A stretch of DNA of 41,607 nt, from the NCBI GenBank assembly GCA_947166565.1, contig CAMVEL010000017.1:1-41607 (forward strand), read 5' to 3'. Origin of the DNA: an uncultured Erysipelotrichaceae bacterium. GTDB lineage: Bacteria > Bacillota_I > Bacilli_A > RFN20 > CAG-826. Shown here piece by piece: positions 1 to 41,607 of the stretch (the first letter of the stretch is position 1; each line of letters begins with the position of its first letter). The notes beneath the pieces were generated by a model. It saw only the letters and a program-made list of their open reading frames with translations. It made no database searches and was not told where the DNA came from. The translations under genes were made by a program, and so were the position numbers.

Positions 1-52
1 CGTTTCTCAATGATCAGTCCCTTTTTAATGTGTCCTTGACATGGGGTCCACA
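1..52 (-). mobile_element. possible IS3-family element terminus
   Basis: Read on the minus strand from 52 towards 1, the sequence begins TGTGGACCCCATGTC, followed by AAGGACACATT and an A-rich stretch. This resembles the terminal inverted repeats of IS150-type IS3-family elements, which start with TG and contain a GACCCC core followed by GGACA. The element would extend off the left edge of the window, so no transposase is visible. The end lies 29 nt beyond the stop codon of the glycosyltransferase gene. The same bases also form an AATGTG/CACATT inverted repeat that could act as a weak terminator for that gene, so the call is tentative. Confidence 0.3.
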
Positions 53-81
53 TTATATCGATACATGTGTCGGGTATTTTT

Positions 82-1032
82 TTATTCGCCTTCAATAGTC
101 TCAATGAAGTAATGGGGTCTCTTTTTGACTTCGATATTCATCTTTCCTAGATATAATCCCATAAGGCCAAGGCAGACGAGGATCAAGCCTGTCATTAAGG
201 AAATAAAAGGGAAGAGATAATAATAAATTGAGAAGGCTAGGACGTTAACTCCGTTAAGAATGCCAAATGTCACCATGGCAATGACGGAAAGAATGATTAA
301 ACAAAAACCTAGTTTGCCAATGAAAGACAAAGGCTTGCTGGAAAAGGCGGTCATCCCATCAAAGGCGAGCATCAGCATTTTGCTAAGAGGATAATGGGTC
401 TTGCCCTGTTTTCTTTCCAAACGTTTATATTCGACTTTGCTGGAAGGGAAGCCGACCTGAGGAACGAGTCCACGAAGGAAAAGGTTGGCCTCATGGTACT
501 CAAGCAAAGCGGCGAGGGCGCGGTTAGAAATAAGACGGAAATCGGCCGCGTTCTCGATCATCTGAACGCCAAGTTTCCTCATCATCCTGTAATAACCATT
601 CGCCGTAGCCTTCTTAAAGAAGGAATCGGTGGAACGATCATTGCGAACGCCGTAAACGACATCAAAACCCTTTTGGTTCTCGAGAAGCATATCGCGGACA
701 ACGTTGATGTCGTCTTGTAAATCGACATCCATCGTGATGGTCAAATCGGCGTTTTTGGAAAAGGCGTAACGAAGTCCTGCTTCAACCGCATATTGATGGC
801 CTTTGTTACGGGAAAGCTTAAGGCCGATCACGGATTCTTCCTTTTTGGCAAGTTCGGCGATCAAAGACCAGGTTTTGTCTTTCGATCCATCGTCGACGAA
901 AACCAATTTAGAAGATGGGGAAATCAGCCCTTCCTTAACGTAGGAATTGTATTTCTCCAAAATAGATACAGATGTAACGGGAAGGCATTCTTCTTCGTTA
1001 TAGCAGGGGAATATCCAGTATAAGGTCTTCAT
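82..1032 (-). CDS. GT2 family glycosyltransferase, GtrB/DPM1-like, membrane anchored
   Basis: A 316-residue family 2 glycosyltransferase. The N-terminal half is a GT-A fold: a nucleotide-sugar binding segment beginning FPCYNEEE, VFVDDGSKD near residue 47, and the metal-binding acidic motif MDVDLQDD near residue 101. The C-terminal part has two hydrophobic segments (roughly 240-262 and 270-296). This is the layout of bactoprenol-phosphate glycosyltransferases (GtrB, CsbB, YkcC), which move a sugar from a nucleotide donor onto undecaprenyl phosphate at the inner membrane face. The ATG follows a good Shine-Dalgarno (GGAGGT). The upstream gene, a polytopic membrane protein, ends 2 nt before this start, so the pair is one operon and probably works together on an envelope glycan. 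Donor sugar and final acceptor cannot be read from sequence. Confidence 0.88.
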   Translation of the reverse strand: MKTLYWIFPCYNEEECLPVTSVSILEKYNSYVKEGLISPSSKLVFVDDGSKDKTWSLIAELAKKEESVIGLKLSRNKGHQYAVEAGLRYAFSKNADLTITMDVDLQDDINVVRDMLLENQKGFDVVYGVRNDRSTDSFFKKATANGYYRMMRKLGVQMIENAADFRLISNRALAALLEYHEANLFLRGLVPQVGFPSSKVEYKRLERKQGKTHYPLSKMLMLAFDGMTAFSSKPLSFIGKLGFCLIILSVIAMVTFGILNGVNVLAFSIYYYLFPFISLMTGLILVCLGLMGLYLGKMNIEVKKRPHYFIETIEGE

Positions 1033-1034
1033 AT

Positions 1035-3191
1035 CTACCTCCAGAATGTGAATTCATGACCCAGATGATAATAGAATCTGGTATACGCATAATTAACGAC
1101 TCCATAATGGTGAGTCAGCATCGGCACATAGACAAGGATAACATCAAAGGTAACAATAGAGGAGATAATTATATTCCCTAAGAGGAAGGCAAACATTATG
1201 CCCTGTCCGCGGTCTGTTTGGATTTTTTGATAACGTCTTCCAAGAAGCAAGAGGGCAAAAAGCATCAACGGCCAAGCAAAATCCGAATAGTAACGGGTGG
1301 CAAAACCGCTTTGCCAGGTAATGGCCACTTGAATAAACGGAATGATGACGCAAGGTAGCCATCTTAGACACAAATGTTCCACCTTCTCTTTCCAGGTAGT
1401 CTTTTCCAAGAACGGAAGGACAAAGATGACCCACAAAACAGGCATGCGGATGAACAAACCAATCGTCGAAGAGGTTTCGAAGAAATAATAGGCGTTTCCA
1501 AACCTCAGGTTGTTTCCTCTTAAGAAGAAATAATTCGAAGAGGCAGAAGGCAACCCAAATAGGAAATTATGTAAAGAAGTCAGCACATTCCCAAAATGGA
1601 ACGGCATGTTCTTGAAGTCGGCGATCGTCAATGAATATTCGATACCAAAGTCGAGGAATGACCCAAACCTTGCATAGTTATAAACGGCTTGAAGGATGCC
1701 AAATACTAGATATGGGGTTAGGGACAGCGAGAAGAAAAGAATGATGGATTTCCTATCCATTTCCTTGCGTTTTTTAAAGAAATAGAAGCCAAGGTAAATA
1801 AGGTGGCAAAGGGCGTATAAAGCCATCGTCGCCCTCGAAAGAACGGCCAATGCGCCCCAGAAGGAAGCAAAGGCTAGATGATAGAAGAAGAAACGCTTAT
1901 GTTCTCGCTCAAAAATCAGCCCGCCTCTAACTAGGTGAAAGAGCATAATCATCATGCACATGAAGGCGCAGCTTGTAGAAACCTCATAAAAATATGGACG
2001 CTCGACGTTGAAAAGTATGCCGCACCCTAACGCAAGGAGAGCGAACATCATGTATTTCATGAATAAGGGCAACGGGCGGTCTTTGAAAGCTAATTTAATA
2101 AGGCCGTCGTAAGCAAGGGCCATGAATACCAATCCGATAGTTGAAAATAGCAAAACACCGTAGGCGTCATATAAATATTGCCCAGTTATGAGCCTGAATG
2201 GAAGGAATAGTAAGAAGACCGGAGTCACACCGTAATAGGAATAATACTTGCCATCAAAATAAAGATGGTCCCATAAAGCTCCAGCCCCTCCTCGGACATT
2301 CGGATCATACGGATTGGGCAGATTTTTCAATACTTCGCTAGGTTCGGCGTCAAGATATACGTGCCCGTGCATAAAGGCATCGACCAATTCTTTTGATATT
2401 TGTGTGCCGTTTGTAGGCGAACAAAAAGCATGGGTAAAATTCCCAAAGAACGTGTATATGACGAAAAGGGCGACAATCGGCAAGGCATAAACCACCGTAT
2501 CCATAGTGATAAGTTTTTTGGGATGCGGTTCCTTCTCTTTCCTTCTAATAAAGAAATCGACCAAGATGAAGGTAACTGAACCAAGGAGCATCAACGATAA
2601 AACCCTAGCAAAGGAGAAATGGAAGGGCATTTTATGGTTAAGGCCTATTCCTCCAAAGGCAAACGAAAGTCCTTTCGCATCGGAATAATTCGCCACCGAA
2701 GCTAATGTAATATCGATTCTATTAACCGCATGGTTGAATTCGGTTAAGAAATATTTGGTGTGTTCATCGCCCTGGACTACTTCCATTTCATATTGGGAAG
2801 AGAGGGTAACCCCATAGGAATTCTCGAGATAATATCCGCTGACTTTGAAATTGTATTTATATTCGTGGGTGTCGAAAAACGAAACGTCGATATATACCGT
2901 GTTAACAACCGTTTGCTCATCAAAGGTTATTCTAAACCTAGGCATGTTGGTGGACGGAATCGTATACATGGGGTCGCCGTTTTCGGCTACCTGTTCGGTT
3001 TTAGTTGCATAAGTAACGGTTACCTGGCTGGATTCATAATCCCTGACTTCGCCCCTATTTGGGATTGCCCTGAAATTAAACGCGGTGCATTCCACGATGA
3101 TGATCGCGGCGAAAATACCAAGAAGGATGGAAATCTTTTTCACAATCTTCTTACTGAAGAACTCCTTGATTTTCTCAAATACTTTTTTCAT
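1035..3191 (-). CDS. large polytopic membrane protein, probable GT-C-type glycosyltransferase
   Basis: A 718-residue protein with a Lys-rich N-terminus, one membrane helix near residues 18-38, a soluble, probably extracytoplasmic region to about residue 195, then many hydrophobic segments to the C-terminus (about ten to twelve in all). The segment after the second helix, with acidic and aromatic residues in an extracytoplasmic loop (around 255-320), fits GT-C glycosyltransferases that use polyprenyl-phosphate sugars. Pairing with a GtrB-like gene 2 nt downstream supports this: GtrB would charge the lipid and this protein would transfer the sugar outside the membrane. No specific family was recognised, so the enzymatic role is inferred. 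The start has only a weak ribosome site (AGAAAGTCC), and a TATAAT lies about 25 nt upstream. Confidence 0.75.
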   Translation of the reverse strand: MKKVFEKIKEFFSKKIVKKISILLGIFAAIIIVECTAFNFRAIPNRGEVRDYESSQVTVTYATKTEQVAENGDPMYTIPSTNMPRFRITFDEQTVVNTVYIDVSFFDTHEYKYNFKVSGYYLENSYGVTLSSQYEMEVVQGDEHTKYFLTEFNHAVNRIDITLASVANYSDAKGLSFAFGGIGLNHKMPFHFSFARVLSLMLLGSVTFILVDFFIRRKEKEPHPKKLITMDTVVYALPIVALFVIYTFFGNFTHAFCSPTNGTQISKELVDAFMHGHVYLDAEPSEVLKNLPNPYDPNVRGGAGALWDHLYFDGKYYSYYGVTPVFLLFLPFRLITGQYLYDAYGVLLFSTIGLVFMALAYDGLIKLAFKDRPLPLFMKYMMFALLALGCGILFNVERPYFYEVSTSCAFMCMMIMLFHLVRGGLIFEREHKRFFFYHLAFASFWGALAVLSRATMALYALCHLIYLGFYFFKKRKEMDRKSIILFFSLSLTPYLVFGILQAVYNYARFGSFLDFGIEYSLTIADFKNMPFHFGNVLTSLHNFLFGLPSASSNYFFLRGNNLRFGNAYYFFETSSTIGLFIRMPVLWVIFVLPFLEKTTWKEKVEHLCLRWLPCVIIPFIQVAITWQSGFATRYYSDFAWPLMLFALLLLGRRYQKIQTDRGQGIMFAFLLGNIIISSIVTFDVILVYVPMLTHHYGVVNYAYTRFYYHLGHEFTFWR

Positions 3192-3351
3192 GATTGGACT
3201 TTCTTAAGCCGCGATATTATACTCCTCTCCTCCTATAAAGAGGAGGGGGTAGACAAAAGGCTAGAAAACTATAGCTTTTAGGTTTTCACCCTTCCTTTTC
3301 TAAAGGAAAACCACTAATATTATTTCAACAGTCGTGAGGTAAATATTATTT
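3192..3351. promoter_or_regulatory. divergent promoter region
   Basis: This 160-nt gap separates the leftward membrane-protein operon from the rightward nucleotidyltransferase gene. On the minus strand a TATAAT hexamer (+ strand ATTATA at 3216-3221) lies upstream of the membrane-protein gene. A perfect inverted repeat CCTCCT-ATAAAG-AGGAGG sits at 3229-3246 and could fold in the RNA or bind protein. On the plus strand an AT-rich TAATATTAT at about 3316 may be a -10 for the gene at 3352. No convincing -35 was seen on either side. Confidence 0.4.
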
Positions 3352-4263
3352 ATGGACTTACTTATTCTTGCCGCGGGCATGGGATCCCGCTTCGGAGGGC
3401 TAAAACAGATTGAGCCATTCGATGAAAGGCAAAACTTTATCATCGATTATTCGATCTATGATGCAAAGCGCGCCGGTTTTGATCGCGTCGTTTTCCTTAT
3501 CAAAGAAGAAAACCGCGAAATCTTTGAGGAAACCGTTGGAAAGCGCGTCTCAAAATACATCGATGTCGCTTATGCCTACCAAAAATTGGAAGTTATCCCA
3601 AAAGGCTATGTTCTTCCAAAGGATAGGACCAAACCTCTTGGTACCGCCCAAGCCATCTATTGCGCCAAAGACGTTTTAAAGAGCAACTTCGCTATTATCA
3701 ATTCCGATGATTTCTATGGTGCGGATGCCTTTAAAGTCGCCGCTTCTTTCCTTAAATCCTTACCAAAAGGTTCCAAAGGGCATTACGCCAATGTCGGGTA
3801 TTTTGCCAAAAACACCATGACCAAAAACGGTTCCGTCAAGCGCGGCGTCCTCAACATGGATAAGGACAACAGGCTTCTTAGCCTTGTTGAAAGCAAGCTC
3901 GAATGGCGTGGCGATGAAATCTATGCCGCTCCTCTCGATGGCGGGGAAATGAAGAGGATTTCCCACGAAAGCCTCGTCTCCATGAACATGTTCGTCTTCT
4001 CCCTCGATATCCTTGATCGCCTTGAAGAGGAATTCGTTCCATTTATGGAAGCCAACAAGAACGATCTCAGTTCTTGCGAATACCTCATTCCGACCGTTGT
4101 CTCTGATTTAATTGAAAGAGGCGAGGTTTCCTGTGAGGTTCTCTCCACCACCGCAGTTTGGTATGGCGTCACTTATCGCGATGATAAACCAGAAGTCGTC
4201 GCTTCCCTGGCCAAACTCGTCGAGGCTGGCGAATATCCAAAAGATCGCTTCGGAAAGCTATAA
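3352..4263 (+). CDS. sugar-phosphate nucleotidyltransferase family protein
   Basis: A 303-residue nucleotidyltransferase. It opens with the NTP-binding signature LILAAGMGSRFGG, and continues with PLGTAQAIYCAKD (residues ~93-105) and INSDDFYG (~116-123), the Asp pair that would hold the metal and sugar phosphate. These features belong to enzymes that activate sugar-1-phosphates with UTP, dTTP or CTP, acting in the cytoplasm. The length fits a single catalytic domain without a hexapeptide-repeat tail. The start is preceded by GAGGT about 12 nt upstream. The gene stands alone with its own terminator, but its position beside a GtrB-type glycosyltransferase operon suggests it may supply a nucleotide sugar for the same envelope glycan. 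Substrate is not predictable. Confidence 0.82.
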   Translation: MDLLILAAGMGSRFGGLKQIEPFDERQNFIIDYSIYDAKRAGFDRVVFLIKEENREIFEETVGKRVSKYIDVAYAYQKLEVIPKGYVLPKDRTKPLGTAQAIYCAKDVLKSNFAIINSDDFYGADAFKVAASFLKSLPKGSKGHYANVGYFAKNTMTKNGSVKRGVLNMDKDNRLLSLVESKLEWRGDEIYAAPLDGGEMKRISHESLVSMNMFVFSLDILDRLEEEFVPFMEANKNDLSSCEYLIPTVVSDLIERGEVSCEVLSTTAVWYGVTYRDDKPEVVASLAKLVEAGEYPKDRFGKL

Positions 4264-4276
4264 TCCCTAATTGATC

Positions 4277-4311
4277 AAAAGTGCTCGGCCAAATTTCCCG
4301 AGCACTTTTTT
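4277..4311. terminator. bidirectional intrinsic terminator
   Basis: AAAAGTGCTCGG at 4277-4288 pairs with CCGAGCACTTTT at 4298-4309, a 12-bp stem with a 9-nt loop, ending in TTTTTT on the plus strand and with a matching T-run on the minus strand. It separates the convergent nucleotidyltransferase (+) and HTH-membrane regulator (-) genes and can serve both. Confidence 0.9.
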
Positions 4312-4326
4312 CATACATGTATCGGT

Positions 4327-5283
4327 TTATTTGACATCGACGACTCTGTCTTTGGCGTGCCTTTCCCGATCACGAATTGCTTTGTCGATGGGCCCAAACA
4401 TCAAATAGAAGATAGGAATGGTGATGAAGAGGAACCAATAGAATCCGAATCCCGGGAATCCATAATGAGCTCCAAGGAAACCAAGTTTGCAATAAGCGGA
4501 GACTACAAGAATCGGATAGGCGAAATGGGTAAACCTGTGTCTAACGATGGATTCAACCATGGAGGCGATCCAGATTCCATCAAGAATAAACGTCCAGCCT
4601 AGAACCCATCCAAGGCTTCCTTCGGTCCAAGTCAGCCCGGCAACGAGGAAGGCAATGAGTCCAAGAAGAATCATTGTTCCGCCAGAGAAGATAGTGATAA
4701 GAAGAGGCTTTTTTCTTTCTTCGGTGATATCGACCCCATGAACGCGATAACGGCGTTCGCCATTTTCATCGACTTCGACTTCAACGTTTTCATCTTCGTC
4801 GTCGTCATCGTCATCGTCATCGTCGTCATCGTCTTTTTTATTCGCATGGATATGGACGGTACCAGGTTCAATGGTAATGGAGTCTTTCCCGTCGCTAAGG
4901 TGGATGCGTCCATGACCAAAGTTGACATCGGTTCCCTTCTTATGGGAAACGTCCTCAGGTTTGACTTCCTCCGCTTCAACCCTTTCAGAGTCTTGTTTTT
5001 CCTCTTGTTTAGGCTGTTCGGCCTCAGACTTCTCCTCTTCGTTTTTCTCTCTGACGTTGCGGGCGATTTCATCAATATCCGCGTCCGTGTTTAGGAGATC
5101 ATCCAACGACACTCCATAAAGCTTTGCCAAGCAGATAAGGTTATCGGTATCTGGGCTTGCTTCTGCGCGTTCCCATTTGGATACCGCCTGACGCGATAAG
5201 CCTAACTTATCCGCGAGTTCTTCCTGTGAGAGGCCGGCTTTCTTCCTTAATCCCACAAGGCGATTTGCGATTTCGATATTCAT
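4327..5283 (-). CDS. XRE-family HTH regulator with C-terminal membrane domain
   Basis: A 318-residue two-part protein. Residues ~5-60 form a Cro/C1-type helix-turn-helix (LSQEELADKLGLSRQAVSKWE). The middle (~75-190) is strongly charged: a Glu/Lys-rich stretch, a short beta-rich segment and a run of twelve Asp. Four hydrophobic segments (about 193-215, 222-243, 254-272, 280-297) follow, then a basic tail. XRE-plus-membrane proteins are common in Firmicutes and are usually thought to couple a membrane signal to transcription; the signal here is unknown. The ATG has a strong AGGAGG site. An upstream TTGCAA-18-TAATAT promoter is flanked by GGTTGC-containing inverted repeats that may be autoregulatory. 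The Asp tract is encoded by a trinucleotide repeat and could vary in length without breaking the frame. Confidence 0.87.
   Translation of the reverse strand: MNIEIANRLVGLRKKAGLSQEELADKLGLSRQAVSKWERAEASPDTDNLICLAKLYGVSLDDLLNTDADIDEIARNVREKNEEEKSEAEQPKQEEKQDSERVEAEEVKPEDVSHKKGTDVNFGHGRIHLSDGKDSITIEPGTVHIHANKKDDDDDDDDDDDDEDENVEVEVDENGERRYRVHGVDITEERKKPLLITIFSGGTMILLGLIAFLVAGLTWTEGSLGWVLGWTFILDGIWIASMVESIVRHRFTHFAYPILVVSAYCKLGFLGAHYGFPGFGFYWFLFITIPIFYLMFGPIDKAIRDRERHAKDRVVDVK
4798..4833. repeat. GTC/ATC trinucleotide microsatellite encoding poly-Asp
   Basis: Twelve consecutive triplets, GTC or ATC on the plus strand (GAC/GAT in the gene), encode twelve Asp residues within the linker of the HTH-membrane protein. 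An E-D-E stretch follows. Interruptions between GAC and GAT lower slippage, but in-frame length change remains plausible. Confidence 0.9.
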
Positions 5284-5331
5284 ACTCTTGTCCTCCTAAC
5301 GAATGAACGCCCTTATTTTTCGGTTGCGGAC

Positions 5332-5361
5332 ATATTATCGACCACCTAATCTAGTTTGCAA
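5332..5361 (-). promoter_or_regulatory. putative promoter of the HTH-membrane regulator
   Basis: On the minus strand TTGCAA (5361-5356) is followed after 18 nt by TAATAT (5337-5332), about 50 nt before the ATG at 5283. Inverted repeat GCAAC-TATCG-GTTGC at 5366-5380 adjoins the -35, and another CGGTTGC copy at 5321-5327 lies just past the -10. These are candidate sites for autoregulation. Confidence 0.5.
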
Positions 5362-5480
5362 ATGCGCAACTATCGGTTGCATGGGTATAAATATGCGGTT
5401 TCCGCAAGGTTTTCGTAATAAAAATCTATATCTTCCAAAAACTAAGCAAATCTCAAACATTTGCATAAAAAGAAAGAAAA

Positions 5481-5503
5481 CCCACCCGATTTTAAGGGGT
5501 GGG
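5481..5503. terminator. bidirectional terminator at left edge of RiPP cassette
   Basis: CCCACCC (5481-5487) pairs with GGGTGGG (5497-5503) around a 9-nt loop. On the minus strand the stem runs into TTTTCTTTC; on the plus strand a T7 run follows after a short gap. It would end transcription coming leftward from the oxidoreductase gene and shield the HTH gene. Confidence 0.82.
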
Positions 5504-5524
5504 AATGTCTTTTTTTGTCTCAAT

Positions 5525-5615
5525 GTAACGACGTTACTAGTAAACACGACCTATCGTAACGACATTAATAGTACTATCGTAACGACATTACACTATGTGT
5601 AGAGTTATTTAACAA
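5525..5615 (-). promoter_or_regulatory. three tandem palindromic sites with a putative promoter
   Basis: Three similar 13-bp sites occur at 5525-5537 (GTAACGACGTTAC, a perfect 6-1-6 palindrome), 5556-5568 (GTAACGACATTAA) and 5579-5591 (GTAACGACATTAC). On the minus strand TTGTTA (5615-5610) and TGTAAT (5592-5587) are spaced 17 nt, so the putative -10 overlaps the third site. A transcript from here would meet the terminator at 5481-5503 after roughly 100 nt. No open reading frame with a ribosome site is visible in it. This may be a repressed small RNA or an operator cluster. Confidence 0.45.
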
Positions 5616-5694
5616 TTACGCTTTATTAAATTATTTTATGTATATGTTATCTTAGGCTTCGTAGTGAAACCTGTTACAAAATGCAAAAGAAATG

Positions 5695-6642
5695 TTACAT
5701 AGTAACAACTATTTTACCGTCGACACCTTTTTCTTGTGCCTTAATCGCCGCTTTTATATCGCTGAATTTATAGGAAGCACCAATAAATGGTTTCAAGTTG
5801 TATTCATTAATAAATTTAAATAGCGAGTCCACTACTTCTTGAGTTGGATAATTTGAAAAGAAGCCAGTGAGATAAACACCATTTGGTATTTCTTTAATTG
5901 GGTCAAATCCGTTTAAGAAATATTCTCCACCAAGAATACCAGTGTTACACACGATTCCTCCATGATAACAGCATCTTAAAGAATCTCTCAATGTCTTTGG
6001 ACCAATGAGTTCAAGCACTTTATTTGCGTATACCTTTCCCGCAATTTTACCTTCTGGATCCAAAATAGCTTTGCAACCTAAATCAGTGATAAAATGCATC
6101 TTTTCTTGTTTATGAGTAGTGCCAATCACTTGGCATCCTAATGCTTTAGCAATTTGCATAGAAGCATAGCCTAATGCAGAAGTTGCTCCTCTAACTAATA
6201 AAATATCTTTCTTTTCTAGCTTTAAACATTCAAATAATGATCCCCAGGCGGTAAAAAATGTCTCTGGAATTGCGGCTAGATATTTCATATCTAAATCGCT
6301 ATGAATATGAAATAATTTACTAATTGGTAATATTGCATATTCTTCATATGAACCATTAAAATTTCTTCCCATTCCGCCCATCATGGAGCAGACTTTATCA
6401 CCGGCTTTAAATTCTTCATCTAATGATTCTTCAATCACTCCTACACATTCAATACCAGGAACAATTGGTTTTTTAATATAATCCGCTCTGATTTCGTTCA
6501 CTCTTAAAACGAGTTCAGAATGATTCATACCAAATCCTAATATTTTAACTAAAGGCCAGCCCTTTTGAGCCTTGGGCTTTTCAATATTTTCTAAGACGAT
6601 ATCATCACTATTAGTGATATCTTTAAGCACTACTGCTTTCAT
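5695..6642 (-). CDS. MDR-superfamily NAD(P)H-dependent oxidoreductase in RiPP cassette
   Basis: About 315 residues from the ATG at 6642. I chose this start because GGAGGT lies 6 nt upstream and the ATG overlaps the stop of the radical SAM gene (TAATG), which implies translational coupling. The N-terminal GroES-like half includes PGIECVGVIEE and a GDKVCSM turn; the Rossmann half begins with VRGATSALGYASMQIAKALG, a nucleotide-binding loop like that of quinone oxidoreductases. The structural-zinc Cys cluster of classical alcohol dehydrogenases is absent, so it belongs with quinone reductase / enoyl-reductase-like MDR proteins. Base composition is as AT-rich as its cassette partners. In this context it may reduce a group on the modified peptide or supply reducing equivalents; that is inference, and an unrelated metabolic role is possible. 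Confidence 0.85.
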   Translation of the reverse strand: MKAVVLKDITNSDDIVLENIEKPKAQKGWPLVKILGFGMNHSELVLRVNEIRADYIKKPIVPGIECVGVIEESLDEEFKAGDKVCSMMGGMGRNFNGSYEEYAILPISKLFHIHSDLDMKYLAAIPETFFTAWGSLFECLKLEKKDILLVRGATSALGYASMQIAKALGCQVIGTTHKQEKMHFITDLGCKAILDPEGKIAGKVYANKVLELIGPKTLRDSLRCCYHGGIVCNTGILGGEYFLNGFDPIKEIPNGVYLTGFFSNYPTQEVVDSLFKFINEYNLKPFIGASYKFSDIKAAIKAQEKGVDGKIVVTM

Positions 6643-7682
6643 TATTCTACCTCCATCCAGCACTGCGGATCTGCATCATACATATTACATGTATAACCAT
6701 AGGTTACAGATGGACAACCTCGACAAAATGCTTTTAATTTACACTTATTGCATTTAACAAACTTATGATATTGGCGATATTCATCCATCTTAGAAGAATT
6801 CCAAATATCGTATAAGTCTCTTAAAAATATATTCCCAACAGGTGAATCCATTCTTCGGCAAGCATAAACCATCCCTGTTGGTAAGATAGTGATGTGATTT
6901 CTAGCAATATTACATCCATCCACGATTTGGTTTTCGCCTAAACCTTCAAAATTAGGTTTAAAGATGCCTTTTTCATATAAATATAATGCCCACAAATGAT
7001 CTTTTAATTGATAGGTCACTTTACTATCTTTATGTTTCATATATTTTTCATAACATCTATCCATGAACTTTTTGTATTCAAGAGGTGTCATATGGATATC
7101 TGGATCATAAGCTTTATCTACACTTGTGGGGCAATATCTTCCTACCGCATAGACATCTACACCTAATTCATCCACCAAATCAATTAATTCTGGGATATCT
7201 TGATGATTAGTTTTGTTAACTGTAGACATCACCGCGACCCACATACCGGATTCCTTTATTATTTTTATTGCCTTGAGTGTAGCTTTGTAACTGCCTGGTT
7301 TTCTAAATGAATCATGCATTTCTTCTAGGCCATCTAAGGATACTTGATATTTAACACATCCCAATTCTTTCATTCTCTTACAATTCTCTAAGGTAAGATG
7401 AAAGGGATTGCCCATAATGCAAAAGCGAATGTTGTTCTTATTGAAATATTCTAATAACTGCCAAAAATTTGGATGGAGAATTGGGTCTCCTCCAGTTAAA
7501 TAAATATAAGGTTTACGATTAATTTTTTGACAAAAATCTATGATTTGATTAGTAACAAAAATCATATGGTCAAGACTCATTGTAATGAGTTCAGGATGAC
7601 CTTCGGAGAAAATATAACAATGTTTACAACGTTGATCACAATAATCAGTGATATGCCACTGAATCGCGAAATAATTTTCCAT
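6642..7682 (-). CDS. radical SAM/SPASM peptide maturase
   Basis: A 346-residue enzyme with the radical SAM signature C15-X3-C19-X2-C22 (DYCDQRCKHCY) for the SAM-binding [4Fe-4S] cluster and the SAM-contacting GGDP motif (LTGGDPILHP). The last ~95 residues hold eight Cys, at about 257, 275, 311, 314, 320, 323, 332 and 341, including CX2CX5CX2C. This is a SPASM-type domain carrying auxiliary Fe-S clusters, as in enzymes that crosslink ribosomal peptides. The gene starts 52 nt after the repeat peptide's stop. No Shine-Dalgarno is visible before its ATG, and a hairpin separates the two, so the enzyme should be made in smaller amounts than the peptide. The ACG-repeat substrate recalls the 'ACGX' radical SAM family and CX3D ranthipeptide enzymes. 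The nearest family cannot be settled without a profile search. Confidence 0.92.
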   Translation of the reverse strand: MENYFAIQWHITDYCDQRCKHCYIFSEGHPELITMSLDHMIFVTNQIIDFCQKINRKPYIYLTGGDPILHPNFWQLLEYFNKNNIRFCIMGNPFHLTLENCKRMKELGCVKYQVSLDGLEEMHDSFRKPGSYKATLKAIKIIKESGMWVAVMSTVNKTNHQDIPELIDLVDELGVDVYAVGRYCPTSVDKAYDPDIHMTPLEYKKFMDRCYEKYMKHKDSKVTYQLKDHLWALYLYEKGIFKPNFEGLGENQIVDGCNIARNHITILPTGMVYACRRMDSPVGNIFLRDLYDIWNSSKMDEYRQYHKFVKCNKCKLKAFCRGCPSVTYGYTCNMYDADPQCWMEVE

Positions 7683-7699
7683 AATCGTTTGAAAGAATA

Positions 7700-7728
7700 A
7701 GGGGTGAAATAATTAACATCTCACCCCT
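7700..7728 (-). terminator. hairpin between precursor peptide and maturase
   Basis: AGGGGTGA (7700-7707) pairs with TCACCCCT (7721-7728), an 8-bp stem with a 13-nt loop, 6 nt after the peptide stop. On the minus strand it is followed by TTATTCTTTC, a broken T-run. It fits a leaky terminator or a 3'-end stabiliser that gives more peptide mRNA than enzyme mRNA, a common arrangement in RiPP operons. Confidence 0.65.
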
Positions 7729-7734
7729 GACTTA

Positions 7735-7887
7735 TTATTTAGGATCTTTTGTACCACAAGCAGGTGCTGGTTCTGGGTCTTTTGTACCACAAGCAGGTGC
7801 TGGTTCAGGATCCTTACTGCCACATGCTGGGGCTGGCTTCGGATCAGCGGAGCCACAAGCTGTGCTGAATAAGTTGAGCTCTAACAT
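7735..7887 (-). CDS. RiPP precursor peptide with four Cys-X3-Asp repeats
   Basis: A 50-residue peptide. Residues 1-9 (MLELNLFST) look like a short leader. Four units of consensus ACG(S/T)(K/A)DP(E/K)PAP start at residues 10, 21, 32 and 43; the last stops after DPK. The only cysteines are 11, 22, 33 and 44, each followed four residues later by Asp (15, 26, 37, 48), an exact 11-residue period. The ATG lies 10 nt after AAGGAGG. The maturase follows directly, so this is almost certainly its substrate. Cys-X3-Asp repeats are the crosslink sites of the ranthipeptide freyrasin (Cys S to Asp C-beta), so up to four thioethers are predicted. No Gly-Gly cleavage site, protease or exporter is seen nearby. 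The Pro/Ala linkers (PxPAP) would keep the rings apart. Confidence 0.9.
   Translation of the reverse strand: MLELNLFSTACGSADPKPAPACGSKDPEPAPACGTKDPEPAPACGTKDPK
7744..7842 (-). repeat. 33-bp tandem repeats encoding the peptide core
   Basis: Three 33-bp units lie head to tail at 7744-7776, 7777-7809 and 7810-7842. The first two match at 31 of 33 positions; the third is more diverged but codes for nearly the same 11 residues. A recent duplication within the core is the simplest explanation, and copy number may vary between strains. Confidence 0.9.
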
Positions 7888-7915
7888 ATTCTTTTTTCCT
7901 CCTTATCATTATTAT

Positions 7916-7973
7916 TTGTTTTTAATAATGGCAAAGCACTGTATAATATTAGACAAAGTGTCGGATTTTCATT
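7916..7973. promoter_or_regulatory. divergent promoters with TetR-type operator palindrome
   Basis: The 16-bp near-palindrome TGTATAATATTAGACA (7940-7955) has half-sites TGT(A/C)TAAT differing at one position, a typical size for a TetR-family operator. On the plus strand it contains TATAAT (7942-7947), a -10 for the regulator at 7974. On the minus strand it contains TATTAT, with ATGAAA 18 nt upstream, a possible promoter for the peptide gene. One bound dimer would block both. The regulator's own ribosome site is weak. Confidence 0.6.
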
Positions 7974-8555
7974 ATGAGTCAATATTTAGAAGCTAGAGAA
8001 AAAACCATCGAAAAGATTGAAAAAGCTTATTTTAGCTTATACATCAAAGATAAAAAAATTACCGTTAGTGAGATATGTAAAATCGCTGGTATACATCGTT
8101 CTACCTTTTACTTTTATTATGAATGGGTTGATGATGTTCTTGATGGCATTAAAAATAGATTACTAAACAATTTAGTAAATATTGTCGAAAGTAAAGATAG
8201 AGACGATCGAGATTTTCGTAAGATTCAACTTAATCTCCGTCAAATGTTTAAAATAGACCGTTATTATTTAGTTCCCCTAGTGCTTGAACAAAGAGGTGGG
8301 AAATTCGCTGTGCAATATCGTGAATATCTTAAAGAAAAATTCGCTGAAGATTTAGGATTAGATTATAAAACTGGCAACGACGTAAAAAACGATGTTGCTA
8401 ACTGTGTTTTATCTGGAATGATTGAAATCATGCTATATGAATTATCCAGTGAAATCATTCCGGAAGAATTCACATATATAATCGGTAGAGGAATTATTGA
8501 TAAAGGTGTTAATAAGACACTAAATGAAGATTTAAATATAAAATTTGGAAAATAA
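7974..8555 (+). CDS. TetR/AcrR-family transcriptional regulator
   Basis: A 193-residue protein with an N-terminal TetR-type helix-turn-helix (ITVSEICKIAGIHRSTFYFYY, about residues 29-49) followed by a helical domain that would form the ligand pocket and dimer interface. It is divergent from the peptide-maturase-oxidoreductase operon with 86 nt between the starts, and a 16-bp palindrome lies in that gap. The usual TetR arrangement is repression of the neighbouring operon and of itself, relieved by a small ligand; the ligand here is unknown. Start choice rests on reading frame and fold, as no good Shine-Dalgarno is present. AT content matches the cassette. The C-terminal domain matches no subfamily I recognise. 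Confidence 0.85.
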   Translation: MSQYLEAREKTIEKIEKAYFSLYIKDKKITVSEICKIAGIHRSTFYFYYEWVDDVLDGIKNRLLNNLVNIVESKDRDDRDFRKIQLNLRQMFKIDRYYLVPLVLEQRGGKFAVQYREYLKEKFAEDLGLDYKTGNDVKNDVANCVLSGMIEIMLYELSSEIIPEEFTYIIGRGIIDKGVNKTLNEDLNIKFGK

Positions 8556-8557
8556 AA

Positions 8558-8582
8558 ACAGTCCTGAATGTATCAGAACTGT
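8558..8582. terminator. hairpin terminator between regulator and tRNA-Arg
   Basis: ACAGTCCTGA (8558-8567) pairs with TCAGAACTGT (8573-8582) with one G-U/mismatch position and a 5-nt loop. On the minus strand TTTTTATTTT follows, making a good terminator for tRNA-Arg; on the plus strand the tail is only moderately T-rich. Confidence 0.75.
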
Positions 8583-8593
8583 AGTTTACATTT

Positions 8594-8670
8594 TGGCGCG
8601 CTTGACACGATTCGAACGTGCGACCCTCTCCTTAGGAGGGAGATGCTCTGTCCAGCTGAGCTACAAGCGC
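8594..8670 (-). tRNA. tRNA-Arg (anticodon CCU)
   Basis: A complete 77-nt cloverleaf with encoded CCA. The acceptor arms GCGCTTG and CAAGCGC pair fully, the T arm carries TTCGAAT, and the seven-base anticodon loop CTCCTAA gives anticodon CCU (reads AGG). A promoter TTGGAT-18-TATAAT lies just upstream. The 3' end of the gene faces the AT-rich RiPP cassette, a usual position for integrated elements. Confidence 0.95.
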
Positions 8671-8680
8671 AAGCGGCGTA

Positions 8681-8710
8681 ATTATAGGAGAGGCGAATCG
8701 TTTTATCCAA
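8681..8710 (-). promoter_or_regulatory. putative tRNA-Arg promoter
   Basis: On the minus strand TTGGAT (8710-8705), an 18-nt spacer and TATAAT (8686-8681) lie 10 nt before the tRNA 5' end. The next nucleotides give a start close to the mature tRNA. Confidence 0.55.
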
Positions 8711-8729
8711 TAGTTTTTGTTAAATGGAC

Positions 8730-9269
8730 CTAATTCAAAAATTCAACGGAGCCTGTGAGGATATCATAAACCGCTCCATCGACCGTCAATCCCTCTGTTT
8801 TGATCACCTTCTTTATTTTATTCATTTCATAACGGACATTGAGGATTTCTGCTTTCCTAGGATCTACTTCTTCCTTGATCGCGGCTTTGACGTCATCAAG
8901 CAAAGGACGGAGTTCTTCTTCGTCGATACCCTTCAACGCGGAATCGACCGCCCCACAATGGGTATGACCCAAAACGAGAACATAATGACAATGAAGGTGT
9001 TTAACGGCATAGGCGATGGAAGAAAGTTCGCCATCAAGGACAACGTTCCCGGCGCTACGGATAACGAATATGTCACCTAACGAAGCGGAGAAGATCGCTT
9101 CGACATTCACCCTTGAATCAGAACAGGCGATGACAATCGCATAAGGGTGCTGTCCATTTTCAACGAGGTATTCCCTTAGAGATTCATCGACATGGAGACT
9201 AGCAATAGGTGAGCCGGTGAATTTCAGATTCCCTTTCCTAAGATGTTCCCTGATTTCTTCTTTATCCAT
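8730..9269 (-). CDS. beta-class carbonic anhydrase
   Basis: A 179-residue enzyme from the ATG at 9269, chosen because GGGAG lies 6 nt upstream; an in-frame ATG at 9281 lacks such a site. Beta-carbonic anhydrases interconvert CO2 and bicarbonate using zinc held by two Cys and one His. The motifs are present: CSDSR (Cys49, Asp51, Arg53) and GHTHCGA (His102, Cys105). Asp-Arg of the first motif forms the gating dyad. There is no signal peptide, so it is cytosolic, probably supplying bicarbonate for carboxylation. The family is usually 180-220 residues, so this is a short but complete member. It is transcribed alone, between two tRNA genes. Confidence 0.93.
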   Translation of the reverse strand: MDKEEIREHLRKGNLKFTGSPIASLHVDESLREYLVENGQHPYAIVIACSDSRVNVEAIFSASLGDIFVIRSAGNVVLDGELSSIAYAVKHLHCHYVLVLGHTHCGAVDSALKGIDEEELRPLLDDVKAAIKEEVDPRKAEILNVRYEMNKIKKVIKTEGLTVDGAVYDILTGSVEFLN

Positions 9270-9324
9270 AATTTCTCCCATCGAATTAATTATCGTACTT
9301 CCTTTCCCGTTTCCAAAGGAAAAA

Positions 9325-9344
9325 CCACCGAATCGCTTCGGTGG
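9325..9344 (-). terminator. terminator after tRNA-Pro
   Basis: CCACCGAA (9325-9332) pairs perfectly with TTCGGTGG (9337-9344) around a 4-nt loop. On the minus strand it is followed by TTTTTCC, so it ends the tRNA-Pro transcript before the carbonic anhydrase gene. Confidence 0.9.
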
Positions 9345-9356
9345 TCATTAATTCGA

Positions 9357-9433
9357 TGGTCGGAACGGCGGGGTTCGAACCCGCGACCTCCTGGTCCCGA
9401 ACCAGGCGCACTACCAAGCTGTGCTACGTCCCG
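9357..9433 (-). tRNA. tRNA-Pro (anticodon CGG)
   Basis: A 77-nt cloverleaf with CCA encoded. The acceptor stem CGGGACG/CGTTCCG pairs with one G-U; the C1-G72 pair is seen. The T arm has TTCGAAC and the anticodon loop TTCGGGA gives CGG (reads CCG). A TATACT -10 with TTGAAT 18 nt upstream lies at the 3' end of polC, so the gene probably has its own promoter. Confidence 0.94.
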
Positions 9434-9472
9434 AAAGCGGATTTCTCCGCGGCGGAAAGTATAGCCTTCTCT

Positions 9473-12400
9473 TTAGAGGAATTCAAATAGAGACATCTGA
9501 TTTCTATCACGAAGAGGCTCCATACCGCCTTTATTGATCAAATCGTCGACGTTTGTGCGCGATAATTTGGTCCTAGCGAGCAAATCTTCCTTAGAAAGGA
9601 AAGGCTTTCCATCGCTTCTAGCTTCGACCACGCTGTTGCCGGCGGCAACACCGCATCCATCGATGACCGAGAATGGGGGGATGAGGCATTTATTGTAATG
9701 GTCAGGGATAAACATCTTACCATCAGACTTATAAAGGGAAATATTAGAGAAACTATATCCGCGTTCGACCATTTCCAAAGCGACGGTCAAAGTCGCCAGG
9801 ATATTGATTTCCTTGTTGGACAAAGGTTTTGCCCTATCGTTTCTCCTGCCATTAAGCTCATTGAGTTTGGTCTTGATGGCTTCTTCTCCCGCGATCATCG
9901 TCTCGATATCCCAATCGTCACTGCGGATTGAGAAGAAGACGGAATAGAATTCAAGGGGATAGTAGAGTTTGAACCAAGCAACACGCACGGCCATCATGAC
10001 GTAAGCGGTCGCGTGGCCGCGTGGGAAAAGATAAGCGATCTTCCTGCAGGATTCGATATACCATTCAGGAATCCCCGCTTCTCTCATGATCGGAAGGAAT
10101 TCCTCCTCTTTCTTACGGAAATTGCCCTTACGGACGGTTTCCATAATTTTGAAGGCAACGCCATTATCGATGCCCGCGGAGATAAGGTAGGTCATGATAT
10201 CGTCACGGCATCCGATGACGCCGTTGATGTCGGTTGTGCCGGAAGTGATGAGATCTTCGGCGTTGCCGCTCCAAACGTTGGTCCCGTGAGCCAAACCGGA
10301 AATGATCAGCAAATCGTTGAAGGTTCTTGGTGAAGCGACATTAAGCATCTGCTGGGCAAGACGCGTTCCGAATTCAGGAATCGCGAGGGCCCCGGTTTGC
10401 AAACCGAGATAATTCTCATGGAGGTTCAATTCCTTTGGCGAAACGAAAAGGGAAAGAACGCGTGGGTCGTTCATCGGAATGCTCTCAATCGGAACCTTGG
10501 TAAGGTCACGGTAATAACGCATAGCCATTGGGTCGACGTGTCCCAAAATATCAAGTTTCAAAAGCTCATCGTGCATGGAACGATAATCATAATGGGTTGT
10601 AAGCCATTCGGAATTCAAATCGTCGGCAGGATGCTGGATGGCCGTGAAATCGGTGACATCATGTTCTTTTGGAACGACGACGATGCCGCCTGGATGCTGT
10701 CCCGTTGTCCTCTTGACGCCTTCCACTTTGGAAGCGAGGAAATTGATCCATTGCCCATTTAATTCATTCGGGTCTTTGCCACGGACTTCGTAATAGTGTT
10801 TAACGTATCCGTAGGCGGTTTTCTCGGCAACCTTTTCGATTGTTCCGGCGCGGAATACCTTGTTTGCGCCAAGCAATATCTTGGTGTAATTATGGGCTTT
10901 ATGCTGGCTTTCATCCTCGAAGTTAAGGTCGATATCAGGAACTTTCTCGGCGTTGAATCCAAGGAAGGTTTGGAAAGGGATGTTTTGTCCGTTAGCCTCA
11001 AGTTTTTCATGGCAATGCGGGCATTCCTTATCAGGCATATCGAAGCCAGACTTATATTTGGTGGCATCGCCCCATTCAAAATAATGGCATTTTGGGCATC
11101 TATAATGAGGTGGCAATGGATTAACTTCCGTAATATCCGCCATAGTCGCGGCAAAGGAAGAACCGACCGACCCACGGGAACCGACGATATAATGCTCCGG
11201 TTCCTCCGCGGCCATTTTAATCAAGCAATGGGCGATGTAGTAAGTGACGGCATAGCCGTGATCAATGATACCGGAGAGCTCACGGGAAAGGCGTTCGTGG
11301 ACTTCGGCGACCCTCTTTTGGACTTCGGGATCAGGGTTGCCGCCATAACGGTCTTGGAAATTTTTCTCACATAAATCGCGCAAAATCTTTTCGGAATTCG
11401 GGAGGTTTTCGTTCGGAGTAAAGGTATCCTTGGAAACGGGAACGGCATCGGTTCCGATTTGGTCAGCGATCAAATTGGAATTGGTGACGACTATCTCTCT
11501 AGCGTACTCCTCACCAAGCCATGGGGCGAAGTCAGCGATCATCTCAGCGGTGGAGCGTAGGTGCTGGTCGGGGTTATCGAACCAAGGCATGTTGTTGCGC
11601 CTTGTCTTCCATAATGGGTGGTTTCTTTTTCCGATAGCCTGAGCCGTGATATAAACGTCGCGGATCAATTTATCCTCGGGGTTTACATAATGGCAGTCGC
11701 CTGTCGCAACCACTGGTTTTCCCGCGAGTTTCGCGGCTTGGATAATGCTATTTAGAATTTCAAGCAACTGCTCCTTAGAACGGATTTCTCCCATGTTCAA
11801 AAGATTTGAGTAGCAAGACAAAGGTTGTATCTCAATGAAATCATAGAATTCCATTGCTTTAGCAAGCGTCTCGACGGATTCCGATTGGGCCATGTCGAAG
11901 ATTTCGCCATTTTGGCAAGCGGAACCAATCAAGATGTTCTCGTGGAACTCATTTAATAAATCGCGCGGGGTTCTTGGCAAAAGCGGACTGCCAGAAAGAT
12001 AATCGGTTTCCCCAAGGGAGATAATTTTATTTACGGCGCGAAGACCGGCAGCGTTTTTAACAAGAACCGTAGCGTGTTTTTCACGTAGATGACCGACATA
12101 GCCATGGAAGGCATCAAATTGCTTTTTATAAAGCACGGGGTCGCTATCTTTGATACTTTCATCTGGTTTTGGAACCATCAAGGAAGCCAAATCGCAATGT
12201 CTAATGCCCGGTTTTTGCTCTTCGAGCATAGCCAAAATCGATTGCCACCCTTCATTAAGCTTGCTCGCGTCATAGATCGCTTCATGAGCGTCGTCTTTGT
12301 TATAGATATTCAGGCCTAAATGCCTAAGCATCGCGCCTTCGTTATGGACGGCTTTTTCAGGGAAAAGATAATGTGACAAGGCAAGGGTGTCGATAATGGG

Positions 12401-14275
12401 ATTTGAGATCGGAGGATATCCATGCCTTTCCAAAGCGGCATTTATAAAGCCGATATCGAACGTCGCGTTATGGGCGACGAGGATGCAGCCTTTGAACATT
12501 TCCAAAATCTTCGGAAGGATTTCTTCTTCGGATGGCTGGCCTTCAAGCATATCATCAGTGATGTGGTTGATTAGTTTTGAGCCTTCGCTCATCGGAATCT
12601 TCGGGTCGATATAGGTATTCCACTGACGGATGACTTGGCCGTTTTGGACGATGAGGCCGCCAAATTCGACAACGCGGTCAAAACGGGGGACAAGGCCTGT
12701 GGTTTCGGTATCGAATACGCAATATTTCGCGTCTTTTAAGGGGATTTCCGAAGGGTTTGTGATGTATTTTTGGGCAAGGTCAACCATGTAAACCTCAACG
12801 CCGTAAATCGGTTTTATGCCGGCTTTGGCACAGGCTTCCTGAGCGGCAGGAAGGGATTGCAGTGAGCCATGATCCGTAACGGCAATCGCAGTCATCCCCA
12901 TGTGTTTGGCGAGTTTGACATAGTCACCGATTTCGGAAACACCGTCCATGGTTGACATCTTTGTGTGAAGATGAAGTTCAACGCGCTTTATGGGTTCTGG
13001 GTCTTCGCGCATCTCCTTTGGAGGAAGTTCATTTAGGAAATGGCAAAAAATGGTCTTCTGATGGTTGTAAGAATCTTCATCGAGGCCGCCTCTAATACGG
13101 ACCCTGGTTCCTTTGGCGATTGAAGCAACCTTCTCAGGAGGTAGACCTGGAGAAGACATAACGGATACGACAATCGCGTTTTTTCCATCGGATACGCCAA
13201 TGCGGTTCATTTGTTTTCCGCGTTTGGTTAGACGAGGATCGACGGAGAAGACCTCGCCGACAAAGTCCACATTGTGATTGCCTTTAAGAGCGAAGATATC
13301 ATCTATCGAATTATAGACTTCGTAATCGCCTTTTTTGAAAACCCTAGCCCTTCTTTGGGCTTCTTCCCATTCGTGAAGGTTCCTTTCCTGCTCTTCGAGG
13401 ATATGTTCTTCGCCAAGCCTTTGTTCTCTTTCGGCGTCTTGACGAATCATCTCTTCACCGGTTAGCTCCTCTTTTTCGTCTTCATCTTCGTAATATGAGG
13501 AGTCGATGCTTCCTTCCGCTTCTTCATTCTCGGAAGGCTCATAGGAATAATCCTCTTCTTCGACTTCAGCCTCCATGAGTTCAAGTTCTTCTTGGGAAGG
13601 CATAGGAGGAAGCTCCTCTTCCTTTTCCTCAATATGCGTGGAGTCTTCGACTTCTTCAGCTACTTCTTCTTGAGGCTCTTCTTTGACTTCATCTAAGTCA
13701 GGCGTGTCCTCTTTTTCTTCAAAAGAGGATTCCCGTTCTTCTAATTTAACAACAGGCTCCTCAGCAGTTTCAGGTTGCTTTTCTTCAATAGTTGATACAG
13801 GGGTAGCCTGTTTTTCTTCTTTTGGGGTTGGTTTTATAACTTCGACGATTTTGATTTTGTAGTTGATTAATGAAAGGACTTCGCGGAAATCGGCGATGCG
13901 CGGAGAAATATCCTCTTTCATCTTTTCGCTTTCGTAATCGACTTCAATCGTATTGATTTCAATCGGACCGAACCTAAAGGAAACGGGGACGTAGAAATTC
14001 TTGACATACCACGCTTCAAAAAGAGGGGCAAAGTCATCGACGGTAGCTTCTCCGTTTGGATAAAAGAAACGGATCGTGTATGGGTATTGGATGGAGCTAA
14101 GTCCATAAATGAAATCATCCAAAAGGTCGAAGTCCCATAATGAGTCCTTTTCGATCATCATGTTGGCCTTTCCCTTTTCGTATTCATCCATGGCCACCAA
14201 GCTGAAGTCCATATCAAAACGACTGAGGTCGCTTAAACCTAAGGAGCGGAGAAAGCCTTCCATTTTCTTGTTCAT
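9473..14275 (-). CDS. polC: DNA polymerase III alpha subunit, Gram-positive type (PolC)
   Basis: A 1600-residue replicative polymerase from the ATG at 14275, 6 nt after GGAGGG; a TTG two codons earlier touches the ribosome site and is unlikely. Domains in order: N-terminal domain (~1-145), an unusually acidic Glu-rich linker (~150-310), OB fold (~330-420), PHP domain beginning ELHLHTKMSTMDG (~435) that is split by a DEDD 3'-5' exonuclease (FDTETTGL, ~523), then the polymerase with SRGSVGSS and the catalytic PDIDLNF. The exonuclease insertion is the mark of PolC as opposed to DnaE. It acts with the sliding clamp and clamp loader at the fork. It is the last gene of the rpsB-to-polC run, 12 nt after rseP; proS, often between them, is absent. 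Confidence 0.97.
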   Translation of the reverse strand: MNKKMEGFLRSLGLSDLSRFDMDFSLVAMDEYEKGKANMMIEKDSLWDFDLLDDFIYGLSSIQYPYTIRFFYPNGEATVDDFAPLFEAWYVKNFYVPVSFRFGPIEINTIEVDYESEKMKEDISPRIADFREVLSLINYKIKIVEVIKPTPKEEKQATPVSTIEEKQPETAEEPVVKLEERESSFEEKEDTPDLDEVKEEPQEEVAEEVEDSTHIEEKEEELPPMPSQEELELMEAEVEEEDYSYEPSENEEAEGSIDSSYYEDEDEKEELTGEEMIRQDAEREQRLGEEHILEEQERNLHEWEEAQRRARVFKKGDYEVYNSIDDIFALKGNHNVDFVGEVFSVDPRLTKRGKQMNRIGVSDGKNAIVVSVMSSPGLPPEKVASIAKGTRVRIRGGLDEDSYNHQKTIFCHFLNELPPKEMREDPEPIKRVELHLHTKMSTMDGVSEIGDYVKLAKHMGMTAIAVTDHGSLQSLPAAQEACAKAGIKPIYGVEVYMVDLAQKYITNPSEIPLKDAKYCVFDTETTGLVPRFDRVVEFGGLIVQNGQVIRQWNTYIDPKIPMSEGSKLINHITDDMLEGQPSEEEILPKILEMFKGCILVAHNATFDIGFINAALERHGYPPISNPIIDTLALSHYLFPEKAVHNEGAMLRHLGLNIYNKDDAHEAIYDASKLNEGWQSILAMLEEQKPGIRHCDLASLMVPKPDESIKDSDPVLYKKQFDAFHGYVGHLREKHATVLVKNAAGLRAVNKIISLGETDYLSGSPLLPRTPRDLLNEFHENILIGSACQNGEIFDMAQSESVETLAKAMEFYDFIEIQPLSCYSNLLNMGEIRSKEQLLEILNSIIQAAKLAGKPVVATGDCHYVNPEDKLIRDVYITAQAIGKRNHPLWKTRRNNMPWFDNPDQHLRSTAEMIADFAPWLGEEYAREIVVTNSNLIADQIGTDAVPVSKDTFTPNENLPNSEKILRDLCEKNFQDRYGGNPDPEVQKRVAEVHERLSRELSGIIDHGYAVTYYIAHCLIKMAAEEPEHYIVGSRGSVGSSFAATMADITEVNPLPPHYRCPKCHYFEWGDATKYKSGFDMPDKECPHCHEKLEANGQNIPFQTFLGFNAEKVPDIDLNFEDESQHKAHNYTKILLGANKVFRAGTIEKVAEKTAYGYVKHYYEVRGKDPNELNGQWINFLASKVEGVKRTTGQHPGGIVVVPKEHDVTDFTAIQHPADDLNSEWLTTHYDYRSMHDELLKLDILGHVDPMAMRYYRDLTKVPIESIPMNDPRVLSLFVSPKELNLHENYLGLQTGALAIPEFGTRLAQQMLNVASPRTFNDLLIISGLAHGTNVWSGNAEDLITSGTTDINGVIGCRDDIMTYLISAGIDNGVAFKIMETVRKGNFRKKEEEFLPIMREAGIPEWYIESCRKIAYLFPRGHATAYVMMAVRVAWFKLYYPLEFYSVFFSIRSDDWDIETMIAGEEAIKTKLNELNGRRNDRAKPLSNKEINILATLTVALEMVERGYSFSNISLYKSDGKMFIPDHYNKCLIPPFSVIDGCGVAAGNSVVEARSDGKPFLSKEDLLARTKLSRTNVDDLINKGGMEPLRDRNQMSLFEFL

Positions 14276-14287
14276 ACGCAACCCTCC

Positions 14288-15718
14288 TTAGAATAATCCA
14301 ATGATGTCCTTAACGGTTATGAAAATCATTAAACCGAAAAGGAGAATGAGGCCAACGAAACTAATCGTGTTTTTGACTTTGGATGGTATTTCTTTACGGA
14401 AAATGCCTTCGACGGCCAATGTTAGCAATTGCCAACCGTCAAGGCCGGGGAAAGGAATGAGGTTAAAGAAGCAAAGGTTAATGGAAAGCATACCCGCCAT
14501 AAAGAAGATGCGGGCCGCGCCCCCTGTTGCGGTAATGGTAGGTAAGGCCGCGGTTATTCCGACAATTCCAGAAAGGTTTTTAAAGCCTTGGGTGAATATT
14601 GAGCCGATTCCTTGGACTATGGCCCCACAAGCATAAGGGACGTCAGAGGCCCAAGCCTGCCAAGCCCTACTCCATCCAAGAAAACCTGAAATAACGGATA
14701 TTTTTACTCCATATCCTTCGGCTTCGACCCATTTACCGCCTTTTGCTTCCAAGATGATTTGGACATTGGCGGATTTGTTCTTGGCAACATCGACGAAATC
14801 GATGGATTCACGGGTCTCGCCAGAAAGGAAAGATAACGGCATAAGACGCATGTTGATGGTAACCTTGGTTCCATCGGTCACATTCTTTACCTGAAAGTAA
14901 TTGGCGTTTTCGACATCGCTTTTTGAAACGATTGCGTTATACCCAAGTTGATTATGGAGGGCTTCATAATAAGCGTTTTCTTCGGTTAGAACGGTCTCAG
15001 GATAGAAAAGAATTGAGGAAGCTAGGGTGTGTTCATCAATAAGGCTTGATGGATAATAAGCGGCTACCCTTTCATTAGCGGTCCCATCTATTATTACTCC
15101 GTCCGTAATGAAAACGGATTGGCCCGTTGTTCCCTGGTATAAAACCGCCGGGAACGGAATGACATATTCGTTTGGCGTCGTCTCCGCTAAAGCGGGGTTA
15201 CCGGCAATGGCCGCGTCAATTTGTTCGATTATCTTATTCCCATATTGGGAAACGGTAGCGAAAGAAGTCGAAACGGTAGTCGAATTTGATTGGATCTGTG
15301 AGGCTCCGTAGCCGTAATAATACTGAGGAAAAGCTATGTTGCTTATGAAGATCAGAATCAATCCTAATACGAAGTTGACGGTGACGCCGGCCACCATGAT
15401 GATGGCTTGCTTCCATTTTTTGATGTTTCTGAGGCTTCTGCTAGGATCAGGTTCGTCCATTCCTTCAGGAACGGCCCCTTCTTCTCCATACATGGAAACA
15501 TAGCCACCAAGAGGTACGACACCAATACAGAAATAGGTTTCGCCGTTTTTTCTCTTTTTCCTAAGGATTTTAGGACCGAAGCCGATGGAATATTCAAAAC
15601 AATAAACATTGAAGGCCTTGGCCATTCCAAGATGACCGGCTTCATGTAAGGAAATCAAAACGCCCAAAATGACAATGATTTCGAGGATGGAGACTAAGAC
15701 TGATAAAAACGGATTCAT
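14288..15718 (-). CDS. rseP: site-2 intramembrane zinc metalloprotease RseP/RasP
   Basis: A 476-residue membrane protease that cuts anti-sigma factors and remnant signal peptides inside the membrane. The first hydrophobic segment carries HEAGH (residues ~25-29), the zinc ligands and catalytic Glu; the C-terminal segment carries NLIPFPGLDGWQL, which supplies the third ligand (Asp). GGYVSMYGEEG is the typical loop after the first helix. The middle (about 130-370) is extracytoplasmic and larger than a single PDZ domain, though no clear PDZ GLGF-like motif was picked out. The start has GGAGGT at good spacing and overlaps the dxr stop by 4 nt, so translation is coupled. Confidence 0.92.
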   Translation of the reverse strand: MNPFLSVLVSILEIIVILGVLISLHEAGHLGMAKAFNVYCFEYSIGFGPKILRKKRKNGETYFCIGVVPLGGYVSMYGEEGAVPEGMDEPDPSRSLRNIKKWKQAIIMVAGVTVNFVLGLILIFISNIAFPQYYYGYGASQIQSNSTTVSTSFATVSQYGNKIIEQIDAAIAGNPALAETTPNEYVIPFPAVLYQGTTGQSVFITDGVIIDGTANERVAAYYPSSLIDEHTLASSILFYPETVLTEENAYYEALHNQLGYNAIVSKSDVENANYFQVKNVTDGTKVTINMRLMPLSFLSGETRESIDFVDVAKNKSANVQIILEAKGGKWVEAEGYGVKISVISGFLGWSRAWQAWASDVPYACGAIVQGIGSIFTQGFKNLSGIVGITAALPTITATGGAARIFFMAGMLSINLCFFNLIPFPGLDGWQLLTLAVEGIFRKEIPSKVKNTISFVGLILLFGLMIFITVKDIIGLF

Positions 15719-16878
15719 TCTTTTACCTCCAACAATTCAACTAAGTCCCTAACATACTCGCGGGCAAGACGGTCGCTTTCGACGATATCCGCCAATGTCG
15801 GGAATTCAACATAAGGAACATCGTTGATGGCGTCTGCGACGATTTCCTCAATTCTAAGGAACGGAAGCTTCCCATCCAAAAACGCATACACGGCCTCTTC
15901 GTTTGCCCCATTTAACACCGCGGTTGCGTTGCCCCCGCGATAGAAGGCATAAAGAGCTATACTAGGTGCCGTATAACGTTTGGGATCAAATTCATGGAAA
16001 TGATATGGCCCGAGGTCTTCCATTTTGTTTGCCTTAACCAATTTGAAATCGATCTTGCCTTCATGCAAGGCATAGGAAATCGGAACGTGCATATCTGGTT
16101 TGGAAATATCGGCCAAATAAGACCCGTCCTTCATAAGAAGCATGGAATGGACATGGCTTTCGTCATGCATGATGATTTCGGTTCTATCGAGCGGAAAATC
16201 AAAAAGCCATTTGGCCTCAAGAACCTCGAAACCTTTATTCATCATGGTCGCGGAATCGATGGTGATTTTGGCGCCCATCTTCCATGTAGGATGAGCTAAG
16301 GCATCCGCTGGGGTAACGTTTTTAAGTTCGGCCCTAGTTTTATTGCGGAAACTTCCTCCGCTAGCGGTAATCAAAATCTTGTCGACGTCCTGCGGTTTGA
16401 CGATAGACATCATCTTGGCGATAGCAACATGTTCGCTATCGATGGGATAGATTTTGCCTTTTCCTTCCGAAAGGATGGCTTGAATCAATTTTCCACCGAC
16501 GACTAGCGATTCTTTGTTGGCTAAGCAAAGGATTTTGTTTTCTTCCAAACTGATGATGCTAGGGATGAGCCCAGCAAACCCGACAAGGGCATTGATTACC
16601 ATGTCGCATTCGCATTGGACGATGATTTGTTTAAGCCCCTCATCACCATAATGCCAAACAATCGAGGGATATTCTTTTCTAAGTTTTCTGCATTCCTCAT
16701 GTTCTTGGACGCAGACGTGTTCAATGGTTGGGAACTTATCAAGAATATTCGGAATCTTGCCGACTCGCTTTCCGACGCTTATTCCGCGTAAGCAAAAAGC
16801 ACTAGGCTCGCTAGCAATGATGTCTAGCGATTGCGTGCCTATTGATCCACTCGCGCCTAAAAGCAATACGTTTCTCAT
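15715..16878 (-). CDS. dxr: 1-deoxy-D-xylulose 5-phosphate reductoisomerase
   Basis: A 387-residue enzyme of the MEP isoprenoid pathway converting DXP to 2-C-methyl-D-erythritol 4-phosphate with NADPH and a divalent metal. The N-terminus has the NADPH motif LLGASGSIGTQ; the metal and substrate region includes PIDSEH (~148) and TASGGSFRN; the C-terminal helical domain has GANEEAVYAF. I chose the ATG at 16878, which overlaps the cdsA stop as ATGA; the longer reading frame begins with TTG abutting a GGAGG and is less likely. Position between cdsA and rseP is the standard Firmicutes order. Products feed undecaprenyl phosphate synthesis through UppS in the same run. Confidence 0.96.
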   Translation of the reverse strand: MRNVLLLGASGSIGTQSLDIIASEPSAFCLRGISVGKRVGKIPNILDKFPTIEHVCVQEHEECRKLRKEYPSIVWHYGDEGLKQIIVQCECDMVINALVGFAGLIPSIISLEENKILCLANKESLVVGGKLIQAILSEGKGKIYPIDSEHVAIAKMMSIVKPQDVDKILITASGGSFRNKTRAELKNVTPADALAHPTWKMGAKITIDSATMMNKGFEVLEAKWLFDFPLDRTEIIMHDESHVHSMLLMKDGSYLADISKPDMHVPISYALHEGKIDFKLVKANKMEDLGPYHFHEFDPKRYTAPSIALYAFYRGGNATAVLNGANEEAVYAFLDGKLPFLRIEEIVADAINDVPYVEFPTLADIVESDRLAREYVRDLVELLEVKE

Positions 16879-17927
16879 GAGAAGAGGTTCCAACCTCCAT
16901 CAACGAATATGGTGAGGACCGAAGCGAAAATCGTGCAGAAGAAAACCGAATCCACACGGTCGAGCATGCCGCCATGGGCAGCGAAGATAAAGCCGAAGTC
17001 CTTGATACCGAAATGCCTTTTGATAAAGGAGAACGAGAGGTCTCCTAGCGTACCGATGACCGGTAAGGTAAAGGAGAAGATAACCGCCCACCACCAATGG
17101 CTGTTCGGACCAAAAATAACCATGGAAGGCAATAAGGGGAAGCCGTTTGCGTCATTGATCATCGCAAAGGCAAGACCGCTGAGACCGCCGAGGATGCAGC
17201 CGCCAAAGAAACCTTCCCAGGTCTTTTTCGGGGACACGCGTGGGTTCATTTTGTGCTTCCCGAAGAAGACGCCAACGAAATAAGCCCAGGTATCGGTCAT
17301 GACGCAAGTAAATTCAACGTAGAAGAAGAATACCAAAGAACCCCAATATTTAAATGAGGCGGTGGTGACATCATATCCGGCCGCGGCGAATGTATTGAAT
17401 GGATAATACCTTGCGAAAAGCAAAGACTGCATGCCTATGCCCATTAAGACTGACATCGTGAACAAATAAGCGATATCGGCCATGGAGAAATCTTCGTGAG
17501 CGACCGCGCAGAAGAAAAGCAAGCCCAGTTCAACGGCTATGCCATATACGGAAATTGAAATGGCTTTGAAGTTATTTTCCAAAGAGAAAACGAAGTGTTC
17601 CTTATCCGCCAAATAGGAGGAAACATTCCACTTAACAAACGACCAATAGATAAAGCTTATCGCGCATATATAAACGATTGCCCAAACATACCATTTGTAT
17701 TTTTTCCTTGGGGCGTGGATGGATTCGTAAATCGCAAGGATGCTTGCGACGAGAATCAAACCGAAGAAGACATATCCACCTAAAACGATTGGGGGGATGA
17801 TGACTGCTAAAATGGCAAGGGCAACCAAAACGCGGACTAGCAAAGAGGTCTTCTTCTCTTGGTCGAGTTTGTTCACTTCCAAGGGCAAATGGCCGCGACG
17901 ATTGTTTTCTTTATTCTCATCACTCAT
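16875..17927 (-). CDS. cdsA: phosphatidate cytidylyltransferase
   Basis: A 350-residue polytopic membrane enzyme making CDP-diacylglycerol from phosphatidic acid and CTP, the entry to phosphatidylglycerol and cardiolipin. The family signature near the C-terminus is present (GDLSFSFIKRHFGIKD followed by HGGMLDRVDS), with the metal-binding Asp residues. SPKKTWEGFFGG (~235) is also typical. The protein is longer than the common ~270 residues because of a hydrophilic N-terminus of about 30 residues and extra loops. GGAGGT precedes the ATG. It overlaps uppS by 8 nt and dxr by 4 nt, so the three are translated together. Confidence 0.95.
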   Translation of the reverse strand: MSDENKENNRRGHLPLEVNKLDQEKKTSLLVRVLVALAILAVIIPPIVLGGYVFFGLILVASILAIYESIHAPRKKYKWYVWAIVYICAISFIYWSFVKWNVSSYLADKEHFVFSLENNFKAISISVYGIAVELGLLFFCAVAHEDFSMADIAYLFTMSVLMGIGMQSLLFARYYPFNTFAAAGYDVTTASFKYWGSLVFFFYVEFTCVMTDTWAYFVGVFFGKHKMNPRVSPKKTWEGFFGGCILGGLSGLAFAMINDANGFPLLPSMVIFGPNSHWWWAVIFSFTLPVIGTLGDLSFSFIKRHFGIKDFGFIFAAHGGMLDRVDSVFFCTIFASVLTIFVDGGWNLFS

Positions 17928-18654
17928 TCTTCAAACCTCCAAATCTCCTGTTCCTCTTTTCAAACTCCTTGAAGCAATCAATCAGTTTTTCCCTACGGAA
18001 ATCCGGCCACTTCGTCGGAGTGAAAATAAATTCGGCATAGGCGTTTTGATAAAGAAGGTAATTCGATAGGCGTTGTTCGCCACTTGTTCTGATCATCAAA
18101 TCGATGTCTGGAAGTCCGTTAGTATAAAGATATTTGGCAAAAAGGGCCTCGTTGATATCCGCAACGGCCAGTTTGCCTTCCTTAACTTCCTCGGCAATCG
18201 CCTTGGTCGCACGTACAATCTCGTCGCGAGACCCATAATTCAAGCAAACGTTGATAATCCAATTGTTGTTGTTCTTCGTCCGCTCAATGGCTTCATAACA
18301 GACTTTACGGGTTTGTTCCCTAATGCGCGAAAGATCGCCAGAAACGATTAATTTGGTTCCGATCGAATCGAGATAATCGATTTGCTGATGGAAGAATTCC
18401 TCAAGGTAATCCATAAGGTGGTCGATTTCCTCTTGGGGACGGTTCCAGTTTTCGGTCGAAAAGGCATAAAAACTCATGACCTTGATATTGAATTCACGGC
18501 AAGTCTCAAAGATCTCAATGATTCTTTTGCAGGCTTCGTGATGTCCGAGATGTCGTGGCAAGCCACGAAGGTTGGCCCATCTGCCGTTTCCATCCATAAT
18601 GAAGGCGACGTGGTCGAGTTTTTTGGTAAGTTTAAAATCCTGTTTCTTTCGCAT
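17920..18654 (-). CDS. uppS: isoprenyl transferase (undecaprenyl diphosphate synthase)
   Basis: A 244-residue cis-prenyltransferase that extends farnesyl diphosphate to undecaprenyl diphosphate, the carrier for peptidoglycan and other envelope sugars. Diagnostic motifs: HVAFIMDGNGRWA with the catalytic Asp, RGLPRHLGH, FSTENW, and the late MIRTSGEQRLSNYLL with the diphosphate-binding Arg residues. I prefer the ATG at 18654; the longer frame starts with a TTG overlapping a TATAAT. There is no Shine-Dalgarno, and TATAAT (18669-18664) lies only 9 nt before the ATG, so the mRNA may have almost no leader. A terminator separates it from frr. Confidence 0.95.
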   Translation of the reverse strand: MRKKQDFKLTKKLDHVAFIMDGNGRWANLRGLPRHLGHHEACKRIIEIFETCREFNIKVMSFYAFSTENWNRPQEEIDHLMDYLEEFFHQQIDYLDSIGTKLIVSGDLSRIREQTRKVCYEAIERTKNNNNWIINVCLNYGSRDEIVRATKAIAEEVKEGKLAVADINEALFAKYLYTNGLPDIDLMIRTSGEQRLSNYLLYQNAYAEFIFTPTKWPDFRREKLIDCFKEFEKRNRRFGGLKNE

Positions 18655-18663
18655 AGCGAAAAT

Positions 18664-18669
18664 ATTATA
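18664..18669 (-). promoter_or_regulatory. uppS -10 element close to start codon
   Basis: TATAAT on the minus strand, 9 nt before the uppS ATG. No clear -35 was found at 16-18 nt. With initiation 6-8 nt downstream the leader would be 1-3 nt. Confidence 0.45.
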
Positions 18670-18702
18670 AACCAAAACGAGGCAGAGACTATGTATAAGA
18701 AA

Positions 18703-18724
18703 ACGCGGAAACGAATTTCCGCGT
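18703..18724 (-). terminator. terminator between frr and uppS
   Basis: ACGCGGAAA (18703-18711) pairs with TTTCCGCGT (18716-18724) around a 4-nt loop. On the minus strand it leads into TTTTCTTAT. It ends the frr transcript, which supports a separate uppS promoter. Confidence 0.88.
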
Positions 18725-18750
18725 AATCATCGAAACTATTTTTAATCCAA

Positions 18751-19299
18751 TTAGATTGTGAAGATATCGTTGGTCTTTTTCGCAACGGCATCGTCGACTT
18801 TTTTGATGGCCGAATCGACTTCCTTTTGGATTTCTTCCTCAACGCGATCACGAAGGTCATCGGAATAGGAATCATCATCCTTGAGGAGGGAAAGATAATC
18901 GCGCCTGATGTTTCGAATAGCGACTTTCGCTTCCTCTCCTAAGGCTTTCGCCTTTTTGGCGGTGTCCTTGCGGACTTCTTCACTCATCGGTGGAAAGATA
19001 AGACGGATGCAATCCGCTTGAATCTGTGGGGCGATACCGAGGTTAGCGGCAGCAAGGGCAGAACCGATGCTCTTGACGTCGTTCCTATCGTAAGGTTTGA
19101 CGAGGAGTTGCCTTGGCTCAGGAATCGAGACCGATGAAAGGTCGACGATTGGCATTTTGTCCCCATAATAATCGCAGAGGATTCCGTTGAGGATAGCTGG
19201 GTTAGCCCTTCCTGTGCGAAGTTTGGCGAGGTTACCCTCAAGGGATTCGATTGATTTCTTCATCTTTTCAGAAGCTTCGACTGTGTAGGCATCTTGCAT
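18751..19299 (-). CDS. frr: ribosome recycling factor
   Basis: A 182-residue protein of the usual length (about 185). RRF, with EF-G, splits the post-termination ribosome. Visible family features are the repeated helical N-terminus (EKMKKSIESLEGNLAKLRTGRANP), the beta-rich domain II with SIPEPRQLLVKPYDR, and the C-terminal helix with AIRNIRRDYLS. An AAAGGAG site precedes the ATG. It lies 22 nt after pyrH, so the two are probably cotranscribed, and a hairpin terminator follows. Confidence 0.97.
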   Translation of the reverse strand: MQDAYTVEASEKMKKSIESLEGNLAKLRTGRANPAILNGILCDYYGDKMPIVDLSSVSIPEPRQLLVKPYDRNDVKSIGSALAAANLGIAPQIQADCIRLIFPPMSEEVRKDTAKKAKALGEEAKVAIRNIRRDYLSLLKDDDSYSDDLRDRVEEEIQKEVDSAIKKVDDAVAKKTNDIFTI

Positions 19300-19321
19300 T
19301 GTTTTGTCTCCTTTACCTTAT

Positions 19322-20041
19322 TTAGTCTTTTACAACGGTACCGACCTTCTCCCCCGTAAGGATACGGACAAGGTTTTCAGGTTTTCCCATATCGAATACA
19401 TGAATCTTCAGGCCCTTGTTTTCAAGCAAGGCCGCGGCGGTGAGGTCCATGACCCCAAGTTTTCTTTCTAGAAGTTCGCGGAAGCTGATTTCATCGATAA
19501 TTTTGGCGTTTTTATTTACGCGCGGGTCATCATCATAAATGCCATCGACTCCGTTTTTGCCCATGAGGATGGCGTCACAGCCACATTCGAGGGCGCGAAG
19601 CGAGGCGCAGGAATCGGTGGTGAAATAAGGATTGCCGGTTCCACCAGCGAATATCGTGACGATTCCCTTATCCATATGGTGCATGGCTTTGCGACGGATA
19701 TACGGTTCGCAAACCTGGGGAACGTTGATCGCGGACATTACGCGGCATCTAATTCCGATCTCCTCCAAAGCGCTTTGGACGGCCAAGGCATTCATAATGG
19801 TGCCTAACATTCCCATATAATCGGCAACGGAGGATTCGATACCGATTTTGGAAGCAAGGCGCCCACGCCAAATGTTGCCGGCGCCAACGACTAACCCAAT
19901 TTGGGTTCCAGTCGCCATGACGTCTTTGATGACATTGGCGACGCCCTTAAGTTTTTCACGATCCAAAATCGTACCGTCTTCCTTATCGGCGAGGGCTTCT
20001 CCCGATAATTTGATAATGATTCGTTTGTAGATGTTTTTCAT
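19322..20041 (-). CDS. pyrH: UMP kinase
   Basis: A 239-residue bacterial UMP kinase of the amino-acid-kinase fold, phosphorylating UMP to UDP with ATP. Seen motifs: IIIKLSGEALAD at the N-terminus, VVGAGNIWRGR for phosphate binding, FAGGTGNPYFTTDSCAS and the Lys/Asp of GKNGVDGIYDDDPR. It lacks an obvious Shine-Dalgarno; TATAAT (20057-20052) is 10 nt before the ATG and directly follows the hairpin after tsf. Transcription may therefore restart here with a very short leader. Hexameric family members are regulated by GTP and UTP, which cannot be judged from sequence. Confidence 0.96.
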   Translation of the reverse strand: MKNIYKRIIIKLSGEALADKEDGTILDREKLKGVANVIKDVMATGTQIGLVVGAGNIWRGRLASKIGIESSVADYMGMLGTIMNALAVQSALEEIGIRCRVMSAINVPQVCEPYIRRKAMHHMDKGIVTIFAGGTGNPYFTTDSCASLRALECGCDAILMGKNGVDGIYDDDPRVNKNAKIIDEISFRELLERKLGVMDLTAAALLENKGLKIHVFDMGKPENLVRILTGEKVGTVVKD

Positions 20042-20051
20042 AGTTTAGCCC

Positions 20052-20090
20052 ATTATACAACAAAGAGCCCCTTTGTGTCGGGGCTCTTTG
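20052..20090 (-). terminator. tsf terminator hairpin followed by pyrH -10 box
   Basis: CAAAGAGCCCC (20061-20071) and GGGGCTCTTTG (20080-20090) form an 11-bp perfect stem with an 8-nt loop beyond the tsf stop. The minus-strand tail TTGTTGTATAAT is not a long T-run but contains TATAAT, placed 10 nt before the pyrH ATG. The site may both attenuate read-through and hold a new promoter. Confidence 0.7.
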
Positions 20091-20101
20091 TAAGGATTTT
20101 G

Positions 20102-20950
20102 TTATTCGCCTTTTTCGGTGGAAGCTTCGCCAACCGCATAACGGACGAAGTCGAGAACTTTGATACCGGTCTCTTTTTCGACTTGGGCAACGGTCTTGGT
20201 TCCTTCCGGATCAAGAGCGTAGACCGCATGGTCGAGGCAGAGGTCGCCGATACGGGAATCGACTTTGCGGACAACGATGCTTTCCTTGACGGCATCCGGT
20301 TTGGAAGCGAGTTTTGGATCGTTGGCAACTTCGTTGCGGGCGATGGCAAGTTCCCTCTCACGGTCTTCCGCGGGAGCGGATTCGATATTGAGGTAACGTG
20401 GGGAAGCGGAGACAACGGTCATCGCAAGACCTTTGTTGTATTCACCGCCATCCTTGGACAATTTGACAAGCGCGCTGACGCGGCCATTGCCATGGGTATA
20501 GGATCCGAAGACCTCGTCGCCTTCAGCCTTGAGGATGGCGAAACGGCGGAGAACGAAGTTTTCACGCATCGCAACGGTAGCGTCCGTGAAGAGGATTTGG
20601 GTAAGGGACTTCGCTTCCTCGAGGGTCGCTGGTTCCTCATCATAGATCTTCTCGACGACGGCGTTGACGAATTCAACAAATTTGGGGCTGCCGGAGACGA
20701 AGTCGGTTTCGCAGTTGACTTCGACGATGACGGCCTTCTTGCCGCACTTCTGGCAGATTTTGACGACCGCTAGTCCTTCAGCGGCAACGCGGGCGGCTTT
20801 AGCGGCGGCTTTGGCGATACCTTTTTCGCGGAGGATGTCGATGGCCCTTTCCTCGTCACCATCGGTTTCGGTAAGGGCACGTTTGCAATCCATCAAGCCA
20901 GCACCGGTACGGTCCTGGAGGGATTTGATTTGGGCAATAGAAACAGCCAT
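20102..20950 (-). CDS. tsf: translation elongation factor Ts
   Basis: A 282-residue EF-Ts, the nucleotide exchange factor for EF-Tu. The N-terminal UBA-like part with LRDRTGAGLMDCKRAL-type sequence (here LQDRTGAGLMDCKRALTE) and the core motif EVNCETDFV are clear, followed by the two repeats of the core domain. The region 45-70 includes a CxxC pair (CQKCGKK), which is less usual. AAGGAG precedes the start. The gene is 12 nt after rpsB, and the two form the classic rpsB-tsf operon ending in a hairpin. Confidence 0.97.
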   Translation of the reverse strand: MAVSIAQIKSLQDRTGAGLMDCKRALTETDGDEERAIDILREKGIAKAAAKAARVAAEGLAVVKICQKCGKKAVIVEVNCETDFVSGSPKFVEFVNAVVEKIYDEEPATLEEAKSLTQILFTDATVAMRENFVLRRFAILKAEGDEVFGSYTHGNGRVSALVKLSKDGGEYNKGLAMTVVSASPRYLNIESAPAEDRERELAIARNEVANDPKLASKPDAVKESIVVRKVDSRIGDLCLDHAVYALDPEGTKTVAQVEKETGIKVLDFVRYAVGEASTEKGE

Positions 20951-20962
20951 TGATTTAACTCC

Positions 20963-22021
20963 TTAATCTTCTTTCTTGTCGTCTTTTTCTTCTTCGACTA
21001 CTGGAGCTTCTTCGGCCTTTGGTTCCTCGACCTTCTTCTCAGGACGTGGTCCACGGCCTTCGCGCTTGGCGGCGAAACGGGCGGCACGCTCGGCCTGCAT
21101 CTTGGCATAACGCTCTTCGCGGGCTTTTCTGGCGGCGCGGACAGCGGCACGATGCTGCTCGGCGGCGATGTCGGCAACGCGGATGGCATCGGCCATGGTC
21201 GCTTCTTCGCCTTCATCGACGGTGTGGGCGATTTCGGTAAGTCCGCCACGGGCTTCGACGACGGCATCGGCAAGGGCGCCGATGATCAATTTGATGGCGC
21301 TGGTGGCGTCATTGTTGGATGGGATGGGGAAGTCGATGAGGTCTGGGTCATCGGAGGTGTCGCAGATTGCGAAGACGGGGATGCCGAGCTTATGGGCTTC
21401 GGCGACGGCGTTATGTTCGATGGTCGGATCGACGAGAACAACGGCGTTCGGAAGTTTGCGCATCTCTTTGATGCCTTCGAGGTTCTTCTGCAATTTGGCG
21501 AGTTCTTTCTTAAGGAGAGCGACTTCCTTCTTTGGAAGCTTGTCCCAAGAACCGTCTTCGGAAGCAGTTTCGAGCTCACGGAGTTTCTTGATGCGGTTTT
21601 GGATGGTGCGGAAGTTGGTGAGGGTTCCACCGAGCCAACGGTTGGTGATGTAGAAGGAACCGGAACGGACAGATTCGTCGATGACGATTTGCTGAGCCTG
21701 GAGCTTGGTTCCGACGAAGAGGACTTTTCCGCCACCTTCGACGATGCTCTTCAAAACATTGTAAGAAGCGATTGTGCGTTCGACCGTTTTGCCAAGGTCG
21801 ATGATGTAGATGCCATTACGGGCACCATAGATGAATTTGCCCATCTTTGGATTCCAGCGGCGGGTCTGATGACCGAAGTGAACGCCGGCTTCCAAGCATT
21901 TCTTCATCGTGATGATCGGGGCGTTAGGATCACGGATGAGCTGAGCCATTGTATCCTCAGCAGGCGCGGCTTCCTCCGCGGCAGGGGCAACAGTTGATGC
22001 CTCTAAGATTTCGTCACTCAT
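20963..22021 (-). CDS. rpsB: 30S ribosomal protein S2 with extended termini
   Basis: S2 of about 352 residues from the ATG at 22021 (GGAGGT 8 nt upstream); an earlier in-frame codon at 22036 lies within the ribosome site. The conserved body starts at about residue 39 (TMKKCLEAGVHFGHQTRRWNPKM) and includes RWLGGTLTNF and the VDPTIEHNAVAEAHKLGIPV region. Standard S2 is 230-260 residues, so there is an Ala/Glu-rich N-terminal extension of about 35 residues and a C-terminal tail of about 65 residues rich in Arg, Ala, Lys and Glu. The first part of the tail is basic, the last acidic. These may contact rRNA or other proteins. A 140-nt structured leader and strong promoter precede it. Confidence 0.96.
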   Translation of the reverse strand: MSDEILEASTVAPAAEEAAPAEDTMAQLIRDPNAPIITMKKCLEAGVHFGHQTRRWNPKMGKFIYGARNGIYIIDLGKTVERTIASYNVLKSIVEGGGKVLFVGTKLQAQQIVIDESVRSGSFYITNRWLGGTLTNFRTIQNRIKKLRELETASEDGSWDKLPKKEVALLKKELAKLQKNLEGIKEMRKLPNAVVLVDPTIEHNAVAEAHKLGIPVFAICDTSDDPDLIDFPIPSNNDATSAIKLIIGALADAVVEARGGLTEIAHTVDEGEEATMADAIRVADIAAEQHRAAVRAARKAREERYAKMQAERAARFAAKREGRGPRPEKKVEEPKAEEAPVVEEEKDDKKED

Positions 22022-22165
22022 TTTGGTGACCTCCATTCGTTTGTGCCTCCCCCGTTTCTAACAGCTGACCACCCTCTCGCTTTTTAAGCCTAACTTCGGC
22101 CCGAGAAGGAACACGGCGCTGAATCCGCGGGGTGCGTATTAGCCATTCTCTATAAGAGCGGCCGA
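22022..22165 (-). promoter_or_regulatory. long structured leader of rpsB-tsf mRNA
   Basis: The predicted transcript has about 143 nt before the S2 start. CTTCGGCC near its 5' end (+ strand 22160-22167) can pair with GGCCGAAG further on (22094-22101), an 8-bp perfect long-range stem enclosing about 58 nt that contain CCGCGG and GC-rich arms. A second section with GGGGGAGGC leads to the ribosome site. S2 operons are often autoregulated through such leaders; I could not match it to a named motif. Confidence 0.5.
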
Positions 22166-22170
22166 AGCAA

Positions 22171-22199
22171 ACTATACTCAGCAATGGGCGTGCGTGCAA
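22171..22199 (-). promoter_or_regulatory. rpsB promoter
   Basis: On the minus strand TTGCAC (22199-22194), 17-nt spacer, TATAGT (22176-22171). Initiation would be near 22164. Confidence 0.7.
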
Positions 22200-22261
22200 T
22201 AGAAAAAATGGGCAGTTCTAAAGAAAACTAAAAAATAATGGGGTTCCGCAGGGTTTTCGCC

Positions 22262-23170
22262 CTACTTCTTCCTTTTTGGGAAATGAGTCATATACTCATC
22301 TTGCAGATCTTTTTGGGTCAGATGGGTGTAAATCTGGGTGGTGTTGATGCTCTCATGCCCAAGCAGTTCTTGGATAAGCCTGAGATCAGCGCCTTTTTCC
22401 AACATGTCGGTAGCATAGGTATGACGGAGTTCATGAGGATGAAGGTTCAAGGAAAGGCCGGTTTTCTTTTCAACCGATTTCAAAATGTATTCGAGCCCCC
22501 TAACGGTAAGCTTCTTCCCGTTGGAATTCAAAAATAGCTCTTTGGGACGGACATTTGCCCTAGAAATAAGGATAGGACGCAGTTTTGAAGCATATTGCTT
22601 AATCGCGACCTCGGCGGTTTTATCTAAAGTGGTTAGGCGGTCTTTGTCCCCTTTGCCGCGGACCCTTATGCTATGTGAACCCATATCGATTTGCGAAGGT
22701 TCCAAGGATACGAGTTCGGAAGCGCGAAGGCCAGATGATAAAAGCAAGGCGATTATCGCTTGGTCTCTAAGCATCAATTCGTCGGTCCTCTTTTTGTTTT
22801 CGTCAAGAAGCGTCGCGGCTTCCGCAGGATAAAGGTGATCGGGGTATTTTATCTCCGCTTTGGGCGATTGAATCCTTCTAAAAGGATTGGATTCGATGAC
22901 CCCGTGTATCTGAAGATAGTCGAAATAACCCCTAAAGCAAGAGAGTCTTCTCTGAAGCGTCCGTTTACCGATTTTGCCAGCAATCTGCTCAGAAAGGTAG
23001 TTACGGATTATCTTTTTATCGACCTCTTCGACATTCTTCTTCCGTTTTTGAAGAAAGAGGAAAAAGGACTCCAAATCAAGTCGATACGAGGAAATGGTTT
23101 TATCGCTAAAGGAACGTTGGGCCTTTAGATAAAGGAGGAAGTCTTCTGCGGATTTATCTATCGATGGCAT
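22262..23170 (-). CDS. xerC: tyrosine recombinase XerC/XerD family
   Basis: A 302-residue site-specific recombinase of the length and layout of chromosome-dimer resolvases. The N-terminal SAM-like core-binding domain covers about 1-95. The catalytic domain shows Arg149 in SSGLRASELVSL, a Lys in the following hairpin, HPHELRHTYATDM (His-X2-Arg), LLGHESINTTQIYTH with the His and the nucleophilic Tyr. Its place after trmFO matches codV (xerC) of B. subtilis. It overlaps the end of trmFO by 17 nt and has GGAG upstream. A phage or transposon origin is unlikely given this conserved context; no dif site was found in the window. Confidence 0.92.
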   Translation of the reverse strand: MPSIDKSAEDFLLYLKAQRSFSDKTISSYRLDLESFFLFLQKRKKNVEEVDKKIIRNYLSEQIAGKIGKRTLQRRLSCFRGYFDYLQIHGVIESNPFRRIQSPKAEIKYPDHLYPAEAATLLDENKKRTDELMLRDQAIIALLLSSGLRASELVSLEPSQIDMGSHSIRVRGKGDKDRLTTLDKTAEVAIKQYASKLRPILISRANVRPKELFLNSNGKKLTVRGLEYILKSVEKKTGLSLNLHPHELRHTYATDMLEKGADLRLIQELLGHESINTTQIYTHLTQKDLQDEYMTHFPKRKK

Positions 23171-24449
23171 CCCTATACTCCTTCATGGCCTTCAAGGCGT
23201 CTTCGATCGCTTTTTCGCGCTCCTTCTTTTCAACGTTAGGAAAGAGAGCCCAATTAGCGTTCATCGGGGAAAACATCTTTTCCGGAGCGTTCAAAATATA
23301 GGAAATGAGGGCACCCGTGACGGTGTTTTTAGGAACCCTGACAAAGGGAAGGCCGAGCATTCTACGCTCAGCGTTAATCGCACATATGATGCCCATCATG
23401 GCGGATTCGACATACCCTTCCACCCCGCTAAGCTGTCCCGCCACGAAAACATTTGGCTTCGCTTTCAAGGAAAGATCCTCATCGAGACAACGCGGGGAAT
23501 CGAGGTAGGAATTGCGGTGCATCAAACCATAACGGACGAATTCGGCGTTTTCCAAACCGGGAATCATCGAGAAGACTCTTTTTTGCTCCGAATAAGTGAG
23601 ATTGGTTTGGAAACCGACGAGATTGTAATAATCGCCCAAGGCGGTGTCTTGGCGAAGCTGCAAAGCGGCATAAGGATGATGATTCTCATCGGATAAACCA
23701 AATGGTTTAAGGGGGCCGTGTCTTAAAGTTTCCGCTCCTCTAGAAGCTATGACCTCCACAGGCAGACATCCTTCAAAATATTTGGTATCGAAATCGTGGA
23801 CGAGGGCTTTCTCGGCGTTGACGAGTTCATGATGGAAGGCAAGGTATTCGTCTTTGGTGAACGGGCAATTGATGTATGCCTCATCCCCTTGGTTGAAGCG
23901 GGATTTGTAATAAGCTTTCGAAAAATCGATGGTGTCCTTCTTAACGATCGGGGCTGAGGCGTCGAAGAACGAGAACGATTTCTTCCCAACTAGTTCGGTT
24001 ATGTTCTCCATCAATTCCCCGTCTGACAACGGACCGGTAGCCAAGATGGTCAATTCATCATCGAATTCCTTAACCTCTTCATAATGAATATGAAGATTTG
24101 GGAAGGACTTCAACTTTTCGGTGATGTCCTTAGCAAAACCATCGCGGTCGACCGAAAGGGCGTTGCCCGCGGGGACCTCGTTTTTGGCAGCGGATTCCAT
24201 GGTTAAGGAACCAAGGATCCGCATCTCCTCCTTCTGCAGCCCCGAGGCGTTTGTGAGCTGTTTGGATTTAAGCGAATTGGAACAAACGAGCTCCCCGAAT
24301 AAATCGGTATGATGGGCGTGGTCATCGACAAGGGGTCTTCTTTCATACAAATGGACTTCATAACCCCGTTTAAGCAAATAAAAGCAGGCTTCGCTTCCAG
24401 CTAGACCTGCTCCGATGATTTTTACTATTCGTTTCTCACTCTTTTCCAT
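23154..24449 (-). CDS. trmFO: methylenetetrahydrofolate-tRNA-(uracil-54-C5)-methyltransferase
   Basis: A 431-residue FAD protein that makes 5-methyluridine at position 54 of tRNA using methylenetetrahydrofolate. The N-terminus has the dinucleotide-binding motif IIGAGLAGSEAC, and TrmFO-type motifs such as LVCSNSLKSKQLTNASGLQKEEMR and GQLSGVEGYVESAMMG are clear. The length fits the family (430-450). TrmFO is typical of Firmicutes, which lack the SAM-dependent TrmA. It lies 12 nt after topA. The start lacks a Shine-Dalgarno, with an AT-rich TTTAAT 6 nt upstream. Confidence 0.96.
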   Translation of the reverse strand: MEKSEKRIVKIIGAGLAGSEACFYLLKRGYEVHLYERRPLVDDHAHHTDLFGELVCSNSLKSKQLTNASGLQKEEMRILGSLTMESAAKNEVPAGNALSVDRDGFAKDITEKLKSFPNLHIHYEEVKEFDDELTILATGPLSDGELMENITELVGKKSFSFFDASAPIVKKDTIDFSKAYYKSRFNQGDEAYINCPFTKDEYLAFHHELVNAEKALVHDFDTKYFEGCLPVEVIASRGAETLRHGPLKPFGLSDENHHPYAALQLRQDTALGDYYNLVGFQTNLTYSEQKRVFSMIPGLENAEFVRYGLMHRNSYLDSPRCLDEDLSLKAKPNVFVAGQLSGVEGYVESAMMGIICAINAERRMLGLPFVRVPKNTVTGALISYILNAPEKMFSPMNANWALFPNVEKKEREKAIEDALKAMKEYRDAIDR

Positions 24450-24461
24450 GAGGAAATTAAA

Positions 24462-26615
24462 TCATTCATCCTTGTGTTCGGGAATAGGTTCCGTGAATTT
24501 GCATCTTGGAAAACGTGAGCACCCGAAGAAGAGCGAGTCGCGATGATGACGGATGACAAGGTGGCCTATTCCACATTTCGGGCATGGTTTGTCGGTGGGC
24601 TTTGGGGGCTCCGCTGGTTTGGTTTCCTTTTTACGGTAGACCTTTTTGTCTTTGTTTTTGGTGTAATGGCAGTTCGGGAAATTGCTGCATCCGATGAATT
24701 TTTCCCCTTTGCGATTGGCTTTTTCGATCAAAGGCGCGCCGCATTCAGGGCACATTTCCCCAGTCTGTTTCTCCTCTTTTCTGATGTAATCGCATTCAGG
24801 ATAGCCGGAACATCCAACGAAGAAGACCCCGGATCTGCTCTTTCTTTCGACGAGTGGTTTGCCGCATATCGGACAAAGCTCACCTGTTTTTTTAGGCTGG
24901 CGTTTGGTCATCGCCGATTTAGCTTCGGTCCATTGCTTATTGAATGGGGTGTAGAAATCGGTTAAGGCCTGGAGGAAATCGAGTTGACCAACCGCGATTT
25001 TATCGAGGACGGCTTCCATTTCGGCGGTGTATTCCAAATCGATGACCCTTGGGAAATACTCAAAAAGGACATCGATGCAGGCTTTGCCATCTTCCGTTGG
25101 GGTCAAAACTCCACGGTTGTTGGTTACGTATTTCCTTTTCACCAACGTTTCGACGGTCGTGGCGTAGGTTGATGGGCGTCCAATGCCCTTATCTTCCATG
25201 GCTTTGACAATGGAAGCGACGTTATATGGAGGATTTGATTTCGTGAATTTTTGATCGGCTTTGGATGAAGAGACGTCTAGGAGTTCTCCTTCATGCATTT
25301 CCGGAAGGGAGGACGAATCGTCTTCCTCAAATTCCCCATATATAGCTGTATATCCAGGGAAAACAGTGGTTGTCCCGCTTAAAAGGAACTCAAGACCGTT
25401 CCCTTCAAGGACGACTTTGGTGGAATCGGAGATCTTTGGAGCCATGGTTGAGGCGATGGCCCTACAATAGATAAGGCGATAGATCTTCGCTTCATCTTGG
25501 CTAACGTATTGGGCGACGACTTCCGGAGTCCTATGGGTTCCGGTCGGACGGATGGCTTCGTGGGCGTCTTGGGCTCCATCGCCCTTGCGAAGGGTGCCAA
25601 CGTAATTCGCGCCGAAGCGTTCGGTGATATAAGGAACGGAATGGGCGTAGAAGAAATGCGGGGAAATCCTCGTGGAATCCGTACGCATATAAGTGATTAA
25701 ACCAATATGTTCTGAGTTCTTACCTTCGAAAAGGGTCTGGGCAACCGCTTGAGTCCTAACGTTGGAGAACCCGTATTTATTGAAGGCAGCCTGTTGCATC
25801 GTCGAGGTGGTGAAAGGCATAGGCGGATAAGACTTATTGCCTTTGGTGATATCGATCTTCTTGACGGAAAGCTTCGCGGGGATACGAGCTAAAATGGCAT
25901 CGGCAGCTTCTTTGTTTCCGATGTTGGTGGCATTCTTGTTGAACTCGTCGATTTTCTTGGCGATAGGGACGCCATCGACGGATAGAAGGGTGGCTTTGCG
26001 AGGCTTGCCATCAACCAGGACTTCGATTTCAACGGTCCAATATTCCTTCTTCCGTTTTTCGTACTCCTCAATTTCGTTCTGACGGTCGACGATCATGCGC
26101 AAAGCCGCGGATTGAACCCTGCCCGCAGACTTGATGCCAACGCGCCTTTGCAAAAGGGAGGAAACACGGAATCCGACGATCCTATCCTCCATTCTCCTCA
26201 CGATTTGGGCATGGACCAAATCCATGTCGATTGTGCGTGGCGAATTGATTGAATTTAAGACCACGTCCTTGGTAATTTCCTCAAAAGTGACCCTTGGAGT
26301 GCTATTTATCGGCAAGCCCAAAAGTTCTGCCAAATGGTAGGAAATGGCTTCTCCTTCGCGGTCAGGGTCGGTTGCCAAGATGACCGAATCGGCCTTCTTG
26401 ACTTCGGCTGAAAGCTCATTGATTAATTTTCGTTTTGGAACGGGGATCGTCCAATCGGGACGGAAGTTATCCTCAACGATGACCCCAAGCCCGCCGATAC
26501 CGCGCGTCGAAAGATCGCGGACATGACCTTGGGAGGCCATGACCTTGTAATCCGATCCCAGAAATCTGGATATCGCTTCTGACTTGGTTGGGGATTCTAC
26601 AATTACTAATTTCAT
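24462..26615 (-). CDS. topA: DNA topoisomerase I
   Basis: A 717-residue type IA topoisomerase relaxing negative supercoils. It starts with the TOPRIM domain (LVIVESPTKSEAISRFLG, with ATDPDREGEAISYHL about residue 80), and the catalytic Tyr is in LITYMRTDSTRIS (~305). The C-terminus has three zinc-ribbon units, each CPxCG ... CSxxPxC (about 585, 630 and 680), which bind single-stranded DNA. It has its own promoter, TTGACA-17-TATATT, with a leader of about 8 nt and no Shine-Dalgarno. The order dprA-topA-trmFO-xerC is the usual Firmicutes one. Confidence 0.97.
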   Translation of the reverse strand: MKLVIVESPTKSEAISRFLGSDYKVMASQGHVRDLSTRGIGGLGVIVEDNFRPDWTIPVPKRKLINELSAEVKKADSVILATDPDREGEAISYHLAELLGLPINSTPRVTFEEITKDVVLNSINSPRTIDMDLVHAQIVRRMEDRIVGFRVSSLLQRRVGIKSAGRVQSAALRMIVDRQNEIEEYEKRKKEYWTVEIEVLVDGKPRKATLLSVDGVPIAKKIDEFNKNATNIGNKEAADAILARIPAKLSVKKIDITKGNKSYPPMPFTTSTMQQAAFNKYGFSNVRTQAVAQTLFEGKNSEHIGLITYMRTDSTRISPHFFYAHSVPYITERFGANYVGTLRKGDGAQDAHEAIRPTGTHRTPEVVAQYVSQDEAKIYRLIYCRAIASTMAPKISDSTKVVLEGNGLEFLLSGTTTVFPGYTAIYGEFEEDDSSSLPEMHEGELLDVSSSKADQKFTKSNPPYNVASIVKAMEDKGIGRPSTYATTVETLVKRKYVTNNRGVLTPTEDGKACIDVLFEYFPRVIDLEYTAEMEAVLDKIAVGQLDFLQALTDFYTPFNKQWTEAKSAMTKRQPKKTGELCPICGKPLVERKSRSGVFFVGCSGYPECDYIRKEEKQTGEMCPECGAPLIEKANRKGEKFIGCSNFPNCHYTKNKDKKVYRKKETKPAEPPKPTDKPCPKCGIGHLVIRHHRDSLFFGCSRFPRCKFTEPIPEHKDE

Positions 26616-26630
26616 GTTGTCGCGATAGAG

Positions 26631-26659
26631 AATATAGATGTGCTTTTTGAGGTTGTCAA
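26631..26659 (-). promoter_or_regulatory. topA promoter
   Basis: On the minus strand a consensus TTGACA (26659-26654), 17-nt spacer and TATATT (26636-26631). The ATG is 15 nt past the -10, so the leader is about 8 nt and has no ribosome site. An AT-rich inverted repeat (TATAAATAAA/TTTATTTATA, about 26696-26720) lies further upstream and may end the dprA transcript. Confidence 0.72.
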
Positions 26660-26753
26660 AGTGTAGAAAGCGGTTTCATGCCCTTGCTAATTCCTTATAA
26701 ATAAATCTTCTTTATTTATAGAAAATGGCCAATATTTTTTCCCTTCATTTGGC

Positions 26754-27551
26754 TTAGGAATTCGTTATGCCCATTTGAAAAAGAATGTCGTCTGAAGAAG
26801 ATACCAAAGCTGCTCCATCGCTGATGAAAACGTTGTTCAGGTTCCCTTCGTTCGCCCTAAAAGGAAGACAGGCGACATCTCCTCCTTTGTTTAATGTCAA
26901 AGCCACGGTCTCCAGCACTCCTTCATGGGGGAAAGCGCTAGAAACGAAGAGCAAATGGCTTAATTGGGCCATGAGCCAATTGGACTGCAAAACCCTAATC
27001 GGCGAGGCTTTGGTGCCAGGCGGAAAAATCGAAATAGCAAGGCCCTTCTTTTTGGCCGCGCGGATCAATTCCGTTTTCGATGGCGGATCGTACATATCTA
27101 TTCCGCAGGGCAAGCAGGCAACGGGCTTCCCATACTCCAAAGCCACGTTCATGGTTATCTCCTGCGTCCCTTTTATTAGTCCGGAGATGACCGTGACCCT
27201 TTCGTCTTTGGCTAAGCCCTTGACGATTTCCCTAAGAAGCGAATCGGTCTCGGGGTCCAATTCCTTTGAGCCGCAGACACCGATTAGCCTTGATGGGTTA
27301 GCGAGTAAACTGATGTCGCCGTCATAATAAATAACCAAAGGCGGTCTAGCGACGGTTTGCAAAAAGGCAGGGTAATCAGGGTCTAGGTAAGTCAGGCAAT
27401 TATAGCGTAATGAGGCTACCGCCCTTTTGGCCGTGGCAACGTCAATCTCTTGCCGCGAATGGATGTGGTCCACTATCTTCAACCATTCTCCTTCGTGGAT
27501 CAAAGATAGGTAAATTAGAATCTCTCTTGAGGTAATTGTTTCAGATTCCAT
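26754..27551 (-). CDS. dprA: divergent DprA/Smf-family protein
   Basis: A 265-residue protein with the DprA Rossmann layout: an N-terminal helical part, IGVCGSKELDPETDSLLREIV, VISGLIKGTQEITMNVALEYG, LPCGIDMYDPPSKTELI, and a late NWLMAQLSHLLFV. DprA loads RecA on single-stranded DNA during transformation. Several signature residues differ: SGLARGID is SGLIKGTQ, the RNR-I-A-LS motif is SNWLMAQLS, and the SGSL loop is HEGVL. The C-terminal DML1-like winged helix is absent. So the fold is likely but DNA or RecA loading may be altered. The start has AGGAGG. Its place before topA matches B. subtilis. Confidence 0.82.
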   Translation of the reverse strand: MESETITSREILIYLSLIHEGEWLKIVDHIHSRQEIDVATAKRAVASLRYNCLTYLDPDYPAFLQTVARPPLVIYYDGDISLLANPSRLIGVCGSKELDPETDSLLREIVKGLAKDERVTVISGLIKGTQEITMNVALEYGKPVACLPCGIDMYDPPSKTELIRAAKKKGLAISIFPPGTKASPIRVLQSNWLMAQLSHLLFVSSAFPHEGVLETVALTLNKGGDVACLPFRANEGNLNNVFISDGAALVSSSDDILFQMGITNS

Positions 27552-27624
27552 AAAAAGTCCTCCTACTTACTAATAGGGGGAAAAATTAAAAAATGGCTCA
27601 AAAAATTTTAAAAAGACGAAAAAA

Positions 27625-28251
27625 TTAAATATCAAATAACGAAAGCTGCTTTTGGAAGAATTTCTTCACGGGGCCAAAACTCCTTCTATGGACGCCTGGA
27701 ATTGGTCCATTGGCCTCAAGTTCCGCCATATGGGCTTTCGTACCATATCCTTTATGGGATGAAAAGGAAAAAGCTGGATATTCTTTTTCTAGTTCGTTCA
27801 TGTAACGGTCACGGGTGACTTTGGCCAAAATTGAGGCCGCGGCGATGTTAAGGCATTTGGCGTCGCCCTTGATGATGGGGACGACTTCGCTTTTCATGTT
27901 TTTTAAAGGCATCGCATCGGTGAGGATGAGATCATAATCGACCTTGATTTGGCTTATGGCCTGTTTCATGGCGATTTTGGTCGCCTCATATATATTGTAT
28001 TTATCTATGTCTTCCGCGGAGACCAAAGCAATGCCATACCCAAGGGCCTTTTCCTTTATTTCCTCGTAAATGGCTTCTCTAGCCTTCTCGCTCATTTGCT
28101 TAGAGTCGTTGATGGCATCGTTTTCATAATCGGGCGGGAAAACGACCGCGGCCGCACAAACAGGTCCAGCCAAAGGTCCTCGCCCGGCTTCGTCTACGCC
28201 GACTATGAGTTTGACGGAAGAGGAATAGTAATTTCGTTCTTCCGTTAGCAT
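27625..28251 (-). CDS. rnhB: ribonuclease HII
   Basis: A 208-residue RNase HII that removes ribonucleotides from DNA and RNA-DNA hybrids. The GVDEAGRGPLAGPV signature near residue 20 carries the Asp-Glu of the catalytic centre, DAMPLK (~112) the next Asp, and the later Asp lies in TRDRYMNELE. GYGTKAHM and HRRSFGPVKKF are also typical. The start overlaps the rbgA stop by 7 nt, so translation is coupled. Confidence 0.97.
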   Translation of the reverse strand: MLTEERNYYSSSVKLIVGVDEAGRGPLAGPVCAAAVVFPPDYENDAINDSKQMSEKAREAIYEEIKEKALGYGIALVSAEDIDKYNIYEATKIAMKQAISQIKVDYDLILTDAMPLKNMKSEVVPIIKGDAKCLNIAAASILAKVTRDRYMNELEKEYPAFSFSSHKGYGTKAHMAELEANGPIPGVHRRSFGPVKKFFQKQLSLFDI

Positions 28252-29102
28252 TCTGGTTTCTCCAATGAAATATTCCCAAGAAGCCCGTCCTTGAATTCTT
28301 TTATAAGAAGGTAGGCGGCTTTGTTCAAAGATAGATCACCGCCTTCGAGGAGGCCGCGTCTAGAGGCAATTGCGGTGAAGGCTTCTTCCGAGGTCATTTT
28401 GGAAGCGTCTTCTATGCCAAATCTATCGCGCAAAAACAGGGGGTACTCTTCCTTAATATATATAAATAAGGATTCAGCGATATCTTCAGTGGGCAAAACG
28501 TCCTCTCTCATGCTCCCCAAAAGGGCTAATTTAACGGCTTGTTCTCTAGTTGGATAATTCATCGGAAGGATGCCCGGAGTATCAAGAAGGGTGAAATCGT
28601 CATTGATCTTGATCCATTGTTCCGCGCGGGTGACGCCGGCTTTATTGCCAACGACCGCTACCTTGCGTCCGCGGATATTGTTTATGAGGGTGCTTTTGCC
28701 AACGTTAGGGATTCCTATGACCATCACCCTGATGGGTTGTTTCTTCATTCCATAACGTTTTTCCTTTTCTCTTTTCGAAGCCACCAAAGGGGTTGAAGTC
28801 TCAGCGAGCAAGGAAACGAATTTGTCCTTTTTCAGATTGCCCGCAATCGCCGGCACTCCAGTTTTGGAAAAATAGCGGAGCCAGGCTTTGGTGACATCCG
28901 GATCGGAGGAATCTGATTTCGTCAACAAAAGGAGTCTCGCCTTTTGGCCGACAAGTTCATTCAAAAGGGGGTTGCGCGATGCTAAAGGAGCCCTTGAATC
29001 GACCAGTTCAACTATCAAATCGACGCTTTTGACGTATCCGGAAAGAATACGGAGGGCTTTTTGCATATGACCTGGAAAATAATGAACATTCTGTTGTTTC
29101 AT
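28245..29102 (-). CDS. rbgA: ribosome biogenesis GTPase RbgA (YlqF)
   Basis: A 285-residue circularly permuted GTPase required for late 50S assembly in Bacilli. G motifs come in permuted order: TKSD (G4, about residue 63), then GIPNVGKSTLIN (G1, ~127), then DTPGI (G3, ~170). The N-terminus NVHYFPGHMQKALR is typical. I chose the ATG at 29102, 2 nt after the lepB stop, with CTGGAG just upstream; the longer frame runs back into lepB. The order rplS-lepB-rbgA-rnhB is common in Firmicutes and links ribosome assembly genes. Confidence 0.96.
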   Translation of the reverse strand: MKQQNVHYFPGHMQKALRILSGYVKSVDLIVELVDSRAPLASRNPLLNELVGQKARLLLLTKSDSSDPDVTKAWLRYFSKTGVPAIAGNLKKDKFVSLLAETSTPLVASKREKEKRYGMKKQPIRVMVIGIPNVGKSTLINNIRGRKVAVVGNKAGVTRAEQWIKINDDFTLLDTPGILPMNYPTREQAVKLALLGSMREDVLPTEDIAESLFIYIKEEYPLFLRDRFGIEDASKMTSEEAFTAIASRRGLLEGGDLSLNKAAYLLIKEFKDGLLGNISLEKPEC

Positions 29103-29104
29103 AA

Positions 29105-29989
29105 TTAATGCTCCAGATTTATGTAATCCCAAGGCATCCTAATCTTGTCGAGACGGAATTTCGTTTTGAAGGAATCGCCTTCCAAAACCAATTCTCTCAT
29201 CCCCGTGATTAAGCAGGCCTTCCCTTGAATCATCCAGTCTTTAATCGGGCCTTCTGCTCTAGAGTCGTTGGAAAAACCTGCTCTACGGTTATCACCAACC
29301 AAATAATATTCGCCATCTCCCAAAGTCGCGGTGGACATTGGGTAGCGAAAGGCAAAGCTCGTGTATTTCAAAACGCTGCCACTAGAGCTAACAATATCCG
29401 GATAATCTTCCTCGGTATAGAGGTTATCAAGAACAATCGTCTCTCCCGAGGCGGTCTTGATCGTGGTCTTTCCCCAAACGGAATTGCCCTTTATCTCTTC
29501 GTTAAGCAAAGGGTCGTTGACGATGGTGACTGTTTCACCAGGGAGGCCGATGATCCTTTTAATCTTTAGCTCCGCGCTTTTACGAAGAACTCCGCCCGTA
29601 TAATCAGTTGGATAATAGGTGTAAACAATATCGAAACGTTTCAAGGACGGAAGCCAGGTATCTCTCTTATCCGATTTCCCCCATCCATAATCGATGAGGT
29701 CTCCTTCATGGCTCGAGGATCCAGAATACCAGTTCTTCGCAGCTCCTGAAGAGGAAACGGAATTTTTGTTTAAGGTTGGGTACATGGACATTCCGTTAAT
29801 AAAGAAGGCATCGCCAAAGGCAACGTTACGATAAACGAGCGTAGCAACAGGAAAAATAGAAATGACAACAAGAGTCAAAAGAACGATATTGAAAACCGTC
29901 AAGAAAATAGAAAGTTTCTTCTTTTTCTTGTCTTCCTTCTTGCTCTCCTGAATGCTAGGAAGCTCGCTTTTGTCCTTTTCTTCGTCCAT
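29105..29989 (-). CDS. lepB: signal peptidase I
   Basis: A 294-residue type I signal peptidase that removes signal peptides from exported proteins outside the membrane. A Lys-rich N-terminus is followed by one membrane helix (~26-52). The catalytic Ser68 is in NGMSMYPTL, the general-base Lys in KIKRIIGLPGE (~147) and the box E in GDNRRAGFSNDSR. The family is often 170-200 residues in Gram-positives; here an insertion lies between Ser and Lys (~80-135). The promoter TTGATA-17-TATAAT lies so close that the ATG is 8 nt past the -10, and there is no Shine-Dalgarno: probably leaderless. Confidence 0.95.
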   Translation of the reverse strand: MDEEKDKSELPSIQESKKEDKKKKKLSIFLTVFNIVLLTLVVISIFPVATLVYRNVAFGDAFFINGMSMYPTLNKNSVSSSGAAKNWYSGSSSHEGDLIDYGWGKSDKRDTWLPSLKRFDIVYTYYPTDYTGGVLRKSAELKIKRIIGLPGETVTIVNDPLLNEEIKGNSVWGKTTIKTASGETIVLDNLYTEEDYPDIVSSSGSVLKYTSFAFRYPMSTATLGDGEYYLVGDNRRAGFSNDSRAEGPIKDWMIQGKACLITGMRELVLEGDSFKTKFRLDKIRMPWDYINLEH

Positions 29990-29997
29990 GTAGGAAG

Positions 29998-30032
29998 ATT
30001 ATAGAATCATAAACACTCGTTATCAACGAGTG
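29998..30032 (-). promoter_or_regulatory. lepB promoter with overlapping 8-3-8 palindrome
   Basis: Minus strand: TTGATA (30026-30021), 17-nt spacer, TATAAT (30003-29998). CACTCGTT (30014-30021) and AACGAGTG (30025-30032) are perfect inverted arms with a 3-nt centre, covering the -35. A regulator may bind here; alternatively the arms fold as a hairpin in read-through RNA. Confidence 0.7.
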
Positions 30033-30054
30033 AAATATAACTCAAAAGATAGAA

Positions 30055-30078
30055 AAAAGCCCGCTTTCACGGGCTTTT
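30055..30078. terminator. terminator after rplS
   Basis: AAAAGCCCG (30055-30063) pairs with CGGGCTTTT (30070-30078). On the minus strand it runs into TTTTTTC. It ends the rplS transcript before the lepB promoter. Confidence 0.92.
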
Positions 30079-30120
30079 AAGGTCACTTTTGAGTTAGCTT
30101 TGCCAAACGCTTTGACAAAC

Positions 30121-30468
30121 TTAGTCGGCAGATTTGATACGGGCAGCTTTGCCGGAGAGCTTACGAAGATAGGTAATCTTGTTGCGGCGGACTTTACCAC
30201 GTCTCACAACTTCAATCTTGGCGATTGCTGGTGAATTGACGGGGAAGGTACGCTCGACACCGACACCAGAGGAAAGTTTACGAACGGTGAAGGTTTCGGA
30301 AACGCCACCACCACGGCGCTGGATAACAACGCCTTCGAATACTTGGTTACGTTCCTTCTTGTTCTCGATGATGCGGACATACACCTTGATGGTGTCGCCG
30401 GAAGAGAATTCAGGAATATCTTTGCGAAGCTGACGGGCAGTAATCTCATTAACAAGGTTGTTGTTCAT
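30121..30468 (-). CDS. rplS: 50S ribosomal protein L19
   Basis: A 115-residue L19 from the ATG at 30468, which has AAAGGAG upstream; the longer frame reaches into the leader RNA. The family pattern is complete: [46 protein letters not shown], and the basic C-terminus [20 protein letters not shown]19 sits at the 30S-50S interface. In most Firmicutes rplS follows trmD; here it is alone with its own promoter, leader and terminator, because rpsP-khpA-rimM-trmD point the other way. Confidence 0.97.
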
Positions 30469-30559
30469 TTTGATTGCTCCTTTCGTTGGGATGATCTGAC
30501 ATCCAGGCACATACCATAAGTGACAAATGCAGCGGTGCCTGATGGCGTCTTAAGACGCG
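30469..30559 (-). ncRNA. rplS leader RNA, probable L19 leader
   Basis: A leader of about 90 nt precedes rplS. It contains the perfect palindrome GCGTCTTAAGACGC, a GGCAC...GTGCC arm pair and GGATG...CATCC before the ribosome site. Firmicutes rplS genes often carry an autoregulatory L19 leader with several short hairpins; position and layout fit but I have not matched the consensus. Confidence 0.5.
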
Positions 30560-30565
30560 AACAAG

Positions 30566-30594
30566 ATATTACACAAGCCAAGAAGGGAATGCAA
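30566..30594 (-). promoter_or_regulatory. rplS promoter
   Basis: Minus strand: TTGCAT (30594-30589), 17-nt spacer, TAATAT (30571-30566). Initiation is expected near 30559. Confidence 0.7.
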
Positions 30595-30702
30595 TCATTA
30601 ATTGATTGAGGAAGAAGAACAAAAAGGGCCAAATACATACCTCTTTGATAACAAAAAATAGGGGGTTCAACAAAAACCTTTTGTCATCGGATGTTTTTGA
30701 AT

Positions 30703-30838
30703 TGTAAAGTATTTTTGCTTTACATTGTTTTAGTATGTTAAGCTATTTTACTTTACACAATAATTATTTAGATAACATCTAATGTTTTTATGCTGTTAAG
30801 TAAATATGCTTGACACTATTGTAGAAGGCGAATAAAAT
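30703..30838 (+). promoter_or_regulatory. rpsP operon promoter with three 22-bp operator-like repeats
   Basis: TTGACA (30810-30815), 17-nt spacer and TAAAAT (30833-30838) form a near-consensus promoter 30 nt before the rpsP ATG. Three inverted repeats of the form TGTWAAG-N8-CTTKACA lie at 30703-30724 (perfect 7-bp arms), 30736-30757 and 30794-30815. The right arm of the third contains the -35 hexamer. An extra inverted repeat TTAGAT-AAC-ATCTAA is at 30768-30782. The rest of this gap (30595-30702) shows no gene. Confidence 0.75.
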
Positions 30839-30868
30839 ACGCAACGGAAAGAAAGGAGTCCAAAAATA

Positions 30869-31138
30869 ATGGTTAAAATCAGACTTACAAGAACAGGCCG
30901 TCATAACGATCCAAGCTATCGTATCGTCGTTGCCGATTCCCACTATGCGAGGGATGGCAGAAACATCGCCACAATCGGCATTTATGATCCAGCCAAAGGC
31001 GTTGATGGCGCAACAATTGATGAAGCTTTAGCCCTTCAATGGCTCAACAACGGTGCCGCTCCAACCGATACCGTTCGCGCTATCCTCTCTGCTAAAGGCA
31101 TCATGACGAAATTCGCCGCCGAAAAAGGTAAAAAGTAA
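30869..31138 (+). CDS. rpsP: 30S ribosomal protein S16
   Basis: An 89-residue S16 of normal length: VKIRLTRTGRHNDPSYRIVVADS at the start, RDGRNIATIGIYDP and a C-terminal helix ending in basic residues. S16 binds 16S rRNA early in 30S assembly. AAAGGAG precedes the ATG. It is the first gene of the rightward block rpsP-khpA-rimM-trmD, and its stop overlaps the khpA start (TAATG). Confidence 0.98.
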   Translation: MVKIRLTRTGRHNDPSYRIVVADSHYARDGRNIATIGIYDPAKGVDGATIDEALALQWLNNGAAPTDTVRAILSAKGIMTKFAAEKGKK

Positions 31139-31431
31139 TGAGCGAAGAAAGAGAAATCGATTGGGGATCAATCATCCACCCTATTATCGATCCCCTCGTT
31201 GAAAATCCTGAATCCGTTATGATTCGCGTCGATAACGCGCATAACGAGAAAGGTATTCGTCTTCTAATCGTTGCTGAAGACCACGATACCGCTCGCCTCG
31301 TCGGCAAGAAAGGTATAGTCGCAAGCGCCCTCCGCGACGTCGTTGGAATGGTAACTAAAGCCAACGGAACGAACGAAAGGGTGTTCCTCAAGTTCGAATC
31401 CTTCGGAAACGAAGAACAAGAAAGCGAATAA
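31138..31431 (+). CDS. khpA: KH-domain RNA-binding protein KhpA
   Basis: A 97-residue protein with a single type II KH domain: IRVDNAHNEKGIRLLIVAEDHDTARLVGKKGIVASALRDVV, where GKKG is the GxxG loop. KhpA (YlqC) works with KhpB/EloR in RNA binding and cell elongation in Gram-positives. It is slightly longer than usual (75-80), with acidic ends. It sits in the standard place between rpsP and rimM and is coupled to rpsP by a one-base overlap. Confidence 0.95.
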   Translation: MSEEREIDWGSIIHPIIDPLVENPESVMIRVDNAHNEKGIRLLIVAEDHDTARLVGKKGIVASALRDVVGMVTKANGTNERVFLKFESFGNEEQESE

Positions 31432-31438
31432 ACCACTT

Positions 31439-31464
31439 CGGCAGGCTTCGACCTGCCGTTTTTT
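31439..31464 (+). terminator. terminator-like hairpin touching the rimM start codon
   Basis: CGGCAGG (31439-31445) pairs with CCTGCCG (31452-31458) around CTTCGA, then TTTTTT (31459-31464), and the rimM ATG is the very next base. This is a full intrinsic-terminator shape, and it leaves no room for a Shine-Dalgarno. It should lower rimM-trmD expression relative to rpsP-khpA. Confidence 0.85.
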
Positions 31465-31974
31465 ATGGAATACATTCAAATTGCAAAGCTAAACAAGACA
31501 TTTGGATTAAAGGGAGAATTCAGGGCTTATTCCCTCACGGATTTCCCCGAAGAAAGGTTCAAGAAAGGCAAAACCATGTTTTTTCTTGACCCAAAAACTT
31601 CGGAAACCACTCCTTTTACGCTTTCCTCTTACCGAAAAAAGGATCCTTTTGTTTTTATAGGCTTTAAGGAAATCCAAACTATCGAGGAAGCAGAAAAACA
31701 TTTGGGGAAATTCTTGGTTATTCCAAAGGAAGAGGCCGTTATTCCAAATGGGGCATTTCACGTTTTCGACCTTTTAGATTGTGAAGTCTATTCTGAAGAA
31801 GGCGAGAAAATCGGCGTCGTCATCGATATTTTCTCTTATTCTCCAGTAAAGAATCTGAGAATTAAAAGAGAGGGGAAAAATGATTTGCAAGTGCCTTTTG
31901 TGGATCAATTCATTAAAGAGGTTGATGTCGAAGCAAAACGTATCGTTATCCATGTCATAGAGGGGCTATTATGA
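31465..31974 (+). CDS. rimM: ribosome maturation factor RimM
   Basis: A 169-residue RimM: N-terminal barrel starting YIQIAKLNKTFGLKGEFRAYSLTDFPEERF and C-terminal PRC barrel (GAFHVFDLLDCEVYSEEGEKIG, about 95-165). RimM helps 30S head assembly and binds S19. The start must be at or near this ATG because the family motif begins at residue 3; no ribosome site is present, and the codon directly follows the T-run of a hairpin. It overlaps trmD by 4 nt. Confidence 0.96.
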   Translation: MEYIQIAKLNKTFGLKGEFRAYSLTDFPEERFKKGKTMFFLDPKTSETTPFTLSSYRKKDPFVFIGFKEIQTIEEAEKHLGKFLVIPKEEAVIPNGAFHVFDLLDCEVYSEEGEKIGVVIDIFSYSPVKNLRIKREGKNDLQVPFVDQFIKEVDVEAKRIVIHVIEGLL

Positions 31975-32756
31975 AGATAACCATCCTCACTTTATTCCCT
32001 GAGATGTTCGTAGGATTCAAGGAGAATTCGATAATGAAGCGTGCTCTTGGAAAAGGGGTCGCGACACTCGAATTAATCAATATCCGCGATTATACGAAAG
32101 ATAAATATAGAAGGACGGATACTCCTCCGATTGGGGGCGGAGCTGGGCTTGTACAAAAAGCGCAGCCAATTGTCGATGCAATAGAGGCTGTAAGGACCCC
32201 AAATAGCCTTGTTGCTCTAATGTCGCCAAGAGGTGAAACCTATTCGCAGAAGAAAGCTGTCCAATATTCAAAGCTCGATCATCTCATCATCGTCTGCGGT
32301 CATTATGAAGGCATAGATGAGCGAGTGAATAAATATGTTGATGAACTGATTTCCATTGGAGATTACATTCTTACCGGTGGCGAAATTCCTGCGATGGGCA
32401 TTGCGGATTCTGTTATTCGCCTCCTTGATGGAGCAATTGCCGAAGATAGTTTAATAGATGAATCCTTTAACAACGATTTATTAGAATACCCACAGTATAC
32501 AGAGCCTTATGATTTCAATGGTGATAAGGTTCCTGATCTCCTTTATTCAGGCGACCATAAATCCGTGGAAAAGTGGCGGAGAAAGCAAAGTCTTTCCTTA
32601 ACAAGAAAATATCGTCCTGACTTGTTCAAAAATGTCAATTTATCCAAATCTGACAAAAAACTTTTGGACGAAATCGATAAAGGCGATACACCTCAATGGG
32701 AAGAGAAAGCGAATGAGGTTGGACGCAAATTCAACCACAATCGGAACTCCGATTAA
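31971..32756 (+). CDS. trmD: tRNA (guanine-37-N1)-methyltransferase
   Basis: A 261-residue TrmD, which methylates G37 next to the anticodon using SAM and prevents frameshifting. Family features: ITILTLFPEMF, PPIGGGAGLVQKAQPI, and the trefoil-knot SAM site with CGHYEGIDERV, SIGDYILTGGEIPAM. The length exceeds the usual ~240 by a C-terminal polar tail. GAGGGG lies before the ATG, and the gene ends in a strong bidirectional terminator shared with ffh. Confidence 0.97.
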   Translation: MKITILTLFPEMFVGFKENSIMKRALGKGVATLELINIRDYTKDKYRRTDTPPIGGGAGLVQKAQPIVDAIEAVRTPNSLVALMSPRGETYSQKKAVQYSKLDHLIIVCGHYEGIDERVNKYVDELISIGDYILTGGEIPAMGIADSVIRLLDGAIAEDSLIDESFNNDLLEYPQYTEPYDFNGDKVPDLLYSGDHKSVEKWRRKQSLSLTRKYRPDLFKNVNLSKSDKKLLDEIDKGDTPQWEEKANEVGRKFNHNRNSD

Positions 32757-32765
32757 CGACATATT

Positions 32766-32796
32766 AAAACTGGGAATGACAACCATTCCCAGTTTT
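32766..32796. terminator. bidirectional terminator between trmD and ffh
   Basis: AAAACTGGGAATG (32766-32778) pairs with CATTCCCAGTTTT (32784-32796), a 13-bp perfect stem with a 5-nt loop; T-runs on both strands. It serves convergent trmD (+) and ffh (-). Confidence 0.95.
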
Positions 32797-32800
32797 CTTT

Positions 32801-34126
32801 TTAGAATCTGAATCCTCCACCAGGTTTGCCCTGATATTGTTTCATTTGCTTCATCATTTTTTTACTGTCTTCATAACGTCTGATCACACGATTGACGTCA
32901 GCGTTGGTAAGGCCAGAGCCCTTTGCTATGCGATTTTTGTGACTATAACGGAGTATTTCGGGATGTCTTCTTTCGTAAGGGGTCATTGAATTGATGATGG
33001 CTTCGAAAACAACCATTTCTCTTTCGGCTTTTTCCTTTTGCTCATCTGTTAACTTGGGCATTCCCGGAATCATTTTGGCAATCGCGGACAAAGAACCGAT
33101 GCGACGGACTTGTTTCATTTGTTTAAGCATGTCTTCGAGCGTGTAATCGCCTTCCATCATCCTCTTGGCGGTTTTCTCCGCCTCTTTCTCGTCCATGATA
33201 TCCTTGGCTTTCTCAACAAGGGTAACGACGTCACCCATCCCAAGGATCCTATCGGCCATTCTGGATGGATAGAAAGGTTCGAGATCTTCCATCTTTTCAC
33301 CAATACCAGCGTATTTGATTGGCAATCCGGTTAGGTATTTAATCGAAAGGGCGGCACCACCACGGGCATCGCCATCGAGTTTGGACATAATGACGCCTGT
33401 TAAACGCAAATCTTTGTTGAAGGCATTGGCGACGTTGACGGAATCTTGTCCGGCCGCCGCATCTACAAGAAGGAGAACCTCGTTTGGATGAACTTCATGA
33501 TTGATGTTCTTCAACTCTTCCATTAGGCCTTCATCTATTTGCAAGCGTCCAGCGGTATCGATTAAAAGAACGTCATAGCCTTCTTTTATCGCCTGTTTTT
33601 GGGCTTCTTTGGCAATCTTGACGGGATCATCCTTGCCTAAGGAAAAGAATGTCATCCCGACTTGGTCGGCAACGGTATGCAATTGTTCGATGGCGGCTGG
33701 GCGATACACGTCAGCGGCCGCGACCATGACTTTCTTATGTTCTTTGGAAATCCAGTGATGACCAAGTTTTCCAGCGGTCGTAGTTTTACCAGTTCCTTGC
33801 AAGCCAACCAAAAGAATCGTTGTTAAACCACCTTTGGTGAAAGATATTTCGGTTTGGTCCGCGCCAAGGAGCTCCTCGATTTCGTCATGGACGACCTTGA
33901 CAATCATCTGAGAAGGATTGACCTTGTTATAAACGTCGAGACCGATGGATTTTTCCTTAACGTCGTTTGTAAAAGCTTTGACGACTTTGAAATTGACGTC
34001 GGCTTCAAGGAGGGCAACGCGAATCTCCTTGAGCATGTCGTCCATGTTCTTTTCGCTTAAATGAGACTGACCACGGAGTTTTTTAAAGATATTGCTGAAA
34101 CGATCAGATAGAGATTCAAATGCCAT
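32801..34126 (-). CDS. ffh: signal recognition particle protein Ffh (SRP54)
   Basis: A 441-residue SRP GTPase binding signal sequences of nascent membrane proteins. N domain (1-~95); G domain with GLQGTGKTTTAGKLG (P-loop, ~106), DTAGRLQIDE, SKLDGDARGGAALS; then the Met-rich M domain (from ~300), with MKQ repeats that bind signal peptides and SRP RNA. The start overlaps ylxM by 11 nt and has AAAGGA. The SRP RNA gene is not in the window. Confidence 0.98.
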   Translation of the reverse strand: MAFESLSDRFSNIFKKLRGQSHLSEKNMDDMLKEIRVALLEADVNFKVVKAFTNDVKEKSIGLDVYNKVNPSQMIVKVVHDEIEELLGADQTEISFTKGGLTTILLVGLQGTGKTTTAGKLGHHWISKEHKKVMVAAADVYRPAAIEQLHTVADQVGMTFFSLGKDDPVKIAKEAQKQAIKEGYDVLLIDTAGRLQIDEGLMEELKNINHEVHPNEVLLLVDAAAGQDSVNVANAFNKDLRLTGVIMSKLDGDARGGAALSIKYLTGLPIKYAGIGEKMEDLEPFYPSRMADRILGMGDVVTLVEKAKDIMDEKEAEKTAKRMMEGDYTLEDMLKQMKQVRRIGSLSAIAKMIPGMPKLTDEQKEKAEREMVVFEAIINSMTPYERRHPEILRYSHKNRIAKGSGLTNADVNRVIRRYEDSKKMMKQMKQYQGKPGGGFRF

Positions 34127-34460
34127 TGCTGAGATCCTTTACTAACTGTTGATAGAGTTCTAATTTTATTTTGTCATCGTCAACCGCCTCGATGGCTTCG
34201 ATTGTTTTTTTAATGTCTTTCCTTTTTTCCACCAAATGGAGTTTTTCTTCATAGGATTGCATCTTCGCGACAGCTTTTTCAATCGCGTCATGAACGGCCG
34301 CGCGGGAAACAAGACTATCGGAAGCAATCTCGCTTAAAGACAAATCAAACCGATAATACTCATTCAGCACCTCTCTTTGTTTTGGGGTTAGCATGGCTTC
34401 ATAAGAAGCGAAAAGATCAAGAATGTCGCGTCTAGATTCGAGAATATCGAGGTCATTCAT
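34116..34460 (-). CDS. ylxM: YlxM/p13-like HTH protein, putative SRP-associated
   Basis: A 114-residue protein of the UPF0122 family. It has a sigma-70 region-4-like helix-turn-helix (LTPKQREVLNEYYRFDLSLSEIASDSLVSRAAVHDAIEKAVAKM, about 23-66) and a coiled C-terminal part. YlxM of streptococci modulates SRP GTPases. Its position between ftsY and ffh, overlapping both (8 and 11 nt), fits the family and implies coupled translation. AGGAG precedes the ATG. Confidence 0.94.
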   Translation of the reverse strand: MNDLDILESRRDILDLFASYEAMLTPKQREVLNEYYRFDLSLSEIASDSLVSRAAVHDAIEKAVAKMQSYEEKLHLVEKRKDIKKTIEAIEAVDDDKIKLELYQQLVKDLSNGI

Positions 34461-35463
34461 GTTCTTCGTCTCCTAAAAGAAGGCCATAAAGGTATTTATC
34501 GAGGTCGAATTCCTGCAAATCGTCCATGGTTTCACCCAGTCCGATGAAGCGAACTGGAACGCCTAATTCATCACGAATGGAGAGAATAATACCACCTTTG
34601 GAGGTTCCGTCCATCTTTGTGATGACTATACCGGTCAAATCGGTGACCTCCTTGAAAGCCTTGGCTTGGAGAACCCCGTTTTGTCCGGTCGTTCCATCGA
34701 TGATCAGGAAGCTTTCATGTGGGGCGCCCGGGATTTCCCTTCCCAAAACGCGATTGATTTTGGCAAGTTCCTGCATGAGGTTTTGCTTGGTTTGCTGTCT
34801 ACCGGCCGTATCGACGATCATCAAATCGATGTGGTTGTTTTTGGCGAATTGGCATCCATCATAGACAACAGATGCGGGGTCGCCGTTTTCCTTGCCTGTC
34901 ACAATCGGGCAGCCAAGTCTTTCGGCCCAGATTGAAAGTTGAGCCGTCGCCCCTGCGCGGAAAGTATCCCCCGCAACGAGCATGACCTTCTTTCCTTTTT
35001 GCTGATAACGCCTGGCAAGTTTCGCTATAGACGTGGTTTTTCCGACTCCATTGACGCCGACAACGAGCAAAACCGTGACGGAATCTTCGGCAAAGCGAAT
35101 TTCGTTCTCGATTGAATCACCGGAAGTTGCATAATCGACAAACATGTTATCGATTAATAATTCATTAATCTTTTTGGGGTCGCTGATGCCTTCTTTTTGG
35201 GCATCGTCGAGAAGCTTTTCGATTAGGCGAAGAGAAAGATCGACGCCAACATCGGACTCGATAAGAATCTGCTCCAACTCTTCAAAGTATTCTTCGTTGA
35301 CTTTGGCGTAACGCTTGCTCAAGGAATCAAGCCTAGAAGCGAAATTCTTCCGACTTTTTTGCATTCCCTTCTCATAGGTTTTCAAAGATTTTTCTTCTTG
35401 TTCAGAAGGTTTTGTTTCCTCTTTTTTGGAGAATTTGTTTTTTAAAAATGAAAATAAACCCAT
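34453..35463 (-). CDS. ftsY: SRP receptor FtsY
   Basis: A 336-residue SRP receptor GTPase. A short charged A-region (1-~40, Lys/Glu rich) leads to the NG domain: GVNGVGKTTSIAKLARRY (P-loop, ~137), DTAGRQQTKQNLMQEL, TKMDGTSKGG and the GLGETMDDLQEFD closing motif. GGGAG precedes the start. In many Firmicutes smc lies between rnc and ftsY; here rnc is directly upstream by 12 nt and smc is absent. Confidence 0.97.
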   Translation of the reverse strand: MGLFSFLKNKFSKKEETKPSEQEEKSLKTYEKGMQKSRKNFASRLDSLSKRYAKVNEEYFEELEQILIESDVGVDLSLRLIEKLLDDAQKEGISDPKKINELLIDNMFVDYATSGDSIENEIRFAEDSVTVLLVVGVNGVGKTTSIAKLARRYQQKGKKVMLVAGDTFRAGATAQLSIWAERLGCPIVTGKENGDPASVVYDGCQFAKNNHIDLMIVDTAGRQQTKQNLMQELAKINRVLGREIPGAPHESFLIIDGTTGQNGVLQAKAFKEVTDLTGIVITKMDGTSKGGIILSIRDELGVPVRFIGLGETMDDLQEFDLDKYLYGLLLGDEEHE

Positions 35464-35475
35464 AGTTCTCCCTTT

Positions 35476-36171
35476 CTAGATGGCAAGCTTGGACAAAGCG
35501 TCGCTTGCGGCGGCTGTCTCCGCTGCCTTTTTGCTTTTGCCGATGCCTTCTCCTAATTCATGGCCATCGAGGAAAACCCCGACTGTAAATGTTTTATCGT
35601 TTGGTGTTCCAGATTCCTTCAAGACCACATAAGTAAGATCGCCGCGGTTATCGCTTTGAACGGCTTCCTGCAACGTTGATTTAGGATTCAGTTCAACTCG
35701 TATTTCGGCGGCTTTGATTCTTTCGGTGAGCAATTTCCTGACAAAGTTCAGCGCGAAAGCCTGGCCTTGGTCCAGATAGAGAGCGCCCAAGAACGATTCA
35801 AACACATCCTCAAGAATATTGTCGGCCTTTTTGCCTTCTTCCCCAAGGCTAGGTCCCACAAGAAGACAGGAGTCCAATTTCAATTCACGGGCATAATTGG
35901 CTTCCGCGGCAGTGCAGATGAACTGGGCACGAAGTTTGGAAAGGTCGCCAGAAGACATGTTCGGATGGCAAACATAGCAAAGCTCGGCAGTCACAAGGTT
36001 GACAACCGAATCGCCTAAGAACTCAAGACGTTCATAATCGCGATGTTCGCTCTTTAAATGACCATTCATGGACTTATGGGTAAAAGCCATCTTAAAAAGG
36101 CCAACATCGTTTGGTTCGATATTGTGGATGGCCAGTAGTTTTAAGATTCTTTCTTCCATTTGTTTTTCCAT
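35476..36171 (-). CDS. rnc: ribonuclease III
   Basis: A 231-residue RNase III, cutting double-stranded RNA in rRNA maturation and regulation. Catalytic signature YERLEFLGDSVVNLV (about 46-60) and the second acidic motif EDVFESFLGALYLD (~120); C-terminal dsRBD from about 160 (NPKSTLQEAVQSDN ... GIGKSKKAAETAAA). There are two possible ATGs at 36171 and 36159, neither with a ribosome site. I favour 36171, as an extended -10 (TGGTATAAT) ends 7 nt before it, which would give a leaderless mRNA. Confidence 0.96.
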   Translation of the reverse strand: MEKQMEERILKLLAIHNIEPNDVGLFKMAFTHKSMNGHLKSEHRDYERLEFLGDSVVNLVTAELCYVCHPNMSSGDLSKLRAQFICTAAEANYARELKLDSCLLVGPSLGEEGKKADNILEDVFESFLGALYLDQGQAFALNFVRKLLTERIKAAEIRVELNPKSTLQEAVQSDNRGDLTYVVLKESGTPNDKTFTVGVFLDGHELGEGIGKSKKAAETAAASDALSKLAI

Positions 36172-36178
36172 CGGAGTG

Positions 36179-36187
36179 ATTATACCA
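36179..36187 (-). promoter_or_regulatory. extended -10 promoter abutting rnc start
   Basis: On the minus strand TGGTATAAT (36187-36179) is an extended -10 (TGn-TATAAT). The ATG follows after 7 nt, the usual distance to +1. No good -35 was seen. Confidence 0.5.
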
Positions 36188-36233
36188 ATAATGTAGGATT
36201 ATGAATGTATCCTTTTATAAGGATAAAGCGTTT

Positions 36234-38234
36234 TTAAGCGGTTATTACTATATTCGCATCTGCTTTCGCTTTTTTAAGCAGGTTCTTATACTCCGGATTA
36301 CTCTCGTTCCTAACGATTTCCGAGGCATCGTTTCTCGCGACTTCGAGGATTTTGAAGTCCTCGATGGCGTTCAAATAATCGAAATCTGGAAGACCAGATT
36401 GTTTCAAACCCCCGATAGTTCCGGGACCTCGAAGCCTTAAATCCGCTTCGGCGATTTTGAAACCGTCGTCGGTCGATAATAAAACGGAAAGCTTTTCGAT
36501 GGACTCCTCGTCTTTTTCGTCGGAAACCATGATAAAATAAGCTTCCTCACCATCGCGACCTATACGACCCCTTAGTTGGTGAAGGCTCGACAAAGCGAAA
36601 CGATTAGCTTCATAGACTATCATCAAGCAAGCTTCCTTGATATCAATTCCTACTTCTATTACAGAAGTTGATACCAAAATAGGGCATAAACCAGTCTGAA
36701 AGGCCAATAGAGCGGCTTCTTTCTCATCGACGGTCATTTTCCCGTGTAGCATTGTAACTTTGCCAGAATAGCGTTTTTTGTAATTTTCATAGACGAGTTT
36801 GACCGAAGCCAAATCGTTTTCCCCTTCTTCAATTTGGGGGGCGACGATGAAAATCCTTTTTCCTTTATTTAGAAAAAAGGAAACGGCGGAATCGATTCTT
36901 TTGCTTTTGGAATCGAAAAGCATGGTTTTGACTTCTCTTTTTTTGAAGGGAAAATCGGTCAACGTGGAAACGTCAAGGCTGCCATAAAGGGTAATGGCCA
37001 AGGTTCTAGGAATCGGGGTTGCCGTCATTAATAGCAAATCTGAATCATCGCCCTTAGAAGCCAAATAGGCTCTTTGGTTAACCCCAAATTTATGTTGCTC
37101 ATCAATTATCGCCAAACCTAGGCTTTGATAGATTACGTCTTTGCTGAAAAGGGCATGGGTTCCTACGACCAAATCCAAAGTACCTTCCCTCAATTCCTCA
37201 AGAATACGAAGTCTTTCGACACGACTTGTTGTCCCGACGAGAAGGGCAACGGAAAGGTTGGTATTTTTGAATAAGCCCATGAAAAAAGCGTAATGTTGCC
37301 TTGCTAGAGCATCTGTAGGGGCCATGATCGCCCCTTGCCTGCCTCGAAGATAATTGGTGTAAATCGCAATTCCAGCGACTAGTGTTTTGCCGGTTCCAAC
37401 ATCACCTTGCAGCAAACGATTCATCAAGGAAGGACGTTCCATATCGGTTACGATTTCCTTACAGGCTTTCTTTTGGGAGGCGGTTAATTCAAAAGGCAGG
37501 GAATTGACGAAAGCGGTTAATTCAGAATGGCTAAATTGTCTTGAATATGACCTGCAAAGCTTCTTATTGCCTTGCCTGATAATTTGGTTTTTAAGGCAAA
37601 AAAGAAGGGCTTCCTCGTATTTCAAAGTTCTAGTTCCTTGTAAGACATCATCTTGGGATTTTGGAAAATGGCACCTATATAAGGCGTCTTCTTTTTTAAG
37701 AAGGCGGTATCGTGTCATCAAGGGATTAGGAATTATGTCCTCGATTGGTTCTTTGTTAGCTTCGAAGGCCTTTTTTACAAGACTGATAAAATGACGTTGA
37801 GGGTAGTCCAACGGCAACGAATAGACAGGTTGAATCGTTTCTTCTTCGGGGATGGAGCCTTTCTTCATTGAAATCAGCGTCAGGCAATGCCTTTTGGCAT
37901 CATAACTTGCCTGTATGGTGTATTCGTCGCCTTCATGGATTGATGTGGCCAAATACGGCTGATTCCAGGCCATGATTCGGAACTGGATCCCGACGTCGGA
38001 ATCAAAATAAAAACGGACATTGCTTGTTTTGGAAAAGCGGAGGCTTTCGGTTCTTCCAACTACTTTTCCGTGAATGACAACCTTTTGCTTGTCATTCATC
38101 CTATATAGGGTTTCTTTGGGGGTAAGCCCATATGAAACATAACCTCTAGGAAGGTGAAAAATAACATCTTTGTAAGACGTTATGCCCATCTTTTCCAACA
38201 TGGAATTCACGTTTTTGCTAGAAGATAGTTTCAT
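36234..38234 (-). CDS. recG: ATP-dependent DNA helicase RecG
   Basis: A 666-residue RecG that remodels stalled forks and Holliday junctions. The N-terminal wedge (OB) domain covers about 45-150. Helicase motifs: QGDVGTGKTLVAG (I), DEQHKFGV (II), LMTATPIPRTLAI (III), VGIDIKEACLMIV (V), SLHQLRGRIGR (VI) and the TRG-type end (LRGPGTIGGLKQSGLPDF). Length is near normal. There is no ribosome site; TGTTAGAAT, an extended -10, ends 7 nt before the ATG. It directly follows the fakA terminator, as fapR-plsX-fab genes are absent downstream. Confidence 0.97.
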   Translation of the reverse strand: MKLSSSKNVNSMLEKMGITSYKDVIFHLPRGYVSYGLTPKETLYRMNDKQKVVIHGKVVGRTESLRFSKTSNVRFYFDSDVGIQFRIMAWNQPYLATSIHEGDEYTIQASYDAKRHCLTLISMKKGSIPEEETIQPVYSLPLDYPQRHFISLVKKAFEANKEPIEDIIPNPLMTRYRLLKKEDALYRCHFPKSQDDVLQGTRTLKYEEALLFCLKNQIIRQGNKKLCRSYSRQFSHSELTAFVNSLPFELTASQKKACKEIVTDMERPSLMNRLLQGDVGTGKTLVAGIAIYTNYLRGRQGAIMAPTDALARQHYAFFMGLFKNTNLSVALLVGTTSRVERLRILEELREGTLDLVVGTHALFSKDVIYQSLGLAIIDEQHKFGVNQRAYLASKGDDSDLLLMTATPIPRTLAITLYGSLDVSTLTDFPFKKREVKTMLFDSKSKRIDSAVSFFLNKGKRIFIVAPQIEEGENDLASVKLVYENYKKRYSGKVTMLHGKMTVDEKEAALLAFQTGLCPILVSTSVIEVGIDIKEACLMIVYEANRFALSSLHQLRGRIGRDGEEAYFIMVSDEKDEESIEKLSVLLSTDDGFKIAEADLRLRGPGTIGGLKQSGLPDFDYLNAIEDFKILEVARNDASEIVRNESNPEYKNLLKKAKADANIVITA

Positions 38235-38241
38235 TGAAAAG

Positions 38242-38250
38242 ATTCTAACA
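38242..38250 (-). promoter_or_regulatory. extended -10 promoter abutting recG start
   Basis: On the minus strand TGTTAGAAT (38250-38242), an extended -10 form, ends 7 nt before the recG ATG and overlaps the T-run of the fakA terminator. Confidence 0.45.
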
Positions 38251-38280
38251 TAAAAAGGCCCTTCCTACACGGGAGGGCCT
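38251..38280 (-). terminator. fakA terminator
   Basis: AGGCCCT (38256-38262) pairs with AGGGCCT (38274-38280); the minus strand continues TTTTTA. It ends the yloU-fakA transcript. Confidence 0.88.
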
Positions 38281-38295
38281 AATGGACAAAACGGA

Positions 38296-40038
38296 TTATT
38301 CGACGCCGACAAGGAAGCTATAAACGGGTTGGCCGCCAGACCAAACGTCAACTTGGTAATCGTCCCCATACTGCTCGTTGAGGGAATTGGTGATTTCCTC
38401 TTGTTCTTCGAGGGTGACATCTTCGCCAACAATAACGGTGACGACTGCGCTATTCTTTCTAACTAACGATCCTACTAAGTCAAGCAAGGCTTCTTTCTTA
38501 TCTGAAACGCAAGAAACGATGTTCTTGTCTTTCATAGCCATATAGTAGCCTTTCGTAATGTGAACTCCGTCAATATCGGTGTCTTTGATAGCGTAGGTTA
38601 CAGAGCCGGAACGAACTGTTTTTAGACTGCTCTTCATGTCTTTGAAGATATCATCGGCTTCAAGATCGGGGTTGAACTGCATGCAAGCGGTGATACCTTG
38701 AGGAATGTTCTTTGTTGGAACAACCCTAGCTTTTATCGAAGTATCCGCCATAACTTCGCAGGCTTGCGAAGCGGACATGAGGATATTAGAGTTGTTTGGG
38801 AAGATAAAAACGTTTTGGGCCTTAGTTTGTTTAATGGCCTTCACGAAATCCTCAGTTGATGGATTCATGGTCTGACCACCGGAAACGATTTGGTCAACAC
38901 CGAGCTCGCGGAACATTTCGTCAAGTCCTGTACCAGAAGAAACAACAACTAGAGCATATGGTTTTTCGGTGACGATTTCTTCCGTTTCCGAATTATCTTC
39001 CCCAACTTCCGCATTGCGACGAGCCTTGTTTCTTTCAATGTTTCCGACCATATCGGTAGCAACTTGGCCGTGCTCGATGTTATGGTGTTCCTCAGACATG
39101 TTCTCGATGGTGATAGACACAAATTCGCCGAATTGTTGGGCATAATTGAGCATATTACCAGGAGTTAAGGTATGGACATGCACTTTCACAATGTCATCAT
39201 CGCGAACGGTGACGACGGATTTGCCGTGGCTAGAAAGGAAACGAAGGAATGTCTTTTCGTTGAATGCTCTTTTGCCCGTTCCAACTTCGCCAACGCGAAG
39301 GATGAATTGGGTGCAATAGCCATAACCTTCTTCATCTTCGGTTAGCTTTGCCCCAGCATATAAGGGGATATCGTTTTGGATAGGCTCATGGGAAACGGTC
39401 GATAGGTCGGCGTTACGAGTAATAACTTCCCCATGGACGGCACTGACCATGCCTTCGATGATGCGAACCAATCCGGCTCCACCGCTATCGACGACGCCAA
39501 CTTCGGCCAAAACAGGTAGAAGATCAGGCGTATGAGCTAAAGAAATACGTGCTTGCTCAAGGAAATAATCCATGGCTTGCTCGATGGAAGTATTTTTCTT
39601 AACAAAGTCGGAAAGCGCTGCGCTAGCTTCGCGGATAACCGTAAGGATCGTTCCTTCTACTGGCTTCATTACGGCTTTGTAGGCAATTTCCCTGGCTTTG
39701 GCAAAACAATCGGCAAGAGCGATCGCGTTTAATGTTTCTTTGCCCTCGCAAGCTAAGGAAAAACCTTTAAATATTTGTGAGGTGATAACACCGGAATTCC
39801 CCCTAGCGCCCATTAGAAGGCCACGAGAGAAATTGCTGGAAACCACAAAAAGATCGACAGACTCTTTATTTTGAATTTCCTTCATGCCAGAAGTGACTGT
39901 CAAATTCATGTTCATTCCAGTGTCGCCATCTGGAACGGGGAAAACGTTCAACTGATCGACTTCTGGATAATGGTTATATAGGTTATTCGCCCCGGAGATA
40001 TACATCTCCTTAAGTACGGTGGCGTTGATAGTTTTCAT
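38296..40038 (-). CDS. fakA: fatty acid kinase catalytic subunit-like DAK2 protein (FakA/YloV)
   Basis: A 580-residue protein of the DhaL/DAK2 plus YloV type. The N-terminal ATP-binding domain has VFPVPDGDTGMNMNLT (~31-46), the Asp residues that bind Mg-ATP, and MGARGNSGVITSQIFKG. The C-terminal part (from ~320) resembles the DegV-related EDD fold. FakA phosphorylates fatty acids carried by FakB (DegV) proteins for phospholipid synthesis and signalling. FakB is not in the window. The start has an AGGAC site and follows yloU by 9 nt, as in B. subtilis. Confidence 0.93.
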   Translation of the reverse strand: MKTINATVLKEMYISGANNLYNHYPEVDQLNVFPVPDGDTGMNMNLTVTSGMKEIQNKESVDLFVVSSNFSRGLLMGARGNSGVITSQIFKGFSLACEGKETLNAIALADCFAKAREIAYKAVMKPVEGTILTVIREASAALSDFVKKNTSIEQAMDYFLEQARISLAHTPDLLPVLAEVGVVDSGGAGLVRIIEGMVSAVHGEVITRNADLSTVSHEPIQNDIPLYAGAKLTEDEEGYGYCTQFILRVGEVGTGKRAFNEKTFLRFLSSHGKSVVTVRDDDIVKVHVHTLTPGNMLNYAQQFGEFVSITIENMSEEHHNIEHGQVATDMVGNIERNKARRNAEVGEDNSETEEIVTEKPYALVVVSSGTGLDEMFRELGVDQIVSGGQTMNPSTEDFVKAIKQTKAQNVFIFPNNSNILMSASQACEVMADTSIKARVVPTKNIPQGITACMQFNPDLEADDIFKDMKSSLKTVRSGSVTYAIKDTDIDGVHITKGYYMAMKDKNIVSCVSDKKEALLDLVGSLVRKNSAVVTVIVGEDVTLEEQEEITNSLNEQYGDDYQVDVWSGGQPVYSFLVGVE

Positions 40039-40047
40039 TGTTTTGTC

Positions 40048-40410
40048 CTAAATATCTTTAACATCTTGGACGTACACGTTGACGGCAGGGAATTTAACTT
40101 GGAAAGTCTTTTCTAAGATATATTTGACTTTCTTTTGGACTTCGGAAACGATTTCAGGAATCTTAACTCCGTAGGCGCAGATAACATAAATATCCACGGA
40201 ATAGCCTTTTTGAGTCTTTTTTACATAAATGCCTTTATTAAATTCCTCGACTTTAAGGAGCTCATAAATGTTGTCGCGCAAAATACTCTTGCTGGCAAGG
40301 CCGACAACCCCATAGCATTCTTGGGTGGCGTTGCCTGCAATAGAAGCAATGGCGGAAACCGATACTTCGATCCCTCCGAATTCCGTCCGTTTAGATACGT
40401 TTGATGACAT
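40048..40410 (-). CDS. yloU: Asp23/YloU-family protein
   Basis: A 120-residue Asp23-family protein (DUF322), small, soluble and alpha/beta. Typical sequence: VSVSAIASIAGNATQECYGVVGLA, followed by KGYSVDIYVICAYGVKIPEIVSEVQKKVKYILE and VNVYVQDV. These proteins are envelope-stress or membrane-associated scaffolds; YloU is always found before fakA. The promoter is TTGACA-16-GATAAT with TG extension, and a 16-bp perfect palindrome sits at the transcript 5' end. No clear Shine-Dalgarno is present. Confidence 0.92.
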   Translation of the reverse strand: MSSNVSKRTEFGGIEVSVSAIASIAGNATQECYGVVGLASKSILRDNIYELLKVEEFNKGIYVKKTQKGYSVDIYVICAYGVKIPEIVSEVQKKVKYILEKTFQVKFPAVNVYVQDVKDI

Positions 40411-40425
40411 AACGAATAATGGGTT

Positions 40426-40476
40426 GTTTCCTTAAGGAAACCATTGTAATTATCCCATAACCTCGACCATTGTCAA
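40426..40476 (-). promoter_or_regulatory. yloU-fakA promoter and palindrome at +1
   Basis: Minus strand: consensus TTGACA (40476-40471), 16-nt spacer, GATAAT (40454-40449) preceded by TGG. The perfect palindrome GTTTCCTTAAGGAAAC lies at 40426-40441, just at or after the predicted start, so it could be an operator or a 5' hairpin protecting the mRNA. Confidence 0.7.
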
Positions 40477-40513
40477 ATAAGGAAACGGGAATCGTTTGCT
40501 ATAAAGAAAAAAA

Positions 40514-40626
40514 GCCCGGCAGCGCGCTATTTTCACAGGTAAGACCTGATATCGTCGCCGCGACGGTGCTTAACTTCTGTGTTCGGGATGGGAACAGGTG
40601 TGCCCACCGTGCCAAAACTACCAGAC
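40514..40626 (-). rRNA. rrf: 5S ribosomal RNA
   Basis: About 113 nt on the minus strand. The ends GTCTGGTAG and CTGCCGGGC pair over 9 bp (with G-U pairs). The body has the 5S landmarks CACACCTGTTCCCATCCCGAA and GAAGTTAAGC. TTTTTTTC follows on the minus strand and acts as terminator with the closing stem. A spacer of about 130 nt with no tRNA separates it from 23S. Confidence 0.95.
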
Positions 40627-40755
40627 TTTTTTTCTAGAGAGATCCATGATCCCTGAAAACCGAATACTATCATCTACATGTTCTCACAAGTCACTGTTTT
40701 CTTTTACTTATGCGCCTGACTTAGCTTACTCAACAATAAAAATTGAATTAGTGAA

Positions 40756-41607
<852 letters not shown>

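Follow-up and report, generated by a model that had tools for sequence, protein, structure and literature searches.

Introduction

Several described systems pair a short peptide with an enzyme that modifies it. SbtM (TIGR04082) is paired with SbtA, whose peptides carry a repeated small-small-Cys/Sec-small motif; according to a review (PMC11002830), it removes four hydrogens from substrates with Cys or Sec, and with Cys the product contains a thiooxazole. Captophorins, bufferins and oxazolins are 5-thiooxazole peptides made by MNIO iron enzymes; their short Cys-Gly repeats (EGKCG types) vary in number, and captophorins and bufferins bind copper. Captophorin peptides with EGKCG repeats are stated to lose four hydrogens per repeat, FonBC of the captophorins is assayed aerobically (both PMC12668002), and one captophorin-type cluster is described without a protease nearby (PMC12538549). 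Ranthipeptides and sactipeptides (PapB, SkfB, StsB) combine a radical SAM/SPASM enzyme with an adjoining Cys-containing peptide. The mycofactocin system consists of a short peptide, a SPASM enzyme, a TetR-type regulator and a dehydrogenase partner, and its peptide is cut by peptidases. A further pair, acgM/acgA of the ACGX system, is already named by NCBI (TIGR04340/TIGR04341), a naming that the preliminary description of the DNA treated here did not note. Among the papers searched, none matched the ACGX system, TIGR04340 or TIGR04341, and the system is so far a name in a profile library.

Results and Discussion

The window analyzed is a stretch of 41,607 nucleotides from an uncultured Erysipelotrichaceae bacterium, whose close kin are dwellers of the ruminant gut. 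It contains a cassette of four genes (acgA, acgM, an MDR oxidoreductase and a divergent TetR-like gene) with the following features:

5667..8556, no strand: whole cassette, a homology block common to loci L003, L005, L006 and L007, with differing flanks
5695..6642, minus strand: MDR-superfamily oxidoreductase of the quinone-reductase type, start overlapping the acgM stop
6642..7682, minus strand: acgM maturase, 346 aa, radical SAM/SPASM, 470.7 bits to TIGR04340 (cut-off 400)
7735..7887, minus strand: acgA precursor peptide, 50 aa, MLELNLFST followed by four ACG[ST] repeats separated by DPxPAP
7952..7962, no strand: candidate operator GACA-N3-TGTC, the two half-sites being conserved in 5/5 aligned loci
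7974..8555, plus strand: divergent TetR-like regulator, weak matches

Our re-analysis found all four genes of the preliminary description, whose limits, 5695-8555, fit the homology block. The GC content of the cassette is 0.334, whereas 330 windows in the remainder of the stretch average 0.459 (sd 0.026). Close relatives of the cassette lie between unlike flanks, and further relatives were found in archaea, on plasmids and on a phage-like contig. The locus is best explained as a mobile ACGX-type RiPP cassette.

A tRNA-Arg gene is located beside the cassette, at 8594-8670. It is probably incidental, because of the four further loci where the cassette is complete, three (L005, L006, L007) have no tRNA and the fourth, L003, has its nearest one 642 bases away, and we rejected a tRNA-borne element on the same grounds.

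AcgM matches the Pfam families Radical_SAM and SPASM, and its radical SAM motif is C15-x3-C19-x2-C22. Seven of its eight C-terminal Cys (257, 275, 311, 314, 320, 323, 341) are Cys in 38/38 aligned homologs, an alignment that leaves out L007 and L116, in which acgM is in two pieces. A SPASM domain that binds two auxiliary clusters is also expected to have seven. The motif, the alignment and the Pfam matches bear out the earlier reading of the gene as a radical SAM/SPASM enzyme with CX3CX2C and eight C-terminal Cys. The genome that holds the cassette (L002) and methanogen genomes (L052, L086) encode further SPASM proteins, about 470-510 aa long, that fall under the ACGX cut-off. The locus resembles the ACGX system in that AcgM exceeds the curated cut-off, an ACG-repeat peptide is encoded directly upstream and an MDR gene adjoins; it differs in that AcgA escapes TIGR04341 and has nine residues ahead of the first repeat, a TetR-like gene stands in place of HxlR, and no PNPOx-4Fe4S gene lies within survey range. 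Judged by profiles and motifs, it is a divergent example of this catalogued, uncharacterized system.

acgA is the one stop-to-stop frame in the stretch with at least four ACG, and none appeared in 200 mononucleotide shuffles. Compared with L005, 25 codons differ, 22 of them synonymously, and 23 of 25 changes fall on the third position; compared with L003 there are 4 changes, every one synonymous. Because these codon changes are mostly synonymous or at third positions, acgA appears to be translated, and on the third-position bias together with the shuffles we rejected a chance ORF. The Cys-repeat peptide gene of 50 residues noticed earlier is confirmed; it adjoins the maturase gene and encodes a short peptide with ACGX in tandem, the arrangement by which an ACGX system is recognized. 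AcgA remained unmatched by the peptide model TIGR04341 (cut-off 28 bits) at E up to 10, a search in which HMMER filters drop most weak matches. The same cut-off is passed by 4 and failed by 6 of 10 other AcgA peptides, and in a separate scan the L111 peptide passed and one methanogen peptide failed. AcgA has no selenocysteine, and inspection by eye revealed no evident signal peptide. Across the surveyed AcgA peptides, which have from 2 to 11 Cys each, the residue preceding Cys is Ala in 208/217 cases and the residue following it is Gly in 216/217. This count uses the L057 ORF trimmed at its start (a farther-upstream start adds four unrelated Cys) and retains four flawed peptides, L117 and L118 (cut by contig ends), L101 (masked bases) and L102 (out of frame past about the eighth repeat); without them, 31 peptides hold 196 Cys, with Ala before 187 and Gly after 195.

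The preliminary description had named enzyme homologs consistently lacking a Cys-repeat peptide as a finding that would refute it. Our survey found the opposite, as an ACG-repeat ORF lies directly upstream of acgM in 35/40 loci and an ORF cut by the contig end in 3 more, with none in 2 (L106, L115), which supports a RiPP-type pair of enzyme and substrate. The survey loci are the best matches of each search only; one methanogen family dominates them, and they are not independent. Four duplicates (L056, L122, L123, L124) were removed ahead of the 40-locus counts, and L125, L126 and L128 were added later, outside the 40. No ACG peptide was found within 6 kb of acgM in L126, a 504-kb viral contig. 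In L055, an MFS transporter is annotated some 1.5 kb upstream. Annotated phage records gave 22 matches, each under 60% identity, 15 of them listed at 22-26%, and the ACGX family was found in none of 149 genomes from the phylum of a Coriobacteriales MAG, where the control was silent too. Consistent with the lack of an exporter or protease reported before, none was recognized among the identified shared neighbor genes, part of the neighbors having been family-searched.

The MDR protein matches Pfam ADH_N and ADH_zinc_N. Its probable start is the ATG at 6642, in a TAATG overlap with the acgM stop and with GGAGG upstream, which agrees with the coupling described earlier. Zinc ADHs have a GHE motif, and at this position the MDR has GIEC. 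The earlier view of a third-gene reductase as a distinguishing oddity does not hold, since an MDR is the rule in the ACGX family (33/40 loci), the other seven loci having a nitroreductase, an FMN-reductase or a PNPOx-4Fe4S protein.

The divergent gene at 7974-8555 is present as described, on the plus strand, but its TetR identity is plausible, not proven. None of the TetR Pfam models reached E 0.01 against it; among NCBIfam models the resistance enzyme FosB came first (E 1.2e-4), ahead of the TetR-type MftR (0.0021) and DhaS (0.009). A phmmer search of PDB chains placed a TetR regulator first, at E 1.5e-4, and gave E 0.014 for FosB chains. The structure model is all-helical and of low confidence (pLDDT 56), and TetR-type structures are among the 50 matches listed, the best at E 0.012.

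To which chemistry does AcgM belong? By sequence, its nearest characterized family is SbtM, maker of thio(seleno)oxazoles, since SbtM is its second-best profile and sister clade and the repeats beside SbtM resemble ACG. After TIGR04340, AcgM scores 195.4 bits to SbtM and 133.1 to AhbD, the next profile. All AcgMs scanned (38/38) match both TIGR04340 and SbtM, with best E-values of 1.6e-180 and 1.2e-61, the next family reaching 1.4e-40. BLAST from AcgM gives 138-157 bits to 12 SbtMs and 28-134 bits to 21 other radical SAM proteins, and a quick tree of 50 rows, which has long outgroup branches and took in no characterized thioether maturase, unites AcgM and SbtM in one clade (SH-aLRT 98). Repeats of the SSUG/SSUA/SGUG type lie beside SbtM in 5/12 loci (frames read with TGA as U). 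AcgM is nevertheless a sister and not a member of the family: its 195.4 bits are below the cut-off of 350, the first ~200 profile positions are uncovered, it is only 28-30% identical to SbtM and it lacks the N-terminal extension, and AcgA has Cys, not Sec, and another leader. SbtM was absent from the first 7 genomes or records searched.

On this kinship we base our best explanation, to which we give about an even chance, that AcgM oxidizes each Cys to a 5-thiooxazole and that the peptide, a polythiol that binds metal or is redox-active, is retained intracellularly. AcgM would read the short motif [T/S]-A-C-G-[S/T/A/E] and remove four hydrogens from the Cys of each copy, the Ala carbonyl oxygen closing on the Cys beta-carbon, so that a 5-thiooxazole would be left at each copy, up to four per AcgA peptide. 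The neighboring oxidoreductase might handle the electrons or reset an oxidized product with NAD(P)H, and the modified peptide, retained in the cell, could act as a polyvalent thiol that binds soft metals or takes part in redox reactions. The TetR-like protein may repress both divergent genes via GACA-N3-TGTC until a ligand relieves repression. The thiooxazole reading is supported by the profile scores, BLAST and the clade, all pointing to SbtM, and by the likeness of the SbtM-side repeats to ACG with its near-fixed Ala and Gly. The published loss of four hydrogens under SbtM and in captophorin repeats, the captophorin-type cluster that lacks a nearby protease and the oxidoreductase found in the neighborhood of 40/40 ACGX loci also speak for it. 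The thiooxazole reading is weakened by the low identity, sub-cut-off score and missing profile positions, by the 134 bits of the NirJ/AhbD-like L052, near the weakest SbtM (138), and by SkfB as the closest solved sequence. The missing selenocysteine in AcgA, the 7/12 SbtM loci in which no SbtA-like peptide was seen within 1.5-kb flanks, the limits of the tree and a poor SPASM model (pLDDT <50 at 242-260, 305-334 and 336-346) also weaken it, as does the fact that regulators at ACGX loci are not known copper sensors.

A thioether RiPP of the ranthipeptide or sactipeptide kind, in which AcgM would bond the sulfur of every Cys to a carbon in some residue close by, with a change of −2 Da for each ring, was the default of the preliminary description. 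A SPASM enzyme adjoining a Cys-repeat peptide suits it, as do SkfB, a sactipeptide maturase, as closest solved sequence (E 5.3e-14), the presence among the fold matches of SkfB and of 5why, an entry whose title names thioether bond formation in sactipeptides, and Asp or Glu at +3 of Cys in 149/217 cases. However, AcgM scores only 67 bits to PapB (NF047865, cut-off 340), 72.5 to StsB and 59.9 to SkfB, scores on which we rejected filing it with these families, and the near-fixed neighbors of Cys are Ala and Gly, with no single acceptor residue. Thioether chemistry is thus, from sequence, not the best guess, and we consider it unlikely. Mycofactocin-like logic, also improbable in our view, would make the modified peptide a redox carrier or cofactor of the neighboring oxidoreductase, the true effector, swapped several times. 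An oxidoreductase lies within the neighborhood of 40/40 loci, in 30/40 the MDR starts no more than 1200 nt from the acgM start, MDR and nitroreductase never occurred together in the 40 loci, and 3 changes between them map on the AcgM tree; a divergent HxlR regulator is present in 23/40 loci, with an N-terminal Cys in 22/23. Against this, no peptidase was recognized at the ACGX cassette, the number of Cys per peptide is better suited to polyvalent binding than to a single cofactor, and AcgM reaches only 93.5 bits to the mycofactocin maturase profile (cut-off 265). Very unlikely is a second tailoring step, in which Cys would be dehydrogenated or desulfurized by AcgM and the product then reduced by the MDR, in the manner of LanJ-type enzymes: the acgM-MDR overlap and the quinone/enoyl-reductase type of the MDR fit it, but its swap for unrelated reductases suits a general reducing role.

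Returning to the thiooxazole reading, AcgA shares with captophorins, bufferins and oxazolins the variable repeat count and the proposed product, and the one cluster described without a protease is a further likeness. In contrast to their MNIO enzymes, which are unrelated to AcgM, and to the MNIO enzyme with PME1 partner that marks captophorins, the cassette encodes a radical SAM/SPASM enzyme and an MDR; bufferin and oxazolin precursors also carry the signal peptides that AcgA seems to lack. Tentatively, SbtM and ACGX may be two radical-SAM lineages that make polythiooxazole peptides without oxygen, ACGX having spread across methanogens, rumen Bacilli, Clostridia and a phage-like contig. Its polythiol would then work with an interchangeable NAD(P)H/flavin oxidoreductase to buffer redox state or soft metals inside the cell, as an anaerobic system convergent with bufferins and captophorins. 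If AcgM makes thiooxazoles, it would be a second radical-SAM source of this copper-binding heterocycle, for which iron enzymes linked to oxygen are the main source known, and a source common in one methanogen family, in which 27 of the 119 genomes drawn exceed the TIGR04340 cut-off. The conserved yet swappable oxidoreductase offers a second testable handle on function.

Genes of the Cassette and Their Family

The preliminary description had claimed four genes here, for a Cys-repeat peptide, a radical SAM/SPASM enzyme, an oxidoreductase of the MDR superfamily and a divergent regulator, and all are present, their positions and strands confirmed:

7735-7887, minus strand: acgA, precursor peptide, MLELNLFST followed by four ACG[ST] copies; first of the minus-strand genes
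6642-7682, minus strand: acgM, radical SAM/SPASM maturase, 346 aa; second of the minus-strand genes
5695-6642, minus strand: MDR oxidoreductase, its ATG within the acgM stop (TAATG) and preceded by GGAGG; third of the minus-strand genes
7974-8555, plus strand: regulator

AcgM scores 470.7 bits against TIGR04340, the enzyme model of the ACGX system (cut-off 400), and NCBI names genes of this type acgM. The three Cys of its CX3CX2C motif are conserved in all 38 aligned homologs, as are seven of the eight C-terminal Cys. Judged by its enzyme, the cassette is an ACGX system whose AcgA does not match the published peptide profile, TIGR04341. That model was passed by four of ten other AcgA peptides (L055, L113, L114, L125) and failed by six (L006, L008, L091, L104 and L109 without a match, L107 with 16.3 bits vs 28); of two further peptides, L111 passes and L103 fails. 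The peptide model therefore reaches only some of the systems that the enzyme model recognises. Compared with locus L005, 23 of the 25 changes in acgA fall at third codon positions, a pattern that shows strong purifying selection.

To describe the substrate motif, we used 35 upstream peptides from 40 surveyed acgM loci, holding 217 Cys at 2 to 11 per peptide. The preceding residue is Ala in 208 and the following one Gly in 216; position -2 is Thr or Ser in 192, and position +2 is Ser, Thr, Ala or Glu in 210. Three further surveyed loci have an upstream peptide cut by the contig end, and at L106 and L115 no upstream ACG peptide was seen. The methanogen-family loci L091, L095, L103 and L115 encode peptides of another family, whose leader resembles that of AcgA (NDWNENEKFS..IAQDV) but whose repeats are TSCCIDTT. 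These genes lie on the minus strand near HxlR genes, 1.2-3.6 kb downstream from where acgM starts; the peptide letters were examined for L091, L103 and L115, and L115 has only this one of the two kinds beside acgM.

Chemistry of AcgM

The second-best family for AcgM is SbtM, the thio(seleno)oxazole maturase family TIGR04082 (195.4 bits), followed by AhbD (133.1). Each of the 38 AcgMs scanned hits TIGR04340 as well as SbtM. AcgM and SbtM form a single clade (SH-aLRT 98) in a quick 50-row tree with several long outgroup branches and an outgroup without a known characterised thioether enzyme. The peptides beside them are also alike, each enzyme adjoining peptides that repeat small-small-Cys/Sec-small, as ACG repeats lie beside acgM and TGA=U frames with SSUGG, SSUAG, SSUSG, SGUGA and like motifs beside five of 12 SbtM loci. 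In one phylum, SbtM itself exceeds its cut-off in 19 of the 245 genomes searched; upstream of SbtM at L130 and L140, two different selenocysteine-type repeat peptides adjoin one SbtM gene. According to a review, SbtM removes four hydrogens and its Cys product carries a thiooxazole (PMC11002830). The same ring is described in captophorins, on EGKCG repeats, where unrelated iron enzymes form it (PMC12668002, PMC12538549, PMC12452194). Thiooxazole formation is the best-supported chemistry for AcgM, at roughly even chances.

Thioether formation appears unlikely. Thioether-type maturase profiles score 72.5 (StsB), 67 (PapB) and 59.9 bits (SkfB). The best solved relative by phmmer is SkfB, and Foldseek with an AcgM model (pLDDT 75.6, SPASM part poor) placed BlsE, SkfB, SuiB, anSME, TigE and 5why within the top 16, a ranking that cannot choose the chemistry because these folds are common to SPASM enzymes generally.

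Mobility and Distribution

L003, from a Bacilli MAG of goat reticulum, matches positions 5667-8556 at 94% identity, and L005, L006 and L007 match them at 73-77%; at each side, the four matches stop within ~40 bases of one shared point. Beyond these ends, blastn (E 1e-5) saw no common flanks except a tRNA-Pro gene in L003. The match coordinates of L005 and L007 are the same as those of G003 and G018, two genomes listed under the genus of the window. GC is 0.334 in the segment and averages 0.459 in the rest of the window (sd 0.026, minimum 0.418, 330 windows). Because of the sharp shared ends, unlike flanks and distinct GC, we read 5667-8556 as a discrete, moving cassette of four genes. Plasmid records from Roseburia, Methanosphaera and Subdoligranulum carry relatives, and at L128 a phage-integrase-like gene (Pfam Phage_int_M) lies just beyond acgA-acgM-MDR.

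A relative also follows shortly after an amidase of lysis type on L125, a 24-kb IMG/VR contig. There the order is amidase, acgA, acgM, ABM-domain gene and nitroreductase (L125:4243-7934), and the cassette may be phage cargo. On L126, a 504-kb IMG/VR contig, an acgM (5941-7026; 480.6 bits to TIGR04340) lies near a tail-fibre gene, and no ACG peptide was found within 6 kb of it. The acgM of Methanosphaera plasmid pNP174 (L056/L116) and that of a rumen Bacilli MAG (L007) are split in two pieces.

Counted as genomes over the TIGR04340 cut-off, the system occurs in 27 of 119 drawn from the family of the Methanobacteriaceae record L008, five of 392 in the window's phylum (the window's own among the five), four of 43 in one family of its class, and none of 149 in the phylum of the Coriobacteriales MAG G587. 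Two of the 96 nearest relatives exceed it, one being the window's own genome; another carries acgM in two frames. The window's genome encodes another SPASM protein (G000:C3:27029-28060; ~470 aa), with similar matches in other relatives, which passes no cut-off among the 25 NCBIfam models listed.

Regulation

A divergent HxlR regulator is found at 23 of the 40 loci, with an N-terminal Cys in 22; one scored 120 bits against the redox regulator RrpB model, under the cut-off of 175. In the window and its nearest kin (5/40) a TetR-like gene replaces it, and between acgA and the regulator a candidate operator, GACA-N3-TGTC (7952-7962), keeps both half-sites in five of five loci. The TetR assignment is weak, since the TetR-type profiles MftR and DhaS (E 0.002-0.009) trail FosB (E 1.2e-4), the match to the solved TetR chain 3kkc has E 1.5e-4, and a low-confidence model gave TetR-type matches, among those listed, with no E below 0.012. 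Outside the cassette, upstream of an HTH gene (4327-5283), repeats of GTAACGACRTTA at 5525-5592 may be an operator array; two 17-nt copies there are exact and lie 23 nt apart, and another is related to them.

The Oxidoreductase and the Role of the System

Sir2-type genes occur at six of the 40 ACGX loci, among them L055 (8322-9972) and L113 (past the MDR on its downstream side), and a macrodomain gene accompanies them at three; a link to ADP-ribosylation is possible. At 27 of the 40 loci a gene joins a PNPOx domain to 4Fe-4S motifs.

An MDR of one sequence cluster is present at 33 of the 40 loci, starting <=1200 nt from the acgM start at 30. The seven loci without it carry a nitroreductase whose start lies 1.0-1.9 kb away from that of acgM (L055, L057, L112, L114), an FMN-reductase pair 1.1 kb on with a nitroreductase 4.0 kb on (L106), a PNPOx-4Fe4S protein (L107) or an FMN-reductase upstream (L115). 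MDR and nitroreductase never occur together in the 40 (hypergeometric P 3e-5 for independent loci, which these are not). Three switches between MDR and nitroreductase are needed on the AcgM tree, and L128, with an MDR, sits among nitroreductase loci. Given this prevalence and exchange with other reductases, we take the oxidoreductase to belong to the ACGX system, and a redox function competes with metal binding as the role of the system.
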